Shown piece after piece: positions 1-64,000 of a stretch of 64,000 nt of DNA. The DNA is taken from assembly GCA_009777515.1 (NCBI GenBank), contig WRLR01000001.1, forward strand, positions 1 through 64,000. The letters run 5' to 3'. Position 1 is the stretch's first letter. The number at the start of each line of letters is the position of its first letter. Origin of the DNA: Oscillospiraceae bacterium. GTDB lineage: Bacteria; Bacillota; Clostridia; WRLR01. The translations under genes were made by a program, and so were the position numbers. The notes beneath the pieces were generated by a model that saw nothing but the letters and a program-made list of their open reading frames with translations, had not been told where the DNA came from and ran no database searches.

Positions 1-1
1 G

Positions 2-670
2 CTCGCATTCAACATGAGCGGCGGGTTGCAACCCAAGCTGGTCATAACAATAGCGGACGGCGCGCCCATCCCGACGGCGCCGACGCCGATCACGCCGCAA
101 ATGCCTGTCAACCCATTCGTCGATGTCCTGGGGACCGACTGGTTCATCGACGATGTAATATATGTCTACGACAAGGGCTTGATGATGGGCACAAACACCG
201 AACCCATGCGGTTCAGCCCGCAAATGACGACGACCCGCGCCATGATCGTGACCATTTTGTACCGCATGGAGGGTGAACCGGGCGCAACCGGTTTTGGCAA
301 CCCGTTTAGCGATGTAGCGGCGGGGCAATGGTACACAGATGCCGTATTATGGGCGGCGGCCAACGGCATCGTATCAGGCTATGGCGACGGTATATTCGGT
401 ACGGACGACGAAATCACAAGAGAGGACTTAGTGGTCATCCTCGACCGCTACGCCTTCTATGCAAGACTGACATTGCCCGCAATACGCGAATACATAGGCT
501 TCGCTGACGATGCGGAAATCGCCAGCTACGCTAAGGGCGCAGTGGAAAAATTCTACAAAGCCGGCATCGTCAACGGCATGCCGCACAACCTATTTGACCC
601 ATTAGGCGACGCCAAAAGGGCCGAAGTGGCCGCCATGCTGCACAGATTCCTGGAAGCGGCGGAACGATAA
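2..670 (+). CDS. SLH (S-layer homology) domain protein, C-terminal part; 5' end lies outside the window
   Basis: Open frame continues to the window start; repeats of the type FsDVaagqWYtdAVlwAaanGIvsGYgDGtFgtdd-ItRedlvvil. Confidence 0.85.
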   Translation, partial: LAFNMSGGLQPKLVITIADGAPIPTAPTPITPQMPVNPFVDVLGTDWFIDDVIYVYDKGLMMGTNTEPMRFSPQMTTTRAMIVTILYRMEGEPGATGFGNPFSDVAAGQWYTDAVLWAAANGIVSGYGDGIFGTDDEITREDLVVILDRYAFYARLTLPAIREYIGFADDAEIASYAKGAVEKFYKAGIVNGMPHNLFDPLGDAKRAEVAAMLHRFLEAAER

Positions 671-706
671 GCTTCGCAGGCAAATAGCATAATCGATACC
701 ATAGAG

Positions 707-750
707 AACGCGCCCGGCAAGGCACACCAATCCCTGCCGGGCGCGTTTTC
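707..750 (+). terminator. Rho-independent terminator-like hairpin after the SLH gene
   Basis: AACGCGCCCGGCA (707-719) pairs with TGCCGGGCGCGTT (735-747), followed by TT. Confidence 0.75.
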
Positions 751-833
751 GAAAAACGTTGAATACAACAAAGCCTGATATGAATTATGTGAGTACTGAT
801 ATTACTCAGCGAGTGAATACCAGTTATACGCTT

Positions 834-2963
834 TTATGGGTTGTTTATGAGTTGGCTTTCGTGTTTTTTGAAAAAATCTACGCGCTGCTCTAAAAATGTA
901 AATTTTATATTTTCCGGTTCCGGCGCCAGTTCATGCAGTGTCTTGAATATATTGTCCCAGGAAAAAAACGTCTTATTGTTGCAGCCCGGCAGCAGATAGT
1001 CCGCTATCATCTCCGCGCCGTTCGGCGCCAGTGGGTGCACGAGCACAGCGGCTACCCGCAGCATATGCAGCGTATCGGACAGGATTTGGCTACGCAAAAC
1101 GGCGCCGTCCGTCCCGCCGCCGGTATCGCCATCCGCATTGGCGGATTTGTCCACGGTGGCGGCTTTGTCCGCAGCGGAGTTTCTATCCGCAGCGGAGTCT
1201 TTGTCCGCTTTGTCGGCTTCTTTTATGCCCCTGTCCCAGTCTTTGTTGATGCGCCGGATATACGCGTCGAGCAGGTTCATCACCTGGTGGAACTCGCAGC
1301 GCGAAATCAGCGCCTCGTAGTCCAGCGCGGCCTCGGCGGCGGCGTCGCGCGCCCCCTGCGACGGCTGGGCGGCAGGGTGCGCGCCGCCATAGTGCTTCTG
1401 CGACGTGTAGAAGCATGAGCGGGCTATCCTGTTGAGCACGTTCGTCAAAAGATTGCCGTCCTTGAGCACCGGGTCCGCGTCCTTTTCGTTTGCGCCCGGG
1501 TTTAAGGGCTTGGGCGCGAAGCTTACGCTGCGCAGACCCAAGCCGAGGGCTAGGAAGTGCGCACGGAGCTGGTCGGCTGTGTAGTGCGCCAACAGCTCGT
1601 CGGCCATCGGCGGCTTGACGGCGCCGGAAGAGCTGGCTTTTTTATTTAAAAACAATATATGGTTGGATACGATAAGGTCTGTCAGCGACAGATCGCCGTC
1701 CCCCGGGGAGGCCGAAGGCTCGCTGCCCTGCATGCCGAGGAATATGGCTGTCTGCGCTGGGCCGTAAAAATAGATATTGTCCTGGCCGATGAACTGGTAG
1801 ACCTTCGCGCGGGGGCTGGCCCACCATTTTTTCCATTCGCCCTCCGGCGCTCCGTTTTCACTCAAATATGTGTCCGTGAACGAGATCGGCGCCCAGAGCG
1901 ATTCCGGCCACACCCATATGGTCAGCCCCTCCAGCCCGTCGAGCGGGGGGGCGGGGACGCCCCAGTCGAGATTGCCCGTAAGCCGGAACGGCACGATGGT
2001 CTTCCCCGTGCGGTACCGGATTCCGTTGGCGGAAAGGCGGCCGCAGGCGGCCTCGCGGTCGCCAAGCTGCGTGAAGACAAGCTTGACGCTCGATGATTTG
2101 CCGTCGTCCTCCAATTTGTATTCAGGCAGCCCTTCCAGCCCCTCCAGCTCCGCCAAAAAGTCGCGCATCAAGTATATGATGGGCGGTTCCAAAAACTCGT
2201 TAATGCCCTTGGCTACAAACGGCCTGGTGGTCGCCCGCCCGCCAAACTCGTCGGCCCATTTTTGCAAAAGTGGGCGCAACTCCTCCATTTTTACATACCA
2301 ATTTACTGACTCGCGCAGCTCGGGGGTCTTGCCGGATAGCGAGCTTATTGGCGCGATTAGGTCCTGCGGCATGTATTGGTGGCCGAGATCGCACTCGTCG
2401 GCGTATCCCTTTTCGGACCTGCAGCCCTCGACGGGGCACCGCCCGATAACCTGCCGCCCGTTCAGGAAAACGCCCCGCTCCGTGTCGTAAAACTGCGCGC
2501 TTGACATCTTTGCCAAATGCCCGTTTGCATGCAGCCCGCGCAGAAAAAGATCGGACATGTCTTTATGGCGCCTGGCTGCCGGCTCGACGCTGGAGCCGCC
2601 AAAAAAGTCTAACGATATTTTATAGTCGGCAAGCGTTTTTTTGTGCGCTTCGTAGTTGCTTTGCGCTAGCTGCTCTATCGTGCCGCCGTACTCGCCCGAC
2701 TCCACGCGCTTCCTGTAGTCCTCCGCCAGCGGGGAGCCGTAGCAGTCGGTGCCGGACACAAAAATGACGTTTTCGCTTCCGATGCGGTCGCGCAGGAAAC
2801 GCGCGAGCATGTCCGCGTGGACATAGTAGCCGCCGATATGGGCAAAGTGCAGGGGCTTGTTGCCGTACGGCATCCCGCCCGTGACGACCGCCCGCTCCGG
2901 GAACGCCGGGCGCGCCGCCTTTTTTTTGTTTAATGAACCGTTATCATTATCCATATGATACAA
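834..2963 (-). CDS. metG: Methionyl-tRNA synthetase-like class I tRNA ligase (divergent signatures)
   Basis: Class I fold order, VSGTDCYGSPLAEDYRKR, zinc-knuckle-like CPVEGC..CDLGH, WVWPESLWAPISF; HIGH/KMSKS motifs are degenerate (HFAH, KASSS). ATG at 2954 is an alternative start. Confidence 0.75.
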   Translation of the reverse strand: MYHMDNDNGSLNKKKAARPAFPERAVVTGGMPYGNKPLHFAHIGGYYVHADMLARFLRDRIGSENVIFVSGTDCYGSPLAEDYRKRVESGEYGGTIEQLAQSNYEAHKKTLADYKISLDFFGGSSVEPAARRHKDMSDLFLRGLHANGHLAKMSSAQFYDTERGVFLNGRQVIGRCPVEGCRSEKGYADECDLGHQYMPQDLIAPISSLSGKTPELRESVNWYVKMEELRPLLQKWADEFGGRATTRPFVAKGINEFLEPPIIYLMRDFLAELEGLEGLPEYKLEDDGKSSSVKLVFTQLGDREAACGRLSANGIRYRTGKTIVPFRLTGNLDWGVPAPPLDGLEGLTIWVWPESLWAPISFTDTYLSENGAPEGEWKKWWASPRAKVYQFIGQDNIYFYGPAQTAIFLGMQGSEPSASPGDGDLSLTDLIVSNHILFLNKKASSSGAVKPPMADELLAHYTADQLRAHFLALGLGLRSVSFAPKPLNPGANEKDADPVLKDGNLLTNVLNRIARSCFYTSQKHYGGAHPAAQPSQGARDAAAEAALDYEALISRCEFHQVMNLLDAYIRRINKDWDRGIKEADKADKDSAADRNSAADKAATVDKSANADGDTGGGTDGAVLRSQILSDTLHMLRVAAVLVHPLAPNGAEMIADYLLPGCNNKTFFSWDNIFKTLHELAPEPENIKFTFLEQRVDFFKKHESQLINNP

Positions 2964-2992
2964 TGCCTCAATTCATATACCTTGTGGTACAC

Positions 2993-3011
2993 GGACGAAC
3001 ACTGTTCGTCC
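2993..3011. repeat. Solo 19-bp palindromic hairpin GGACGAACACTGTTCGTCC
   Basis: Palindrome apart from the central base; same core pattern as the hairpins at 24668, 24731, 29814 and 29885. Confidence 0.8.
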
Positions 3012-3107
3012 CTACATGCGCCTGTGAACCTGCGGAGCGGTCGCAAACCATCCGTTTGGGACGGCTCGGCTTTCTTCCGGTCCTCTATCAACCTTATTAT
3101 ATGCAAA

Positions 3108-4553
3108 TCACAAAAGGCCTATGGCCGCTTCCAGCCTCCTTACGCTCTCATCGCGCCCCAGGATTTCAAGGATCTCGACGGCGCCGCCCGGCGTCACCGG
3201 CAGCCCGGACAGGGCGACGCGCAGCGGCCATAGGAGCTGGCCGCTTTTCATTCCGTTCTCCGACGCGTGCGCGTTCAGGGCGGCGTGGATGGTATCGCCG
3301 TCCCAGTGCGCCAGCCCCCGCAGGAGCGGCAGAGCGGCGGACAGTGCGGTTTTTGCCGTCGCAGCGTCGGTCTTCATTTTTTTATGCGTGTAGAGATCGG
3401 CGGAGAAAGCGGGCATCGCTTCCAAAAAACCGATCATGTCGGGTATTTCGCTCAAAACCTCTGTGCGCCTGGACAGCGTCTGCGCTATCTTCATAGTGTC
3501 CAGGCGGGGGTCCTTGATGGCCTTTTTTATATATGGCAGCGCGAGCGCATGGAACTCCTCCGGGGATTTGCGGCGGATGTATTCCGCGTTGAAATACCGG
3601 AGCTTAGCCATGTCCATATTTGAAGGCGATTTGCTGATGCCCCCGATGGAAAAAACGCGCGTCAGCTCGTCGAGCGTGTAGAACTCGCGGTTGTCGGGCG
3701 GGGACCAGCCCAGCATGGCGATGAAATTGATCACTGCTTCGGGCAGGTAGCCCATGTCCAGCAGGTCGACGAACGAGGGGTCGCCCTCCCGCTTGGACAG
3801 CTTGCGGCCGCCCTCCTTCACTATCTGCGGGAGGTGGACATATACCGGGACGTCCCACCCGAAGGACTCGTACAGCAGATTGTATTTGGGCGTGGACGAC
3901 AAATATTCCGAGCCGCGAATGACATGCGTTATCGCCATTTGGTGATCGTCCACGACATTGGCGAAGTTGTATGTGGGCAGGCCGTCCGACTTCAATAGTA
4001 TTTGGTCTTCTAGCTCGCTGTTGTCGAACTCGATTTCGCCATATACGGCGTCCACAAACACCGTTTTTCCCGACGCGGGCATTTTTTGGCGTATGACGAA
4101 CTCGTCGCCCCGCTCCAGCCTGCCCCGGACGTCGTCCGGCTGCAGGGACAGGCAGTGCCGGTCGTACATGTTCGTCTTGCCGGCCGCCTCGTTTTCGGCC
4201 CTCAGCGCGGCGAGCCGCTCCTTTGTGCAGAAACAATAATACGCGGCGCCCCGGTCAATCAGCTCCTTCGCATGGTCCATATAGCCGTCCTTGCGCTCGC
4301 TTTGGATATATGGGCCGTACGGGCCGCCGACGTCAGGCCCCTCGTCGTGCCGGAGGCCGGCCATGCGGAGCGATTCGTAGACCAGCTCGATCGCGCCTTC
4401 GACCAGCCGGTTTTGGTCGGTGTCTTCGATGCGCAGGATAAAACTCCCGTTTTGGGATTTCGCTATCAGGTACTCATAGAGCGCGGTCCGGAGGTTGCCT
4501 ACATGCATGGAACCGGTCGGGCTGGGCGCGTACCGTGTGCGGATTGCCGCCAT
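3108..4553 (-). CDS. gltX: Glutamate--tRNA ligase
   Basis: RTRYAPSPTGSMHVGNLRTALYEYL, FILRIEDTDQNR, KLSKREGD. Confidence 0.95.
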   Translation of the reverse strand: MAAIRTRYAPSPTGSMHVGNLRTALYEYLIAKSQNGSFILRIEDTDQNRLVEGAIELVYESLRMAGLRHDEGPDVGGPYGPYIQSERKDGYMDHAKELIDRGAAYYCFCTKERLAALRAENEAAGKTNMYDRHCLSLQPDDVRGRLERGDEFVIRQKMPASGKTVFVDAVYGEIEFDNSELEDQILLKSDGLPTYNFANVVDDHQMAITHVIRGSEYLSSTPKYNLLYESFGWDVPVYVHLPQIVKEGGRKLSKREGDPSFVDLLDMGYLPEAVINFIAMLGWSPPDNREFYTLDELTRVFSIGGISKSPSNMDMAKLRYFNAEYIRRKSPEEFHALALPYIKKAIKDPRLDTMKIAQTLSRRTEVLSEIPDMIGFLEAMPAFSADLYTHKKMKTDAATAKTALSAALPLLRGLAHWDGDTIHAALNAHASENGMKSGQLLWPLRVALSGLPVTPGGAVEILEILGRDESVRRLEAAIGLL

Positions 4554-4711
4554 GGCTGTACTCCTTCATCATGATTAATCATGATTAATTGATAATAATT
4601 ATTTGAAATTAATGGTAAATAGCATTATGTTTGCTATGGGCAATTATTATGGATAATTAATATTGCATTATACAGCTATATGCGGTATCTTACAAGAAAA
4701 ATCAATTCGAG

Positions 4712-6793
4712 GTGCGCATGGATAACGCGGGCAACGGTATTTTAATGCACAAGGTGACGGTTAGCCGGGGTGTGGTCGACAGTGGTGGCGGAATCGCCGG
4801 CGGTAGGGAGCTAACGCTAAGCGCCGAGCACGGCGAGAATCTGTACCATTTGCTGAGGCGATCGGGCGTCGGCCTGGTCGCGCCCTGCGGAGGGGGGAGG
4901 CGCTGCGGCAAATGTCTTGTGCGCGTCATCACGGACTTGTCCGATATGGCCCCGCCCTCGCCGGAGGAAAAAATGCTGTTGACGGACGCATCATTGGAAG
5001 GCGGACTCCGCCTCGCGTGCTTTATCGACGTCGTTTGTGATATGTCAATCGCACTGGCGCCCTCGTCCGCCGCGACCGCGAAAATTATGACGTCCGGCGT
5101 CGAGCTGGAGTTAGCGCCGTCGCCGTTCGTGAGAAAATATGCCATCGACGTTGAAGCGCAAACGTTGAGCTCGCAGGCCCCGGACGCGGAAAATATAGCG
5201 AAGGCCCTCTCCGGGGTATTGGCGGCTCAGCCCGCTTCTGCGCCTGCATCGCACCCCGCGCCCTCTGCGTCGCCTGCTCAGCCCACGTCGCTCGCGCAAC
5301 CCGCACCATCTGCACCGCCCGTGCCGCCCGCGTCACCCGCGCCGTCTGCGCCCGAAACACCATTGTACAGCGGCACTGCCGCCATCGCCCCTGATATTTT
5401 TGCCGGCGCCGACATATTGAGAACCTTGCCGGACGCCGTCGCTCAGGGCGGTGGCCGCGTCACCTGCGTCCTGGCGGGCAGGCGGATCACGGGCGTCGAG
5501 CCGGGCGATACGAGCGGGCGCTGCTTTGGCGCCGCGTTTGATTTGGGCACCACGACGATTGCCGGCTACCTGTACGACATGGCGGACGGTAGGCTGGCCG
5601 CTGTGGCCTCTGCGTTGAATCCGCAGGCCGCGTACGGCGCCGACGTGATAACAAGGATCAACTATGCCTCGGCCGAATCGGGTGGGGCGGAGGAAATGAG
5701 GGAGTGCGCCCTGCGCGAAATCAACCTGATGCTTTCGCGGCTGGCAGGGCAGTGCGGCGCCGAGCCGGGCGATATCTATAGCGTATATGTAACCGGGAAC
5801 ACGACGATGCTCCATTTATTTATGGGGCTGCCTGCGGCGAAAATAGCCGTCGCCCCGTTCATCCCGGTCACGACGGGCATGTGCTTGATGTCCCGGCGGG
5901 AGTCGGGGCTTTTGATGAGCGAATCCGGCGTCGCCGTGTGCCTGCCGGGCGTTTCCGCGTATGTCGGCGCGGATACGCTGGCGGCCGTCCTGGCATGCGG
6001 CATGGATGCCTCCGACGATATGAACGTGCTCATCGACATCGGCACGAACGGCGAAATAGTCGTCGGCGGCAGGGGGGATCTGTACGCCTGCTCGACGGCA
6101 GCCGGGCCCGCCTTTGAAGGGGCGAGCATCAGTTGCGGGGTGGGCGGCGTGGAGGGAGCTGTCGACTCCGTGCAGTTTGGCGCTGACGGCGCCGTTACGC
6201 TCACCACTATCGGGGGCGCGCCCGCGATTGGCATATGCGGGTCGGGCCTGGTGGACGCGGTCGCGCAGATGCTCCGCCACAAAATCATCGACGAAACGGG
6301 CAGGCTGCTGGAAGCCGACGAGGCGGAGGACGAGGGGGCGCCGCGCGCCCTGTGCGACCGCCTGGTCACATTGGGCGACGGGGCGCGCGCGTTCATGCTG
6401 GCGCCCGCCGGGGACATGCAGATAGGCATTTACATCACGCAGCGCGACGTGCGTGAAATACAGAACGCGAAAGCCGCCATAGCGGCCGGCATACAGACGC
6501 TGCTCAAAAAGGCCGGGCTCGGCGCCGGGGACATTGGCCGCCTTTACCTGGCGGGCGGGTTCGGCAACTACATAAGGGTGCAGAGCGCCCTGGACATAGG
6601 CCTGATATTGCGCGACTTCGAAGGGCGGATAACCCCTGCGGGCAACGCCGCCGGCGCCGGGGCGTCCGCTGCGCTGCTGTCGACCGAAGCCGTTGGCCGC
6701 CTCACGGAGATGTCGCGCAAGGTAAAATATATCGAGTTGTCCGCCTCCCCCGATTTCACCAACGCATATATCGAATGCATGACCTTTGAATGA
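4712..6793 (+). CDS. ASKHA/DUF4445 protein with N-terminal 2Fe-2S ferredoxin domain (RACo-type corrinoid-protein activator family)
   Basis: CGGGRRCGKCLVRV ferredoxin motif; GAAFDLGTTTIAGYLYDM, NTTMLHLFMGLP, IDIGTNGEIVVG, LAGGFGNYI. Confidence 0.88.
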   Translation: MRMDNAGNGILMHKVTVSRGVVDSGGGIAGGRELTLSAEHGENLYHLLRRSGVGLVAPCGGGRRCGKCLVRVITDLSDMAPPSPEEKMLLTDASLEGGLRLACFIDVVCDMSIALAPSSAATAKIMTSGVELELAPSPFVRKYAIDVEAQTLSSQAPDAENIAKALSGVLAAQPASAPASHPAPSASPAQPTSLAQPAPSAPPVPPASPAPSAPETPLYSGTAAIAPDIFAGADILRTLPDAVAQGGGRVTCVLAGRRITGVEPGDTSGRCFGAAFDLGTTTIAGYLYDMADGRLAAVASALNPQAAYGADVITRINYASAESGGAEEMRECALREINLMLSRLAGQCGAEPGDIYSVYVTGNTTMLHLFMGLPAAKIAVAPFIPVTTGMCLMSRRESGLLMSESGVAVCLPGVSAYVGADTLAAVLACGMDASDDMNVLIDIGTNGEIVVGGRGDLYACSTAAGPAFEGASISCGVGGVEGAVDSVQFGADGAVTLTTIGGAPAIGICGSGLVDAVAQMLRHKIIDETGRLLEADEAEDEGAPRALCDRLVTLGDGARAFMLAPAGDMQIGIYITQRDVREIQNAKAAIAAGIQTLLKKAGLGAGDIGRLYLAGGFGNYIRVQSALDIGLILRDFEGRITPAGNAAGAGASAALLSTEAVGRLTEMSRKVKYIELSASPDFTNAYIECMTFE

Positions 6794-6907
6794 AAGCCGC
6801 CAAGAGCTAATCGAAAAAAAACGCAAATAAAAAACCAACGACCCTAAGGCCGTTGGCGTTTATTGCTTGTTTTTTTAGTAAGGCCCGGTACTGCCGGGCT
6901 GTAGCCT

Positions 6908-6990
6908 ACGTGCGGCTGATGTGCTGCTGACGTTCAGTAGATGAGACTGACGTACAGTAGATGTGTGGCTGAAATGCGGCTGACGTCTTA
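6908..6990. repeat. Degenerate ~20-bp tandem repeat (GCTGACGTTCAGTAGATGA-type)
   Basis: ctgacgttcagtagatga / gactgacgtacagtagatgt / gtggctgaaatgcggctgacg. Confidence 0.55.
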
Positions 6991-7269
6991 GACGTTAATC
7001 ATATCTTTCAGGCTTTTGCCCGCCTTAAAGACAGGGGCCTTGGACGCAGGAATCTGGATCTCCTGGCTGGTCTGCGGGTTGCGCCCCTTGCGAGCGGCTC
7101 TTTTGCGTACTTCGAAAGTGCCAAAGCCAACGAGAACTACCTTGTCGTCTGCCTTAAGCGCGTCTTCAATGGCCGAAAGCGTCGCGTTCAACGCGGTCTC
7201 GCTGCTTTTTTTGTTTAAACCGGATTTTTCGGATATGGCATAGATTAAATCAGTCTTATTCATCCTCAA
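6988..7269 (-). CDS. hup: HU family DNA-binding protein
   Basis: MNKTDLIYAISEKSGLNKK...VLVGFGTFEVRKRAARKGRNPQTSQEIQIPASKAPVFKAGKSLKD. Confidence 0.96.
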   Translation of the reverse strand: MRMNKTDLIYAISEKSGLNKKSSETALNATLSAIEDALKADDKVVLVGFGTFEVRKRAARKGRNPQTSQEIQIPASKAPVFKAGKSLKDMINV

Positions 7270-7379
7270 AAAAACCTCCTAATATTGAAATACGCAAACA
7301 TTTTATACTCAAAAGTGAGTAACGTCAAGCGTTTAAAGAAATCTTTTGTTTTAAATTGCCCTTTTTTATTGCGCTTTAG

Positions 7380-7439
7380 TGCGCCCGGATGTGCGATCGG
7401 AGGTGCGATCGGAGGTGCGCCCGGACGCGCCCGCCGACG
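7380..7439. repeat. 12-bp tandem repeat, 5 copies
   Basis: tgcgcccggatg|tgcgatcggagg|tgcgatcggagg|tgcgcccggacg|cgcccgccgacg. Confidence 0.85.
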
Positions 7440-7640
7440 CGATATTTGCCGCCTGCCATCGAGGGCCTGCGGCGCAGATTGTTATTTTAGGTCTGGTATG
7501 ATGCGAACCAATGCTATATAATGTAATAATAATGCTAAAAGGAAAGCTATTAAGGAAAAAAGACTTATATGAAGCCTGATATTATATGCGACCCTTTTAC
7601 AAATGATCTTTTGCCGCCATAGCGCCGGAGAAAAATACTT

Positions 7641-9065
7641 ATGATTAATTACAAGGTTAGGGTTTACAGGGCTTTCGTTATTGTGCTTGCTGCCGTCGTC
7701 GTCGCAGCATTTGTCATATTCCAACTGACCCAGTTAATCACAAACGGTATAGCGCACTTGTCGGGCGCCACATCAAAAGCAAATTCGGAAATCGCCTCGA
7801 CCGAGGCTGGTGTCGCCGCGCCCGTAACGGCGCACACAGCTCAAAGCACAATCGGCGCGCAGGGCGCCACCACGACGCAAGGCACCGGCAATTCTCCTGG
7901 CGGTTGGCTGGGCGGCGGCGCAGACGGCGCGTTTGCGGGCTATCTGGGGCTGGCCGACGCGGCTGCAGGGTCCATAGTGGACGCCGACAGGTTTTTCGAG
8001 GTCAAAATGGCACGGAGCGGGGCGAACGCCGCCGTCCCGAATGGCATTTATTCGAAAGAGGGCTTGTCGCTGATGGCTGCCGCCGGGGCGGGCGCCGGGT
8101 ATGAAAATATTCTCGAGGACGTCCAGAGCGCGTATGGAACGGATGGCTCGAACGGTCCGAGCGGCTCGAACGGCTCGAGTGGCGCCGGCGACGCGGTAGA
8201 CGCCGGTGACGCGGGCGCTGCAGTAGACGCGGGAGACGCGGGCGCTGCGGGCGACGGCAGCCTTTCGCTGCCCCAGCAGTTGGCCGCGCGCGCCGCGCTG
8301 TACCCGAACAGCCCGCTTTCAGCCGTAAACACCGCCGCCACCATCGACGCCCCCTTCAACCATCTCCAACTCTCGTCATACGCGTCGCCGCTGGCAGGCG
8401 CCATGCTGTACGCAAACATGCTGCTCGAGGACAACAGGGACGCTATCGATTCTCTGGTGGCGCACGCGGATCGCCCCAGAAGGCCCATTTACCTGACCAT
8501 TGACGACGGGCCCTCGTCCTTGACAGGGCAGTTTCTCGATATTTTAAGGGAAAAGGGCGTACGCGCGACCTTTTTCGTGGTCGGGGCCAACGCCAGGCGC
8601 CACCCCGACGTCATACGCGAGATGTACGAGGGCGGGCACTGCATAGCCAACCACAGCTATACACACGACTACAACAGGCTTTACCAGTCGTCCTCCTCCC
8701 TGCGTTCGGAGCTGACGCGGTGCGACAACGTAATCAACGACATTTTGGGCTTCCAGTACACGTCCGGGATTTTTCGCTTCCCGGGCGGCAGCTCATATAA
8801 AACGGCTACCCAGTACAAAAGCGCGGTGAGGAACATGGGCTACAGGTATTATGACTGGAACTGCCTGAACGGCGACGCGCAGATAAGGGACAAATCGGCG
8901 GACAGCCTGTACAACTATATGCTGTCCACATACAAGGACCAATATGAAGTCATACTGCTGATGCACGACTCCGACACCAAGCAGACGACCGTCGACATGC
9001 TCGGGAGGGCCATAGACTTTTTCATAGAGAACGATTATGAGTTCTTCACGCTTGACGAAAAATAG
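7641..9065 (+). CDS. Membrane-anchored polysaccharide deacetylase (NodB/CE4 family)
   Basis: N-terminal TM; RPIYLTIDDGPSSLTGQFLDIL, GVRATFFVVG, GGHCIANHSYTHDY, RFPGGSS, VILLMHDS. Confidence 0.93.
   Translation: MINYKVRVYRAFVIVLAAVVVAAFVIFQLTQLITNGIAHLSGATSKANSEIASTEAGVAAPVTAHTAQSTIGAQGATTTQGTGNSPGGWLGGGADGAFAGYLGLADAAAGSIVDADRFFEVKMARSGANAAVPNGIYSKEGLSLMAAAGAGAGYENILEDVQSAYGTDGSNGPSGSNGSSGAGDAVDAGDAGAAVDAGDAGAAGDGSLSLPQQLAARAALYPNSPLSAVNTAATIDAPFNHLQLSSYASPLAGAMLYANMLLEDNRDAIDSLVAHADRPRRPIYLTIDDGPSSLTGQFLDILREKGVRATFFVVGANARRHPDVIREMYEGGHCIANHSYTHDYNRLYQSSSSLRSELTRCDNVINDILGFQYTSGIFRFPGGSSYKTATQYKSAVRNMGYRYYDWNCLNGDAQIRDKSADSLYNYMLSTYKDQYEVILLMHDSDTKQTTVDMLGRAIDFFIENDYEFFTLDEK
8142..8262 (+). 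repeat. In-frame low-complexity repeat (GSNGPSGSNGSSGAGDAVDAGDAGAAVDAGDAGAAGDG) in the deacetylase linker
   Basis: DNA-level repeats of g(a/c)cgcgggcgctgc and agacgc(c/g)gg. Confidence 0.8.
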
Positions 9066-9149
9066 CATCGGCGTATAATGATAAATGGCATATAAATAAA
9101 AATGGCATAAAATGTTAATAATAACAGCAGGTTGCCATCTGGGAGGTTA

Positions 9150-9368
9150 ATGATGACTAAAGTATCAAAGGATATGATCATATCGGACGTGCTGCATCTT
9201 GACATCGGCACGGCGCCGATCTTTTTGGCGAACGGTATGCATTGCATTGGCTGCCCGTCGGCCAGCGGCGAGTCGATAGAAGACGCCTGCATGGTGCACG
9301 GCATGGACCCCGACAAGCTCATCGGCGAGCTGAACAGCTATTTTGAAAACAGCGCCACATCTGTTTAG
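9150..9368 (+). CDS. DUF1858 domain protein (small redox-disulfide-type, CxxC)
   Basis: MMTKVSKDMIISDVLHLDIGTAPIFLANGMHCIGCPSASGESIEDACMVHGMDPDKLIGELN. Confidence 0.88.
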   Translation: MMTKVSKDMIISDVLHLDIGTAPIFLANGMHCIGCPSASGESIEDACMVHGMDPDKLIGELNSYFENSATSV

Positions 9369-9374
9369 CCCATA

Positions 9375-10826
9375 ATGGAAGACGACGGCTCAAGCCGTAA
9401 ACCAGATGCAGAGGCCGAATCAAAGACGGGTACAGGGGGCGGTACCCGTGATCGGCAAATCGACATTGAAGTAACGACCAAAGCAGGCAAACGGCGGCTC
9501 ATATTCGATCTGACATGGCCGGCCCTGGCTGAGAACCTACTCGCATCCCTAGTATCCATCGTCGATATGATCATGGTTTCGTCACTGGGCGCGTACGCCA
9601 TTAGCGCTGTCGGCCTCGTGACGCAGCCGCGCTTTGTGCTGCTCTCGGCCTTTATGGCCCTCAGCATCGGCTCGACGGCCATGGTGGCGCGCTTCAAGGG
9701 CGCTCGCGAGCAGGAAAACGCCTGCATCGTGCTCAACCAGTCGCTCATCATGACATTTGGCATGACCGTCTTGCTGTGTACCCTGATGTTCGTTGCGGGC
9801 GAGCCGCTTGTGCGCCTCCTGGCCGGATCGAACATATCGGAGCAGACCGTGCAGGCGTCCTTTGAGTACCTGCGCATCATGATCATCGGCTTCCCCACGC
9901 TCGCGTTCACATTTTGCATAAACTCCATCCTCAGGGGCGTCGGCAACACCCGCGCCTCCTTCTATACAAACGCGACGGCAAACGTCGTAAACGTTTTCTT
10001 AAATTACTGCCTGATAGGCGGCAACTTTGGCTTTCCGGCTATGGGCGTTGCCGGGGCCTCGCTCGCGACGGTCATAGGCCAGACTGCGGCGCTGTGCGTG
10101 GCGGTGTATACCGTGGGGCGGGGCAGGGAGTATGTCTCATTTAGTATCCGGCTCCTCCGGCGGGTCGATTTTGGCATGATCAAAAGGATACTGCGCATCG
10201 GGCTCCCGGCCTTTGGCGAGCAGGTGATCATGCGAGTGGGGATGATGTTCTTTACGACCATCGTGACGTCGCTGGGCGACAGCTCGTATGCGTCGCACAT
10301 GATAGCCATGAACATCCAAATGCTGTCGTTTACGACCGGGATGGCCTTCGGCACCGCCTGTACGACCCTCGTCGGCCAGTGCCTCGGCAGGGTCCGGGTG
10401 GACCTGGCGAAACTGTACGTCAAGATGACGCAAAACATCGGGTTTGTAGTATCGTGCTTCGTCGCTCTGGCAATGTTTTTAGGCGCCGAATGGATCACGT
10501 CCATGTACTCCGACGACGCGGAGATCATCCGGCTCGCTGCGCTGATGCTCCGCATCATCGCCATCGTGAACCCCATATCCAACGCGCGCTTCATCTATAT
10601 CAGCTCGCTGCGCGGCGCGGGCGACTCGCGTTTTGCCGCCGTCATAACATTTGTCGGCGTCATATTGATAAGGCCGTTGATCAGCATCGCGCTCACTTCG
10701 CCAATGCTGCCGTTCCAGATTGGGCTCATGGGCATTTGGATCGGCCTGAGCTCTGACAGCGTCATCTGCTTCGTCATGAGCCGGATGCGCTACGCCCGAG
10801 GCAAATGGGTAAACATCAAAGTTTAA
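9375..10826 (+). CDS. MATE family multidrug/Na+ efflux transporter
   Basis: 12-TM pattern, LASLVSIVDMIMVSSLGAYAISAVGL, INSILRGVGNTR. Confidence 0.93.
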   Translation: MEDDGSSRKPDAEAESKTGTGGGTRDRQIDIEVTTKAGKRRLIFDLTWPALAENLLASLVSIVDMIMVSSLGAYAISAVGLVTQPRFVLLSAFMALSIGSTAMVARFKGAREQENACIVLNQSLIMTFGMTVLLCTLMFVAGEPLVRLLAGSNISEQTVQASFEYLRIMIIGFPTLAFTFCINSILRGVGNTRASFYTNATANVVNVFLNYCLIGGNFGFPAMGVAGASLATVIGQTAALCVAVYTVGRGREYVSFSIRLLRRVDFGMIKRILRIGLPAFGEQVIMRVGMMFFTTIVTSLGDSSYASHMIAMNIQMLSFTTGMAFGTACTTLVGQCLGRVRVDLAKLYVKMTQNIGFVVSCFVALAMFLGAEWITSMYSDDAEIIRLAALMLRIIAIVNPISNARFIYISSLRGAGDSRFAAVITFVGVILIRPLISIALTSPMLPFQIGLMGIWIGLSSDSVICFVMSRMRYARGKWVNIKV

Positions 10827-10834
10827 GTACCGCC

Positions 10835-10870
10835 AAGTATGCATGCAAGTATGCTTACAAGTATGCATGC
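10835..10870. repeat. 12-bp tandem repeat, 3 copies (AAGTATGCATGC)
   Basis: aagtatgcatgc|aagtatgcttac|aagtatgcatgc. Confidence 0.85.
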
Positions 10871-10936
10871 ATCATTCTAGCGATATGACGACATGGCTTA
10901 TGTTGCGCACCGGTATCTTGCCGGCGCCTTTTCTAC

Positions 10937-11764
10937 TTAATGTATCGCCTTAATATATCGCCTCAAATACGCGATGGCCTGCCCCGCTGCGGACTTTGCG
11001 TCGGGGAGGGGCAGGGCCTCCACGGACACCCAGCCGTCGTAGCCTATTTCTTGCAGGGCGCCGGCCAGCGAAGCGAAATCCAGATGCCCCCAGCCCGGGG
11101 CGCGCCTGTTCGAGTCCGCCGCGTGGACATACCCGACCAGGTCCCTGTGCTCGCGCAGGCTCCCTTCAATTGAAGCGTCCTCAATGTTCATGTGAAAAAA
11201 GTCCGGCATGAGCCGGACATTGCCAATGCCGGCATGGCGCAGCATGTCGATCAGCGCCGCCCCGTCCGCCACGCTGTTTATGAAATTCGTCTCATAGCGG
11301 TTGACCGGCTCAAGCACCAGCCCCACGCCCCTGCGCTCTGCATGCGAGGCGACCGCCCCCATGCTCTCGGTAAAGCGCCCGGCAGCGTCGTCATACGAGT
11401 CGCCGTCCTCTACGTAGCCCCTCGCGCGCCCGATGTTGACCAGGCAGCCAAAGGCGGACGCCAGATTGACGATGCTCAGAAACTCCCGGACAGCCTTCTT
11501 GCGGACGGCCTCGTCGCGCGCGCTCAGCCACAGCTTCCTGTCCGCGAACAACTGCCCCGTGGACACGGCAGAAAGGGCCATTCCGTGCTTCCGCAGGAGG
11601 CCGTCGATATATTCCGGCGCAAACTCGCTCCCGTCGCGAACCGCCAGTTCGACGCCATCATACCCCAGTTCCGCCGCTGTGCCGATCCCTTGCCCGACGC
11701 CCCGGAAAACGGTAAACGCCGACGGCAGCGCACCCTCGGACGCGACGACGACAGCTATTTTCAT
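10937..11764 (-). CDS. Sugar phosphate isomerase/epimerase (TIM barrel, AP-endonuclease 2 family)
   Basis: LGYDGVELAVRD, VLEPVNRYETNFINS, VRLMPDFFHMNIED, GHLDFASLAGALQEIGYDGWVSVE. Confidence 0.88.
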   Translation of the reverse strand: MKIAVVVASEGALPSAFTVFRGVGQGIGTAAELGYDGVELAVRDGSEFAPEYIDGLLRKHGMALSAVSTGQLFADRKLWLSARDEAVRKKAVREFLSIVNLASAFGCLVNIGRARGYVEDGDSYDDAAGRFTESMGAVASHAERRGVGLVLEPVNRYETNFINSVADGAALIDMLRHAGIGNVRLMPDFFHMNIEDASIEGSLREHRDLVGYVHAADSNRRAPGWGHLDFASLAGALQEIGYDGWVSVEALPLPDAKSAAGQAIAYLRRYIKAIH

Positions 11765-12265
11765 CTATTCCTCATCCTCCCTTGCTATGTGGCACAGGCC
11801 GCAGTCGCCTTCATTTAGCATCTCGTCCTCCGCGCCCCGGATCAAATCAAGGGAAATGTTGTGGCGGCCGCCCTCGAACTCGCTGGACAGCCAGTTGTCG
11901 ACGATGTCGTACGCTTCGTACTCGCCCGTGACCCTGCCGCCGAGACACAATATATTCGAGTCGTTGTGCATCCGGGTGGCCTTGGCCATGAACCCGCTGG
12001 TGCACAGCGCCGCGCGGATGCCCTTGAACTTATTGGCGATTATGCTCACGCCGATGCCCGTAGAGCATATGATGATGCCGCCCGCGCCGGGATTGTCCAA
12101 AACATTGCGGGCCACGCGCGCGGCGTAGTACGGGTACCTAACCGTCTCGGCGGTGTCGCTGCCGAGGTTCTCCACCTCATAGCCCTTTTCGGCGAGATGC
12201 TTCAAAAGCGCATTTTTGAGCACCAAACCGCCGTGATCATTAGCAATATACAAACGAGTAAACAT
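11765..12265 (-). CDS. rpiB: RpiB/LacA/LacB family sugar-phosphate isomerase
   Basis: LYIANDHGGLVLKNALLKHL, ICSTGIGVSIIANKFKGIRAALC, HNDSNILCLGGRV; start set at MFTRLYIANDHGG. Confidence 0.9.
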   Translation of the reverse strand: MFTRLYIANDHGGLVLKNALLKHLAEKGYEVENLGSDTAETVRYPYYAARVARNVLDNPGAGGIIICSTGIGVSIIANKFKGIRAALCTSGFMAKATRMHNDSNILCLGGRVTGEYEAYDIVDNWLSSEFEGGRHNISLDLIRGAEDEMLNEGDCGLCHIAREDEE

Positions 12266-12493
12266 AATAGACCCCTCCATGTCCAAAGCCCAACCACACA
12301 TATCCCATGTCTAACCACCCGCATACAACACAACGTACCAAACCAAACTATAGAGAACAAACCAAACTATAACAAAACAATCCAAACTAAACAATAGCAA
12401 ACAAAGCTATACCAACCAAAATAAAGACACTTGGTATTCAACACATATCCTATATCAAACCCAATAATTTAACAATATATTATATGTAAAGTG

Positions 12494-12522
12494 TTGACTT
12501 TTGTTTTTTTGGTATATACAAT
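12494..12522 (+). promoter_or_regulatory. Candidate sigma-A promoter of the deoR/sugar operon
   Basis: TTGACT (12494-12499), 17-nt spacer, TACAAT (12517-12522). Confidence 0.6.
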
Positions 12523-12557
12523 ACAATAAATCACAACAAAAACGGTGGAATTTACAT

Positions 12558-13331
12558 ATGATTAGTACTCAAAGACGAAACAAAATTAAGCAGCTTATTC
12601 TTACTCAAGGCAGTGTAAATACAGGGGAGTTAGCGGAATTGTTTAATGTAACCGGCGAGACGATACGGCGCGATCTCAATTTATTGGAGAGCGAAGGATA
12701 TATCAAAAAAAATTATGGGGGAGCCGTCGCTGTCGAAGAATTACATAAATTGTTCAACAGCATACCGCCCGTGCAACAGCGCAAATTCAGCAATTCGGGC
12801 GACAAAGCGCGCATAGCCATGGCTGCCGCGCAAATGATTAAAGAGGATATGTGCGTTTATTTTGATGCGGGCTCCACAACCAGTTCGTTGCTACGTTTCA
12901 TTGAGTGCGAAAAACTCAATGTCGTGACGAACAGCGTAGATATAGCTGCGGACTGCGCCGCTAAGGATAATTGGAATGTAGTTGTGGTCGGGGGGCAGTT
13001 GATAAAAAAATCTATGTGCTTGATAGGTTCGGAAGCTGAATCCCACATTTGCATGCTGAACATTGACATTGCATTCATAGGGAGCAGCGGGGTGTCCCAT
13101 CATAGGAGTTTTACAAGTTCCAGCGAGCAAGAAGCGAAATTAAAAAGAACAGCGATCTCCAGGGCTTGCCGTTCTGTCGTTATGGCGGATAAATCAAAAT
13201 TTACCAGATCATATTTATATACATTCGCAGTATTTAATGACATAGATTGCTTCATTACTTCCGAAGGCGGCGTGGACGACGCTTTTCGCTTAAAGGCGAA
13301 AGAGGCCGGTATGGAACTGATCATAGTGTGA
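12558..13331 (+). CDS. DeoR/GlpR family transcriptional regulator
   Basis: RRNKIKQLILTQGSVNTGELAELFNVTGETIRRDLNLLESEGYIKKNYGGAV; DeoRC sugar-sensor region. Confidence 0.94.
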   Translation: MISTQRRNKIKQLILTQGSVNTGELAELFNVTGETIRRDLNLLESEGYIKKNYGGAVAVEELHKLFNSIPPVQQRKFSNSGDKARIAMAAAQMIKEDMCVYFDAGSTTSSLLRFIECEKLNVVTNSVDIAADCAAKDNWNVVVVGGQLIKKSMCLIGSEAESHICMLNIDIAFIGSSGVSHHRSFTSSSEQEAKLKRTAISRACRSVVMADKSKFTRSYLYTFAVFNDIDCFITSEGGVDDAFRLKAKEAGMELIIV

Positions 13332-13345
13332 TCTCCATTATTTAG

Positions 13346-13359
13346 CATCATATATGATG
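13346..13359. promoter_or_regulatory. 14-bp perfect palindrome CATCATATATGATG, candidate operator
   Basis: Lies between the deoR stop and the substrate-binding-protein gene, upstream of its RBS (aaggaggg). Confidence 0.5.
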
Positions 13360-13399
13360 TTGAATATAAAAAGGATGATAGTCATAAGGAGGGTATGTT

Positions 13400-14866
13400 A
13401 TGCAGTATAAGAGGGTTTGTGCATTTATTTTAGCCGTAGTAATGTCGCTCTCACTGGCAGCTTGCGGGGGCGGCGGCGGGGCGGCGACGACTCAGGCGGC
13501 TACTACCGCTGCAGCCGCTACGGCGGCCGCTACGACTGCCGCCGCTACGGAAGCTGCAACAACATTAGCGGAGCCGGTTGAAATCATCACGTGGGGGATC
13601 AACCCGGTACAAGTTGGCAGCGGCAATGAAGGTATGATCAACGCTTTCAATGAGGCGCACCCACACATTAAACTCATACCGCAATCAACACCGGGAACAG
13701 ACACCGCCAGCTACGCTACACAGGACATATCAAAATTGTTGGCCGCCATTGCCGCCGGGACGCCGCCGGACGTGACTTGGCTGGATCGCTTCACCGTATC
13801 GCAATTCGCTTCAAGGGACGCGCTTACGCCAATAACAGAATATGTAAACAATAGCGATCTCGATTTGGCCGATTTCCGCGAATACGCTGTTTGGGAGATC
13901 ACATTCGACAACCAGATTTGGGCGCTGCCGTGGGCGACCGATGTGCGCATCATGTACTGGAACAAGGACATATTTGAGGAAGAGGGGTTTGATCCCGAAG
14001 TGCCGCCACAGACTTGGGAGGAGCTCATCGACTTTGGCCTGAGAATGACAAAATACGATGATGCCGGCAATATAACCCGGATTGGCTATACCCCTCGTTA
14101 TGCCAGCAGTTGGCTCTATTTGTACGGTTTCCAGACTGAATCGCAATGGCTCAGCGAAGATGGCAAAACTGCGCTGATCAATGCTGCGGAGCCGCTTAAA
14201 GCGTTGGAATTCATGGTTAGGGCTATGGACAATATTGGTGGCGCCGAAACGGTCATGGCGCTGTCAGGTTCATTTTTATCCGGGGCCGACCACCCTTTCC
14301 TAAACGATCAACTGGCTATGTTTATCACGGACACTAGCATGAACACAAACATCGTGCGATATAAACCGGAGATGAATTTTGGCACCGCGCCCGTGCCCGT
14401 CCCGGAAGATGGAGCATCGCCGAAGTCATATGGCGGAGGATGGTCATATTGCATACCCAAAGGCGCCGCAAACCCCGAATTGAGCTTTGAGGTGATGAAA
14501 TGGCTGATAACCGAGGGCATTATTGTACAGCAGGCCGGGGTCGCGGCTTTTAGCAAGGAGGAGTATGGCATCGATGTCCATTTGCCGCCTTTTTCCGCCT
14601 ATCTGCCCACGCTGGACAGATTAAAGGAAATATACATTGATCCAATTACGATCCCCAATGTCATACAAGCGTTAAAGACAACGGAAGACGCGATGGGTTA
14701 CTCTACATGCCGCCCTGTCAGCCCGGTTGGCGAAATTATTTTTACTGAAATGAATAGGGCGACAGAGAGGGCGCTTTATCATGAACTAACGCCGCAAGAA
14801 GCGCTCGACGAAGCCAATGTCATTATCCAGACAGAGCTTGACAAGTTCTGGGACTCTATTAGCTAA
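13400..14866 (+). CDS. ABC transporter extracellular sugar-binding lipoprotein (family 1)
   Basis: Lipobox LSLAACGGGG, A/T-rich linker, EIITWGINPVQVGSGNEGMINAFNEAHPHIKL, GGGWSYCIPKGAANPE. Confidence 0.93.
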   Translation: MQYKRVCAFILAVVMSLSLAACGGGGGAATTQAATTAAAATAAATTAAATEAATTLAEPVEIITWGINPVQVGSGNEGMINAFNEAHPHIKLIPQSTPGTDTASYATQDISKLLAAIAAGTPPDVTWLDRFTVSQFASRDALTPITEYVNNSDLDLADFREYAVWEITFDNQIWALPWATDVRIMYWNKDIFEEEGFDPEVPPQTWEELIDFGLRMTKYDDAGNITRIGYTPRYASSWLYLYGFQTESQWLSEDGKTALINAAEPLKALEFMVRAMDNIGGAETVMALSGSFLSGADHPFLNDQLAMFITDTSMNTNIVRYKPEMNFGTAPVPVPEDGASPKSYGGGWSYCIPKGAANPELSFEVMKWLITEGIIVQQAGVAAFSKEEYGIDVHLPPFSAYLPTLDRLKEIYIDPITIPNVIQALKTTEDAMGYSTCRPVSPVGEIIFTEMNRATERALYHELTPQEALDEANVIIQTELDKFWDSIS

Positions 14867-14895
14867 TGGTAATAACATAAGGATAACAGGTGCGT

Positions 14896-14958
14896 CCCGG
14901 GCCGCTGTTCAGTTCAGGCGGGCTAAGGTTTCAGGCCGTCATATAGCAGCGGCCCGGG
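14896..14958 (+). promoter_or_regulatory. Intercistronic stem-loop (12-bp perfect stem, 39-nt loop)
   Basis: CCCGGGCCGCTG (14896-14907) pairs with CAGCGGCCCGGG (14947-14958), between binding protein and permease genes. Confidence 0.75.
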
Positions 14959-14994
14959 TATCTTCGCCCTCTAGGGTAAGGAGGTGAAACTATA

Positions 14995-15873
14995 ATGAGG
15001 ATGAAAAACAAAGAGGCGCTTGCCGGTTATATGTTCGCATTGCCTTGGATACTCGGTTTTTTATTTTTTACCCTAATACCGATAACGCAGTCCATAATAT
15101 ATAGCTTTATGGACTATAACATTCTACAGCCCCCAAAATGGGTAGGCTTTGACAATTACCGCAATATGGTAAACGACAGGATATTTTGGAAGGCGCTTTC
15201 CAATACCCTGTACTACGTGGCGTTCAGCGTCCCGCTTACGATGCTTGTTGGCCTTGTCATCGCCATGCTGCTAAATAATGATATATCCGGCATAGCCGTG
15301 TATAGGACCCTATACTATATGCCGTCGATTGTTCCCGTTGTGGCGTCCACTATTTTATGGCTGTGGATATTCAATCCCAATTTCGGCATATTGACCACCA
15401 TTGTCAGGATGTTTGGGGTGAAATCGCCCGCTTGGCTTGCCGATCCCCAATGGTCGAAGCGATCATTGGTGATCATGGCGCTCTGGAGCGCGGGTAGGGG
15501 GATGATCATCTATGTGGCCGGACTAAAAAACATCTCCCGCGTATACTATGAAGCTGCGGAAATTGATGGCGCGAGCCGTTTGAAAAGGCTCGTTTGGATC
15601 ACAATCCCATTGCTTACGCCGACACTGTTCTTTCAATTGGTAATGGGCATAATAGACTCTTTCCAAGTCTTTACGCAGGCGTTTATCATGACGGCGGGCG
15701 GGCCAAACGACTCCACCCTTTTCTATGTATTATATTTATATAATAACGCTTTCAGCTTTTGGAAAATGGGGTATGCCTCGTCCTTGGCTTGGGTACTGCT
15801 TATCATCATTATGGTTATAACTTCAATCAATTTTATTGTTTCCAAATATTGGGTGCAATATGATCAGAGCTAA
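14995..15873 (+). CDS. ABC sugar transporter permease (MalF/UgpA type)
   Basis: AGYMFALPWILGFLFFTLIPITQSI; EAAEIDGASRLKRLVWITIPLLTPTLFF. Confidence 0.94.
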   Translation: MRMKNKEALAGYMFALPWILGFLFFTLIPITQSIIYSFMDYNILQPPKWVGFDNYRNMVNDRIFWKALSNTLYYVAFSVPLTMLVGLVIAMLLNNDISGIAVYRTLYYMPSIVPVVASTILWLWIFNPNFGILTTIVRMFGVKSPAWLADPQWSKRSLVIMALWSAGRGMIIYVAGLKNISRVYYEAAEIDGASRLKRLVWITIPLLTPTLFFQLVMGIIDSFQVFTQAFIMTAGGPNDSTLFYVLYLYNNAFSFWKMGYASSLAWVLLIIIMVITSINFIVSKYWVQYDQS

Positions 15874-15902
15874 ATAATTTACTGTTGGAGAAGGTGAATG
15901 GA

Positions 15903-16751
15903 ATGACTAAATTGGGAAAACGCAGGAGATTGTTTTCTAAAATCACCAGGCATGTCTTTTTATTGGGCGGCGCTTTGGTATTCATGTTCCCTCTCTATTG
16001 GTTGATATCAACATCGTTGAAGCATGAGAAGCAGATATTTGTGCTCCCCCCGCAACTGATACCCAACCCTGTAATCATCGACAACTATACCCGCATGTGG
16101 AGGCACTTTCCATTTTTGAAATTCCTGTCGAATACCGGGTTTGTTACAGCAATGGGGGTCGTGGGGGTGCTGGTGTCGGCGCCGATGGTAGCATACGCGT
16201 TCGCCAGGTTGAGGTGGCCCGGGCGCAATTTATGGTTCATGGTTATGATGGCGACAATGATGATACCTTCGCAGGTGACGATGATACCGCTGTACATTAT
16301 TTTTAAAGAGATCAATTGGATTGACACGTTCCTTCCTCTTTGGGTCCCGGCATGGTTTGGCGGCGGCGCGTTCAGTATATTTTTGGTCAGGCAGTTCTTA
16401 ATGACTACCCCCAAGGAAATGGAGGAAAGCGCTTTTATAGACGGGGCGAACTATTTGCAAATATATATTCGGATCATGCTGCCCCTGGTATATCCTCCGC
16501 TGACGACCATAGCCATATTCCGGTTCATGAACTCCTGGAACGATTTTATGGGCCCGCTTATCTATATCAATAACCAAAACAAATATACCCTGTCGCTTGG
16601 ACTCAGGCTCTTTCAGCAGCAAACAGGCACTGCTGAATACGGCATGATGATGGCTGCCACTGTGTTAATGGTGCTGCCGGTTATATTATTTTTCTTTCTG
16701 GGGCAAAAGCAGTTTATTGAGGGCGTGGTGTTGACCGGCATGAAAAACTGA
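15903..16751 (+). CDS. ABC sugar transporter permease (MalG/UgpE type)
   Basis: MEESAFIDGANYLQIYIRIMLPLVYPPLTTIAIFRFMNSWNDFMGPLIY. Confidence 0.94.
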   Translation: MTKLGKRRRLFSKITRHVFLLGGALVFMFPLYWLISTSLKHEKQIFVLPPQLIPNPVIIDNYTRMWRHFPFLKFLSNTGFVTAMGVVGVLVSAPMVAYAFARLRWPGRNLWFMVMMATMMIPSQVTMIPLYIIFKEINWIDTFLPLWVPAWFGGGAFSIFLVRQFLMTTPKEMEESAFIDGANYLQIYIRIMLPLVYPPLTTIAIFRFMNSWNDFMGPLIYINNQNKYTLSLGLRLFQQQTGTAEYGMMMAATVLMVLPVILFFFLGQKQFIEGVVLTGMKN

Positions 16752-16764
16752 GGAAGGAGAGTAT

Positions 16765-17607
16765 ATGGATAGCAAAACGGATGATCATATACTGTATTTA
16801 ACAAAACTATCAAGATATTTTCGCAGGCAAGTCATTAAAATGGTTTATAAGGCCCAAAGCGGCCACATTGGCGGTTCTCTTTCTTGCGCCGAAATACTTA
16901 CAGTCCTGTATTTTAGCGAAATGCGGGTAGACCCTGCCAACAGCCATTGGGAAGACAGGGATCGTTTTGTGGCTTCTAAAGGCCACTGCGCCCCAATGCT
17001 GTACGCCGTTTTGGCTAAAAGGGGTTTCTTCCCGGAAGAAGAACTGCTTACGCTGAGGACTTTGGGAAGCAGGCTTCAAGGGCATCCAAATATGTCGACT
17101 ATCAAAGGCGTCGACATTTCGACAGGTTCGCTGGGCATGGGGCTCTCGGTAGGGCTCGGCATGGCGATATCGGCCCGTTTGCTTGGCAAGGGTTTTTATA
17201 CTTACGTGCTTATGGGCGATGGCGAGCTTCAGGAAGGGCAAGTATGGGAGTCGGCCATGTCCGCTTCCAAGTTCTGCGTAGACAATTGCATAGCCATAGT
17301 TGATCATAATAAGGTCCAACTCGACGGCAAGGTCGACGATATAATGCCCCTGGGGGATTTGGCGCTTAAATGGCGCTCTTTCGGATGGAACGTCATCGAA
17401 GCTGACGGGCACGATGTACAGGACATGTTAAAAGCAATCAACCATGCCAAATCCGTTAAAAAAACACCTTCCGTCATTATTGCGGACACAGTCAAGGGCA
17501 AAGGCGTTTCGTTCATGGAAAATAATCATAAATGGCACGGCGCTGTAATAGGTAAGGACGATTATGAATCGGCTATGCGCGAGTTAGGCGGTGAAGCGGA
17601 TGATTGA
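16765..17607 (+). CDS. Transketolase N-terminal (TPP-binding) subunit
   Basis: SGHIGGSLSCAEILTVLYF, DRFVASKGHCAPMLYA, GSLGMGLSVGLGMA, LMGDGELQEGQVWESAM. Confidence 0.94.
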   Translation: MDSKTDDHILYLTKLSRYFRRQVIKMVYKAQSGHIGGSLSCAEILTVLYFSEMRVDPANSHWEDRDRFVASKGHCAPMLYAVLAKRGFFPEEELLTLRTLGSRLQGHPNMSTIKGVDISTGSLGMGLSVGLGMAISARLLGKGFYTYVLMGDGELQEGQVWESAMSASKFCVDNCIAIVDHNKVQLDGKVDDIMPLGDLALKWRSFGWNVIEADGHDVQDMLKAINHAKSVKKTPSVIIADTVKGKGVSFMENNHKWHGAVIGKDDYESAMRELGGEADD

Positions 17608-18544
17608 CAATTTAACCCAGAGGGAAGTGTATGGGCATGCGCTGGCGCGGATGGGCGCAGACAACAAAAAGATAGTCGTATTGGACGCAGACATCAGTAG
17701 CGCCTCGCAAACAGCCATTTTTGCCCGCGAGTACCCCGATCGATTTTTCAATGTTGGTATTGCAGAATGCAACATGATGGCGATGGCTGCGGGCTTTGCG
17801 ACATGCGGCCTCGTCCCTGTGGTCAATACGTTCGCTTTTCTGGTGACGCTCAGGGCGGGCGACGCTTTAAGAAGCTTCACCGCGCACGACAGGCTGAATG
17901 TTAAAATATTCGGAACAAACGCAGGCTTGTCAAATTCTCTTGACGGCTCCAGCCATCAGTCGGTGCAAGCGTTCGCCATTCTGCGTAGCATGCCGAATTT
18001 AACTATCATCGCGCCGTCCGATCCCAATGAAACGGCGGCGGCGGCTGCGGCGGCTATTAATTTCGATGGGCCTGTATATGTGAGCATAGCGAGAAATGTG
18101 ATTCCATATCTATATCCGGATAGCTATCGATTTAAGATAGGCAGGGCATACGAAGTCCGGGGCGGATCGGATATAAGCATCATTGCATGCGGTTATATGG
18201 TCGCCAAGGCTTTGGAAGCGGCAGAAGCGCTGTCCGGCCAGGGCATATCAGCAAGGGTGATAAACATGCATACCATAAAACCCATTGACGTAGAAATGGT
18301 TATTCGCGCGGCGGAAGAAACCGGTGCGATTGTCACTATTGAAGAATCAAGCATATATGGCGGCCTTGGCGGCGCAGTCGCGGAAATCGTGGCCGCCAAT
18401 AAACCTGTGCCGGTCGGTATCGTCGGTATTAAAGACACATTTGCAGAGTCAGGCGATTATGAGGGACTGCTCGCAAAATATGGGCTGGGCGTTGATAGTA
18501 TCGTCAGTAACGTAAATAAAATTTTGGAAATGAAAAAATGTTAA
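17600..18544 (+). CDS. Transketolase C-terminal subunit
   Basis: VLDADISSASQT, RFFNVGIAECNMMAMAAGFA, DGSSHQSVQAFAILRSMPNLTIIAPSD. Confidence 0.94.
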   Translation: MIDNLTQREVYGHALARMGADNKKIVVLDADISSASQTAIFAREYPDRFFNVGIAECNMMAMAAGFATCGLVPVVNTFAFLVTLRAGDALRSFTAHDRLNVKIFGTNAGLSNSLDGSSHQSVQAFAILRSMPNLTIIAPSDPNETAAAAAAAINFDGPVYVSIARNVIPYLYPDSYRFKIGRAYEVRGGSDISIIACGYMVAKALEAAEALSGQGISARVINMHTIKPIDVEMVIRAAEETGAIVTIEESSIYGGLGGAVAEIVAANKPVPVGIVGIKDTFAESGDYEGLLAKYGLGVDSIVSNVNKILEMKKC

Positions 18545-18554
18545 TGAAGAAAGG

Positions 18555-19622
18555 GTGGGCGTTATGAATAAAATTCGTATGGGCGTGGTTGGGACAGGTA
18601 ATATTTCAAGAATGCACATCAATGGGATATTGGGAAGCCCTGACGCGGAGCTAAAGGCGATATGCGACAATGACGGCGCCGTGCTAAAAACAAAAGGCGA
18701 CTTGTATGGAATACCCGACGCGCTGCGCTTCACGGACTACGAGGCACTGCTAAAATGCCCGGAGGTGGACGCTATTTCCATTTGCACGCCCAACTGCATG
18801 CACTATCCGGTTGCCGTGGCAGCGGTCCAAAACGGAAAGCCTTTTCTTATTGAAAAGCCGGTCACGATGACATACGAGCAAGCCGTTGCGCTAAAGGACA
18901 TGGCGGCAAAAGCGAATGTCGCGCATATGGTTGACTTTTCGTTTCGTTTTAAGGCGGCTGCCAGGCATGCCAAATGGATGATAGAGCAGGGGTATCTGGG
19001 CGATATACGCCACGTTTATGCCGAATACCTGCAGTGCATGAATGTATCCGACACCTCCGCTTTTACATGGAAGCACAGCAGGGAGCTGGCGGGCACGGGC
19101 GTCCTGAACAACCTCGGCTCGCACGTCGTCGACCTGATTCGTTTCATGGTCGGCGATTTTAACAAAGTGTGCGGCCACGCGGGCGTATGCGTTCCAAGCC
19201 GACCGGGCGGCGCTTCAGGCGGGCGCGGCGTTGTGGACGCATACGATTTCAGCCATACCCTGGGGGAACTGGATTGCGGCGCATCCGTGACGCTGACGCT
19301 GACAAAGATGGCATATGGGCGAAAGAACTACCAGAAAATTGAAGTGTATGGGAGCAAGGGCGCCCTGGTGTATTGCATAGACAGGGACGAATCCATTGAA
19401 GCCTGCGTCGGCGACGTGTACGAGAGGGGCGGCGACTTTCACAGGATTACACTGCCAGCACAAAACTTCCCGGGAATGATGCAGTCATTTTTAAATATTG
19501 TACTCGGGAAGGGCGCCGGGCTTGCGCCCGTGATGGATGACGGCTGTATCAACCAACGGGTGCTAGACGCCATCGATCGTTCGATAACGCAAAATAAATG
19601 GGTCAGCATTGAAAAATCGTAA
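18555..19622 (+). CDS. Gfo/Idh/MocA family oxidoreductase
   Basis: MGVVGTGNISRMHINGI, AISICTPNCMHYPVAVAAVQNGKPFLIEKPVTMT. Confidence 0.94.
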   Translation: MGVMNKIRMGVVGTGNISRMHINGILGSPDAELKAICDNDGAVLKTKGDLYGIPDALRFTDYEALLKCPEVDAISICTPNCMHYPVAVAAVQNGKPFLIEKPVTMTYEQAVALKDMAAKANVAHMVDFSFRFKAAARHAKWMIEQGYLGDIRHVYAEYLQCMNVSDTSAFTWKHSRELAGTGVLNNLGSHVVDLIRFMVGDFNKVCGHAGVCVPSRPGGASGGRGVVDAYDFSHTLGELDCGASVTLTLTKMAYGRKNYQKIEVYGSKGALVYCIDRDESIEACVGDVYERGGDFHRITLPAQNFPGMMQSFLNIVLGKGAGLAPVMDDGCINQRVLDAIDRSITQNKWVSIEKS

Positions 19623-19673
19623 AATAGTACAAGCGCCGATTATTTAAAATATCTATAAACGGGGGGAGAGACA

Positions 19674-20441
19674 ATGATCAAGATAGGTTACAAACCTGTA
19701 GGCATGAGGATTTCGATAACAGAAAAAGTTGCTTTTGCAAAAGAGCTGGGCCTTGATGCGATTGAGATAAATTCCACGGATTTCAAAAACGCGAATGATG
19801 AGTCGGAATGGGCGGAGGCCTCGCAGAAATACGGGATACTGTTAAAAAGCTACGCTGTGGGCGTTGATTTATGCAACCCCGTGTATGAAGAAACAGAGAC
19901 CGCCACCGTGATAGATGCGGCTAAGCGCATTAAGCCTATGGGCATGGACATGATGCTCACCCGCTCCATGTGGCCGTACAACGGGGTCCCACAAAAAGAC
20001 ACATGGGCGTATACCATCAAAAAAACCAGGGAGTTCGCGGCCATATGCGCCGACTACGGCATCAAGCTCGCGCTTGAAGTCGACCATGGGTGTTTTATCC
20101 ATACCCTGGAACGCGCGCAAGTGTTGATGCACTATGTCGACCACGACAACTTATATTTGAATTATGATCCCGCCAACATGTATATCGGCGGCGCCGATCC
20201 GCTTTACGCCATATCCATAATAAAGGACAAAATCGCCGGTGGGCACATAAAGGACGCTATATACCGCTCCGAGTACAAAGGCGAAACCGGGGTGGGCTAC
20301 GGAGAAGTCGACTATGTAGCGATTTTCAGGGAGCTTAACAAATACAACGTGGACGTCGTCATGCACTATGAGCACTTCAAGCTAAAGGACGAGGTAAGGT
20401 CTGCGCATAAACATATCGTATCCGTTATGAAAAAACTATAA
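19674..20441 (+). CDS. Sugar phosphate isomerase/epimerase (TIM barrel)
   Basis: FAKELGLDAIEINSTDF, KLALEVDHGCFIHT, LYLNYDPANMYIGGADP, GGHIKDAI. Confidence 0.88.
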   Translation: MIKIGYKPVGMRISITEKVAFAKELGLDAIEINSTDFKNANDESEWAEASQKYGILLKSYAVGVDLCNPVYEETETATVIDAAKRIKPMGMDMMLTRSMWPYNGVPQKDTWAYTIKKTREFAAICADYGIKLALEVDHGCFIHTLERAQVLMHYVDHDNLYLNYDPANMYIGGADPLYAISIIKDKIAGGHIKDAIYRSEYKGETGVGYGEVDYVAIFRELNKYNVDVVMHYEHFKLKDEVRSAHKHIVSVMKKL

Positions 20442-20470
20442 ATAGCTGAGGTCTTTACGGGAGGGCGTGC

Positions 20471-21796
20471 ATGAGAAATATCAGAGTCGGTTTTGTCACA
20501 TTGTCAAGAGTGACATTTAGCTTGGATTTTGCCAAAAGCATATATGAACGTTCCTTAAAAATACTTTCTGCCATGGGCGTTGAAATAGTAGCGTACGATA
20601 AGCTGGCCCTAGAGGTTGAAGATGCCAGGGCAGCCGCTAAAAAATTCCATGATCATGACATAGATTTGCTCATCATACAAAACGGCACTTTTGCGGCGGC
20701 GGACTTGACGATCGAGCTTTCGGTTTTGACGTCCGTGCCGATTATCCTGTGGGCCATACCCGAGCCTGCGGTGAACGGCGCCAGGCTTTTGGCCAACTCG
20801 TTCTGCGGCGCGAATTTAAACGCTTCGTCATTGGCAAAGTTCCAGAGGCCTTTCAAATTTTTCCGGGCGCTGCCGGAAGACGATGCGTTTGTGGCCGAAA
20901 TGTCCGCATATTTTCGGATGTTTAAGGCTTATGTCAATTTGAAGAGCGCGAAAATCGGATGGGTGGGGATGAGATGCCCGGGCTATTATCATTCGTCGAC
21001 AGACGAGTCAAGGCTGCGCCGCGTCGTCGGGCCATCAATCCATCATGTCGACCTGCTGGAGGTCGATCAAGAGATAAAAGCGATCACCGATAACCAAGCG
21101 ATTGAAATGTACGAGAACAGCACCAAAGGCAGGAAATTGGATATTTCAAAAGAAAAGCTGGCGGCGTATGGCAAACTCGGGCTTTCAATGATGAATATCA
21201 AAAAAAGGTATGACATCGACGCTTTTGCCGTTAAATGCTGGCCGGAATTCCCCACTACGCTTTGCCAGGCGCCATGCGCCGCTATCTCATGGATGAACGA
21301 CATGGGGGTCCCCACTAGCTGCGAGGGCGATGTCGAAGGCGCCGTAAATATGCTGCTGCAGACATATTTGACTGGCAGGCAGTCATTTTTCGCGGATTTA
21401 ATAGACTATGACGAAGAAAAAAACACCTGCGTCTATTGGCATTGTGGATCGGCGCCGTCGTTTTTGGCTTCGCCGGGCGCCGCTGTATCCATGCACGAGG
21501 ATTTTAAAGGCGTGGGCATTACCGTAGAGTTTCCGCTAATGCCCGGAAAAATCACGCTTAGCCGCATTGCGACAATCCGCGATGAGTACAGGCTGTTGCT
21601 GGATTCCGGCGAGGCTATAGAAACGGAAATGCTGGCAAGGGGCAACCCGTTGAAGGCAAAGATGTCCAGGGACGTAAAAGAGCTGGTAGAGACAATAATT
21701 TATCAGGGCTTCCCGCACCACTACGTTGTTTCATATGGCGATGTGACGTATGAGATGAAGGAGCTGGCCAAACTGTTGAACATGCAAGTATTGTAA
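20471..21796 (+). CDS. L-fucose/L-arabinose isomerase-like protein
   Basis: RVGFVTLSRVTFSLDFAK, IWAIPEPA.NGARLLANSFCGAN, AVKCWPEFPTTLCQAPCAAISWMNDMGVPTSCEGDVEGAV, VYWHCGSAP. Confidence 0.85.
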   Translation: MRNIRVGFVTLSRVTFSLDFAKSIYERSLKILSAMGVEIVAYDKLALEVEDARAAAKKFHDHDIDLLIIQNGTFAAADLTIELSVLTSVPIILWAIPEPAVNGARLLANSFCGANLNASSLAKFQRPFKFFRALPEDDAFVAEMSAYFRMFKAYVNLKSAKIGWVGMRCPGYYHSSTDESRLRRVVGPSIHHVDLLEVDQEIKAITDNQAIEMYENSTKGRKLDISKEKLAAYGKLGLSMMNIKKRYDIDAFAVKCWPEFPTTLCQAPCAAISWMNDMGVPTSCEGDVEGAVNMLLQTYLTGRQSFFADLIDYDEEKNTCVYWHCGSAPSFLASPGAAVSMHEDFKGVGITVEFPLMPGKITLSRIATIRDEYRLLLDSGEAIETEMLARGNPLKAKMSRDVKELVETIIYQGFPHHYVVSYGDVTYEMKELAKLLNMQVL

Positions 21797-21880
21797 TTGA
21801 TCTATTGTAATTGTGCTATTGTAATTAACTCAATACCATTTTGTTTTATTTGGATTTCGCGGGGCGGGCGGCCGGGGTGG

Positions 21881-22252
21881 TCAGCCTGCCCTGTTGCGAT
21901 CGAAACCTTTGTATCTTGTGCCTTGGAAGGTCAGGTTGCCGGTGTCGCCCTCGGCCAGCATGCCGTATTCCTTGCCCGGCACTTTTAGCTCCATGCGGTC
22001 ACCGCTCTCTACCTCGAATGTGGCGAAGTATGTGGAGGACGACGAAAAATGGTGGGAAGATGCGTCTCCGCCATGGTGGTGGTGGCTGCTGCCGACCGCC
22101 GTGCGCTTTGCGACAACCTTTGCGACCACCGTCAGGACGGGGGAGCTGTTGTTCGCGCCCCACTCCATGCCGCCTCTTATTATATTGGCGGCGACAAGGC
22201 CAAAGACCAGTGCGAACCCCACAACGAAGATTACGGTAATAATCGGAAACAT
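21881..22252 (-). CDS. DUF2500-like single-TM protein
   Basis: N-terminal TM, VVAKR..., YFATFEVESGDRMELKVPGKEYGMLAEGDTGNLTFQGTRYKGFDR. Confidence 0.75.
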   Translation of the reverse strand: MFPIITVIFVVGFALVFGLVAANIIRGGMEWGANNSSPVLTVVAKVVAKRTAVGSSHHHHGGDASSHHFSSSSTYFATFEVESGDRMELKVPGKEYGMLAEGDTGNLTFQGTRYKGFDRNRAG

Positions 22253-22303
22253 TAAAGCATTACCTCCGCAAGGCGTGTCTCATATCTAAGGCGTGTCTCG
22301 TAT

Positions 22304-23008
22304 CTATGGAAACGCCGGGCTGTCCGCGTATCCGTAATGGGCGGTGATCACATAGCGGAAGCCGCCAAGCCCGGCCAGCCTATCTATATCGGCCTTTTGC
22401 TGTTCGTCGGATTTGTTGTATATTGAGATGAACATCCCGACCTTGCCGTCTTTTATGCTCAGGTTGTCGCCCGCGAAAAGGTACAGCCCGTCGAGCAAAT
22501 AGCATACGGAGTCGTCCGCGTGGCCCGGCGTCCCAATGACCTCGACAGTGCGCCCGTTTATTTCGAGGGAATCGCCGTCCGATACGGTATGGACGCCCGC
22601 GCCCCCCTTTGCGCCGTAGACGGTGGCGGCGCCAAACAGCCCCAGGCCCGCCGTATGGTCGCCGTGGGTGTGCGTCATGAGCACCTGGGCGACGTCCTCG
22701 CCCGATATGCCCAGTTGGGACAGGCCCTGCTCCACCGCGCCGCTGTTCCCGCCGGCGTCCACGGCTATATACGAGCCGCCGCAGTCTATCAGGAACATAC
22801 TGACAAAACCGGTGTTAATCGCATAGATGCCCGGCAAAAACTCGCCCGTTTGCACGGCGTTCATCTGGCTCTGCTCGCTGCGTATTTTGATGAGCACGCC
22901 CCCGGCTGCGGCGATCAGCGCGCCGAAGACGATCGACGAAATTATTAGCGTCCTGCGCTTTGGCTTTTTAATTTTCATTGGCCGCATCCTTTTAGGCGTT
23001 TTCGGCAT
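22304..23008 (-). CDS. Membrane-anchored MBL-fold metallohydrolase
   Basis: N-terminal TM; VLMTHTHGDHTAGLGLFG, VEVIGTPGHADDSVCYLLDGLYLFAGDNL. Confidence 0.92.
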   Translation of the reverse strand: MPKTPKRMRPMKIKKPKRRTLIISSIVFGALIAAAGGVLIKIRSEQSQMNAVQTGEFLPGIYAINTGFVSMFLIDCGGSYIAVDAGGNSGAVEQGLSQLGISGEDVAQVLMTHTHGDHTAGLGLFGAATVYGAKGGAGVHTVSDGDSLEINGRTVEVIGTPGHADDSVCYLLDGLYLFAGDNLSIKDGKVGMFISIYNKSDEQQKADIDRLAGLGGFRYVITAHYGYADSPAFP

Positions 23009-23038
23009 ATTGTTTGCATCGCCAATTATATCATATTG

Positions 23039-23118
23039 GGCGATTGCGAGTTCGGGCGATTGCGAGTTTAGGCGACTGCGAGTTTGGGCGACTGCGAGTT
23101 TGGGTGACTGCGAGTTCT
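23039..23118. repeat. 16-bp tandem repeat, ~5 copies (GGCGAYTGCGAGTTTG)
   Basis: ggcgattgcgagttcg/ggcgattgcgagttta/ggcgactgcgagtttg/ggcgactgcgagtttg/ggtgactgcgagttct. Confidence 0.9.
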
Positions 23119-23203
23119 GATTTATCGGACATGGCGATGCAAATTGTGTATAATTAGTTTATCAATACTTCTAATCAATAATATTAAAAGGATGGTGCAT
23201 TAT

Positions 23204-24568
23204 ATGTCGAGCTTGGCGAACAAAAATTACGGTTCCGGCGTTTCGTTAGAAACCATACGGGGCTTCGCGGAGTCGTTTGCAGCGGACCCAGTGAAGCAAC
23301 TGGTCATGAACGCGGTGGTGAAAAATGGGCTGCCCAACACCGCAGAGAACTATATGAGCGGCGTTAATATGCAGCACACATTCTCGATACAGATAGAGAC
23401 CGGCAAGGTCACGAACCAAAAGTCCAGCGGCCGGTGCTGGCTGTTTGCGGGGCTCAACACGCTGCGCCTGGAGATCATGCGCAAATGCAACCTGAAGCAT
23501 TTCGAGCTGTCGCAGAACTTCCCCATGTTTTGGGACAAATTTGAGAAGGCGAACTATTTCTTGGACAGCATCATAGAGACCGCCGACGAGCCGGTGGGCA
23601 GCCGCGTGCTCGATCACCTGCTGGCCGCGCCCATGCAGGACGGGGGCCAATGGGACATGTTTGCAGCGCTGGTCGAAAAATACGGCGCCGCCCCGCAGAG
23701 CCAGATGCCGGAGACGTTCCACAGCAGCAGCACCGGCGTCATGAACAAATACCTGACGCTCAAGCTGCGCGAATTCGCCGTTGTGCTGCGAAACGCGTAC
23801 GCAGGTGGACAGACGCGCGAACAGTTGGCGGAGCAAAAGACAGACATGCTCAGGACCATTTACCAGATGCTGTGCATTTGCCTGGGCAACCCGCCGACTG
23901 CGTTCGATTTCGAATACCGGGACAAGGACAAGAAGTTCCATAGGGAGAGCGGCCTGACGCCGCTGACTTTCGCCGAAAAATACATAGGCAGCTCGCTGGA
24001 CGACTATGTGAGCCTCATTAACGCCCCGACCGCCGACAAGGAGTACTACAAGACGTTTACGGTGCAGTACCTGGGCAATGTCAAGGGCGGCAGGGAGGTA
24101 AAATACCTGAACCTGCCCAGCGACGAGCTGAAGGCGCTGGCCATTGCGCAGTTGTCGGACGATCAGCCGGTGTGGTTTGGCTGCGACGTGGGCCAATGGC
24201 TGTCCCGGGAGAACGGCGCCATGGATTTGGACAGCTTCAACTACGAGGGCGTGCTGTTTACGAAGTTCCCGCTTACGAAAGCGGAGCGCCTTGACTACCG
24301 CGAGTCCATGCTCACGCATGCCATGGTGTTTCTGGGCGTGAACCTGGTGGACGGCAAGCCCAACCGCTGGAAGGTGGAAAACAGTTGGGGCGACAAGGCG
24401 GGCAAGGAGGGCTGGTTCATCATGTCCGACGCTTGGTTCGACGAGTTCAACTACCAAATAGTCGTACACAAAAAATATCTGAACGAAAAACAACTCGCCG
24501 CGCTGGGGCTGGCGCCCATCGTGCTAAAGCCGTGGGACCCGATGGGGTCGCTGGCGCTGATGCATTGA
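23204..24568 (+). CDS. pepC: Aminopeptidase C / bleomycin hydrolase (peptidase C1B)
   Basis: QKSSGRCWLFAGLNTLR (Cys), LTHAMVFLGVNLVDGKPNRWKVENSWGDKAGKEGWFIMSD (His/Asn); start set at MSSLANKNYGSG. Confidence 0.95.
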   Translation: MSSLANKNYGSGVSLETIRGFAESFAADPVKQLVMNAVVKNGLPNTAENYMSGVNMQHTFSIQIETGKVTNQKSSGRCWLFAGLNTLRLEIMRKCNLKHFELSQNFPMFWDKFEKANYFLDSIIETADEPVGSRVLDHLLAAPMQDGGQWDMFAALVEKYGAAPQSQMPETFHSSSTGVMNKYLTLKLREFAVVLRNAYAGGQTREQLAEQKTDMLRTIYQMLCICLGNPPTAFDFEYRDKDKKFHRESGLTPLTFAEKYIGSSLDDYVSLINAPTADKEYYKTFTVQYLGNVKGGREVKYLNLPSDELKALAIAQLSDDQPVWFGCDVGQWLSRENGAMDLDSFNYEGVLFTKFPLTKAERLDYRESMLTHAMVFLGVNLVDGKPNRWKVENSWGDKAGKEGWFIMSDAWFDEFNYQIVVHKKYLNEKQLAALGLAPIVLKPWDPMGSLALMH

Positions 24569-24660
24569 CGATGCCGGCAAATGAGGCGGCTTCGGTAAAG
24601 GGATGGGCGCCAATGGGGCAACGAGTTAACGATGTAACAATAGGCAATTGTAAATGCCGG

Positions 24661-24768
24661 TTTTTACGGGCGAACACTGTTCGCCCCTACAATATTTTGT
24701 ATATATGCAAAAATGGCTGACCACATGTAGGGACGCACATTGTGCGTCCGCGACTTTTGCAATCGCCT
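24661..24768. repeat. Double-hairpin dispersed element, copy A
   Basis: GGGCGAACACTGTTCGCCC (24668-24686) plus GGACGCACATTGTGCGTCC (24731-24749); aligns to the reverse complement of 29797-29930. Confidence 0.9.
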
Positions 24769-24800
24769 AAACGATACAACAAGGTAACGAGGTAATAAAT

Positions 24801-27800
24801 ATGCTGGAGACACTGCTGCTGGTCGACGGGAACAGTATCGTCAACAGGGCGTTTTACGCGTTTGCCGGGCAGGCGCGGCTGGTGACGAAGAGCGGCTTCC
24901 CGACGAACGCCATTTTCGGGTTCCTAAATATATTCTATAAATATTTCGACGACATAGGCCCGACCCACGTGTGCGTCGCTTTCGACATGCGCGGCCCCAC
25001 GTTCCGGCACTTAGAATATGACCAGTACAAGGCGGGGCGCAAGGGCATGCCCGACGAGCTTGCCATGCAGATGCCCGTACTCAAAGAAGTCATCGGAGCG
25101 CTCGGGCTGCGCATGGCGGAATGCGAGGGCTTCGAAGCGGACGACATACTCGGAACGCTGTCGGCGCTGGCCGAGCAGGCGGGCATGCAGTGCGTCATTG
25201 TGACGGGCGACCGGGACTCGCTGCAGTTGGTGTCGCCGGCGACGCGCGTGCTGCTGCCGGTCACGCGCGCCGGGCAGACGCGCACCGAGGAGTACGACGA
25301 GGCGGCGCTGCTGGAAAAATACGGGGTAACGCCGGGACTGTTCATCGATCTCAAAGGCCTGATGGGGGACTCGTCTGACAACATACCTGGCGTCCCGGGA
25401 ATCGGTGAAAAAACCGCGATGGAGCTGGTGGGCAAGCACGGGGGGATCGACAGCATATACGCGAACCTCGACGCGGTGGAGCGAAAAACCGTGCGCGCGA
25501 AGCTGGAGGCGGGCAGGGACCTGGCTGTTATGAGCCGCAGGCTGGCGACGATCGCCAGGGACGCCCCTTGCGGCCTGGGGGTGCCGGATCTGGCCCTCAT
25601 GGCGCCCAACCGGGCAAACCTTTACAAACTGTTCACAGAATTGCAATTCCAGTCATATATATTAAAGATGGGCCTGACTCAGGCTGACGCGCTGGACGAC
25701 AATGTGCCGGAGGGCGGCGGTGAAGACGGCGAGGGCTGTGAGGGCAACGAGGGCAGCGGCGGTGGAACGGATTCGGAAGCGGCGCCGGGGGCGCAACGCG
25801 ATGTGGTCGTAATTATCGACGGCGAAACGGCTTTCTATGATATGATTGAAGCGCTGTGCGAAGCTGGGAAAAGCGCCGGAAGCGAAAGCGGCGAGGGCGC
25901 CGTAATCGAAATAGCCGAGGGCAGCAGGGATGGCGAGAACAGCAAGTGCACCGAGGGCATTAATAGCGGCGAGGGCGCCGACAAAGGCGTCGGGGGCTTT
26001 GTGTTCTACCCGATCTTTGAAAAAGTAGGCAAATTCGATCAAATATTGTTCGGCGCCGCATGCGCCCACGCGGGCGGCGCGTACTACTTTGAGACGGAAG
26101 ACGGGCTGGCGCTGCGCAACGCGAGCGGCGGCGATGGCGGCGTGGGCAACGTAAGCAGTAGCGAGGGTAACGCAGGCGACGGCGAGAGCTGTGAGGGCAA
26201 CGCAAACGGCGGCGCAGGCGGACCATCGCCGGGCGCGATGTATTATGTGCCGCTTAAGGATGTTTTCGACGGCTTCGGGCGGCTATTTTCCGACCCCGGC
26301 GTCCGCGTCTATGGCCATGACATAAAGCAGATCAACCATTGGCTCCTCTCCAACGGTAAAGACTGCCCCGTATTCGCTTTTGACACGATGCTGGGCGCCT
26401 ATGTCGCGGACGCCGCCTCGGGCGCGTACAGCCTTTCAGACATCTATCGGGCGCGGACGGGCGGCGAGATGGAGACAGTTGACGAGATGCGCGGCAGGGG
26501 CAAGTCGCGCAAAGCGCTGACCGAGTACGGCCCCGGGGAAATGGCCAAGGCCGCCTCGGACTGCGCCAGGGCGGCGCTGGCCCTCGTTCCCGGGCTGATG
26601 GCCGAAATAGCGGAAAACGGGCAGGAGGACCTGTATTACTCCATCGAGCTGCCGCTCTCGGAAGCGCTGGCCGCGATGGAGGTTATGGGCTTCCGGGTGG
26701 ACGTGGGCGGCCTGCGCGAGTTTTCTTCGGAGCTCGACAACTACATCGGGGAGTTGACTGTGCAGATATACGATCTCGCCGGTGAAGAGTTCAATATAAA
26801 TTCGACAAAGCAGTTGGGTGTGATCCTGTACGAAAAGCTTGGCCTGCGCCCCATCAAAAAAACGAAAACGGGCTATTCCACAGACGCCGACGCGCTGGCA
26901 GCCCTATCCGGCAAGCACCCCCTGGTGGACAAAATATCGGAGTACCGCCAGCATGTCAAGCTGAGGTCCACGTATACGGACGGGCTGATAGAGCTTATCA
27001 ACCCCGCCGACGGCAGAATCCACACCACGATGAACCAGGCCGTTACGGCGACGGGCAGGATCAGCAGCACGGAGCCCAATCTGCAGAATATACCCGTGCG
27101 CCTCGCCCTGGGCCGCGAAATCAGGAGGCTGTTTGTCCCGGAAAGCGAGGGGACGCTGCTGCTTGGCGCGGACTACTCGCAGATCGAGCTGCGCGTGCTG
27201 GCGCACCTGTCCGAGGACGCGGCGCTGGCGGAGGCGTTCAGGGACGGCGCGGACATACACAGATCGACTGCATCCAGGGTCTTCGGCGTGCCGGAGTCCC
27301 AGGTCACAGAGGAAATGAGGACGCGCGCCAAGGCCGTCAACTTCGGCATAGTGTATGGAATAGGGGACTTTTCATTGGCGCGCGACATAGGGGTGACGCG
27401 CAAAGAGGCCCGCGAATACATCGACGGCTACCTGGAAAAACATGAGGGGGTGAGGCGCTTCATGAAGGATTCCGTCGAGCAGGGCAAGCTGACCGGTTAT
27501 ACCCACACGCTGCTGCACAGGCGGCGCAGCCTCCCGGAGCTAAAAGCGTCGAACTTCAATACGCGGGCGTTCGGCGAGCGCGTGGCGATGAACACCCCGG
27601 TGCAGGGCAGCGCGGCAGACATCATTAAAATCGCGATGGTGCGCGTATACAAGGAGCTCAAATCGCGCGGCCTGAAGTCGAGGCTTATCTTGCAAGTGCA
27701 CGACGAACTCATAATAGAGGCATATGAGGACGAACTGGCCGCCGCAGCCTCCATTTTGCGCGACTCAATGGAGCAGGCCCTGTCGCTGTCGGTGCCTCTG

Positions 27801-27857
27801 GTGGCGGATGTGTACTACGGGCGCAACTGGAAGGACATAAAATCAGTAAAGATATGA
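24801..27857 (+). CDS. polA: DNA polymerase I
   Basis: 5' nuclease domain (LLVDGNSIVNRAFYAF; GDSSDNIPGVPGIGEKTA) and family A polymerase motifs (LLGADYSQIELRVLAHLS, AKAVNFGIVYGI, LQVHDELIIEA). Confidence 0.97.
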   Translation: MLETLLLVDGNSIVNRAFYAFAGQARLVTKSGFPTNAIFGFLNIFYKYFDDIGPTHVCVAFDMRGPTFRHLEYDQYKAGRKGMPDELAMQMPVLKEVIGALGLRMAECEGFEADDILGTLSALAEQAGMQCVIVTGDRDSLQLVSPATRVLLPVTRAGQTRTEEYDEAALLEKYGVTPGLFIDLKGLMGDSSDNIPGVPGIGEKTAMELVGKHGGIDSIYANLDAVERKTVRAKLEAGRDLAVMSRRLATIARDAPCGLGVPDLALMAPNRANLYKLFTELQFQSYILKMGLTQADALDDNVPEGGGEDGEGCEGNEGSGGGTDSEAAPGAQRDVVVIIDGETAFYDMIEALCEAGKSAGSESGEGAVIEIAEGSRDGENSKCTEGINSGEGADKGVGGFVFYPIFEKVGKFDQILFGAACAHAGGAYYFETEDGLALRNASGGDGGVGNVSSSEGNAGDGESCEGNANGGAGGPSPGAMYYVPLKDVFDGFGRLFSDPGVRVYGHDIKQINHWLLSNGKDCPVFAFDTMLGAYVADAASGAYSLSDIYRARTGGEMETVDEMRGRGKSRKALTEYGPGEMAKAASDCARAALALVPGLMAEIAENGQEDLYYSIELPLSEALAAMEVMGFRVDVGGLREFSSELDNYIGELTVQIYDLAGEEFNINSTKQLGVILYEKLGLRPIKKTKTGYSTDADALAALSGKHPLVDKISEYRQHVKLRSTYTDGLIELINPADGRIHTTMNQAVTATGRISSTEPNLQNIPVRLALGREIRRLFVPESEGTLLLGADYSQIELRVLAHLSEDAALAEAFRDGADIHRSTASRVFGVPESQVTEEMRTRAKAVNFGIVYGIGDFSLARDIGVTRKEAREYIDGYLEKHEGVRRFMKDSVEQGKLTGYTHTLLHRRRSLPELKASNFNTRAFGERVAMNTPVQGSAADIIKIAMVRVYKELKSRGLKSRLILQVHDELIIEAYEDELAAAASILRDSMEQALSLSVPLVADVYYGRNWKDIKSVKI
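25700..26232 (+). repeat. Gly/Glu/Ser-rich in-frame expansions within PolA
   Basis: EGGGEDGEGCEGNEGSGGGTDSEAA; SGEGAVIEIAEGSRDGENSKCTEGINSGEGADKGVGG; SGGDGGVGNVSSSEGNAGDGESCEGNANGGAGG. Confidence 0.85.
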
Positions 27858-28623
27858 CTGAGCAAACAGCGGAGCAAACAGAGGAGCAAACGACGGAGCA
27901 AACGACGGAAAAACTGCAGAGCAGGTAACGGAACAAGAAGAGGAGCGAACGGCTCAACATATGTCGGAGCAAACGACGGGTAAAGCAACGGGGCGCTGCT
28001 TTGTTATAGGGCTGACGGGCAGTTCCGGGAGCGGGAAGAGCGCCGCCGCGAAAATCCTGTCCGCGCTGGGCGCCGAAATAATCGACACGGACGCTATCGC
28101 CCGCGACGTCGTCAAACGGCGCGATACGCTCGACGAGCTTATTGGCGCGCTCGGGGGCTGGGTAGTCGACGGACAGGGCAGGTTCGACCGCGCGCGCGTT
28201 TCGGAACGGGCGTTTGCGGACAGCGCGGTCCTTGCCCGATTGACCGAGATTACGCACAAGTTTATCATTGACGATATTCGCAGCCGCATAGATGCGCTGA
28301 ACGCGGCGAACGCGGCGAGCGCGGCCGGGCGCGTCATAGTTATAGACGCGCCGCTCCCCGTAGAGCGGGGCTTTTTGGACACGTCGGACGTCGTCTGGGT
28401 CGTCAGCGCGACGCGCGAGCGCAGGCTGCGGCGCGTGATGGAGCGGGACGGCATCAGCGCCGGCGCGGCAGAGGCGCGCTTTGCGTCACAGATGGCCGAC
28501 GAGGACTACGAGAGGCTTGCCGATGTCGTCATCAGGAACAACGGCGACATTGGCGGGCTGGAAGCGGAAATAAGGCGGCAATACGCATTGCTGGAACATG
28601 CAATAAGCCAAGTGAGCGGTTAA
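27854..28623 (+). CDS. coaE: Dephospho-CoA kinase; uninterrupted ORF 27961-28623, with an out-of-frame N-terminal repeat tract starting at 27854
   Basis: CFVIGLTGSSGSGKSAAAKILSALGAEIIDTDAIARDVV; the 27854 ATG overlaps the polA TGA (ATGA) and its frame stops at 27926-27928. Confidence 0.9.
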
Positions 28624-28647
28624 AGGAGCAAAGGTGGTGCGAAAGTT

Positions 28648-29739
28648 ATGAAGCTGGGCATAATCGGGCTGCCGAACGTCGGCAAGAGCACTTTGTTTAA
28701 CGCCTTGACCAGGGCCGGCGCGGAGGCGTCGAACTACCCGTTTACCACCATCGAGCCGAACATAGGGATCGTGCCCGTCCCCGACGAGCGGCTGTCGGGC
28801 CTTGCCGACATGTACAAGCCGCCCAAGGTCACAAACGCGACGGTGGAGTTTGTTGACATCGCGGGGCTGGTAAAGGGCGCGAGCAGGGGCGAGGGGCTGG
28901 GCAACAAATTTTTGTCGGAGATCCGGCAGGTCGACGCGATCGTGCATGTCGTGCGCTGCTTTGAGGACGACAATGTGGCGCATGTCGACGGGAGCGTGCA
29001 GCCCGCGCGCGATATGGAGACCATCGGGCTTGAGCTGATTTTTTCGGACATGGAGACGGTGGAGAGAAGGATAGACAGGACGCGCAAGCTGTTAAAGGGC
29101 GATAAAAAGCTTGAAGTCGATCTGGCGTTCTACGACAGGGTCTACAAGGGGCTGGAGGGCGGGGCGCCGGCGCGCAGGTTGGAGATGAACAGCGTGGAGC
29201 AAAAGCTCTGCGACGAGCTTTTTTTGCTGACGTCGAAGCCGGTCCTATATGTGGCGAACCTCTCCGAAGCGGACATGGCGGACCCGGGCCTAAACGCGCA
29301 TTACGCGGCGCTGTGCGAATTTGCTGCGAGCGAGGGGGCGGGTGTGCTGCCCCTGTGCGCGAAGATCGAAGCGGAGATATCGGAATTTGACGACGAGGAC
29401 AAATCGCTGTTCCTGGAGGAAATGGGGCTCTCGCAAACGGGCTTGGATCGGTTGATATCGGAAAGCTACGCGCTGTTGGGCCTCATCAGCTTCTTTTCCG
29501 TCAACAAGAACGAGGTGCGGGCGACGACGGTCGTTCAAGGCTCGCGGGCGCCGCAGGCTGCGGGCAAAATACACACGGACTTCGAGCGGGGCTTCATCAG
29601 GGCGGAGGTGGTCGCGTACGACGATCTGATGCGGGCGGGTACATACGCGGCCGCGCGCGAAAAGGCGTACGTGCGCTCCGAGGGTAAGGAGTACGTGATA
29701 CGCGACGGCGACGTCGTGCTTGTGCGCTTCAACGTGTAA
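28648..29739 (+). CDS. ychF: Redox-regulated ATPase YchF (OLA1 family)
   Basis: MKLGIIGLPNVGKSTLFNALTRAGAEASNYPFTTIEPN; TGS-like end GFIRAEVVAYDDL. Confidence 0.97.
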   Translation: MKLGIIGLPNVGKSTLFNALTRAGAEASNYPFTTIEPNIGIVPVPDERLSGLADMYKPPKVTNATVEFVDIAGLVKGASRGEGLGNKFLSEIRQVDAIVHVVRCFEDDNVAHVDGSVQPARDMETIGLELIFSDMETVERRIDRTRKLLKGDKKLEVDLAFYDRVYKGLEGGAPARRLEMNSVEQKLCDELFLLTSKPVLYVANLSEADMADPGLNAHYAALCEFAASEGAGVLPLCAKIEAEISEFDDEDKSLFLEEMGLSQTGLDRLISESYALLGLISFFSVNKNEVRATTVVQGSRAPQAAGKIHTDFERGFIRAEVVAYDDLMRAGTYAAAREKAYVRSEGKEYVIRDGDVVLVRFNV

Positions 29740-29796
29740 TAGGGACGACCGTCCCCAGTCGCCTGTGTGTATAATGGCAACGTGTAGCATAATTAG

Positions 29797-29930
29797 GCGA
29801 TTGAAAAAGTCGCGGACGCACAATGTGCGTCCCTACATATGGGCAGCTGGGCAGCCAATTTTGCATATATAAAAAATGTTGTTGGGGTGAACAATGTTCG
29901 CCCGTAAAATGCAGGATTTTTAAAATCGAC
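29797..29930. repeat. Double-hairpin dispersed element, copy B (inverted relative to copy A)
   Basis: GGACGCACAATGTGCGTCC (29814-29832) and GGGTGAACAATGTTCGCCC (29885-29903); flanks ggcgattg...gcaaaa shared with copy A. Confidence 0.9.
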
Positions 29931-29962
29931 TAGCAGCGTAATAAGAAGGAGTATTTTAGTAT

Positions 29963-30655
29963 ATGGCTGTTGAACATAAGACAAAAATATTCGTGGTCGA
30001 CGACGATATGAACATCTGCGAGCTGATACGGCTCTATCTCGAAAAAGAGGGCTACGACGTCATGACCTCGTATCGCGGCGACAGGGCAGTTGAAGAATTT
30101 GCCGCCTACGCGCCGAGCCTCGTCGTGCTCGACATCATGCTGCCCGGCTTCGACGGCTGGCAGGTGTGCCGCGAGATAAGGAAGCGATCCGGCATCCCCA
30201 TCATCATGCTCACGGCCAAGGGCGAGACATTCGACAAAGTGCTGGGGCTCGAGCTGGGCGCGGACGACTATATGGTCAAGCCCTTTGAGGCGAAGGAGCT
30301 GGTCGCGAGGATAAAGGCCGTGCTGCGCAGGTACAGCCACAAGGATGCCGGGAGCAACGAGATCGTCTACCCCAACCTCGTCATAAACAAGACGAACTAT
30401 ACCGTGAGGCTCTACGAAGAGGAAATTCAGCTCCCCCCGAAGGAGCTGGAGCTGCTGTATTTTTTGGCGTCGAACCCCAACAGGGTTTATACGCGCGAGC
30501 AACTGCTCGAAAATGTCTGGGAGATCAACTTTTACGGCGACTCGAGGACGGTGGACGTACACATCAAGCGCCTGCGTGAAAAAATCGACATACCCGACCA
30601 GGTGTGGCAGTTGAAGACCGTTTGGGGCGTAGGATATAAATTCGAGGCGAAATAA
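29963..30655 (+). CDS. OmpR/PhoB-family response regulator
   Basis: KIFVVDDDMNICELIRLYLEKEGYDV, VVLDIMLPGFDGWQVC; winged helix TREQLLENVWEINFYGDSRTVDVHIKRLREKI. Confidence 0.96.
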   Translation: MAVEHKTKIFVVDDDMNICELIRLYLEKEGYDVMTSYRGDRAVEEFAAYAPSLVVLDIMLPGFDGWQVCREIRKRSGIPIIMLTAKGETFDKVLGLELGADDYMVKPFEAKELVARIKAVLRRYSHKDAGSNEIVYPNLVINKTNYTVRLYEEEIQLPPKELELLYFLASNPNRVYTREQLLENVWEINFYGDSRTVDVHIKRLREKIDIPDQVWQLKTVWGVGYKFEAK

Positions 30656-30663
30656 TCATACAT

Positions 30664-32190
30664 ATGTTTAAGACTCTGTTTGGCAAGCAAATCGCTGTGC
30701 TCATTTCGGTTATTGTGGTCGCGTTCGCGATTGAGACGTCCATGTTCTTTTTTTTTATAGGCGACTTGGTCACAAATGACAAGCAGACGGAGCTTTCCTA
30801 TGTTGCGGACCAGATTGACACCCTGATGAACTACTATGTCGCCAGCGGGCAGAGCAGGATTGCCGCGGTGCAGCTCGAAATGGCCATCGATCGGACCGCC
30901 CAGTTGTACGACTCCATTATATTGATGATATATGCGGACGGGAGGCTGATAATGCCCGCTTCGTCGCGCTCGCTCCGCGACGTGCTGCAGGACGTGCTGA
31001 CGCATTTCGACATGGAGGGCGGCGTATATAAGATACGCGAGGAAAGGCAGTATGCCAGGGCCTTTTCGCTGGCAGACGGCGAGCTGGCGATGAACACGGG
31101 CGATTTTTTCGGGCTGTTCAAGGACACGGGCTACCCGTGGCTGAACATTCAAAAGAAATACACGCTCGAAATTTCAGAGGGCCAGTCCATCAATTACGCC
31201 GTGTCCCTCCACGCGCCCATGCCATACGTGCAGCAGGCGCGCTATTCCATGCTGAGGATGGTCCTTCAGGCGGGGCTGGTCGCAACGCTCATTTCCATCA
31301 TCATCGGCTTTTTCTTTTCGAGGCGCTTTACGCGCCCCTTGCGCACGATCAACGAGGCCGCGCGCGCGATTGCCAACGGGGACTTCTCCGAGCGCATCAA
31401 TATCCAGTCGCGCGACGAGATAGGGGCGCTCGCCAGGACGTTCAACTATATGGCGGGCGAGCTGGAAAACATCGAGACGACGCGCAGGGACTTCATTGCC
31501 AATGTGTCGCACGAGCTGCGCACGCCGATTACGTCAATCAAGGGGTTCGTGGAGGGCATAATAGACGGGACCATACCCCAGGACAGGCAGGCGCGCTACC
31601 TCGCGATAGTCAAGGACGAAACCGAGCGGCTCAACAGGCTCGTGAACAACCTTTTGGACATGGCGCGCATCGAGTCCGGCGAGTTCCGGTTGAATTTCGT
31701 GCGCTTTGACGCGGTGGAAATGGTCCGGCGCTGCATCATAGGCCTAGCGAACCAGATCGACGCGAAGCGGCTCTCGATCGCGGCCAATTTCGACAGGGAG
31801 CAAATGTACGCGGAGGGCGATGTGGACAGCGTGGAGCGGGTGGTGTACAACCTTTTGCACAATGCGATAAAATTTTCATACGCGGACGGGGAGATCCGCG
31901 TGAGGATACGCGAGGATCGGGAGACCCTGTACGTGTCGATTTCTGACGACGGGATCGGTATAGAGGAATACGAACTAACTAAGATTTGGGAGCGCTTCTA
32001 CAAGACCGACAAATCCAGGGGCCAGGACAGGACGGGCACGGGGCTGGGGCTGTCGATCATACGCAGCATCATCCACGAGCACAAGCAGAAGATCAATGTG
32101 TACAGCCGGCTGGGCGAGGGGACCACATTCGAATTTACGCTGGCGAACGCGGAGCACATGTCCTCCCTTGTTCCGACAAAATTGCCATAG
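30664..32190 (+). CDS. Sensor histidine kinase (HAMP + HisKA + HATPase)
   Basis: Two TMs, HAMP, FIANVSHELRTPITSIKGFVEGI, DNGIG-type SISDDGIGIEEYEL, GTGLGLSIIRSI. Confidence 0.96.
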   Translation: MFKTLFGKQIAVLISVIVVAFAIETSMFFFFIGDLVTNDKQTELSYVADQIDTLMNYYVASGQSRIAAVQLEMAIDRTAQLYDSIILMIYADGRLIMPASSRSLRDVLQDVLTHFDMEGGVYKIREERQYARAFSLADGELAMNTGDFFGLFKDTGYPWLNIQKKYTLEISEGQSINYAVSLHAPMPYVQQARYSMLRMVLQAGLVATLISIIIGFFFSRRFTRPLRTINEAARAIANGDFSERINIQSRDEIGALARTFNYMAGELENIETTRRDFIANVSHELRTPITSIKGFVEGIIDGTIPQDRQARYLAIVKDETERLNRLVNNLLDMARIESGEFRLNFVRFDAVEMVRRCIIGLANQIDAKRLSIAANFDREQMYAEGDVDSVERVVYNLLHNAIKFSYADGEIRVRIREDRETLYVSISDDGIGIEEYELTKIWERFYKTDKSRGQDRTGTGLGLSIIRSIIHEHKQKINVYSRLGEGTTFEFTLANAEHMSSLVPTKLP

Positions 32191-32206
32191 GGCTGTCGTG
32201 CTACCC

Positions 32207-32332
32207 CTGTCATTGCCGCTGGCATTATATCCTCAGCCCCGCCATTGCGGACTTGATCCGCAATCTTGCTACGTTAGTAGGCAGTTTGACGAAATTGCGG
32301 GTCAAAGCGCGTTGCGAAGCCCGCAATGACAG
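32207..32332. mobile_element. MITE-like 126-bp element with 10-bp terminal inverted repeats
   Basis: CTGTCATTGC (32207-32216) ... GCAATGACAG (32323-32332); internal hairpins ATTGCGGA-cttga-TCCGCAAT and ATTGCGGG...CCCGCAAT. Confidence 0.6.
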
Positions 32333-32436
32333 GTATTTTATGTTACAATAATATAAGGCGCCGTAGATGCCCGCCGACCGGCGGTGGCGATGCGCGGGCG
32401 GCTGCGCCGAATATTGACGAGTGGGGCTTAGGTTTT

Positions 32437-34038
32437 ATGTCGCGAAAAATAAGGCGGTTTATCGGCAGTAGGTTGTTTTCGTGTTTGTTGGCTATTGTTG
32501 TCGCCCTGTCAATCGGCAGTCCGTTTGCCAGCGCGCGGGTAGCGTATGCAGCGGCGGATGGCGAGCCGGATCGGGCCGTGGAAATATCGTTTTCAGACCT
32601 CCCACGATGGGACTGGGCGTACGCCGACATCATGGCCCTCGCAAATGTGGGCCTGATAGACGGCTACGATGACGGTACGTTCAAGCACGAACAGCCGATA
32701 ACGCGGGGCGAGTTCGCGATTTTGCTCAACGCGACGTTATTAAAAGCGACAGAAGCTAACGAATTGACGGAAGCGTCGGAAGCCCCGGATGCGAGCGCAG
32801 CTGCAGCCGCAACTGCGGATGGCGCAACCACGGCCGGCGCAACCGCGGCCGGCGCAACCGCGGCCGGCGCAACCGCGGGCGGCGTCCCTCTATTTGCCGA
32901 TCCATCCGTGCCATATGTTTTTTCCGACCTTTCCCCGGACGACGAGATATATCCCTATGCCGCGTCAGTGCGCAACTACCTGCGGGTACGGCGCGCCAGG
33001 GGGACGAGCGCCACGTACGAAGCAGGCGCGCCCCTGCTGCGCTCCGAGGCTGCGGAGGCGCTGGTCCGCATGTTGAACGTGGAAGACATCGACGTTGACG
33101 AGTCTATATTGGGCGCCTACGCGGACGCGGGCGAAATAACGAGCCCGGCGGTCAGGCGCAATGCCGCGCTGGCGGTCCACTACGGCATCTTTGTAGGCGG
33201 CGAGGACGGTGTGCTGTCGCCGGGCGGGTCCGTCAGCCGCGCGGAGGCGTGCGTCCTTTTGCGCCGTATGCTTCAGGCAGCGCCCTGGGGCGGCCTGATA
33301 GAGTTCCCGTCGACTCGCATGTATGTCCCGGACGCGGACTCCGGCTTCTACAACACGTTTTTCAACGACGCCGTGTTTGTCGGCGACTCCGTATCGCAGG
33401 GCCTTAGCATCTATGTGCTGAGCCAACGCTCGCGCGGGGATAGCCCCCTCGGCACGGCCAGGTTCGTCACTGCGGTGAGCTACAGCATACGCGCCGCTGC
33501 GTCGGACAACTATCAAAGCAACCGGATCAACCTGACGTGGCAGGGGCAGAGGATGTCCATCGAAGACTGCCTTTCGACGATGGGCGCGAAGGAACTTTAT
33601 TTAATGCTTGGCGTGAACGACGGGGTGGGCTCGAACCCGACCTACTACCGGGACCTTTATGATAAGGCCTTAAAAAAGGTGGTCGCCCGCAACCCGGAAA
33701 TCAAGATCCGCGTACAATCCTGCACGCCGGTCACGCTGACGCGTGAAACGCCCTCTTTGAGAAACAGCGAGCTGGACCGTTTCAACGCGATGCTAAAGGA
33801 AATATGCGAGTCCGAGGGCTATGACTATGTGGACATAGCGAGCCCGATGAAGCGACAGGACAATAGTTTTCGGCCGGAGCTGTCCAGCGACCGTTACGTG
33901 CATATGAACAATGACGGGAGCAGGGTATGGATCGGCGCCCTTTATGCATTCGCGAGGCAGAAGTACATTGACGGGGAATGGGACGGCGGCGGCGATCCGC
34001 AGCAGTATCCGGGCATATGGATCGACACTGACATATAA
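32437..34038 (+). CDS. Secreted SLH-domain protein fused to an SGNH/GDSL-type hydrolase domain
   Basis: Signal peptide; SLH repeats WAYADIMALANVGLIDGYDDGTFKHEQPITRGEFAILL; VFVGDSVSQGLS, LYLMLGVNDGVG, YVHMNNDGSRVW. Confidence 0.85.
   Translation: MSRKIRRFIGSRLFSCLLAIVVALSIGSPFASARVAYAAADGEPDRAVEISFSDLPRWDWAYADIMALANVGLIDGYDDGTFKHEQPITRGEFAILLNATLLKATEANELTEASEAPDASAAAAATADGATTAGATAAGATAAGATAGGVPLFADPSVPYVFSDLSPDDEIYPYAASVRNYLRVRRARGTSATYEAGAPLLRSEAAEALVRMLNVEDIDVDESILGAYADAGEITSPAVRRNAALAVHYGIFVGGEDGVLSPGGSVSRAEACVLLRRMLQAAPWGGLIEFPSTRMYVPDADSGFYNTFFNDAVFVGDSVSQGLSIYVLSQRSRGDSPLGTARFVTAVSYSIRAAASDNYQSNRINLTWQGQRMSIEDCLSTMGAKELYLMLGVNDGVGSNPTYYRDLYDKALKKVVARNPEIKIRVQSCTPVTLTRETPSLRNSELDRFNAMLKEICESEGYDYVDIASPMKRQDNSFRPELSSDRYVHMNNDGSRVWIGALYAFARQKYIDGEWDGGGDPQQYPGIWIDTDI
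32821..32880 (+). repeat. 15-bp in-frame tandem repeat (GGCGCAACCGCGGCC) x4
   Basis: ggcgcaaccacggcc|ggcgcaaccgcggcc|ggcgcaaccgcggcc|ggcgcaaccgcgggc. Confidence 0.95.
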
Positions 34039-34138
34039 ACTGATATATAAAAGGCACATATTTTTTTCGGCGGCGCTTGCTGTATGCGTCAATTATGTTT
34101 AAAATATATACACATGATTCGGATGGGACACAGGTGAT

Positions 34139-36010
34139 ATGGAAGAAAAAAATCCTATCGACGTATATGGCTCGCAGGACACGCAGTCCGATTCCCGCGA
34201 TGCGGAATCGCCTGTTTTATATAGGCAGATAAGCTACGAAGAACTGGAAGAGTGCGTTTTTATCGTCAGGGACAGCATTTCGGAGTTTTATCTCGCTCCT
34301 CAGGGCGAGATTTCGTATGCCGCAGTCGAAGCCGCGCTACATGGCCAAGGCGATGTGGCTAATGCCCCGATGCCGGAATCCGGCGCTGGGCCGCAAAATG
34401 GCAACATTGTGCAGAACGACATGTCTTCTGCGGATGATCCGCTCCGAGTCTCGGCGCTTGCCGATGTCGCTGCGGAGGGCGATATGGCTTTCGGCAGCCA
34501 GGGGGCGGACGGCGGAGCGCTGCGCCACTGGCCGGACGGAGCGATGGGCGATTTGCCCGAGCAGCCCAACCAGGCCGAGCTGTCCCATAAGCCCGATCCG
34601 GGGGAGCTGGTTGCCCAAAATGGGCAAGTCGGCCAGCCGGGCCAACCGAGCCAGCCCAGCCAACCAGGCGCATTAGAACAGCCCATTCAACCAAGTCGGT
34701 CTGTGCGGCCATTGCCACCCGTCATTCGCATCAGCGGCAGGGGGCCGCTGCAGCAGCATACGATACCGATTCACCAGATATATAGGGAAAGCGTTCAAAA
34801 GCGCAAAAAAAAGCGCCGGGCGACGACGGTCAAATATCTGGCCGCCAGCTTTTGCGGCGCGGTCTTTGGCGGCCTGCTCGTCATTCTGTGCATTGCCGTT
34901 ATCCTGCCCTTCTTCGGGCGCCTTGTCTTTGCCCCGGAGCCCGGCAGCGTCCATGAAGTCATCCATACAATTGAATACGCGAAAGCGGACACGCAGATAG
35001 AGGCCATATACGAGAAGGTGTCGCCCAGCGTCGTGGGCATTCGCGTTGCGCCGGACTACAGCGAATACGCATATGGGCAGCAGCGTGGCGCCGGGGGCGG
35101 TTCCGGGATCATCATACACTCCGACGGTTATATTTTGACCAACAACCATGTGATTGCGGCCGCGATCCCGCTATATGCCCCGTACCCGCGCGACGGTGGC
35201 GCGCAGGGCGAACAGGCGGAGTCTAAAATCGACGTGGTGATCCAGCGCGACCCCGGCGTCGTGTACTCCGCTCAACTCGTGGCGCGCGACGTCAAGACGG
35301 ACGTAGCCGTCATCAAAATTGACGCAATTAACCTGCCGGTCGCGGAGCTGGGCGATTCCGACCTGATAAAGCCAGGCGAGCTGGTAGTCGCTATCGGCAG
35401 GCCGGGCAGCATGGACAATATATGCTCTGTCGCCGACGGCATTATAAGCGGGTTCAACCGGGGGGCGAGCGAGCAGTCCCAGAGGGAAACGGGCCTCATA
35501 CAGACGAACGCCGCGATAAACACCGGCAACAGCGGGGGCGCGCTGGTCAACGCGCGGGGGCAGGTCATCGGCATAAACGTCATTTCCTCTGATACATACG
35601 GCTACGAGGGCATGAATTTCGCCATCCCGATAAACTCCGCGCGAAATGTCGCGGAGAACCTCATCGATTTCAGCTATGTCCGGGGCAGGGCGAAAACAGG
35701 CATAGGCTTCTCGGAGTCCTACAACGACAATTTCGAGTTTTACGAAAAGCAGTACCCAGGCATCCCCAAGGGGGTGTATGTCAGCTATGTGGAGCCGCTG
35801 AGCGGCGCGTTCACCGCAGGGATGCGCGTCGGCGACATCATTGTAAAAATGCATGGCACGGATATTACGCATTATATGGAAATGCTGGAAATAAAGGACT
35901 CGCTCGCACCCGGCGACATTATCGATGTGGAGGTGTTCCGCTCCGGCGAATACATCGCAATGTCGCTCGAGGTTTCCGAGGAGGCCGGCGATGACCCGGG
36001 CGCGTATTAA
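34139..36010 (+). CDS. HtrA/DegP-like trypsin-type serine protease with TM and PDZ domain
   Basis: GSGIIIHSDGYILTNNHVI, DVAVIKIDA, TNAAINTGNSGGALVNARGQVIGIN; PDZ AGMRVGDIIVKMHG. Confidence 0.95.
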   Translation: MEEKNPIDVYGSQDTQSDSRDAESPVLYRQISYEELEECVFIVRDSISEFYLAPQGEISYAAVEAALHGQGDVANAPMPESGAGPQNGNIVQNDMSSADDPLRVSALADVAAEGDMAFGSQGADGGALRHWPDGAMGDLPEQPNQAELSHKPDPGELVAQNGQVGQPGQPSQPSQPGALEQPIQPSRSVRPLPPVIRISGRGPLQQHTIPIHQIYRESVQKRKKKRRATTVKYLAASFCGAVFGGLLVILCIAVILPFFGRLVFAPEPGSVHEVIHTIEYAKADTQIEAIYEKVSPSVVGIRVAPDYSEYAYGQQRGAGGGSGIIIHSDGYILTNNHVIAAAIPLYAPYPRDGGAQGEQAESKIDVVIQRDPGVVYSAQLVARDVKTDVAVIKIDAINLPVAELGDSDLIKPGELVVAIGRPGSMDNICSVADGIISGFNRGASEQSQRETGLIQTNAAINTGNSGGALVNARGQVIGINVISSDTYGYEGMNFAIPINSARNVAENLIDFSYVRGRAKTGIGFSESYNDNFEFYEKQYPGIPKGVYVSYVEPLSGAFTAGMRVGDIIVKMHGTDITHYMEMLEIKDSLAPGDIIDVEVFRSGEYIAMSLEVSEEAGDDPGAY

Positions 36011-36046
36011 TAAACCGCGCGCGTGTGTAAAACGGCGAGGGGTAAA

Positions 36047-36096
36047 ATGACTGACAGCGGAGCGATTATAAATGACTGACAGCGGAGCGATTATAA
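36047..36096. repeat. 25-bp perfect tandem duplication upstream of nth
   Basis: atgactgacagcggagcgattataa x2. Confidence 0.95.
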
Positions 36097-36100
36097 ATGC

Positions 36101-36766
36101 ATGAAGATAAAATATCCTGAAGGAATCGTGAAAAGGCGCGTCAGGGCCGGTTTTCTGATTGAAGCCTTGGACGGACTTTACAGCGAGGCCGACTGCACGC
36201 TGGACTTTGTGGACCCGCTGCAGTTGCTCATATCCACGCAGCTCGCCGCGCAGTGCACCGACGAGCGGGTCAACCAGGTGACGCAAAAACTGTATAAGAA
36301 GTACCGCAGCGCCAGCGACTTCGCGGGCGCGGACATAGAGGAACTGGAAAACGACATTCGCCCCACGGGGTTCTTCCGCAACAAGGCGCGAAACATAATA
36401 GGCTGCTGCGCGATGATAATCACAGAATACGGCGGGGAAGTGCCGGACACCATGGAAGCGCTCCTAAAGCTCCCCGGCGTGGGCAGGAAAACGGCGAACC
36501 TGGTTCTTGGCGACGCGTTTGGCGTCCCCGGCATCGTGGTGGACACGCACGCCGGGCGGCTCGCGAGGCGCATGGGCCTGTCGGCGCATACGGACCCGGA
36601 AAAAGTGGAGTACGATTTAATGAAAACGCTGCCCAGGGAGAGCTGGACGCGTTTTTGCCATCAGCTTGTTTTGCACGGCAGGGCGGTCTGCTCCGCGCGC
36701 AAGGCCATGTGCAGCCTCTGCGCGCTGTCGCCGCACTGCCCGAAAATAAACGTAGATCCGAAATGA
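36101..36766 (+). CDS. nth: Endonuclease III
   Basis: LLISTQLAAQCTDERVNQVTQKL, LPGVGRKTANLVLGDAFGVPGIVVDTHAGRLARRMGL, 4Fe-4S C..CSLC..SPHC. Confidence 0.96.
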   Translation: MKIKYPEGIVKRRVRAGFLIEALDGLYSEADCTLDFVDPLQLLISTQLAAQCTDERVNQVTQKLYKKYRSASDFAGADIEELENDIRPTGFFRNKARNIIGCCAMIITEYGGEVPDTMEALLKLPGVGRKTANLVLGDAFGVPGIVVDTHAGRLARRMGLSAHTDPEKVEYDLMKTLPRESWTRFCHQLVLHGRAVCSARKAMCSLCALSPHCPKINVDPK

Positions 36767-36770
36767 CGAG

Positions 36771-39050
36771 ATGATTGCCATGGATTATAAGCTAGATAAC
36801 GGCAAAGGCCCGCACGAAAGCGCATACGGCGAGAATGCGGGCGCGTACTACGACGCAAGTTCATACGTTGAGAATGCGGGCGCATTCTATGACGTGGGCG
36901 CGTATTTCGGCGACGTAGTTTATGCGCAGGGGAGCGATAATGCGGCGTTTGCGATCGATGGAAGCGACGCTGTTTTTGCTATCGATGGCAGCGATGCGGT
37001 TTTTGCAATCGATGTCGGGACAGGAAGCATTATAGGCGTGGTCGGCGTTCAGGATAACGGGCGCTTCCGCGTCCTCGCCGTAGAGGTGCTCGAGCATGAC
37101 AACCGCGTCATGTTCGACGGGCAGATACATGACATTGGCGAGGTGGCTAGGGCGGTTTCCACGGTTAGGGGCCGCCTTGAAAAGGCCGTGGGCATTCCGT
37201 TGGAAGCGGCGTATATCGCCGCCGCCGGGCGCGCGCTGAAAACGATTAAGACCGGGGTCAAAAGGCCCCTTTTGTCCGGGCAGGAAATCGACGGGCCTCT
37301 GCTGCAGAACATGGAGGCCGAGGCGCTGCACCGGGCGCTGGATTCCTCAGCCCTAAAAACCCTCTCCAACGAAAATGTGGCTGCGAACGCAGTTGAGCCT
37401 CCTCGTATATATTATGACTATATCGGCTATTCCGTGACGGGCAGGTATCTTGACGGCTACCCCATTTCAAACCTTTTGGGGCACCATGGGACTGAGGCCC
37501 AGGTGGAGCTGGTCGCCACTTTCTTGCCCCGGTCCGTAACGGAAAGTTTGTTCGCGGTGATGCGGCATGCGGACATCGTCGTCGCTGGGCTGATCCTTGA
37601 GCCGATAGCGGCGCTTGACGCCGTGGTTTCGAAAGAAATGCGCCGCTTGAACCTTGCGCTCGTCGACATCGGCGCAGGCACATCCGACATCGCCATAACA
37701 AAGGACGGCAACGTGTTTTCGTACACGATGGTGCCGTACGCGGGCGACAAGGTCACGGAACGCATCTGCGAAACGTTCCTGACAGACTTTAAGACGGGCG
37801 AGCGCATAAAGCGCGCCCTGTATGCAAATAGAGGGGAAATAAAGTTCACCGACGTGTTCGGCAGGGACAGGGGCGTATCTTACGACGAGGTTTATGGCGC
37901 CGCGCTGCCCGTCGTCCGGGAAATGGCGGCGAAAATCGCCGGCGCCGTTTTGCTGGAAAACAAGGCTCCGCCCTCCGCCCTGATCGTGGTCGGCGGCGGC
38001 TGCCGGCTGCCGGGCCTGGACATTGCGTTGGCCGAGGCGCTGAACCTGGACGGTAGCAGAGTGGCCATCCGGGACAGGGGCGCGATAGAGGGCCTTGATT
38101 GCAACTCCGACGTCCTGACGGGGCCGGAATCGGTGACGCCGTTCGGCATCGCCATCAACGGCGCGGCCAGGAGCGGCGCCCGCAGGGATCGCGCCACGGT
38201 CCGCCTGAACAAAAAAATAGTAAGGATGCCGGATGCCGGCGGGCATACGGTCTTAGACGTCCTGTCGGCTGCGGCGGAAAAGCCCTATAGGCCCATTGGG
38301 GAGCAGGGGGCTTCGATGTCTTTTCGTTTTAACGGCGAGCCGAGGACGGTGATCGGCGGGGCGGGACTGCCGGCGACAATCCTGTTGAACGGAGAGCCTG
38401 TCGGGCCGGAGGCGCCCGTCGGCTACGGCGACGAAATAAGCTTCAAGGATGCGGAAGACGGGCCTGACGCGAGGGTCTTTGTCAGCGACCTGGCGTCAAG
38501 GGTGGACGCCGGTACCGTTACTTGTGGGGGCGTCGAATACTATATCGCGCCGCGCGCGACGATAAACGGCGCCGAGTGCGCGTTGAGCGCCGAAGTCCAT
38601 GAAGGCGACGACGTCTGGCTGGCGACGCGGACGACGCTCGGGATGTTTGCAGAAGAATATCTGGGGGGCGCGGACGGATCGGTGTTTTTTGTCAATGGCG
38701 AACCGGCGGGCGAAGACTTTTTGCTCTCGCACGGCGACGAAATCGCCGTCGACAAGGGGCTGGCCGCCGCCGAAGCCGCTGGGGGCGACGCTGCTGGCGA
38801 AATCGAAGCTGAAGCCGCCGATGACATGGGCGGCGCGGGCGCATATTCATACATAATCAACGGCGAGCAGGTGGAAATCCGCTCAATGGCGCCGGACATG
38901 CTGCTCGTAGACGCCCTCAACCACATCGTCCTGGAACGCGCCGACAGCCGGGGGAGGCTCATGCTGCAACTAAACGACGCCCCCGCAAAGTTGACGGACG
39001 CCGTGCACCCCGGCGACAAAATGTTTATAAACTGGGTCGTGGAGCCCTAA
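36771..39050 (+). CDS. FtsA-like ASKHA (SHS2-containing) cell-division-type protein with repetitive N-terminus and extended C-terminus
   Basis: VFAIDVGTGSIIGVVGVQDNGRFRVLAVEV, VDIGAGTSDIAITKDGNVFSYTMVPYAGDKVTERI, LIVVGGGCRLPGLDIALAEAL. Confidence 0.85.
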   Translation: MIAMDYKLDNGKGPHESAYGENAGAYYDASSYVENAGAFYDVGAYFGDVVYAQGSDNAAFAIDGSDAVFAIDGSDAVFAIDVGTGSIIGVVGVQDNGRFRVLAVEVLEHDNRVMFDGQIHDIGEVARAVSTVRGRLEKAVGIPLEAAYIAAAGRALKTIKTGVKRPLLSGQEIDGPLLQNMEAEALHRALDSSALKTLSNENVAANAVEPPRIYYDYIGYSVTGRYLDGYPISNLLGHHGTEAQVELVATFLPRSVTESLFAVMRHADIVVAGLILEPIAALDAVVSKEMRRLNLALVDIGAGTSDIAITKDGNVFSYTMVPYAGDKVTERICETFLTDFKTGERIKRALYANRGEIKFTDVFGRDRGVSYDEVYGAALPVVREMAAKIAGAVLLENKAPPSALIVVGGGCRLPGLDIALAEALNLDGSRVAIRDRGAIEGLDCNSDVLTGPESVTPFGIAINGAARSGARRDRATVRLNKKIVRMPDAGGHTVLDVLSAAAEKPYRPIGEQGASMSFRFNGEPRTVIGGAGLPATILLNGEPVGPEAPVGYGDEISFKDAEDGPDARVFVSDLASRVDAGTVTCGGVEYYIAPRATINGAECALSAEVHEGDDVWLATRTTLGMFAEEYLGGADGSVFFVNGEPAGEDFLLSHGDEIAVDKGLAAAEAAGGDAAGEIEAEAADDMGGAGAYSYIINGEQVEIRSMAPDMLLVDALNHIVLERADSRGRLMLQLNDAPAKLTDAVHPGDKMFINWVVEP

Positions 39051-39112
39051 CTGAAACAAAATATTAATACAACTTAAAAAATGGGTATACATAATATGAC
39101 GCAGGGAGTTAT

Positions 39113-41746
39113 GTGGCCCATTTTTTTTGCGTCTCCAAAATTACTATATTACGCTGCATACATACGCACGGATGCGGCGCGGCGGCTGTAATAACGACTC
39201 TAGCGGTACAATGGCACAGAGGGACCGACGTGGCGATACAAACAACCTGGGACAATGTGGACAACGACGGAGCGAGGCAGTGCGGCCTGCTGTCAGAGCT
39301 ATATCGGCTGGCGGAGGCTAGCGAGACCGGCGATTTTTTGTTCGCTATCGACGCGTGCGGGCTTTCCAGCGAAGAAGCAGAGGCCGCCCGCCTGTTCAAC
39401 AAAGCCTTCGAAAACTACAAGGAGTCCGTCGAATACGAAATCATGAAATACCGGCTCACCAGCGACGCCCTCGGTATCGGGCTGTGGGACATGGATATTG
39501 TACTGGGGGACCCCATAAACCCAGCCAATTCGATAACATGGTCGCCGGAGTTCCGAGGCATGCTGGGCTATGGCGACGTAGAAGAGTTCCCGAACGTCAT
39601 GCACAGCTGGATCGACCGGCTCCACCCGCACGATCGGGAGAAGGCTTTCGACGCTTTCCTGGCCCATGTCGACGACTATTCCGGGGCGACGCCGTATAAC
39701 GTCGAATATCGGCTGATGCTCAAAAACGGCACGTACCGGAACTTCCATGCCTATGGCACGACGCTGAGGAACGCGGCGGGCGTGCCGCTGAGGGTGGCCG
39801 GCGCCCTGATGGACATAACCGAAAAGAAGCAGATGATCGACCGCGAGCACAAGCTCGAGATGCAAAAAGAGGCTGCGCTCGCCGCCAACGAGGCCAAGAG
39901 CATGTTTCTGGCCAGCATGTCCCACGAGATACGCACGCCGATGAACGCGATACTGGGTATGTCGGACCTGCTGCTGCAGGAAAAACTTAACAAGCGCCAG
40001 TTCGGATATGTAAATGACATCAAAACAGCCGCCGCCGCACTGCTGGACATTATCAACGATATTTTGGACATATCGAAGATACAGGCGGGCAAGCTGAGCC
40101 TTGTCCCCGTGCACTACTACCTGGGCGCAATGCTGGACAATCTGGCCTCGGTGATGAAGCTGCTGGTGGACGACAAGGGCATAGCGTTCAAGCTGGACGT
40201 GCGGGGCGATATCCCCGTTTGCCTGTACGGCGACGACATACGCGTGCGGCAGGTGCTGCTGAACCTGCTGAGCAACGCTGTCAAGTTCACGGAAAGAGGT
40301 TATGTGCATCTATTGGTCGAGGCGACCGCCGACAGCGTACATTTTACCGTCACCGATTCCGGAATCGGCATAAGGGAACAGGACATACCCAAGCTGTATG
40401 TAGACTTCGAACAGTTCGACACGCACAAAAACCGCAGCAAGAAAGGCACGGGCCTCGGCCTGCCCATATCCAGGGCGCTGGTGGAAATCATGGGCGGTAC
40501 CATCGAGGTGGAAAGCATTTACGGGCAAGGCTCGTCGTTCCACGTGGAAATCCCCCTGGTCGCCGGCGACGAGACGAAGGTGGCGTATTCGGACGACAAC
40601 GCAGTCCCCATTTACGCGCCCGAAGCCAGGGTGCTGGTGGTGGACGACAACGCAATGAACCTGAACGTCGCAACGGGCCTTTTGCGGCTGTACAAAATCG
40701 CGGCGGAGACGGCGTCTTCAGGCGAACAGGCCATTGAGATGCTAAAGAATAAGCAATACGACATAATTTTTATGGACCATATGATGCCGGGGATGGACGG
40801 CGTTGAGACGTCCAGGGCAATACGGGGCATGGGCATCGGCGGGGCCATTATAGCGTTTACCGCAAACGCCACCACGGGGGCAAAAGAAATTTTACTGGAT
40901 GCCGGGATGGACGACTATCTCACAAAGCCCATATCGAGGAAGGACCTGACGTCCATGCTCGACAAATGGCTGCCGCAGGCCAAAAAAATGGCGCCGTTCC
41001 GGGAAGCGGAAGTGGGCGCCGGCAGCAAAGACAGCCTGGATGCCGGCAGCATAGATAGCCTGGTTGCCGGAAGAATAGATAGCCTGGATACTGACAACGG
41101 AGGCGGCGACGGCGGCGACGTCGGCGGGGACGAGGTTTTTTGGGCTAAAATCGGGCTCATCGGCGAGATGTCCGTCTCAACCGGCCTGGACAGGGTCGAT
41201 GGCCAAAAGGACGAGTTCAAAAAAATCCTGAGGCTCATGATCAATGAGATTGAAAAGAGCAGCGGCAACCTCGTGCGCTTTTTCGACGCTGGCGACATGA
41301 AAAATTTTTGCATCGAGGCCCATTGCATAAAAAGCTCGCTGGCCAACATTGGCGCCATTGATCTGGCCGGAAAGGCGCAAGAACTCGAGGATGCGTCCGC
41401 CAAAGGCGACATTGGCTCCTGCGCGCCCGCGCTGCAGCCGTTCCTTGGGGCAATCGGCAGGTTTGGCGAGGATTTGTGCGGCGCTTTCGCCGTTATTGGC
41501 CAATGCGACAGGCCTCCCGCCGCGCCGCCGGAACTTATGCCCGCGCTTTTGGGCCTGCTGTCCGCATTTGCCGACATGGACATCGGGCGCATTGAAAACG
41601 AGGCATCCAAGCTGGGCCAGATAAACATCGGCGGGCCCATTAAAGACGAAGTCGAGCAGTTGCTGGACATGGTTTCGGTGATGGACTACGACGAGGCAGC
41701 GGGGCGGATACATAAAATGGTGTACAAGGAGCGTATCAGTGGATAA
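39113..41746 (+). CDS. Hybrid sensor histidine kinase (PAS + HisKA + HATPase + REC + Hpt); the true start may be GTG at 39230
   Basis: FLASMSHEIRTPMNAILGMSDLLL, FTVTDSGIGIREQDI, GTGLGLPIS, VLVVDDNAMNLNVATGLL...IIFMDHMMPGMDGVE, Hpt EAHCIKSSLANIGAIDLAGKAQELE. Confidence 0.93.
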   Translation: MAHFFCVSKITILRCIHTHGCGAAAVITTLAVQWHRGTDVAIQTTWDNVDNDGARQCGLLSELYRLAEASETGDFLFAIDACGLSSEEAEAARLFNKAFENYKESVEYEIMKYRLTSDALGIGLWDMDIVLGDPINPANSITWSPEFRGMLGYGDVEEFPNVMHSWIDRLHPHDREKAFDAFLAHVDDYSGATPYNVEYRLMLKNGTYRNFHAYGTTLRNAAGVPLRVAGALMDITEKKQMIDREHKLEMQKEAALAANEAKSMFLASMSHEIRTPMNAILGMSDLLLQEKLNKRQFGYVNDIKTAAAALLDIINDILDISKIQAGKLSLVPVHYYLGAMLDNLASVMKLLVDDKGIAFKLDVRGDIPVCLYGDDIRVRQVLLNLLSNAVKFTERGYVHLLVEATADSVHFTVTDSGIGIREQDIPKLYVDFEQFDTHKNRSKKGTGLGLPISRALVEIMGGTIEVESIYGQGSSFHVEIPLVAGDETKVAYSDDNAVPIYAPEARVLVVDDNAMNLNVATGLLRLYKIAAETASSGEQAIEMLKNKQYDIIFMDHMMPGMDGVETSRAIRGMGIGGAIIAFTANATTGAKEILLDAGMDDYLTKPISRKDLTSMLDKWLPQAKKMAPFREAEVGAGSKDSLDAGSIDSLVAGRIDSLDTDNGGGDGGDVGGDEVFWAKIGLIGEMSVSTGLDRVDGQKDEFKKILRLMINEIEKSSGNLVRFFDAGDMKNFCIEAHCIKSSLANIGAIDLAGKAQELEDASAKGDIGSCAPALQPFLGAIGRFGEDLCGAFAVIGQCDRPPAAPPELMPALLGLLSAFADMDIGRIENEASKLGQINIGGPIKDEVEQLLDMVSVMDYDEAAGRIHKMVYKERISG
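41018..41089 (+). repeat. 24-bp in-frame tandem repeat x3 (AGSKDSLD/AGSIDSLV/AGRIDSLD)
   Basis: gccggcagcaaagacagcctggat|gccggcagcatagatagcctggtt|gccggaagaatagatagcctggat. Confidence 0.95.
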
Positions 41747-42572
41747 CAATGCGGAACTTTTTTTCATACCGTCCCTCCTAAAGCTGGAGGCGCTGGGCCT
41801 GGAGCGTTTTTCCGAAACGTCCGAGCTGTCTGCGGGGGCGTACTTTGAGCTGCTCAGGCGGTTCATGAAACTCGCGTTGCCCGCCGTCAGCGCGCTGCGA
41901 CGGTTCATCAGCCGCAACGGCGACATTGACTCGTATAAAAGCTTGGACGATATAATCCCCGTCCTCAAAGAGATGGGGTGCGACGGCTACGTGTCGGCGT
42001 TCTATGCGGTCCTTGGCGCATATGAGACGGGTAACTGGCGGCTGGCGGCCCACCACGCCGACATGGCGATGGAGGGCTTCGACGCATTCTATTCAAAGAT
42101 ATCCTCGGCCAAAAGGACAGCCGTCGAGTCGGCGCCCGACGCGGGCCTGCCGCTGGGCGAATACATAAAGGCCGTCCAGGAGAGCGGCAAACAGCGGAAG
42201 ATGGTGGTCCTGGCCGTGGACGACTCGCCCGTCATCTTAAAGTCAGTCTCATCGGTGCTGAGCGCCGAATACAAGGTGTACACCCTGCTCAAGCCCGAAA
42301 TGCTCCCCAAGATAATGAAGCAGGTCACGCCGGAACTTTTTTTGCTCGACTACAAGATGCCTGACATAAGCGGGTTTGAGTTGATACCGGTGATCCGGGG
42401 GTTCAAGGAACACCGCGACACCCCGATCGTGTTCTTGACCTCCGAGGGGACGGTGGACAACGTGACGGCCGCATTGGCCCTGGGCGCGAGCGACTTTATC
42501 GTAAAGCCGTTCAACCCGGGCGCGCTGCGGGAAAAAATAGCCAAATGGATAGTCCGAAAAGAACAGGCGTAA
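41739..42572 (+). CDS. Response regulator: N-terminal helical (Hpt-like?) domain plus REC, no DNA-binding domain
   Basis: MVVLAVDDSPVILKSVSSVLSAEYKVYTLL...LFLLDYKMPDISGFELIPVI...PIVFLTSEGT. Confidence 0.88.
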   Translation: MDNNAELFFIPSLLKLEALGLERFSETSELSAGAYFELLRRFMKLALPAVSALRRFISRNGDIDSYKSLDDIIPVLKEMGCDGYVSAFYAVLGAYETGNWRLAAHHADMAMEGFDAFYSKISSAKRTAVESAPDAGLPLGEYIKAVQESGKQRKMVVLAVDDSPVILKSVSSVLSAEYKVYTLLKPEMLPKIMKQVTPELFLLDYKMPDISGFELIPVIRGFKEHRDTPIVFLTSEGTVDNVTAALALGASDFIVKPFNPGALREKIAKWIVRKEQA

Positions 42573-42614
42573 TGCCAGATCAAGGTTAACATAAAATGAC
42601 TTGGGGGACGGGAC

Positions 42615-43706
42615 ATGAATGGGTCGGGTAATGCGCGAAAGATAGTAATGCTGGTAGACGACAACGAGGCGAACCTGGCGATCGGGAAAGACATGCTAAA
42701 GGACGTCTATAAAGTCTACCCCGTCCCTTCGGGCGAGATTATGTTCGATTTGCTTGAAGACGTGCGCCCCGACATAATCCTGCTCGACATCCTGATGCCT
42801 GGGATGGACGGCTACGAGGCGATCAAAAGGCTGAAAAAAAGCAGGCAGTGGGCGGACATCCCCGTCGTGCTGCTGACGGCGAAATCCGACGAGAGTAGCG
42901 AGTATGTCGGGCTCAGCCTCGGCGCCATGGACTATGTGTCGAAGCCGTTTTATGCGCCGCTGCTGCTAAAGCGCATCGAGAACCTTCTGATGGCGCAGGC
43001 GCAGAAGAACCAGCTCCGGGGCTACGGCGAGGGCCTGCCAGGCCAGGCGGAGGCGAATATATCGCAGATCAACAGCCTGCAGAACGCGGTCCTCAACACT
43101 ATATCGGGGCTCGTGGAGTTCAAGGAGGACGAGACTGACGGGCATATAATTCGCACGCGGAAGTACCTGAAGATACTCGTCGACCAGATGCTTTTGGACG
43201 GGGTGTACATCGACGAGGTGGGCGCCTGGGACATGAACTTCGTGCTGTCCTCGTCGCAACTGCACGACGTGGGCAATATTGCCATCAGCGACGTTATTTT
43301 GAAGAAGCCCGGCGCGCTGACGCCGGAGGAGTTCGTCGTCATGATGTCGCATGTGGAAGAGGGCATTAAAGCCGTGCAGAAGATCGAGGAGAGCACCGGA
43401 GACGACGCCTTTATGCGCCATGTCCGCCTGATTGTCGGCAGCCACCATGAAAAATGGGACGGCTCCGGGTACCCCAATGGCTTGCGCGGGACGGAGATCC
43501 CGCTGGAGGGGAGGCTGATGGCCATCGCGGACGTCTATGACGCGCTTATCTCCAAAAGGCCCTATAAAAAGCCGCTGACTGCCGAAGAGGCGTCGGCCAT
43601 CATCAAAGAGGGCAGCGCCAAGCACTTCGACCCGGCGCTGGTCGATGTCTTTTCAAAAGTCGAGGACAAGTTCGCGGACGTCGTTAAAAATTCCATGCAC
43701 ATATAG
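42615..43706 (+). CDS. Response regulator with HD-GYP output domain (RpfG-like)
   Basis: KIVMLVDDNEANLAIGKDML, LLDILMPGMDGYEAI; SSQLHDVGNIAISDVILKKPGALTPEEF, GSHHEKWDGSGYPNGLRGTEIPLEGRLMAIADVYDALISKRPYK. Confidence 0.93.
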   Translation: MNGSGNARKIVMLVDDNEANLAIGKDMLKDVYKVYPVPSGEIMFDLLEDVRPDIILLDILMPGMDGYEAIKRLKKSRQWADIPVVLLTAKSDESSEYVGLSLGAMDYVSKPFYAPLLLKRIENLLMAQAQKNQLRGYGEGLPGQAEANISQINSLQNAVLNTISGLVEFKEDETDGHIIRTRKYLKILVDQMLLDGVYIDEVGAWDMNFVLSSSQLHDVGNIAISDVILKKPGALTPEEFVVMMSHVEEGIKAVQKIEESTGDDAFMRHVRLIVGSHHEKWDGSGYPNGLRGTEIPLEGRLMAIADVYDALISKRPYKKPLTAEEASAIIKEGSAKHFDPALVDVFSKVEDKFADVVKNSMHI

Positions 43707-43712
43707 CATATA

Positions 43713-43802
43713 ACGAATTTAACGCGTATAACGCGTGTGGCGCATACAGCACATTGCGCGTATATAGCGCGTGTAGCGCATATGGCGCGTGTAGCCGCAC
43801 GT
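43713..43802. repeat. 9-bp degenerate tandem repeat (~10 copies, GCGCGTGTA-type)
   Basis: acgaattta|acgcgtata|acgcgtgtg|gcgcataca|gcacattgc|gcgtatata|gcgcgtgta|gcgcatatg|gcgcgtgta|gccgcacgt. Confidence 0.85.
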
Positions 43803-44174
43803 TTTTTAAAAAGTAACATTAACCAGCCGTGAAAGTGGGTAAAAATAATGTGAAATGCGCGCTCCATGCGGTTGTCGGCATTTTTTTGGCCCATATTACT
43901 AACTAACATTAGTTAAGAATATCGATCCGCCCCATGATGCGCCGCTGAGCGGCGCCAAACGGAGGCCTGCGGGCAACCGCGAAAAGCTGCATGAAGATGT
44001 ATGAAATAACCGGCGATTCTGGCGGCGGCGGGGAGGACATCAACAGCGCAAAACAACCTGGGCGCCGCCGCGGCCAGGATCGGCGCCATTGATGCCATGA
44101 TCCTCAAGCTGCATTAAAATAAATTTTAATTAATTGGTAGGAAAAACATATAGACGGGCGGCCAAAGGGAGCCC

Positions 44175-44363
44175 CTACACGTTCCTGACGACCTTGTTGG
44201 AGCGCAGGCAGCGCGTGCAGACGCTTATCGTCTTTGGCGTCCCGTCGACGATCGCCCTTACTTTCCTTATGTTGGCCTTCCATTTACGGCTGGTCCGCCG
44301 GATGGAGTGGCTAACATTGTTCCCGAACACGGTTGTTTTATCGCATATAAAGCATCGAGCCAT
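44175..44363 (-). CDS. rpmB: 50S ribosomal protein L28 (bL28, Cys-containing type)
   Basis: MARCFICDKTTVFGNNVSHSIRRTSRKWKANIRKVRAIVDGTPKTISVCTRCLRSNKV. Confidence 0.95.
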   Translation of the reverse strand: MARCFICDKTTVFGNNVSHSIRRTSRKWKANIRKVRAIVDGTPKTISVCTRCLRSNKVVRNV

Positions 44364-44473
44364 ACTAGTATCCCCTTTAACAATTCACAATCCAATCTAT
44401 CCTATCACAGATCTATGCGGTTTGACAATATCATAAATAAACATATAATGTATATATATCTTTTTTTTGGTTA

Positions 44474-45115
44474 TTGGCGGATTGGTTGCAAATACAAATG
44501 GGGGGGCGGATCGGCATTCTGCGCATTGTTTCGGGTAAATTTGGCGGCAGGTTGATCAGGGCGCCCGAAGGCGCCCCGACGCGGCCCACGTCGCAGGTGG
44601 CCCGCGAGGCCCTGTTCAGCATCCTCGCGCCCAGGGTCGCCGGCGCCGTGTTCATCGATATGTACGCGGGCTCGGGCGCGGTGGGGATCGAGGCTCTGAG
44701 CCGGGGCGCAGGCTGCGTGGTGTTTGCCGACAGCAGCCGCGAATGCGTCGACACGATCCGCGACAACTTAAAGCTCCTGGGCATTGGCGGCAGGGGCGCG
44801 CTGGTGCTGGAGGCGGATCTCGCGCGGGGCGCCCCTGCCGCAGCGGCGCTGCGGGGCGCGCTCAAGCGCCTCGGGGAGGTGGCGGCTGACATTATATTTG
44901 CGGACCCGCCATACGGGCTGGAAGGCATTTTGGATATGCCGCGCTTTATTTCCGAGTCTTATTTGTGCGCGGCGGACGGGACCATCATAATAGAGCACAG
45001 CAAGAAGACTATCATGCCGGCCAACTCCGGCATGTATGAGAAGGCCCGCGAAAGGCAGTACGGGGACTCGTGCCTGTCATTCTACGAAAGCGCCCCGGAC
45101 GGCAGCCAGGTATAA
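44474..45115 (+). CDS. rsmD: 16S rRNA (guanine966-N2)-methyltransferase
   Basis: LRIVSGKFGGRLIRAPEGAPTRPTSQVAREALFSIL, FIDMYAGSGAVGIEALSRGA, IIFADPPYGLE. Confidence 0.95.
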   Translation: MADWLQIQMGGRIGILRIVSGKFGGRLIRAPEGAPTRPTSQVAREALFSILAPRVAGAVFIDMYAGSGAVGIEALSRGAGCVVFADSSRECVDTIRDNLKLLGIGGRGALVLEADLARGAPAAAALRGALKRLGEVAADIIFADPPYGLEGILDMPRFISESYLCAADGTIIIEHSKKTIMPANSGMYEKARERQYGDSCLSFYESAPDGSQV

Positions 45116-45140
45116 ACAATAGGAGGTCAAAGACATATCT

Positions 45141-45701
45141 GTGAATGATCTACAGGGCGGCGGGCCGGCGCCGAGGGCCGGCGAGAGCGTATACATATAC
45201 CCGGGCAGCTTCGATCCGGTCACGTTCGGGCATTTGGACATCATCACGCGCGCCTCCCATATGTGCGGCCGCCTCATTATTGCTATTGGCCGGAACCGCG
45301 AAAAAAGGACGATGTTCGCCACGGAGGAGCGGATCGAGATGCTGCGCGACGTGGTCGCGTCCCAGGCCGGCAACGGCGGCGGTCTGCATAACGTGGAAGT
45401 CGCCGCATTTAGCGGCCTGTTGGCCGACTTCGCAAAAAAGCGCGGCGCGAGCGTCATCGTCAAGGGGCTGCGCGCGATGTCCGACTTCGAGTTCGAGTTC
45501 CAGATGGCACTGCTGAACAAATATCTGGACGAGCGCCTGGAGACCGTTTTTTTGATGACCAGCGTCCAGTACACGTACCTGAGTTCCAGCGCCGTTAAAG
45601 AGATAGCGCTGAACGGCGGGCGCCTCGGCGGCCTGGTGCCTGCCTGCGTGGTTGACAGGATAGAAGAAAAAGCGCTAAAAGCAAAGGAGTTGAGTGTCTA
45701 A
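45141..45701 (+). CDS. coaD: Pantetheine-phosphate adenylyltransferase
   Basis: YIYPGSFDPVTFGHLDIITRAS, VIVKGLRAMSDFEFEFQMALLNKYLDERLETVFLMTSVQYTYLSSSAVKEIA. Confidence 0.96.
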   Translation: MNDLQGGGPAPRAGESVYIYPGSFDPVTFGHLDIITRASHMCGRLIIAIGRNREKRTMFATEERIEMLRDVVASQAGNGGGLHNVEVAAFSGLLADFAKKRGASVIVKGLRAMSDFEFEFQMALLNKYLDERLETVFLMTSVQYTYLSSSAVKEIALNGGRLGGLVPACVVDRIEEKALKAKELSV

Positions 45702-46158
45702 TAGCATGGATATTTACCAAATGATCGACGCGCTGGAGGAGCTGCTCGAAAACGGCGCGCCGGTTCCGCTCTCCAGCAAGCGGCTCGTGTCCGTCGGCGA
45801 GGCCGTCGAAATCATCCGCCAGATGCGCCTGAGCATACCCGAGGAGATCAAAGCCGCCGCGCGTTTGACTGAAGAGCGCGACAGCATCGTTAAAAAGGCC
45901 GAGGCCGAGTCCCAGCGCATGCTTAAGAACGCCGAGGCGAAATACACGGAAATGGTGGACAACCATGAAATCATCAGCGCCGCCTATAAACAGGCGAACG
46001 AAATCGTCGCCACGGCGCAGCAAAGCGCCCGGGAGCTGAAAATGGGCGCTTACGACTACATGAGCAAGCTGCTCGAGAAGATAGAGCGCGTGATTTACGA
46101 AACCGTGGAAACAATAAATTCCAACCGCCGGGAGATCGAAAACTTCCGCGACCAATAG
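45694..46158 (+). CDS. Coiled-coil protein (DivIVA/ATP synthase b-like) adjacent to coaD
   Basis: Long amphipathic helix EEIKAAARLTEERDSIVKKAEAESQRMLKNAEAKYTEMVDNHEII. Confidence 0.75.
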   Translation: MSNSMDIYQMIDALEELLENGAPVPLSSKRLVSVGEAVEIIRQMRLSIPEEIKAAARLTEERDSIVKKAEAESQRMLKNAEAKYTEMVDNHEIISAAYKQANEIVATAQQSARELKMGAYDYMSKLLEKIERVIYETVETINSNRREIENFRDQ

Positions 46159-46170
46159 CGCGGGCCGCGC

Positions 46171-46262
46171 CGCGTCCAGCGGCGCTAGGGTTCCGCATCC
46201 AGCGGCGCTAAGGTTCCGCTTCAAGCGGCGCTAATGTTCCGCATCCGGCGGCGCTAGGGTTC
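46171..46262. repeat. 23-bp tandem repeat x4 (CGCATCCAGCGGCGCTAGGGTTC)
   Basis: Four contiguous 23-mers with 1-4 substitutions each, 46171-46193, -46216, -46239, -46262. Confidence 0.95.
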
Positions 46263-46285
46263 CGCCGCACCGGGTCCGTAAAGCG

Positions 46286-47401
46286 TCAGACGCGTTCGAC
46301 CCATCCAAAAATGTCTTCGCGCTCGCCGAGCTGTATGCCTGTTATACTGTCATACAATTTTTGCGACAGCTCGCCAATCTTGCCGCCAGAGAGCTCCATC
46401 ACCTCGTTTTCCACAGCCAGCACGCCTATGGGCGAAATGACTGCCGCCGTCCCCGTACCGAACGCCTCTTCGAGTGCGCCGGTTTTGTATGCGGAGACGA
46501 CCTCGTCTATGGATATGGGGCGCTCTTCTATGTTGTACCCAAAATGCCTGAGCAGGCGGATAGTGGAGTCCCTGGTCACGCCCGGGAGCACGCTCCCGGT
46601 GAGCGACGGGGTGACGATGCTGCCCGCTATTTTAAAGAAGACGTTCATAGTGCCGACTTCTTCTATGAATTTTCGGTCGATCGCGTCGAGCCACAGCACC
46701 TGCGTATAGCCCATGTCCTTGGCCTTGCTCTGCGACTTTAAGCTGGCCGCGTAATTGGCGGCGGCCTTCGTGAAGCCGAGCCCGCCCCGCACTGCCCTGA
46801 CATATTCCGTTTCCACGTTGATTTTAACGGGGGCGAGGCCCTCCGGGTAGTACGCGCCCACCGGCGACAGCACGATGATGAATAGATATGTGTCCGAGGG
46901 GCGCACGCCGATAAACGGATCGGTCGCTATGACAAACGGCCTTATATAAAGGGATGTGCCCGCGTCGGACGGGATCCAGCCCTGCTCGACCCTGAGCAGT
47001 TCCTTGAGCGCCTCCAGCGCGAAGTCCACGTCGAGCTCGGGCATGCACAGCCTCGCGTTGGAGCTGTTCTGCCGGTCGAAGTTCATCCTCGGGCGGAACA
47101 GCAGCGTCTCGCCGCCCTTGCCCCGGTAAGCCTTTAAGCCCTCGAACGCGGCCTGGCCGTAGTGGAACACCATTGCCGAGGGTTCAAGGGACAGGGGCTG
47201 GTAGGGGACGATACGCGGGTCGTGCCACCCGGTCCCCTCCGTGTAGTCCATCAGGAACATGTGATCCGTGAATATCCGGCCGAAGCCCAGCTCCGAACCC
47301 GGCGCCGGCTTAGCTTTCGGGGACTGTGTTTTTAAGATTTTGATATCATTTTTATCCATACTCGCCCTCCGCGTACAAACGTTTGGCAACCAGTGTACCA
47401 C
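46286..47401 (-). CDS. ilvE: Branched-chain amino acid aminotransferase; start may be internal (MDKNDIKILKTQ)
   Basis: FGQAAFEGLKAYRG-type HYGQAAFEGLKAYRGKGGETLLFRPRMNFDRQNSSNARLCMPEL, NYAASLKSQSKAKDMGYTQVLWLDAIDRKFIEEVGTMNVFF. Confidence 0.96.
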   Translation of the reverse strand: MVHWLPNVCTRRASMDKNDIKILKTQSPKAKPAPGSELGFGRIFTDHMFLMDYTEGTGWHDPRIVPYQPLSLEPSAMVFHYGQAAFEGLKAYRGKGGETLLFRPRMNFDRQNSSNARLCMPELDVDFALEALKELLRVEQGWIPSDAGTSLYIRPFVIATDPFIGVRPSDTYLFIIVLSPVGAYYPEGLAPVKINVETEYVRAVRGGLGFTKAAANYAASLKSQSKAKDMGYTQVLWLDAIDRKFIEEVGTMNVFFKIAGSIVTPSLTGSVLPGVTRDSTIRLLRHFGYNIEERPISIDEVVSAYKTGALEEAFGTGTAAVISPIGVLAVENEVMELSGGKIGELSQKLYDSITGIQLGEREDIFGWVERV

Positions 47402-47564
47402 AAGCGGCAGCGGCGTGACAATAAATTTATGCAGGTTATAGCGCAGAGCGCAGCGATTGGGCGATTGGGCATTGATCCGGCCACATGCCGGGCTTGACGG
47501 CTCGCCCCGCTAGTGATATGGTCATTTGTGCAGCAAAACCCGTAGAAGACGGAGGGCCGCGACA

Positions 47565-48125
47565 ATGTTATTTCGCAAGCTGGCCAGCCGCTACCTGCGC
47601 CCCGATCAGTACCTCGACAGCATCGAGGACATCGATTTGGCGAAACTGTGCGAAGAAGGGGCGAGGGGGCTGATCATCGACATAGACAACACGCTGCTCG
47701 CGCCCGGCACAAAGGCGCCGGACGGGCGCATGCTGGGATTCATAGACAGCGCGCGCGACGCGGGCCTCGATATCTGCCTGTTGTCCAATGCTTCGCGCCG
47801 CCGCGTTGCATGGGCGGCGTCCGGCACCGGCCTGTTCGCGATAGCGGGGGCGCGCAAGCCGTCGGGGCGCGGGTTCGAGAAGGCCATGCGCCTGATGGGG
47901 CTTGCACCGCCGCAGTTGCGCGTCATAGGGGATCAGTTGTTCACCGACGTACTGGGCGCGAGGCGCCTCGGCATTGGGGTCATTTGCGTGAGGCCCATCA
48001 CCCGGCGCGAGGAGCCCACGGTGAGGCTAAAACGCATTGCGGAGTACTTTATTATGAGGGACCTGGCCAAGAGCCGGGCAAAGGGCCAAGTAAAAAACCG
48101 GGCCGAGGATCGGAATACAACATGA
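47565..48125 (+). CDS. YqeG family HAD IIIA-type phosphatase
   Basis: YLRPDQYLDSIEDIDLAKLCEEGARGLIIDIDNTLLAPG, KPSGRGFEKAMRLMGL, VIGDQLFTDVLGARRLG. Confidence 0.93.
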   Translation: MLFRKLASRYLRPDQYLDSIEDIDLAKLCEEGARGLIIDIDNTLLAPGTKAPDGRMLGFIDSARDAGLDICLLSNASRRRVAWAASGTGLFAIAGARKPSGRGFEKAMRLMGLAPPQLRVIGDQLFTDVLGARRLGIGVICVRPITRREEPTVRLKRIAEYFIMRDLAKSRAKGQVKNRAEDRNTT

Positions 48126-48355
48126 TCCAAAAAACCCGGCAAAACTTTTTAGGCTGCTATGCGGACGCGCGTAGGCTGTAAATTCCCTTTTCAACCATAC
48201 CGAATTGTGGTAGATTCTATAAGTGGCCCGATGCTTGTGCGCGGTAGTCGCTTACTACAAGGCTTTTGGTGCGAAAAATAGAGGAAAGGGCAGGACTGGG
48301 GCCGGGGCGCGGGGCTTTTTCGCGTCGGCGGCGCAGTTTGCGCGTGGCATTCACT

Positions 48356-48646
48356 ATGTTCAGTTTGAAGAATCACATGGAAGAGGTTGTTTTCAATCGA
48401 ATGAAATCGGTGCTCAACGGCTTGGACGTATGCAAATGCGAAAAATGCTCAATGGATATAGCGGCGATTGTGTTGAACGAGCTGCCGGCAAAATATGTCG
48501 TCACGGACAAGGGCGTCCTGTTTTCCAAGATAGACGCCCTGCAGCAGCAGTTCGACATCGGGGTCACGGCGGCCATCACCCGCGCGGCGCAGATTGTCAA
48601 CAAAACCCCGCTGCACGACAAAACACAGGACGTGATGAAGGCATAG
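48356..48646 (+). CDS. ComFB-like late competence family protein
   Basis: NHMEEVVFNRMKSVLNGLDVCKCEKCSMDIAAIVLNELPAKYVVTDKG. Confidence 0.88.
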   Translation: MFSLKNHMEEVVFNRMKSVLNGLDVCKCEKCSMDIAAIVLNELPAKYVVTDKGVLFSKIDALQQQFDIGVTAAITRAAQIVNKTPLHDKTQDVMKA

Positions 48647-48686
48647 GCGCCCGGCGCGGCGCCGGTGAATGTGAGGGGGTCGGATT

Positions 48687-49244
48687 ATGATTAGCGCTGG
48701 CGAATTTCGGAACGGCGTCACGTTTGAACTTGACGGGCAGGTGTTTCAAGTGATCGAGTTCCAGCACGTCAAACCGGGCAAGGGCGCGGCGTTTGTCCGG
48801 ACGAAGCTGCGGAACATGATTACGGGGGCCACCGTCGAGCGGACGTTCAACCCTTCCGACAAAATGGACAACGCGCACGTCGAGCGCAAGGACATGCAGT
48901 ATATGTACACCGACGGCAATCTATACTATTTCATGGACACCGAGACATACGATCAAATCCCCTTGAACGCCGAAACGGTCGGCGACGCTCTCAAGTTCGT
49001 CAAAGAGGAAATAATCGTAAAAGTCCTGTCGCATAATGACAATGTGTTCGGCATAGAGCCGCCTTTTTTCGTCGAGCTGCAGATAACGGAAACAGAGCCC
49101 GGCTTTCGCGGGGACACCGCCACCGGCGCCACCAAGCCGGCGGTCGTAGAGACGGGCGCGGTCATCAAGGTGCCGCTGTTCATTGAAGTGGGCGAGGTGG
49201 TCAGGATTGACACGCGGACGGGCGAATATATGGAGCGCGCATAG
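48687..49244 (+). CDS. efp: Elongation factor P
   Basis: [59 protein letters not shown]. Confidence 0.98.
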
Positions 49245-49273
49245 GTGGGGCATAAGTGGGGCATAGGTGGGTA
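49241..49273. repeat. 11-bp tandem repeat x3 spanning the efp stop and the RBS/start of the Asp23 gene
   Basis: ataggtggggc|ataagtggggc|ataggtgggta. Confidence 0.85.
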
Positions 49274-49683
49274 TGAAGCAGGCGGGGCAAGGCGACACAG
49301 GCACAGTTGAGACACTGCCGGGCGTGGACATCGAATTGGACGTCATAGCCCGCGTCGCGGCGAAGTCCGCCCTCGGCGCAAGCGGCGTGCTGTCGCTGGA
49401 AAACACGTTCGCGGACGGCATAGCGGCGGCCCTGGGCAAACACGGCCACGCTCGCGGCGTGCGCGTGGTTTCGGAGGGCGGCGGCTGCGTGTTCCACATC
49501 AGCGTGGTGACCAGGTACGGCGAAAACATACCGGAGATCGCCTGGAAGTTGCAAGAGCGCGTAAAGCACTCCGTCGAGGAGCTGGTTGGCGCCCGCGTCA
49601 AGAGGGTGAACGTGCTGATCGCCGGGATTCGCGACGAAGGCGCGAAGCGAAGGCCGAAGCGCGGCGCGGGGCAGCCCGTATGA
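49273..49683 (+). CDS. Asp23/Gls24 family envelope stress protein
   Basis: LDVIARVAAKSALGASGVLSLENTFADGI..GVRVVSEGGGCVFHISVVTRYGENIPEIAWKLQERVKHSVEELVG. Confidence 0.9.
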   Translation: MKQAGQGDTGTVETLPGVDIELDVIARVAAKSALGASGVLSLENTFADGIAAALGKHGHARGVRVVSEGGGCVFHISVVTRYGENIPEIAWKLQERVKHSVEELVGARVKRVNVLIAGIRDEGAKRRPKRGAGQPV

Positions 49684-50120
49684 GCCGCAGGAAGTCCAGG
49701 GAGTTCGCCATGCAACTGCTCTATCAGATGGAGCTGCGCGTCGGCGACGACAGGGGCGATCAACTGGAGCTCGCGTTTTTGGAGAGCGAAACGGAATATT
49801 CGCAAAACGACCGGGCCTATATAGAGGACGTCGTCAACGGCGTTTTTGCGAACCTCGGCGAGTTGGACGCCATTGTGGAAAACAACGCGAAGGGCTGGAA
49901 GCTGCCAAGGATTGCGAAGATCGACCTTTCTATATTAAGGCTGTGCATTTATGAGATCAGGCACCGCGACGACATCCCATTCATTATATCCATCAACGAA
50001 GCCGTAGAGCTGGCGAAGAAATTCGGGACGGAGGAATCCGGCGCGTTCATCAACGGCATATTGAGCAAAACTGTCCCGCCGCACGCCGCGGCGCAAGCAA
50101 ATAACGATCGGGAGCAATAG
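49680..50120 (+). CDS. nusB: Transcription antitermination factor NusB
   Basis: SRRKSREFAMQLLYQMEL, LDAIVENNAKGWKLPRIAKIDLSILRLCIYEI, PFIISINEAVELAKKFGTEESGAFINGIL. Confidence 0.96.
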   Translation: MSRRKSREFAMQLLYQMELRVGDDRGDQLELAFLESETEYSQNDRAYIEDVVNGVFANLGELDAIVENNAKGWKLPRIAKIDLSILRLCIYEIRHRDDIPFIISINEAVELAKKFGTEESGAFINGILSKTVPPHAAAQANNDREQ

Positions 50121-51587
50121 ATGCCGGACACATTCGAAACCGGATCCTTCGCGAAGGGCGCGTACGGGGGCAAGGTCCAAGGCCAGGCCCAAGGCCCGGG
50201 TCAAGGCCAGGGCCTTGGGCAAGATAGGGTTCTGGGAGCGTCGGGCGCGCGGCAGGCGCGCGGATACACCGTCAGCGAAATTAACAGGTACATAAACAAC
50301 CTCATGAAGGCCAGCCCCGAGCTGCTCGATGTGAGCGTCAGCGGGGAGGTCTCGAACTTCAGGCCGCACTATTCCGGGCACCTCTATTTCACCCTCAAAG
50401 ACAGCGCCTGCTCACTGCGCTGCGTCATGTTCCGGGGCGCCGCGTCCAGGCTCCGATTCAAGCTGGAAAACGGCCAGAACATCGTCGCGCGCGGCAGCAT
50501 ATCCGTTTTTGAGCGCGACGGCCAGTACCAGCTCTATTGCGAGGACATACGCACCGACGGTGTGGGCGATCTATACATTGCATATGAACAGTTGAAGCTA
50601 AAACTTTCTGAGGAAGGCCTGTTCGACCAGCAACGCAAAAAGGCGCTCCCGCTGCTCCCCGGCAGCGTGTGCGTTATTACGTCGCCCACCGGCGCCGTGA
50701 TACGCGACATAGTCAACGTCACATCGCGCCGCTTCCCGAGGGCCGTGCTGAAGCTGCTGCCCGTACAGGTGCAGGGCGCCTTGGCCGCTCCGCAGATAGC
50801 ACGGGCCATAGGGCTCGTAAACGAGCAGGGGCTGGCGGACGTCATCATTGTCGCGCGGGGCGGGGGCTCCATCGAGGATCTGTGGGCGTTCAACGAGGAA
50901 GCCGTCGCGCGCGCGATAGCGGGCTCCGCCGTCCCCGTCGTGTCGGCCGTAGGCCATGAGACGGACTTCACCATATGCGACTTTGTTTCGGATCTGCGCG
51001 CCCCGACGCCTTCCGCCGCAGCGGAGCTCGTCTTTCCCGAAGCGGCGGCGCTGTGGGGGCGGGTGGACCAGTGCGGGAAGCTGCTGCGCTACGCCCTGCA
51101 AAAAAAGAGCGAACAGGCGAAGCGCCGTCTGCTACGCTGCATGTCGAGCAGGGTATTTGCCAGGCCCACGTTCATGGTCGACGACGCGCGGATGCGCCTC
51201 AATGGCGCGGAGGAGAAGCTCATGGGCGCGGTGGGCGCGGTGGGCGCGCGCAACGCCGCGAAGGTGGCGCTGTTGTCGGCGAGGCTCGACGCGCTGAGCC
51301 CTCTCTCGACGCTCGCCAGGGGATATGCGGTGGCGACCGGCGTCCCAGGCGGCGAAACGATAAAAAGCATTGCGGACGTCGTTGTCGGGCAGCATATTGC
51401 CGTGCGGGTGCGGGACGGCGCATTGGAATGCAGGGTCGTCGGCATCGACGGCGGCGACGGCGCCGATAAAGAAATCGACGGCGTAGATAAAGACATCAAC
51501 GGCGGCGGCGGCGCCAATAAAGACGTCGACGCTGATACCGATAAGGACATCGACGCGGATACCGACAAAGACGCCGGCATCATATAA
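50121..51587 (+). CDS. xseA: Exodeoxyribonuclease VII large subunit
   Basis: YTVSEINRYINNLMKASPELLDVSVSGEVSNFRPHYSGHLYFTLKD, ITSPTGAVIRDIVNVTSRRFP, IIVARGGGSIEDLWAFNEEAVARAI. Confidence 0.96.
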   Translation: MPDTFETGSFAKGAYGGKVQGQAQGPGQGQGLGQDRVLGASGARQARGYTVSEINRYINNLMKASPELLDVSVSGEVSNFRPHYSGHLYFTLKDSACSLRCVMFRGAASRLRFKLENGQNIVARGSISVFERDGQYQLYCEDIRTDGVGDLYIAYEQLKLKLSEEGLFDQQRKKALPLLPGSVCVITSPTGAVIRDIVNVTSRRFPRAVLKLLPVQVQGALAAPQIARAIGLVNEQGLADVIIVARGGGSIEDLWAFNEEAVARAIAGSAVPVVSAVGHETDFTICDFVSDLRAPTPSAAAELVFPEAAALWGRVDQCGKLLRYALQKKSEQAKRRLLRCMSSRVFARPTFMVDDARMRLNGAEEKLMGAVGAVGARNAAKVALLSARLDALSPLSTLARGYAVATGVPGGETIKSIADVVVGQHIAVRVRDGALECRVVGIDGGDGADKEIDGVDKDINGGGGANKDVDADTDKDIDADTDKDAGII

Positions 51588-51647
51588 TGGCATAAACCAT
51601 TTTAGCGGAAAGGGGCGCGCCTGGCGCAGTGCACCGGGCGAACGCAT

Positions 51648-51881
51648 ATGGCGACAGTTAAAAAGTCTAAGAAGCTCTCGTTTGAAGAAGCCGTCACGGA
51701 GTTGGAGGCCACAGTGGCCAAGCTCGAGCAGGACGATATATCGCTGGACGAGTCCATCAGCCTGTTCACGAGGGGCGTCGAACTGACCGGCCTGTGCAAC
51801 GGGATCCTCAACGAAATTGAGGGGCGCATTGTAAAGCTCGTAGAGGGGGGCGAAAAGGAAGTCCGGGAGGAACCGCTGTGA
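51648..51881 (+). CDS. xseB: Exodeoxyribonuclease VII small subunit
   Basis: SFEEAVTELEATVAKLEQDDISLDESISLFTRGVELTGLCN; overlaps the downstream ispA start. Confidence 0.95.
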   Translation: MATVKKSKKLSFEEAVTELEATVAKLEQDDISLDESISLFTRGVELTGLCNGILNEIEGRIVKLVEGGEKEVREEPL

Positions 51882-52786
51882 CGGCGGGCGCCGACGGCGC
51901 GAGGCTCAGCGGGCATTCATTTAACGGGCGGTACGAAGCGCTAAAGGGCGAGGTGGACGCATACCTTAGCGGTAACCTACCTTCTTTCGAAGCGGAGGGG
52001 CACAAGCTTCTGGGCGAGGCTATGCGCTACAGCGCACTGGCCGGCGGCAAGCGCATCAGGGGCGTGCTTGCGCTGGCGGTGCGCGATCTGCTGGCAGAGG
52101 ATTGCTTGGCGGCGCGTGGCGCGATCATACACATTGCAGGGGCTATCGAGTACATACACGCATATTCGCTGATCCACGACGACATGCCCTGCATGGACGA
52201 CGACGATTTCAGGCGCGGCAAGCCCTCGTGCCACAAGGTATACGGCGAGGGCATGGCTATGCTCGCGGGGGACGCGCTGTTGAACCTCGCATTTGAAATA
52301 TTGCTGGACAAGGCATGCGAGCTGGCGCCACAGGCCCTGAGCGCGCGGTTTGTGTCCGCATCGGCGCTGATAGCCCGCGCCGCCGGCGCCTGTGGGATGG
52401 CGGGCGGCCAGGCCATCGATCTGGGCGCGACTTTTACCGACGAAGCGCGGCTCGACCACATGCACCGCCTCAAAACAGGGAGGCTGTTCGGCGCCGCCGT
52501 CCTGGCCCCTGCCGTCTGTATGGGCGCGGGCGAAGATGAATATAGCGCCCTACGCAGTTACAGCGAGGCCATCGGGCAAGCATTTCAGGTCAGGGACGAT
52601 CTGTCCGATGCGGAGGGCGAGGAGGGCACGGACGATCGGCTGAACTATGCAGCCATGTTCGGCGCAGACAGGGCGCGGGAGAAGCTGGCGGCCGCCTGCG
52701 ACGAGGCCGTCGGGAGCCTGGGGCGGTTCTCCGGGCGGGCGGATTTTTTGCGCCAGATCGCCCATTTCATCGCTGAAGGGCCATAA
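51878..52786 (+). CDS. ispA: Polyprenyl (farnesyl/geranyl) diphosphate synthase
   Basis: GGKRIRGVLALAV, SLIHDDMPCMDDDDFRRGKPSCHKVYGEGMAMLAGDALL, FQVRDDLSD. Confidence 0.95.
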   Translation: MTAGADGARLSGHSFNGRYEALKGEVDAYLSGNLPSFEAEGHKLLGEAMRYSALAGGKRIRGVLALAVRDLLAEDCLAARGAIIHIAGAIEYIHAYSLIHDDMPCMDDDDFRRGKPSCHKVYGEGMAMLAGDALLNLAFEILLDKACELAPQALSARFVSASALIARAAGACGMAGGQAIDLGATFTDEARLDHMHRLKTGRLFGAAVLAPAVCMGAGEDEYSALRSYSEAIGQAFQVRDDLSDAEGEEGTDDRLNYAAMFGADRAREKLAAACDEAVGSLGRFSGRADFLRQIAHFIAEGP

Positions 52787-52788
52787 CA

Positions 52789-52914
52789 CACGGCAACGCT
52801 GTACGCATGGCAGTGCTGTACGCATGGCAACTCGGAGCGCACGGCAGCACGAAACGCAAGGCAGTGCAGAACGCAAGGCTGCGCGGAATGCATGGCAACG
52901 CGGAATGCGCGGCA
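52789..52914. repeat. 17-bp tandem repeat, ~7.4 copies (CAYGGCARYGCNGWACG)
   Basis: cacggcaacgctgtacg|catggcagtgctgtacg|catggcaactcggagcg|cacggcagcacgaaacg|caaggcagtgcagaacg|caaggctgcgcggaatg|catggcaacgcggaatg|cgcggca. Confidence 0.95.
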
Positions 52915-52934
52915 TTTAATATATAATTGGCAGC

Positions 52935-53423
52935 ATGTTAATTTTATTGGGTGGATCAAAACCGCCCGCATCCCGTATAAATATGAACTTTATCACAACA
53001 ATATTTCAAAACAAATATATCACGGTGCCGGCCCTGGCTTGGTTCATAGCACAGTCGGCCAAGCTTGTATACTCCCTTATTAAATTTAAGAAACTGGATT
53101 TTCGGCTTCTTTACGGAACCGGCGGCATGCCGAGCTCTCACACGGGCTATGTCGTCTCGCTGTGCACGGTGATAGGCAAATCCACCGGCGTGGACTCGGC
53201 GGCGTTCGGCCTGTCGTTTGCGTTCGCCCTGGTCGTGATGATCGACGCAGCGGGGGTGCGGCAGGCGGCAGGGAAGCATGCAAGGCTGCTAAACACGCTG
53301 ATGTCCACGCATTTCCCCGGCGATGCGTTCAACGAGCGGCTCAAAGAACTGATTGGACACAAGCCGCTGGAGGTTCTCATCGGGGCGATTCTGGGCGTAT
53401 TGACCGGGGCGCTGCTTGGCTGA
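52935..53423 (+). CDS. Divergent PAP2 family protein (YuiD-like); start may be internal (MNFITTIFQNKY)
   Basis: YGTGGMPSSHTGYVVSLCTVIGKSTGVDSAAFGLSFAFALVVMIDAAGVRQAAGKHA, LIGHKPLEVLIGAILGV. Confidence 0.92.
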   Translation: MLILLGGSKPPASRINMNFITTIFQNKYITVPALAWFIAQSAKLVYSLIKFKKLDFRLLYGTGGMPSSHTGYVVSLCTVIGKSTGVDSAAFGLSFAFALVVMIDAAGVRQAAGKHARLLNTLMSTHFPGDAFNERLKELIGHKPLEVLIGAILGVLTGALLG

Positions 53424-53477
53424 CGTAGCGCTGATTGGTTGATGCGGCTCCAATATGGTAAAATACCTATAGATAAA

Positions 53478-55661
53478 ATGAATAAACTACTAGACACGAT
53501 CCGCTTGCCGGACGATATAAAAGACATGCGGCCTGATGCGTTGCGCCTGCTGGCCGCCGAGATACGCGAGCTGCTTGTGGCGACGGTGCTGCAGACAGGG
53601 GGGCACCTGGCCTCGAACCTGGGGGTCGTGGAGCTGACGCTGGCCCTTTTCAAGGTGTTCGATTTCCCCCGCGATAAAATAGTTTGGGACGTTGGGCACC
53701 AGGCCTATGTCTACAAGATACTCAGCGGCCGGAAGGACCGGTTCGCGACGCTCAGGCAGGAGGGCGGGCTGTCCGGCTTCCCCAAAAGGGAGGAGGGGCC
53801 GTTCGACGCATTTAATACAGGGCACAGCAGCACGTCCATTTCTGCTGCGCTCGGCATAGCCCGCGCGCGCGATTTCTGCGGTGGGGCGTACAATGTGGTC
53901 GCCGTCACCGGTGACGGCGCGCTGACCGGAGGTTTGTGTTATGAGGCGATGAACGACGCTGGGCGCTCCGAAACCGAGCTGATCGTCATCCTGAACGACA
54001 ACACCATGTCCATATCGCACAATGTCGGCAGCGTCTCAAGGCACCTCAACCGGATCCGCTCCCTCCCTCTGTATTTTTCGATAAGAGACGATATCAACTC
54101 CTCGCTCAACAGCGTGCCGGTCGTCGGCAAGCCCCTGGCTTCATTCATATCGAAAGTGAAAAGCCTGATCAAGTTCGCGATTATACCCGGCATGCTCTTT
54201 GAGGAACTGGGGTTTCGCTATATAGGGCCCGTGGACGGCCACAACATCGGCGAGCTGGTACGGATTTTGAGCGGCGTGTCCGGTATGCGCGGGCCCGTAC
54301 TTGTGCATGTGCTGACGAAAAAGGGGATGGGCTACCCGCGCGCGGAGTCCGACCCGCAAAAGTACCACGGAGTGGCCCCGAATGGCGCGGGACGGGCGGC
54401 GGGGGGCGGCGAGGCTGTGGCTATCGGCGAGGGCTGCGATGCTGCAGTAGGCGTCGGCGCGGCGGCGGAGGACAGCTACGGCGCAGCTGCGGCGGGAGGC
54501 GGCGAGGGCTGTGAGGCTACTGTGGGCGGCGGCACGGCTTCGACAGCCGGTAAAGGCGCCACACCAAAGGGCGCGGCCAGCTTTTCACATGTGTTCGGCG
54601 AAGAGATGGTAAAGCACGCGTTGTCCGATCCCACGGTCGTCGCCATATCGGCCGCTATGACAGACGGGACGGGGCTTAGCGGCTTTGCCGAAAAATGCCC
54701 CAAGCAGTTTTATGACGTCGGCATTGCTGAGCAGCACGCGCTGACGCTCGCGGCGGGCATGGCGCTGAACGGCCTGAAGCCCGTAGCGGCGCTCTATTCC
54801 ACATTCTTGCAACGGGCGTACGACCAAGCGCTTCATGACATATGCATGCAAAACGCCCATGTCGTCCTCGCCATCGACAGGGCCGGCGTCGTGGGCGAGG
54901 ACGGCGAGACTCACCAAGGCATATACGACATCGCGTTTTTACGGCACATGCCCAATATCACAATCATGGCGCCTGCGCACGATCAAGAACTACGCGAGAT
55001 GCTGCGCTTCGCCCTGTATGAAGCATCGGGGCCCGCAGCACTGCGCTACCCCAAGGGGATATGCACACAGGGCGCGATAATGTCTAAACTGAAACAGATC
55101 AGTAAATTAGGCAGTAGCGGCGGCAACAGTAGCGGCGACAATGGCGGCAACAGTAGCGGCGACGGCGACGACAGCAGCGGAAGCAGTGTCGGTGACAACA
55201 GCAGTGGAGACAGCGGCGGTGGCATTAATGACGGCGCTCTGGTTGCGGGCCGGGGGGAGCTGCTCCTACAGGGGGGCGACATAACCATCGTTTCCGTCGG
55301 GACCATGCTGAGCGCAGCGCTGGACGCGTCCATGCGGCTAGTGGAGCAGGGAGTCGGCGTGGAGCTCATCTCCGCGAGGTTCATAAAGCCATTTGATGCG
55401 GAACTTATAACCGCGTCCATAGCAAAGACCGGGAGGCTGCTGGTAGCGGAGGACGGCTGCGCCGCAGGCGGCTTTGGGGGCGCCATTGCGGAACGCCTTT
55501 CTGGCATCGCATGCCATGCGCGTTACTGCGGGCTGCCCGACGCGCCAATCCCCCAGGGCGGGCGAGATTCCATCATGCGAAAATACGGCCTGGACGGGGA
55601 CGGCCTGTACTCGGCGGCGCAAATCCTGCTGGAGAAAAAATTGGAGGCGCAGCCACGCTAA
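53478..55661 (+). CDS. dxs: 1-deoxy-D-xylulose-5-phosphate synthase
   Basis: GGHLASNLGVVELTLALFKVFD, WDVGHQAYVYKILSGRKD, GDGALTGGLCYEAMNDAG, YDVGIAEQHALTLAAGMA, DRAGVVGEDGETHQGIYD. Confidence 0.97.
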   Translation: MNKLLDTIRLPDDIKDMRPDALRLLAAEIRELLVATVLQTGGHLASNLGVVELTLALFKVFDFPRDKIVWDVGHQAYVYKILSGRKDRFATLRQEGGLSGFPKREEGPFDAFNTGHSSTSISAALGIARARDFCGGAYNVVAVTGDGALTGGLCYEAMNDAGRSETELIVILNDNTMSISHNVGSVSRHLNRIRSLPLYFSIRDDINSSLNSVPVVGKPLASFISKVKSLIKFAIIPGMLFEELGFRYIGPVDGHNIGELVRILSGVSGMRGPVLVHVLTKKGMGYPRAESDPQKYHGVAPNGAGRAAGGGEAVAIGEGCDAAVGVGAAAEDSYGAAAAGGGEGCEATVGGGTASTAGKGATPKGAASFSHVFGEEMVKHALSDPTVVAISAAMTDGTGLSGFAEKCPKQFYDVGIAEQHALTLAAGMALNGLKPVAALYSTFLQRAYDQALHDICMQNAHVVLAIDRAGVVGEDGETHQGIYDIAFLRHMPNITIMAPAHDQELREMLRFALYEASGPAALRYPKGICTQGAIMSKLKQISKLGSSGGNSSGDNGGNSSGDGDDSSGSSVGDNSSGDSGGGINDGALVAGRGELLLQGGDITIVSVGTMLSAALDASMRLVEQGVGVELISARFIKPFDAELITASIAKTGRLLVAEDGCAAGGFGGAIAERLSGIACHARYCGLPDAPIPQGGRDSIMRKYGLDGDGLYSAAQILLEKKLEAQPR
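54390..54580 (+). repeat. Gly/Ala/Glu-rich expansion in the Dxs interdomain linker
   Basis: RAAGGGEAVAIGEGCDAAVGVGAAAEDSYGAAAAGGGEGCEATVGGGTASTAGKGA. Confidence 0.85.
55105..55240 (+). repeat. Ser/Gly/Asn/Asp-rich expansion in Dxs
   Basis: GSSGGNSSGDNGGNSSGDGDDSSGSSVGDNSSGDSGGGINDG; DNA repeat ggcggcaacagtagcggcgac. Confidence 0.9.
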
Positions 55662-55775
55662 GATAGTAGGTTCCCATGATTAAATTTATATTTACATGGT
55701 ATACATGCTTGTGTTAGAATGAACTTCGTGTTTTGCTGTTGGTGACGGAGTATTTTGTCAGAAAGGGTGACATTT

Positions 55776-56465
55776 ATGATAGATTATATCAAAATGGTCG
55801 AACAGGAGCAGTTGAGGACGGATTTGCCCAACATCGCCATCGGCGATTATGTTCGCGTGCATTTAAAAGTCAGAGAAGGTACGCGCGAGCGTATACAGGT
55901 ATTTGAAGGCACCATCATCGCAAGGAAGTCCGGGGGCCTGAAAGAGACGATCACAGTGCGCCGCCTCTCATACGGGGTCGGCGTGGAGCGCGTGCTCCCG
56001 CTGCATTCGCCCAGGATCAGCCGGATAGAAATAGTGCGCAGGGGCAAGATACGCCGCGCGAAGCTGTACTATCTGCGCGACAGGGTGGGCAAGGCCGCCA
56101 GGGTCAAGGAGCGTCTAGAACTGCGAGATTCCAAAAAGTCGCTGGCCGCTGCGGCGGCGGCGGCGGAGGCCGCTGCGGCTGCCGCGCAAGCTGCGGCGGA
56201 AACGGAGGCCGCTGCGCAAGCGGTTGCGGCCGACGAGCTGGCTGCGGAAGAGGCGGCGTCGAATGTCGCCTCGGCGGAAGCGGATGTCGCGGCTGAGCTT
56301 GACGATATCATGACCGAAGTGGAAGCCGACGTCGCCGATGGTGAATCGGCTGCAGGCGAGGCGGAAGCGGATGAAGCTGCCGATGCGCAAGCGGATGCAG
56401 ATACAGATACGGGAACGGCTGCGGCAGAGACAGCAGCGGCGCTGGACGACATCACAGAAGCCTAG
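55776..56465 (+). CDS. rplS: 50S ribosomal protein L19 with a ~115-residue Ala/Glu/Asp-rich C-terminal extension
   Basis: [91 protein letters not shown] followed by a low-complexity tail. Confidence 0.95.
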
Positions 56466-56498
56466 GGAGCGCGGCGGTAGAAGCCTCGAAGATATAGT

Positions 56499-57368
56499 TT
56501 GCACAGGCATATTAACTGCATAGCACATAATTCAAGCGAAGGTCGGCTGCTGATCGGCGATGCGTTCACCGCTATCGTCGACTGTGGCATGGCCTTTTGT
56601 GCGGGCGGGACAATCGGCGCGGTAAAAGAAGCGCTCAACGGCAGGCCGCTGGACTATGTCCTATTGACCCATACGCATTACGATCATGTCGGCGCCCTGC
56701 CGTATTTCAGGGACGAATGGCCTTCCTTACGCCTGGTGACATGCGCCGTCGGTGCGGCTGCGCTGCAGAAAGAAACGCCGCGCAGGGTGATACGCGAGTT
56801 GGCCCATGCCGCCGCCGGATGGTTCGGCGTCGATGCAAGCTTTACATATTCGGACGACGCGTTCCGCGCCGATATCATCGTTAAAGAGGGCGATATCGTA
56901 GAGCTAGGGGGGATTTCCGCCCATGTGATGGAGACCCCGGGCCACACCAGGGACTCGCTGTGCTACAAAGTGCCGGAGCTGGACCTGCTCATGCTCAACG
57001 AAACGCCGGGCGTCCTGATGCCCGACGGCAGTATGTACCCATGCTATTTGACAGGCTTCGGCGACACGATGGAATCGATAAAAAAATGCCGCGCCTCCCG
57101 TTGCAAGGTGCTCTCGCTGCCGCACAGGGGCGTTGTGGGCGACGATGAAACGCTGGATTACTTTGATAAAGCTGAAGACGTAAACAATCGCTGCCACGAT
57201 CTCATCCTGGGCATGCTTGGGAGAGGATGCGGCGAGGCCGAAATAATACAGGCCATATGCGAGAAGTATTTGAGCGGTGTGCTTTTGACGTTCCAGCCAA
57301 GGGAAGCGTTCGAAGCGAACGCGAGGGCGATATATACCTGTACCAAGCGCGAAATAACCAATGTCTGA
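56499..57368 (+). CDS. MBL-fold metallohydrolase; start codon uncertain
   Basis: DYVLLTHTHYDHVGALPYFRDEWP, AHVMETPGHTRDSLCYKVPELDLLMLNET, LSLPHRGVVG. Confidence 0.9.
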   Translation: MHRHINCIAHNSSEGRLLIGDAFTAIVDCGMAFCAGGTIGAVKEALNGRPLDYVLLTHTHYDHVGALPYFRDEWPSLRLVTCAVGAAALQKETPRRVIRELAHAAAGWFGVDASFTYSDDAFRADIIVKEGDIVELGGISAHVMETPGHTRDSLCYKVPELDLLMLNETPGVLMPDGSMYPCYLTGFGDTMESIKKCRASRCKVLSLPHRGVVGDDETLDYFDKAEDVNNRCHDLILGMLGRGCGEAEIIQAICEKYLSGVLLTFQPREAFEANARAIYTCTKREITNV

Positions 57369-58323
57369 CATTCAATGGTTTCCCGGCCACATGGCCAAGA
57401 CAGGCCGGGAGCTGATGGAAATGGCGAGCCTCGCGGACATAGTGCTGGAGGTGCTGGACGCAAGGATACCGAGGAGCAGCGCCAACCCGGATTTTGACAA
57501 AATATTCACCGGGCGCAGGCGACTGACTGTACTTAACAAATCGGACCTGGCTGACCCGGCGCGGTCCGAGCTCTGGGGGCGCTTCTTTGGCAGGTGCGGC
57601 CGGGACGCCGTGTTTACGAATGCCCAGAGGGGCGACGGCATACCGCAAATAAGGGCGATGCTGCGTAAAACCGGCGAGGGCAAGGCGCAAAAGCAGGCCG
57701 GCCGCGGCGTCGTGAGTCGGCCCGTGCGGGCAATTGTAGCCGGGATACCGAACTCGGGGAAATCGCTGCTGATCAACAGCCTGGCGTCAAAGGCGACGGC
57801 GAAAACGGGCGACAGGCCCGGTGTCACGCGGCGCAGGCAGTGGATCAGGGTCGGCGGCAACATAGAGCTGCTCGATACGCCCGGGGTGCTGTGGCCAAAG
57901 TTCATTGACGAACAGGCCGCCCTGCACCTGGCCTATACGGGGGCGATCAGGGACGAGGTGTATGACACGATCGAAGTGGCGGAAAAGCTGCTTTCGTCCC
58001 TGTGCGTCAGTTATATGCCATTGGTTGAAAAGCGGTACGGCGACATGGCGGATATATCCGGTAGCGAAGGTCATGGCCCTAGCCCAGGCCCAGGCCCAAG
58101 CCCAGACCCAGGCGAAGGCCCAGGCCCAAGCGAAGGCCCAGGCCCAAGCGAAGACCCAGGCTCGGGCCCGGGCCCGGGCAATTACCCATTGCTGGATAGG
58201 GTCGGCAGGAGACGCGGCTTTTTGATGAGGGGCGGGCATATCGACTATGAGCGCTCCGCAGCGATTGTTTTAGACGAGTTCCGTGCGGCGAAACTGGGCC
58301 GAATTACATTAGAATTACCGTAA
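57361..58323 (+). CDS. rbgA: Ribosome biogenesis GTPase YlqF/RbgA
   Basis: IQWFPGHMAKTGRELMEMASLADIVLEVLDARIPRSSANPDFDKIF, GIPNSGKSLLINSLASKATAKTGDRPGVTRRRQWIRV, LLDTPGVLWPKF. Confidence 0.95.
   Translation: MSDIQWFPGHMAKTGRELMEMASLADIVLEVLDARIPRSSANPDFDKIFTGRRRLTVLNKSDLADPARSELWGRFFGRCGRDAVFTNAQRGDGIPQIRAMLRKTGEGKAQKQAGRGVVSRPVRAIVAGIPNSGKSLLINSLASKATAKTGDRPGVTRRRQWIRVGGNIELLDTPGVLWPKFIDEQAALHLAYTGAIRDEVYDTIEVAEKLLSSLCVSYMPLVEKRYGDMADISGSEGHGPSPGPGPSPDPGEGPGPSEGPGPSEDPGSGPGPGNYPLLDRVGRRRGFLMRGGHIDYERSAAIVLDEFRAAKLGRITLELP
58076..58180 (+). repeat. Pro/Gly/Ser-Glu-rich repeat in RbgA (PSPGPGPSPDPGEGPGPSEGPGPSEDPGSGPGPG)
   Basis: (a)ggcccaggcccaagcgaa repeats. Confidence 0.95.
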
Positions 58324-58418
58324 TCAATACATCTTTATTTTAATATTAATTCCGTAAAGTTAAATACCGATAAAATTATATGGGCGTTCTTTGCCGTGCG
58401 CCCAGAAATGGTTTTTAT

Positions 58419-59039
58419 ATGGACAGCGACGAAATTATGCGCCTGGACGCCATGATGGCGTATGAGCGGGCGGCTGCGGGACAGGGCTATCGGCTGGTTG
58501 CCGGCATCGACGAGGTTGGCAGGGGGCCGCTGGCGGGGCCTGTGGTATCGGCGGCGGTGATTTTGCCGGAGCGCTACTACCTTGAAGGGCTCAACGACTC
58601 AAAGAAGCTCACGGCCAGGGCCCGTGACAGGCTATGCCTGCGCATCGCACAGGACGCTGTCGCCTGGGGCGTGGGGCTCTGCGATTCACGGGAGATCGAT
58701 GAGATTAATATCCTGAACGCGACCATTTTGAGCATGGAACGGGCAGTCGGCGCGATGGGAACGCAGCCCGATTTTCTGCTCATTGACGCGGTTTCGCTAA
58801 AAAACATGCGCATGCCGCAAAAAAGCATCATAAAGGGCGACGCGCTCAGCATATCCATTGCGGCAGCATCGGTCATTGCCAAAGTGACAAGGGACAGGAT
58901 GATGGCGATCTACGACAGCCGCTACCCCGGCTATAACTTTGTCAAGCACAAGGGCTACGGGACCCGGGAGCACATGAATAAAATAAACGAGTTGGGCATG
59001 TGTCCCATACATCGCGCCACATTTTGCCACATTGTTTAA
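58419..59039 (+). CDS. rnhB: Ribonuclease HII
   Basis: LVAGIDEVGRGPLAGPVVSAAVIL, GLNDSKKLTARAR, IKGDALSISIAAASVIAKVTRDRMM, HKGYGTREHMNKI. Confidence 0.96.
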   Translation: MDSDEIMRLDAMMAYERAAAGQGYRLVAGIDEVGRGPLAGPVVSAAVILPERYYLEGLNDSKKLTARARDRLCLRIAQDAVAWGVGLCDSREIDEINILNATILSMERAVGAMGTQPDFLLIDAVSLKNMRMPQKSIIKGDALSISIAAASVIAKVTRDRMMAIYDSRYPGYNFVKHKGYGTREHMNKINELGMCPIHRATFCHIV

Positions 59040-59162
59040 AGATACGATGCGTTATGACACTATAGATGAGAGATACTATGCGTTAAGAAACTATGGTTTG
59101 AAGATAATATGCGTTAAGACACTATAACACTATAGATTAAAGATAATTTTGTTAAGACACTT
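59040..59162. repeat. Degenerate ~24-38-bp tandem repeat x4 (AGATAATATGCGTTAAGACACTATAGATTA-type)
   Basis: agatacgatgcgttatgacactatagatg / agatactatgcgttaagaaactatggtttga / agataatatgcgttaagacactataacactatagatta / agataattttgttaagacac. Confidence 0.8.
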
Positions 59163-59178
59163 TCGGTCAGGTTTTCAC

Positions 59179-61242
59179 ATGAAAATAGACGCCCATATTC
59201 GCGAAAGTATAAGCAACTATCTGGACAGCCGCTCCCACAGCCAGGCGGCGGGCGCAGGCGCGGGCGCCGTTGCAAAAGAGGCGGGAGCTATAGCTGCCAC
59301 TAATACTGGTGCTGCAGTTACAAGAAATACGGGTACAGTAACTGCTACAAATGCAGATGCAGAAGTTGCAACAAATGCAGTTGCAACCGCTGCAACAAAT
59401 ACAGTTGCAGCAACACCTTACGAAAATGGCGAGGCGCACAGCCCGGCCCGCGATGGATATGGCCTGGGCAGCCTGCCACTGGACGCATTTTCAACTAATT
59501 CTACAACGGCGGGCCAGCTACCATTGCATACGGCGCTCCCCGCTGACATACAACGCGCGGCCGAAGCGCTAATGGCATACCAAATGCCGGTCACGGCCGA
59601 CAGCGTCGCAAAGCTCCTGTCAATCGCGGGAGGGGGCTTTATGGACATAAAAAGCGCAGCCCTGCTGGTTACCGGCGGGGTCGAGATAGCCGAAGGAGAC
59701 GGTTCGCTGCTGTTCGATATATTGTCCGGGCGTTTTAGCTTAATGGATGAAATCAATACACTTGTAAGCCTATATGCGCAACTCGCAGACAGGGCTGGGG
59801 CGGGGGCCATCTACGATCTGATTTCGGTCAGGGCCGCCTTTGACGCGATTGTACAGCAAAGGGCGGCGGACGGCGGCCAACAGATAGATGTTTTTATGAA
59901 CGAGCAGGGGCGGCAGGCTACGCCCGGCGCGCACGATATGGTAGGTACAAGCGCAAGCGCTGATACTGTCGTAGGCGCAGGAGCGGGCTCAGGTTTTATA
60001 CTGGAAACTTTGCTGGATGGCAACAGGGATGCGGTCGTACAGGCAAGCGCAGCGGGCGGAGGGGCAGCGCCCGGGACGACAATGCATTCAAACGGCGGCG
60101 CGGGAGTAAATGGCGCAGTTGGAACAGGAGCAAGTATAAACATAAACGCAGAAACTGGCGCAAACACTGACGCATATGCGAGCAGAAGCGCTAGCATAGG
60201 CACAAATGCAAGCACAGGCGTTAGCATAGGTACAAACGCAAGCGTAGGCGCTAATATAGGCACAAACGCTAGCGCTGGCATAGGCGCGACCGCAAGCGTT
60301 AGTGCCAGCATCAGTGCGGACGCAAACGCAAGCGCAAACGCAAGCGCAAACGCAAGCGCGGGCGCAAGCGGCGCCGGGATAAGCGCGTTGGCGGAATCCA
60401 TCCGCGAAAACGCACATGCATTACTGAACATGTATTTACCCGGCGAATCGGCCGCGCAGGGGATTGGCGAGGCGCCGGCGCCCCGGGTTGGCGAAGCGGC
60501 CATTTGGCAGAATGGCGATGCGTCAAAACCGCATATTAGCGATGCGTCAACGCTGCTTAATAATGATGCGGCTAAGCCGCAGATGGGCGACTCAGTTGCG
60601 CGACACATGAGCGTGCGCGGCCTGCTGTCCGACGGCATCGGGCGCGCTTCGGTGGGGATGCTTAGCGACCCGGCGTTCGCGGCGCGGCTCATCAAGGAGC
60701 AATACGGGCACATATTGCTCCAGCTCGGTCTCCTTCGCGCGGCCACGAGGCTGCGCCAGCAGCAATCGCCCGAAAGGGACGCCGTCATCCGGCAAATCGG
60801 CGCGCTCGAAGACGGTCTGCGGCTGATAGACAGCCTGAACAACAGGCATCAGTATGTTCAATTGCCTATGGCCTTTGCCGGGCAGGACGCGAACCTAGAG
60901 CTGTTCGTGATGAAGCGCGGCGGCGGCGGCAAAAAGATCAGCGCCGAAGACGCGACGCTGTTCATGTCCTTAAATACCGTCAACATAGGCAGGGTGGAGG
61001 CTCTTATCCACCTGGGTAAGCAAAAAAACGTCAGCATCAACCTACGGGCGGAAGACGAGCGCTCCCTGTCGCTTATGCGGGAAAAGCGCCCGGAGCTGCA
61101 TGGCGCACTGGCAGACAAACATTACAAGCTTTCGAGGATCACATTTAGCATCATCGAAACCCGCGCTACCGCCGCAGACGCCGTGGAGCACGCCAACAAG
61201 CTGTTCCCAAACACGCAGAGCACCATTGACTGCCGCATATGA
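59179..61242 (+). CDS. YlqG-like / FliK-C-terminal-like protein with Ala/Asn/Thr repeat regions
   Basis: Position between rnhB and an FlhB-C-like gene; C-terminus MKRGGGGKKISAEDATLFMSLNTVNIGRVEALIHLGKQKNVSINLRAEDERSLSLM; repeats SIGTNASTGVSIGTNASVGANIGTNASAG. Confidence 0.65.
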   Translation: MKIDAHIRESISNYLDSRSHSQAAGAGAGAVAKEAGAIAATNTGAAVTRNTGTVTATNADAEVATNAVATAATNTVAATPYENGEAHSPARDGYGLGSLPLDAFSTNSTTAGQLPLHTALPADIQRAAEALMAYQMPVTADSVAKLLSIAGGGFMDIKSAALLVTGGVEIAEGDGSLLFDILSGRFSLMDEINTLVSLYAQLADRAGAGAIYDLISVRAAFDAIVQQRAADGGQQIDVFMNEQGRQATPGAHDMVGTSASADTVVGAGAGSGFILETLLDGNRDAVVQASAAGGGAAPGTTMHSNGGAGVNGAVGTGASININAETGANTDAYASRSASIGTNASTGVSIGTNASVGANIGTNASAGIGATASVSASISADANASANASANASAGASGAGISALAESIRENAHALLNMYLPGESAAQGIGEAPAPRVGEAAIWQNGDASKPHISDASTLLNNDAAKPQMGDSVARHMSVRGLLSDGIGRASVGMLSDPAFAARLIKEQYGHILLQLGLLRAATRLRQQQSPERDAVIRQIGALEDGLRLIDSLNNRHQYVQLPMAFAGQDANLELFVMKRGGGGKKISAEDATLFMSLNTVNIGRVEALIHLGKQKNVSINLRAEDERSLSLMREKRPELHGALADKHYKLSRITFSIIETRATAADAVEHANKLFPNTQSTIDCRI

Positions 61243-61280
61243 GCGGGTACCGGGTATATTGAAAGCGCACGAAAGCACAT

Positions 61281-61613
61281 ATGAACCCAAACGTGAAACC
61301 CATAAAGCATAAAGCCAAAAAAAACCGTGAGGCCGCTTCGCTCCGCTACGATCCGGAGCGCGACTACGCCCCGCAGGTGACTGCTGCGGGCAGGGGATAT
61401 GTCGCCGAGACTATCATAAAAACTGCGCGCGAGGCGGGTGTGCCGGTGTACCGGGACGAGGCTCTGGCGGAGACGCTGAACAGGCTATCGGTGGGGGACA
61501 TGATCCCAAGGGAGCTGTTTGAGGTCGTCGCCGAGGTACTCGCCTTTGTGATTGGCGTCGATCAACGGGGAGCGCCGGGCGGCTCCATCGGGCGCGGGGG
61601 ATCGGATGGCTGA
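61281..61613 (+). CDS. FlhB cytoplasmic-domain-like (YlqH/FlhB2) protein
   Basis: AASLRYDPERDYAPQVTAAGRGYVAETIIKTAREAGVPVYRDEALAETLNRLSVGDMIPRELFEVVAEVLAFV. Confidence 0.85.
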   Translation: MNPNVKPIKHKAKKNREAASLRYDPERDYAPQVTAAGRGYVAETIIKTAREAGVPVYRDEALAETLNRLSVGDMIPRELFEVVAEVLAFVIGVDQRGAPGGSIGRGGSDG

Positions 61614-61992
61614 CCGGCGGGCCGTTGGGCGTGCCGGGGAGGAAGCCGCGCGCAAATTCCTGGCCGACCAGGGGTATAGGATTCTCTTCAATAATTTCAG
61701 ATATGGCAGGTATGGCGAAATCGATATTATCGCCATAAAATCGGGCGTCGTATGCTTTGTCGAGGTGAAGTCGCGGGCCAGCGCCGCATACGGCACGCCC
61801 GCCGAGGCGGTGAGCTACGCAAAACGCAGAAAAATAGTCGCCGTCGCCAACCATTTTATCAGGGTCAGCGGCTACGAAGGGCACATGCTGCGCTTTGACG
61901 TCGTAGAGGTGTATTTGAACAGAGACGGCGCGGATGGGGCGCCGCACACCGTCAAAGGGATTCGTCACATAGAAAACGCATTCGGCGTGTAA
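61606..61992 (+). CDS. yraN: YraN/UPF0102 family endonuclease-like protein
   Basis: AVGRAGEEAARKFLADQGYRILFNNFRYGRYGEIDIIAIKSGVVCFVEVKSRASAAYGTPAEAVSYAKRRKI. Confidence 0.94.
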   Translation: MADRRAVGRAGEEAARKFLADQGYRILFNNFRYGRYGEIDIIAIKSGVVCFVEVKSRASAAYGTPAEAVSYAKRRKIVAVANHFIRVSGYEGHMLRFDVVEVYLNRDGADGAPHTVKGIRHIENAFGV

Positions 61993-61999
61993 GTCGTAG

Positions 62000-62021
62000 G
62001 GCGCGATGTCCCCATCGCGCC
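62000..62021. repeat. Hairpin GGCGCGATG-TCCC-CATCGCGCC after yraN
   Basis: Perfect 9-bp stem, 4-nt loop, preceded by GTAG. Confidence 0.7.
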
Positions 62022-62144
62022 GCTGCACAGCGTACAATTTTGCACTCACTATTTATTTCTGTTGCATTCCCACGCCATTTCAATTAAGATATTAAAAATC
62101 TTTTTTTGCCGAACGCATGTGCCGGGCGGCGGACAGGAGAACGT

Positions 62145-63506
62145 ATGTATGTGCCCGAAATAGCTAAGTTGAACGGCGGCGCCGCGCATAAAACGCTCGC
62201 GGCCCTAAGGGCCGAATACGATCAATACCGCACGAGCGGCTTGGCACTCGACATACAGCGCGGCCGACCGTGCGCGGAGCAACTGGATTTGGCGGCGGAA
62301 ATGCTGGACTGGGGGAACGCGCCATATATCTGCGAGGATGGGAACGACGCACGCAACTACGGCGGGGGCATAGAAGGCACGCCGGAGGCGCGCAAGCTTT
62401 TTGCTGACCTGTTCGGCGTCGGGCAAAAAAACGTCATCGCCTGGGGCAACTCCAGTTTGAACTTAATGTATGATCTGTTGGTCAAGGCCATGCTCTCGGG
62501 CGTGTGCGGCGCGGAAAAACCCTGGCTGGCCCAGGCGAGCGAGTCCGGCGAGAAACTAAAGTTTTTGTGCCCCGTCCCCGGGTACGACCGGCATTTTTTG
62601 ATGACCGAGACATTTGGCTTCGAAATGATTAACATAGACATGGGCCCCGGCGGCCCCGACATGGACGCCGTTGAGCGGCTGACGGCCGCCGACCATATGA
62701 TAAAGGGCATTTGGAACATACCAAAATACCAAAATCCGACGGGCATAACATATTCTGACGAAACGGTGCGCCGGTTTGCTGCGCTCAAGCCCAAAGCGAA
62801 GGACTTCCGTATTTTTTGGGACAACTCATATGCCGTACACGATCTGTACGACGAACCGGACGAACTGCTCAACCTGCTCGAGGAGGCCAAGAAGCGCGGG
62901 AACGAGGATATGGTTTACATGTTTGCTTCATCCTCCAAAATAACGTTCGCCGGGGGCGGCATTACGGCGCTGGCGGCCAGCGAAAAAAATATCACGCATA
63001 TCGCAAAACAGTTGTCCGTCCAGACCATCTGCTCCGACAAGCTTAACCAGTTGCGGCATGTCCGCTATATAAAGGACATGGCGGGGCTGTCGCACATCAT
63101 GAAAATACACGCGTCGCTGCTGAGGCCCAAGTTCGAGCTTGTGCTTGGCATCCTAAGCGAGGAGTTCCGAGGCGAGGAGTTCCAAGGTGAGGATTTCCAA
63201 GGTGAGGATTTCCGAGGCGGCGGGGGAGGCATGCCTGGGGACATATGCGCGTGGACATGCCCAAGGGGCGGGTATTTTATAAGCCTGGACGCGCCGGACG
63301 GATGCGCGAAGGAGACGCTCCGGATGGCAGCCGAGGCCGGTGTAAAATTCACCCCTGCGGGCGCCACGTTCCCGCGCGGCGTCGACCCTCGGGACAGGAA
63401 CATCAGGATAGCGCCCACGGTCCCATCAGCGGCCGAGCTCGGCGTCGCCATAAAAGTGCTGGCGCTCTGTATTAAGATAGCGTATTTGAAAAGCAAGGTT
63501 CAATAA
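62145..63506 (+). CDS. PLP-dependent aminotransferase (MocR-type/PF12897-like)
   Basis: GNSSLNLMYDLLVKAM, CPVPGYDRHFLMTETFGFEMI, IPKYQNPTGITYSDETVRRFAAL, WDNSYAVHDL, FASSSKITFAGGGI. Confidence 0.9.
   Translation: MYVPEIAKLNGGAAHKTLAALRAEYDQYRTSGLALDIQRGRPCAEQLDLAAEMLDWGNAPYICEDGNDARNYGGGIEGTPEARKLFADLFGVGQKNVIAWGNSSLNLMYDLLVKAMLSGVCGAEKPWLAQASESGEKLKFLCPVPGYDRHFLMTETFGFEMINIDMGPGGPDMDAVERLTAADHMIKGIWNIPKYQNPTGITYSDETVRRFAALKPKAKDFRIFWDNSYAVHDLYDEPDELLNLLEEAKKRGNEDMVYMFASSSKITFAGGGITALAASEKNITHIAKQLSVQTICSDKLNQLRHVRYIKDMAGLSHIMKIHASLLRPKFELVLGILSEEFRGEEFQGEDFQGEDFRGGGGGMPGDICAWTCPRGGYFISLDAPDGCAKETLRMAAEAGVKFTPAGATFPRGVDPRDRNIRIAPTVPSAAELGVAIKVLALCIKIAYLKSKVQ
63159..63218 (+). repeat. 15-bp in-frame tandem repeat x4 (EEFRG/EEFQG/EDFQG/EDFRG)
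   Basis: gaggagttccgaggc|gaggagttccaaggt|gaggatttccaaggt|gaggatttccgaggc. Confidence 0.95.
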
Positions 63507-63515
63507 AAAACCGGA

Positions 63516-64000
63516 TTATAACTGTAAATCTCCCGGCTTGATCCAATTCATTTTGCGCATGAACTCGCCGCCGGCCAGGCTGATGACGGCCGGTATGGCC
63601 ACATGTAAGATAAGTATTGCCGGCAGTATGTCGCTTCCCATTACAGATATGGTCTCGAACTGCCCGACGAGCCCCGAGGTGCCCATGCCGGCGCCGACGC
63701 GCGTCGTCTCCATATGGAACAGCATCGTCGACAGCGCGCCGCATATGCCGCTCGCCACCGTCGGCGGTATCCATATAAGCGGGTTCTTTACGATATTTGG
63801 CACCTGCAGCATGGATGTGCCGACCCCCTGGGACAAAAGCCCGCCGAGCTTGTTTTCGCGAATGCTCATCACGGCGAAGCCGACCATTTGGGCGCAGCAG
63901 CCGGCCAGGGCCGCGCCCGCCGCTATGCCCCCGATATTTATGCTGATGCACAGGGCGGCGGACGAGATGGGCAGCGTCAGAATCATGCCGACGGCAATGC
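63516..64000 (-). CDS. PTS-EIIC-type membrane protein (PTS_EIIC_2-like), 5' end outside the window
   Basis: Polytopic; ISINIGGIAAGAALAGCCAQMVGFAVMSIRENKLGGLLSQGVGTSMLQVPNIVKNPLIWIPPTVASGICGAL; frame open past 63986. Confidence 0.75.
   Translation of the reverse strand, partial: IAVGMILTLPISSAALCISINIGGIAAGAALAGCCAQMVGFAVMSIRENKLGGLLSQGVGTSMLQVPNIVKNPLIWIPPTVASGICGALSTMLFHMETTRVGAGMGTSGLVGQFETISVMGSDILPAILILHVAIPAVISLAGGEFMRKMNWIKPGDLQL

Follow-up and report, generated by a model that had tools for sequence, protein, structure and literature searches.

The gene for DNA polymerase I in this Oscillospiraceae genome is followed by that for dephospho-CoA kinase, and the polA stop codon overlaps an ATG whose reading frame closes before the coaE coding sequence begins. 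This arrangement raises the question of whether the overlapping ATG once opened an N-terminal extension of CoaE that has been split by the loss of a nucleotide, and of where translation of CoaE now begins. The window, which is the whole stretch of 64,000 nucleotides analysed (positions 1 to 64,000 of contig WRLR01000001.1), was examined together with other contigs of the same genome and with related genomes. The polA stop, the ATGA overlap, the short Glu-Gln-Thr (EQT) reading frame with its stop and the coaE ATG at 27961 were all reproduced from the sequence at the positions given in the original prediction. The features of the junction and its surroundings are as follows, with the source of each assignment in parentheses.

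24801-27857, + strand: polA, DNA polymerase I (5'-3' exonuclease and family A polymerase), 1018 aa (ORF call; Pfam)
27854-27857, + strand: ATGA, the polA TGA stop overlapping an ATG, the classic -4 nt coupling arrangement (sequence)
27854-27928, + strand: 24-codon Glu-Gln-Thr ORF, MTEQTAEQTEEQTTEQTTEKLQSR, read in a different frame from CoaE and ending in a TAA at 27926-27928 (sequence)
27860 to about 27978, + strand: tandem array of 12-nt units that occupies the polA-coaE spacer, consensus GAGCAAACGACG (Glu-Gln-Thr-Thr) (TRF for the 5' part; register analysis)
27908-27918, + strand: sole 11-nt unit of the array, GAAAAACTGCA, at which the array frame shifts by one (register analysis)
27940-27945, + strand: GAGGAG, a possible Shine-Dalgarno sequence some 15 nt upstream of the coaE ATG (sequence)
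27961-28623, + strand: coaE, dephospho-CoA kinase; 220 aa if read from the in-frame ATG at 27961 (PF01121, 5.3e-40; ORF call)
28648-29739, + strand: ychF-type GTPase gene, the next gene downstream of coaE (ORF call)

The polA, EQT and coaE reading frames occupy three different frames. The polA product was matched by PF00476 (6.6e-160), PF02739 (1.2e-55) and PF01367 (3.4e-30); a long Gly/Glu/Ser-rich insert separates its 5' nuclease from the polymerase. From 27961 onward the CoaE domain is complete, with PF01121 aligned over positions 2-178 of 180, and it contains the P-loop GSSGSGKS; the domain over its length together with the P-loop identifies the product as a dephospho-CoA kinase. Upstream of this ATG the CoaE frame stays open as far as 27862, where it is bounded by a TGA at 27859-27861. 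The window does not encode a PolA-CoaE fusion, as polA ends at 27857 and the coaE frame is a different one.

The spacer between the two genes is built of the 12-nt array, decayed units of which run on toward the CoaE domain. Before the short unit the array reads, in order, GAGCAAACAGCG, GAGCAAACAGAG, GAGCAAACGACG and GAGCAAACGACG; the 11-nt unit follows, and after it come GAGCAGGTAACG, GAACAAGAAGAG, GAGCGAACGGCT, CAACATATGTCG and GAGCAAACGACG. Units therefore start at 27860, 27872, 27884, 27896 and 27908 and, beyond the 11-nt step, at 27919, 27931, 27943, 27955 and 27967. In that register the five units past the short one (the last 60 nt) agreed with the consensus at 42 of their 60 positions; of the eleven other registers the best gave 24 of 60, and none of 20,000 shuffles reached 42. 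The polA-overlapping ATG and the coaE ATG at 27961 occupy equivalent positions within the repeat unit. Since the 12-nt register is broken by a single 11-nt step, there is good support, on sequence grounds, for the loss of one nucleotide from an array that was once uniform.

The repeat unit is free of stop codons in all three frames (readings EQTT, GAND and SKRR), so the openness of the short EQT ORF is weak evidence by itself, and an A preceding a TGA stop is not rare. Codon usage in the 5' half of the array showed a mild preference for the EQT frame, which scored +3.0 vs -0.1 and -2.1 for the other two. The 1-nt deletion that had been proposed to split an EQT extension of CoaE is thus backed by the repeat register and, weakly, by codon usage, and it is on the register that a formerly continuous CoaE extension would rest. 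The addition of one G near 27919, as had been suggested, does join the two frames, but this repair is not unique because any -1 change between 27862 and 27925 has the same effect. Position 27919 was rejected as the sole insertion site, the open frames alone allowing about 60 positions. The repeat register places the lost nucleotide in the unit at 27908-27918, 1-11 nt upstream of the suggested site. A simple homopolymer account, in which the A5 tract replaced a longer one, is possible; the register does not demand it. A search across the genome with a 25-mer of the array, allowing up to three mismatches, found no second EQT-repeat site.

Tandem arrays of other sequence were surveyed in 304 kb drawn from the window and other contigs of its genome (G000). 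Within about 255 kb of coding DNA, 86 in-gene arrays were found, 84 of them with a period divisible by 3, compared with 16 of 42 intergenic arrays. These dense in-gene arrays give rise to many low-complexity linkers in the genome. The EQT array belongs to this genome-wide class: like the other frame-preserving repeats and low-complexity linkers it has a period divisible by 3. It is unusual only in containing an 11-nt unit, which changes the frame in mid-array, and in its position straddling the start of a gene.

The in-frame ATG at 27961 is most likely the CoaE start. Plain CoaE from this codon is likely because the domain is complete from there and because relatives do without an extension. 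The Shine-Dalgarno-like GAGGAG would help initiation here and also favors this start, although its distance of about 15 nt from the ATG is greater than the 5-11 nt usual for the genome. The overlap of the polA stop with an ATG resembles the -4 nt ATGA arrangement of termination-reinitiation coupling (PMC6728339, PMC10666635), but it differs in that the ORF opened in the window ends after 24 codons and reaches CoaE only with one frame change; its stop is separated from the coaE ATG by 32 nt. Reinitiation falls to near zero past a stop-to-start distance of about 20-38 nt, and in tests in E. coli and Haloferax it was nearly lost at distances like 32 nt (PMC10666635). Because the opened ORF stops this far before the coaE ATG, ATGA coupling of coaE should be weak.

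Within the same family the junction was compared in two genomes belonging to two genera (G001 and G002). In G001 (contig C343, L034:3-3776), 1258 codons encode full-length PolA and CoaE in one open frame, and a ychF-type GTPase gene also lies 3' of the fusion. In G002 (contig C249, L035:2-3349), PolA and CoaE likewise share one open frame, of which the 5' end is cut by the contig boundary. Pfam matches to both domains were obtained in each genome. The linkers of the two fusions are Pro/Ala-rich and of low complexity, with nothing in common with EQT, and that of G002 is itself built of 9/18-nt arrays; the window spacer resembles them in length and in low complexity. The original prediction had named conservation in relatives as a check, and the upstream EQT sequence was found in neither family relative and is not conserved. 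It had overlooked both the continuation of the array to the CoaE domain and the fusion of polA with coaE in these two genomes. Because the spacer differs in both relatives, and is also array-built in G002, its sequence appears free to change.

In other families of the class 27 loci were compared, and in 26 of them polA is a separate gene immediately preceding coaE. The gaps ranged from -56 to +230 nt and were mostly small, as measured to the first possible start codon. In these class relatives CoaE begins directly at the P-loop region or close to it and has a minimal extension or none; this, together with the position of polA directly upstream, argues that no CoaE extension is needed. The comparison as a whole shows that the polA-coaE spacer is not conserved and suggests that it can probably be dispensed with. 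No further frame of PolA-CoaE length was detected among the best class matches listed or in any of the 115 phylum genomes with a match, and no paper on a PolA-CoaE fusion was found in the open-access literature searched. A scan of genome contigs for congeners returned only two distant Azoarcus matches.

A tree of PolA and CoaE placed the window outside a group of G001 and G002 with support of 93/85, while the AU test did not reject a grouping of the window with G001 (p 0.27) and narrowly did not reject its grouping with G002 (p 0.055). The simplest history suggested by these data would be one of separate ancestral genes, growth of repeats at their junction, and fusion in the line leading to G001 and G002. 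A single fusion in that line is simpler because the tree places the window outside it and because outgroups with both genes carry them unfused. Alternatively, the family ancestor may have been fused, with the linker of the window lineage later cut by frame changes and polA gaining a stop of its own. Fusion in both other family genomes speaks for a broken fusion of this kind, as does the match of the window spacer to their linkers in length and low complexity. The placement of the window in the tree and the separate genes of every outgroup having both argue against it, and the polA and coaE frames of the window are two changes apart rather than one. This fused-ancestor history is therefore the second choice and is considered rather unlikely, although it is compatible with the account of the present state given below.

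The explanation judged best as a whole, and favored with reasonable but not high confidence, is that the repeat spacer can be dispensed with and has tolerated a 1-nt slip, CoaE being made from 27961. In a family of Clostridia-like bacteria, simple-repeat DNA would have filled the junction of adjacent polA and coaE genes. In the window genome, the repeat would have given CoaE a (Glu-Gln-Thr-Thr)n N-terminal extension opened by the polA-overlapping ATG. The unit at 27908-27918 would later have lost one nucleotide, so that polA-coupled translation now stops after 24 codons at 27928, and intact CoaE would be made from the in-frame ATG at 27961, within a later unit of the array. If the extension is dispensable, the slip should be close to neutral, though it probably weakens polA-coupled translation of coaE.

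A slip of this kind could also have been introduced by the consensus rather than by the genome. The true unit would then be 12 nt long, and CoaE would carry an unbroken EQT extension, some 40-50 residues long, that starts at the polA-overlapping ATG. Several observations are consistent with such an error: the array is regular except for a single out-of-register step, this step lies inside a repeat, the genome is a draft of 272 contigs with 7.5% contamination, and with the extension unbroken the two genes would again form a standard -4 nt coupled pair. Tandem repeats are a recognized problem for assembly (PMC6868369), and for this reason a sequencing or assembly error is retained as an alternative of some weight, although a clearly less probable one. 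Misassembly of repeats, however, mostly removes whole units and keeps the frame, and the sole slip found sits where it is harmless, as expected for a real mutation.

The frequency of similar breaks was assessed with a codon-based scan for frame jumps over the 304 kb of the window genome, which called 14 jumps, ten of which were displayed. Eight of these ten corresponded to overlapping or adjacent gene pairs and two lay in frames open throughout; three of the four that were not displayed fell at the ends of fetched pieces and one inside L051 near a displayed jump. No other convincing broken frame was present among the ten displayed jumps. When 100 single-nucleotide losses were planted, a one-strand form of the detector picked up 75 and made 0 calls at the same places in unaltered DNA. 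With no unexplained frame break found in 304 kb at this sensitivity of about 75%, random consensus indels look rare; the loss probably lies in the genome rather than in the consensus.

It is improbable that the A5 tract (27909-27913) is a site of programmed -1 ribosomal frameshifting, by which some EQT-extended CoaE would be produced beside the short form. The -1 direction fits, both frames are open between 27862 and 27925, and the 11-nt unit contains an A AAA C site. A GeneTack study also listed a 'DNA glycosylase / Dephospho-CoA kinase' cluster, and hence mutM/coaE junctions, among those with possible frameshifting and coupling (PMC3711429). The window site shares the -1 direction and A-rich character of dnaX-type programmed frameshifting but differs from it in several respects. 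The zero-frame codons GAA AAA CTG contain no X XXY YYZ heptamer, and downstream structure was not significant (MFE -14.6 kcal/mol, z -1.44). The frame transition is also not conserved, the family relatives having one uninterrupted frame and the outgroups separate genes. The suggestion of ribosomal frameshifting thus found no positive support, and the A5 tract is too short for usual transcriptional slippage (8-9 or more). A broader proposal treats the polA-coaE junction of this family as an evolutionary switch built from simple repeats, with low-level -1 slippage at the 11-nt unit still yielding some EQT-extended CoaE in the window genome; it is considered very improbable. The frame of the linker would then set whether CoaE forms part of DNA polymerase I or stands as a protein of its own and, if this were true, coenzyme A synthesis would be tied to a repair polymerase. 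Reversible phase variation of the extension through repeat slippage, which had also been raised as an origin of the indel, has in its favor the presence of a tandem array where translation starts. In the bacteria studied, CoaE is essential, and in the window it is intact in either state. Phase variation is extremely improbable because gain or loss of a 12-nt unit leaves the frame unchanged and the A5 tract is short.

Under the favored tolerated slip, the frame change itself matters little beyond showing that the spacer is free to vary, and gene callers will assign an uncertain CoaE start in the window genome. The more notable by-product of the comparison is the PolA-CoaE fusion, in which DNA polymerase I and dephospho-CoA kinase form one protein in two genera. 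The growth of repeats where two genes meet provides a concrete way for neighboring genes to fuse or to stay apart.

The CoaE junction is a recurrent fusion site. Fusions of MutM (formamidopyrimidine-DNA glycosylase) with CoaE were found in four phylum genomes (L056, L057, L058 and L059, in G419, G456, G460 and G457, respectively), and one genome each carried a Sua5/YrdC-CoaE fusion (L036:1058-2878, G386) and a CoaE-M18 aminopeptidase fusion (L037:2495-4495, G028). The MutM-CoaE fusions, like the mutM/coaE cluster of PMC3711429, belong to the polA-(mutM)-coaE operon region, as the window locus does, and fusion or a change of frame recurs at the CoaE junction. They differ from the present family in that the partner here is PolA, joined through a repeat-built linker, and in that the genes of the window are unfused.

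A second polA arising from contamination was considered as a confounder and rejected, the only other family A polymerase of the genome being a different protein on contig 106. This second family A DNA polymerase (L055:6658-8526, - strand, G000:C106) is 623 aa long and comprises 3'-5' exonuclease and polymerase parts without the 5' nuclease. Two further overlaps were noted elsewhere in the window. At about 41738-41748 the end of a long gene with an HPt-like terminus and the GTG start of a response-regulator-like ORF overlap by 8 nt (GTGGATAA); this overlap, near 41741, is one of the gene-pair frame jumps displayed in the scan. At 61281-61990 a YraN-like (UPF0102) gene is overlapped, in a different frame, by a short ORF resembling the FlhB/EscU C-terminal domain, both having been named by eye.
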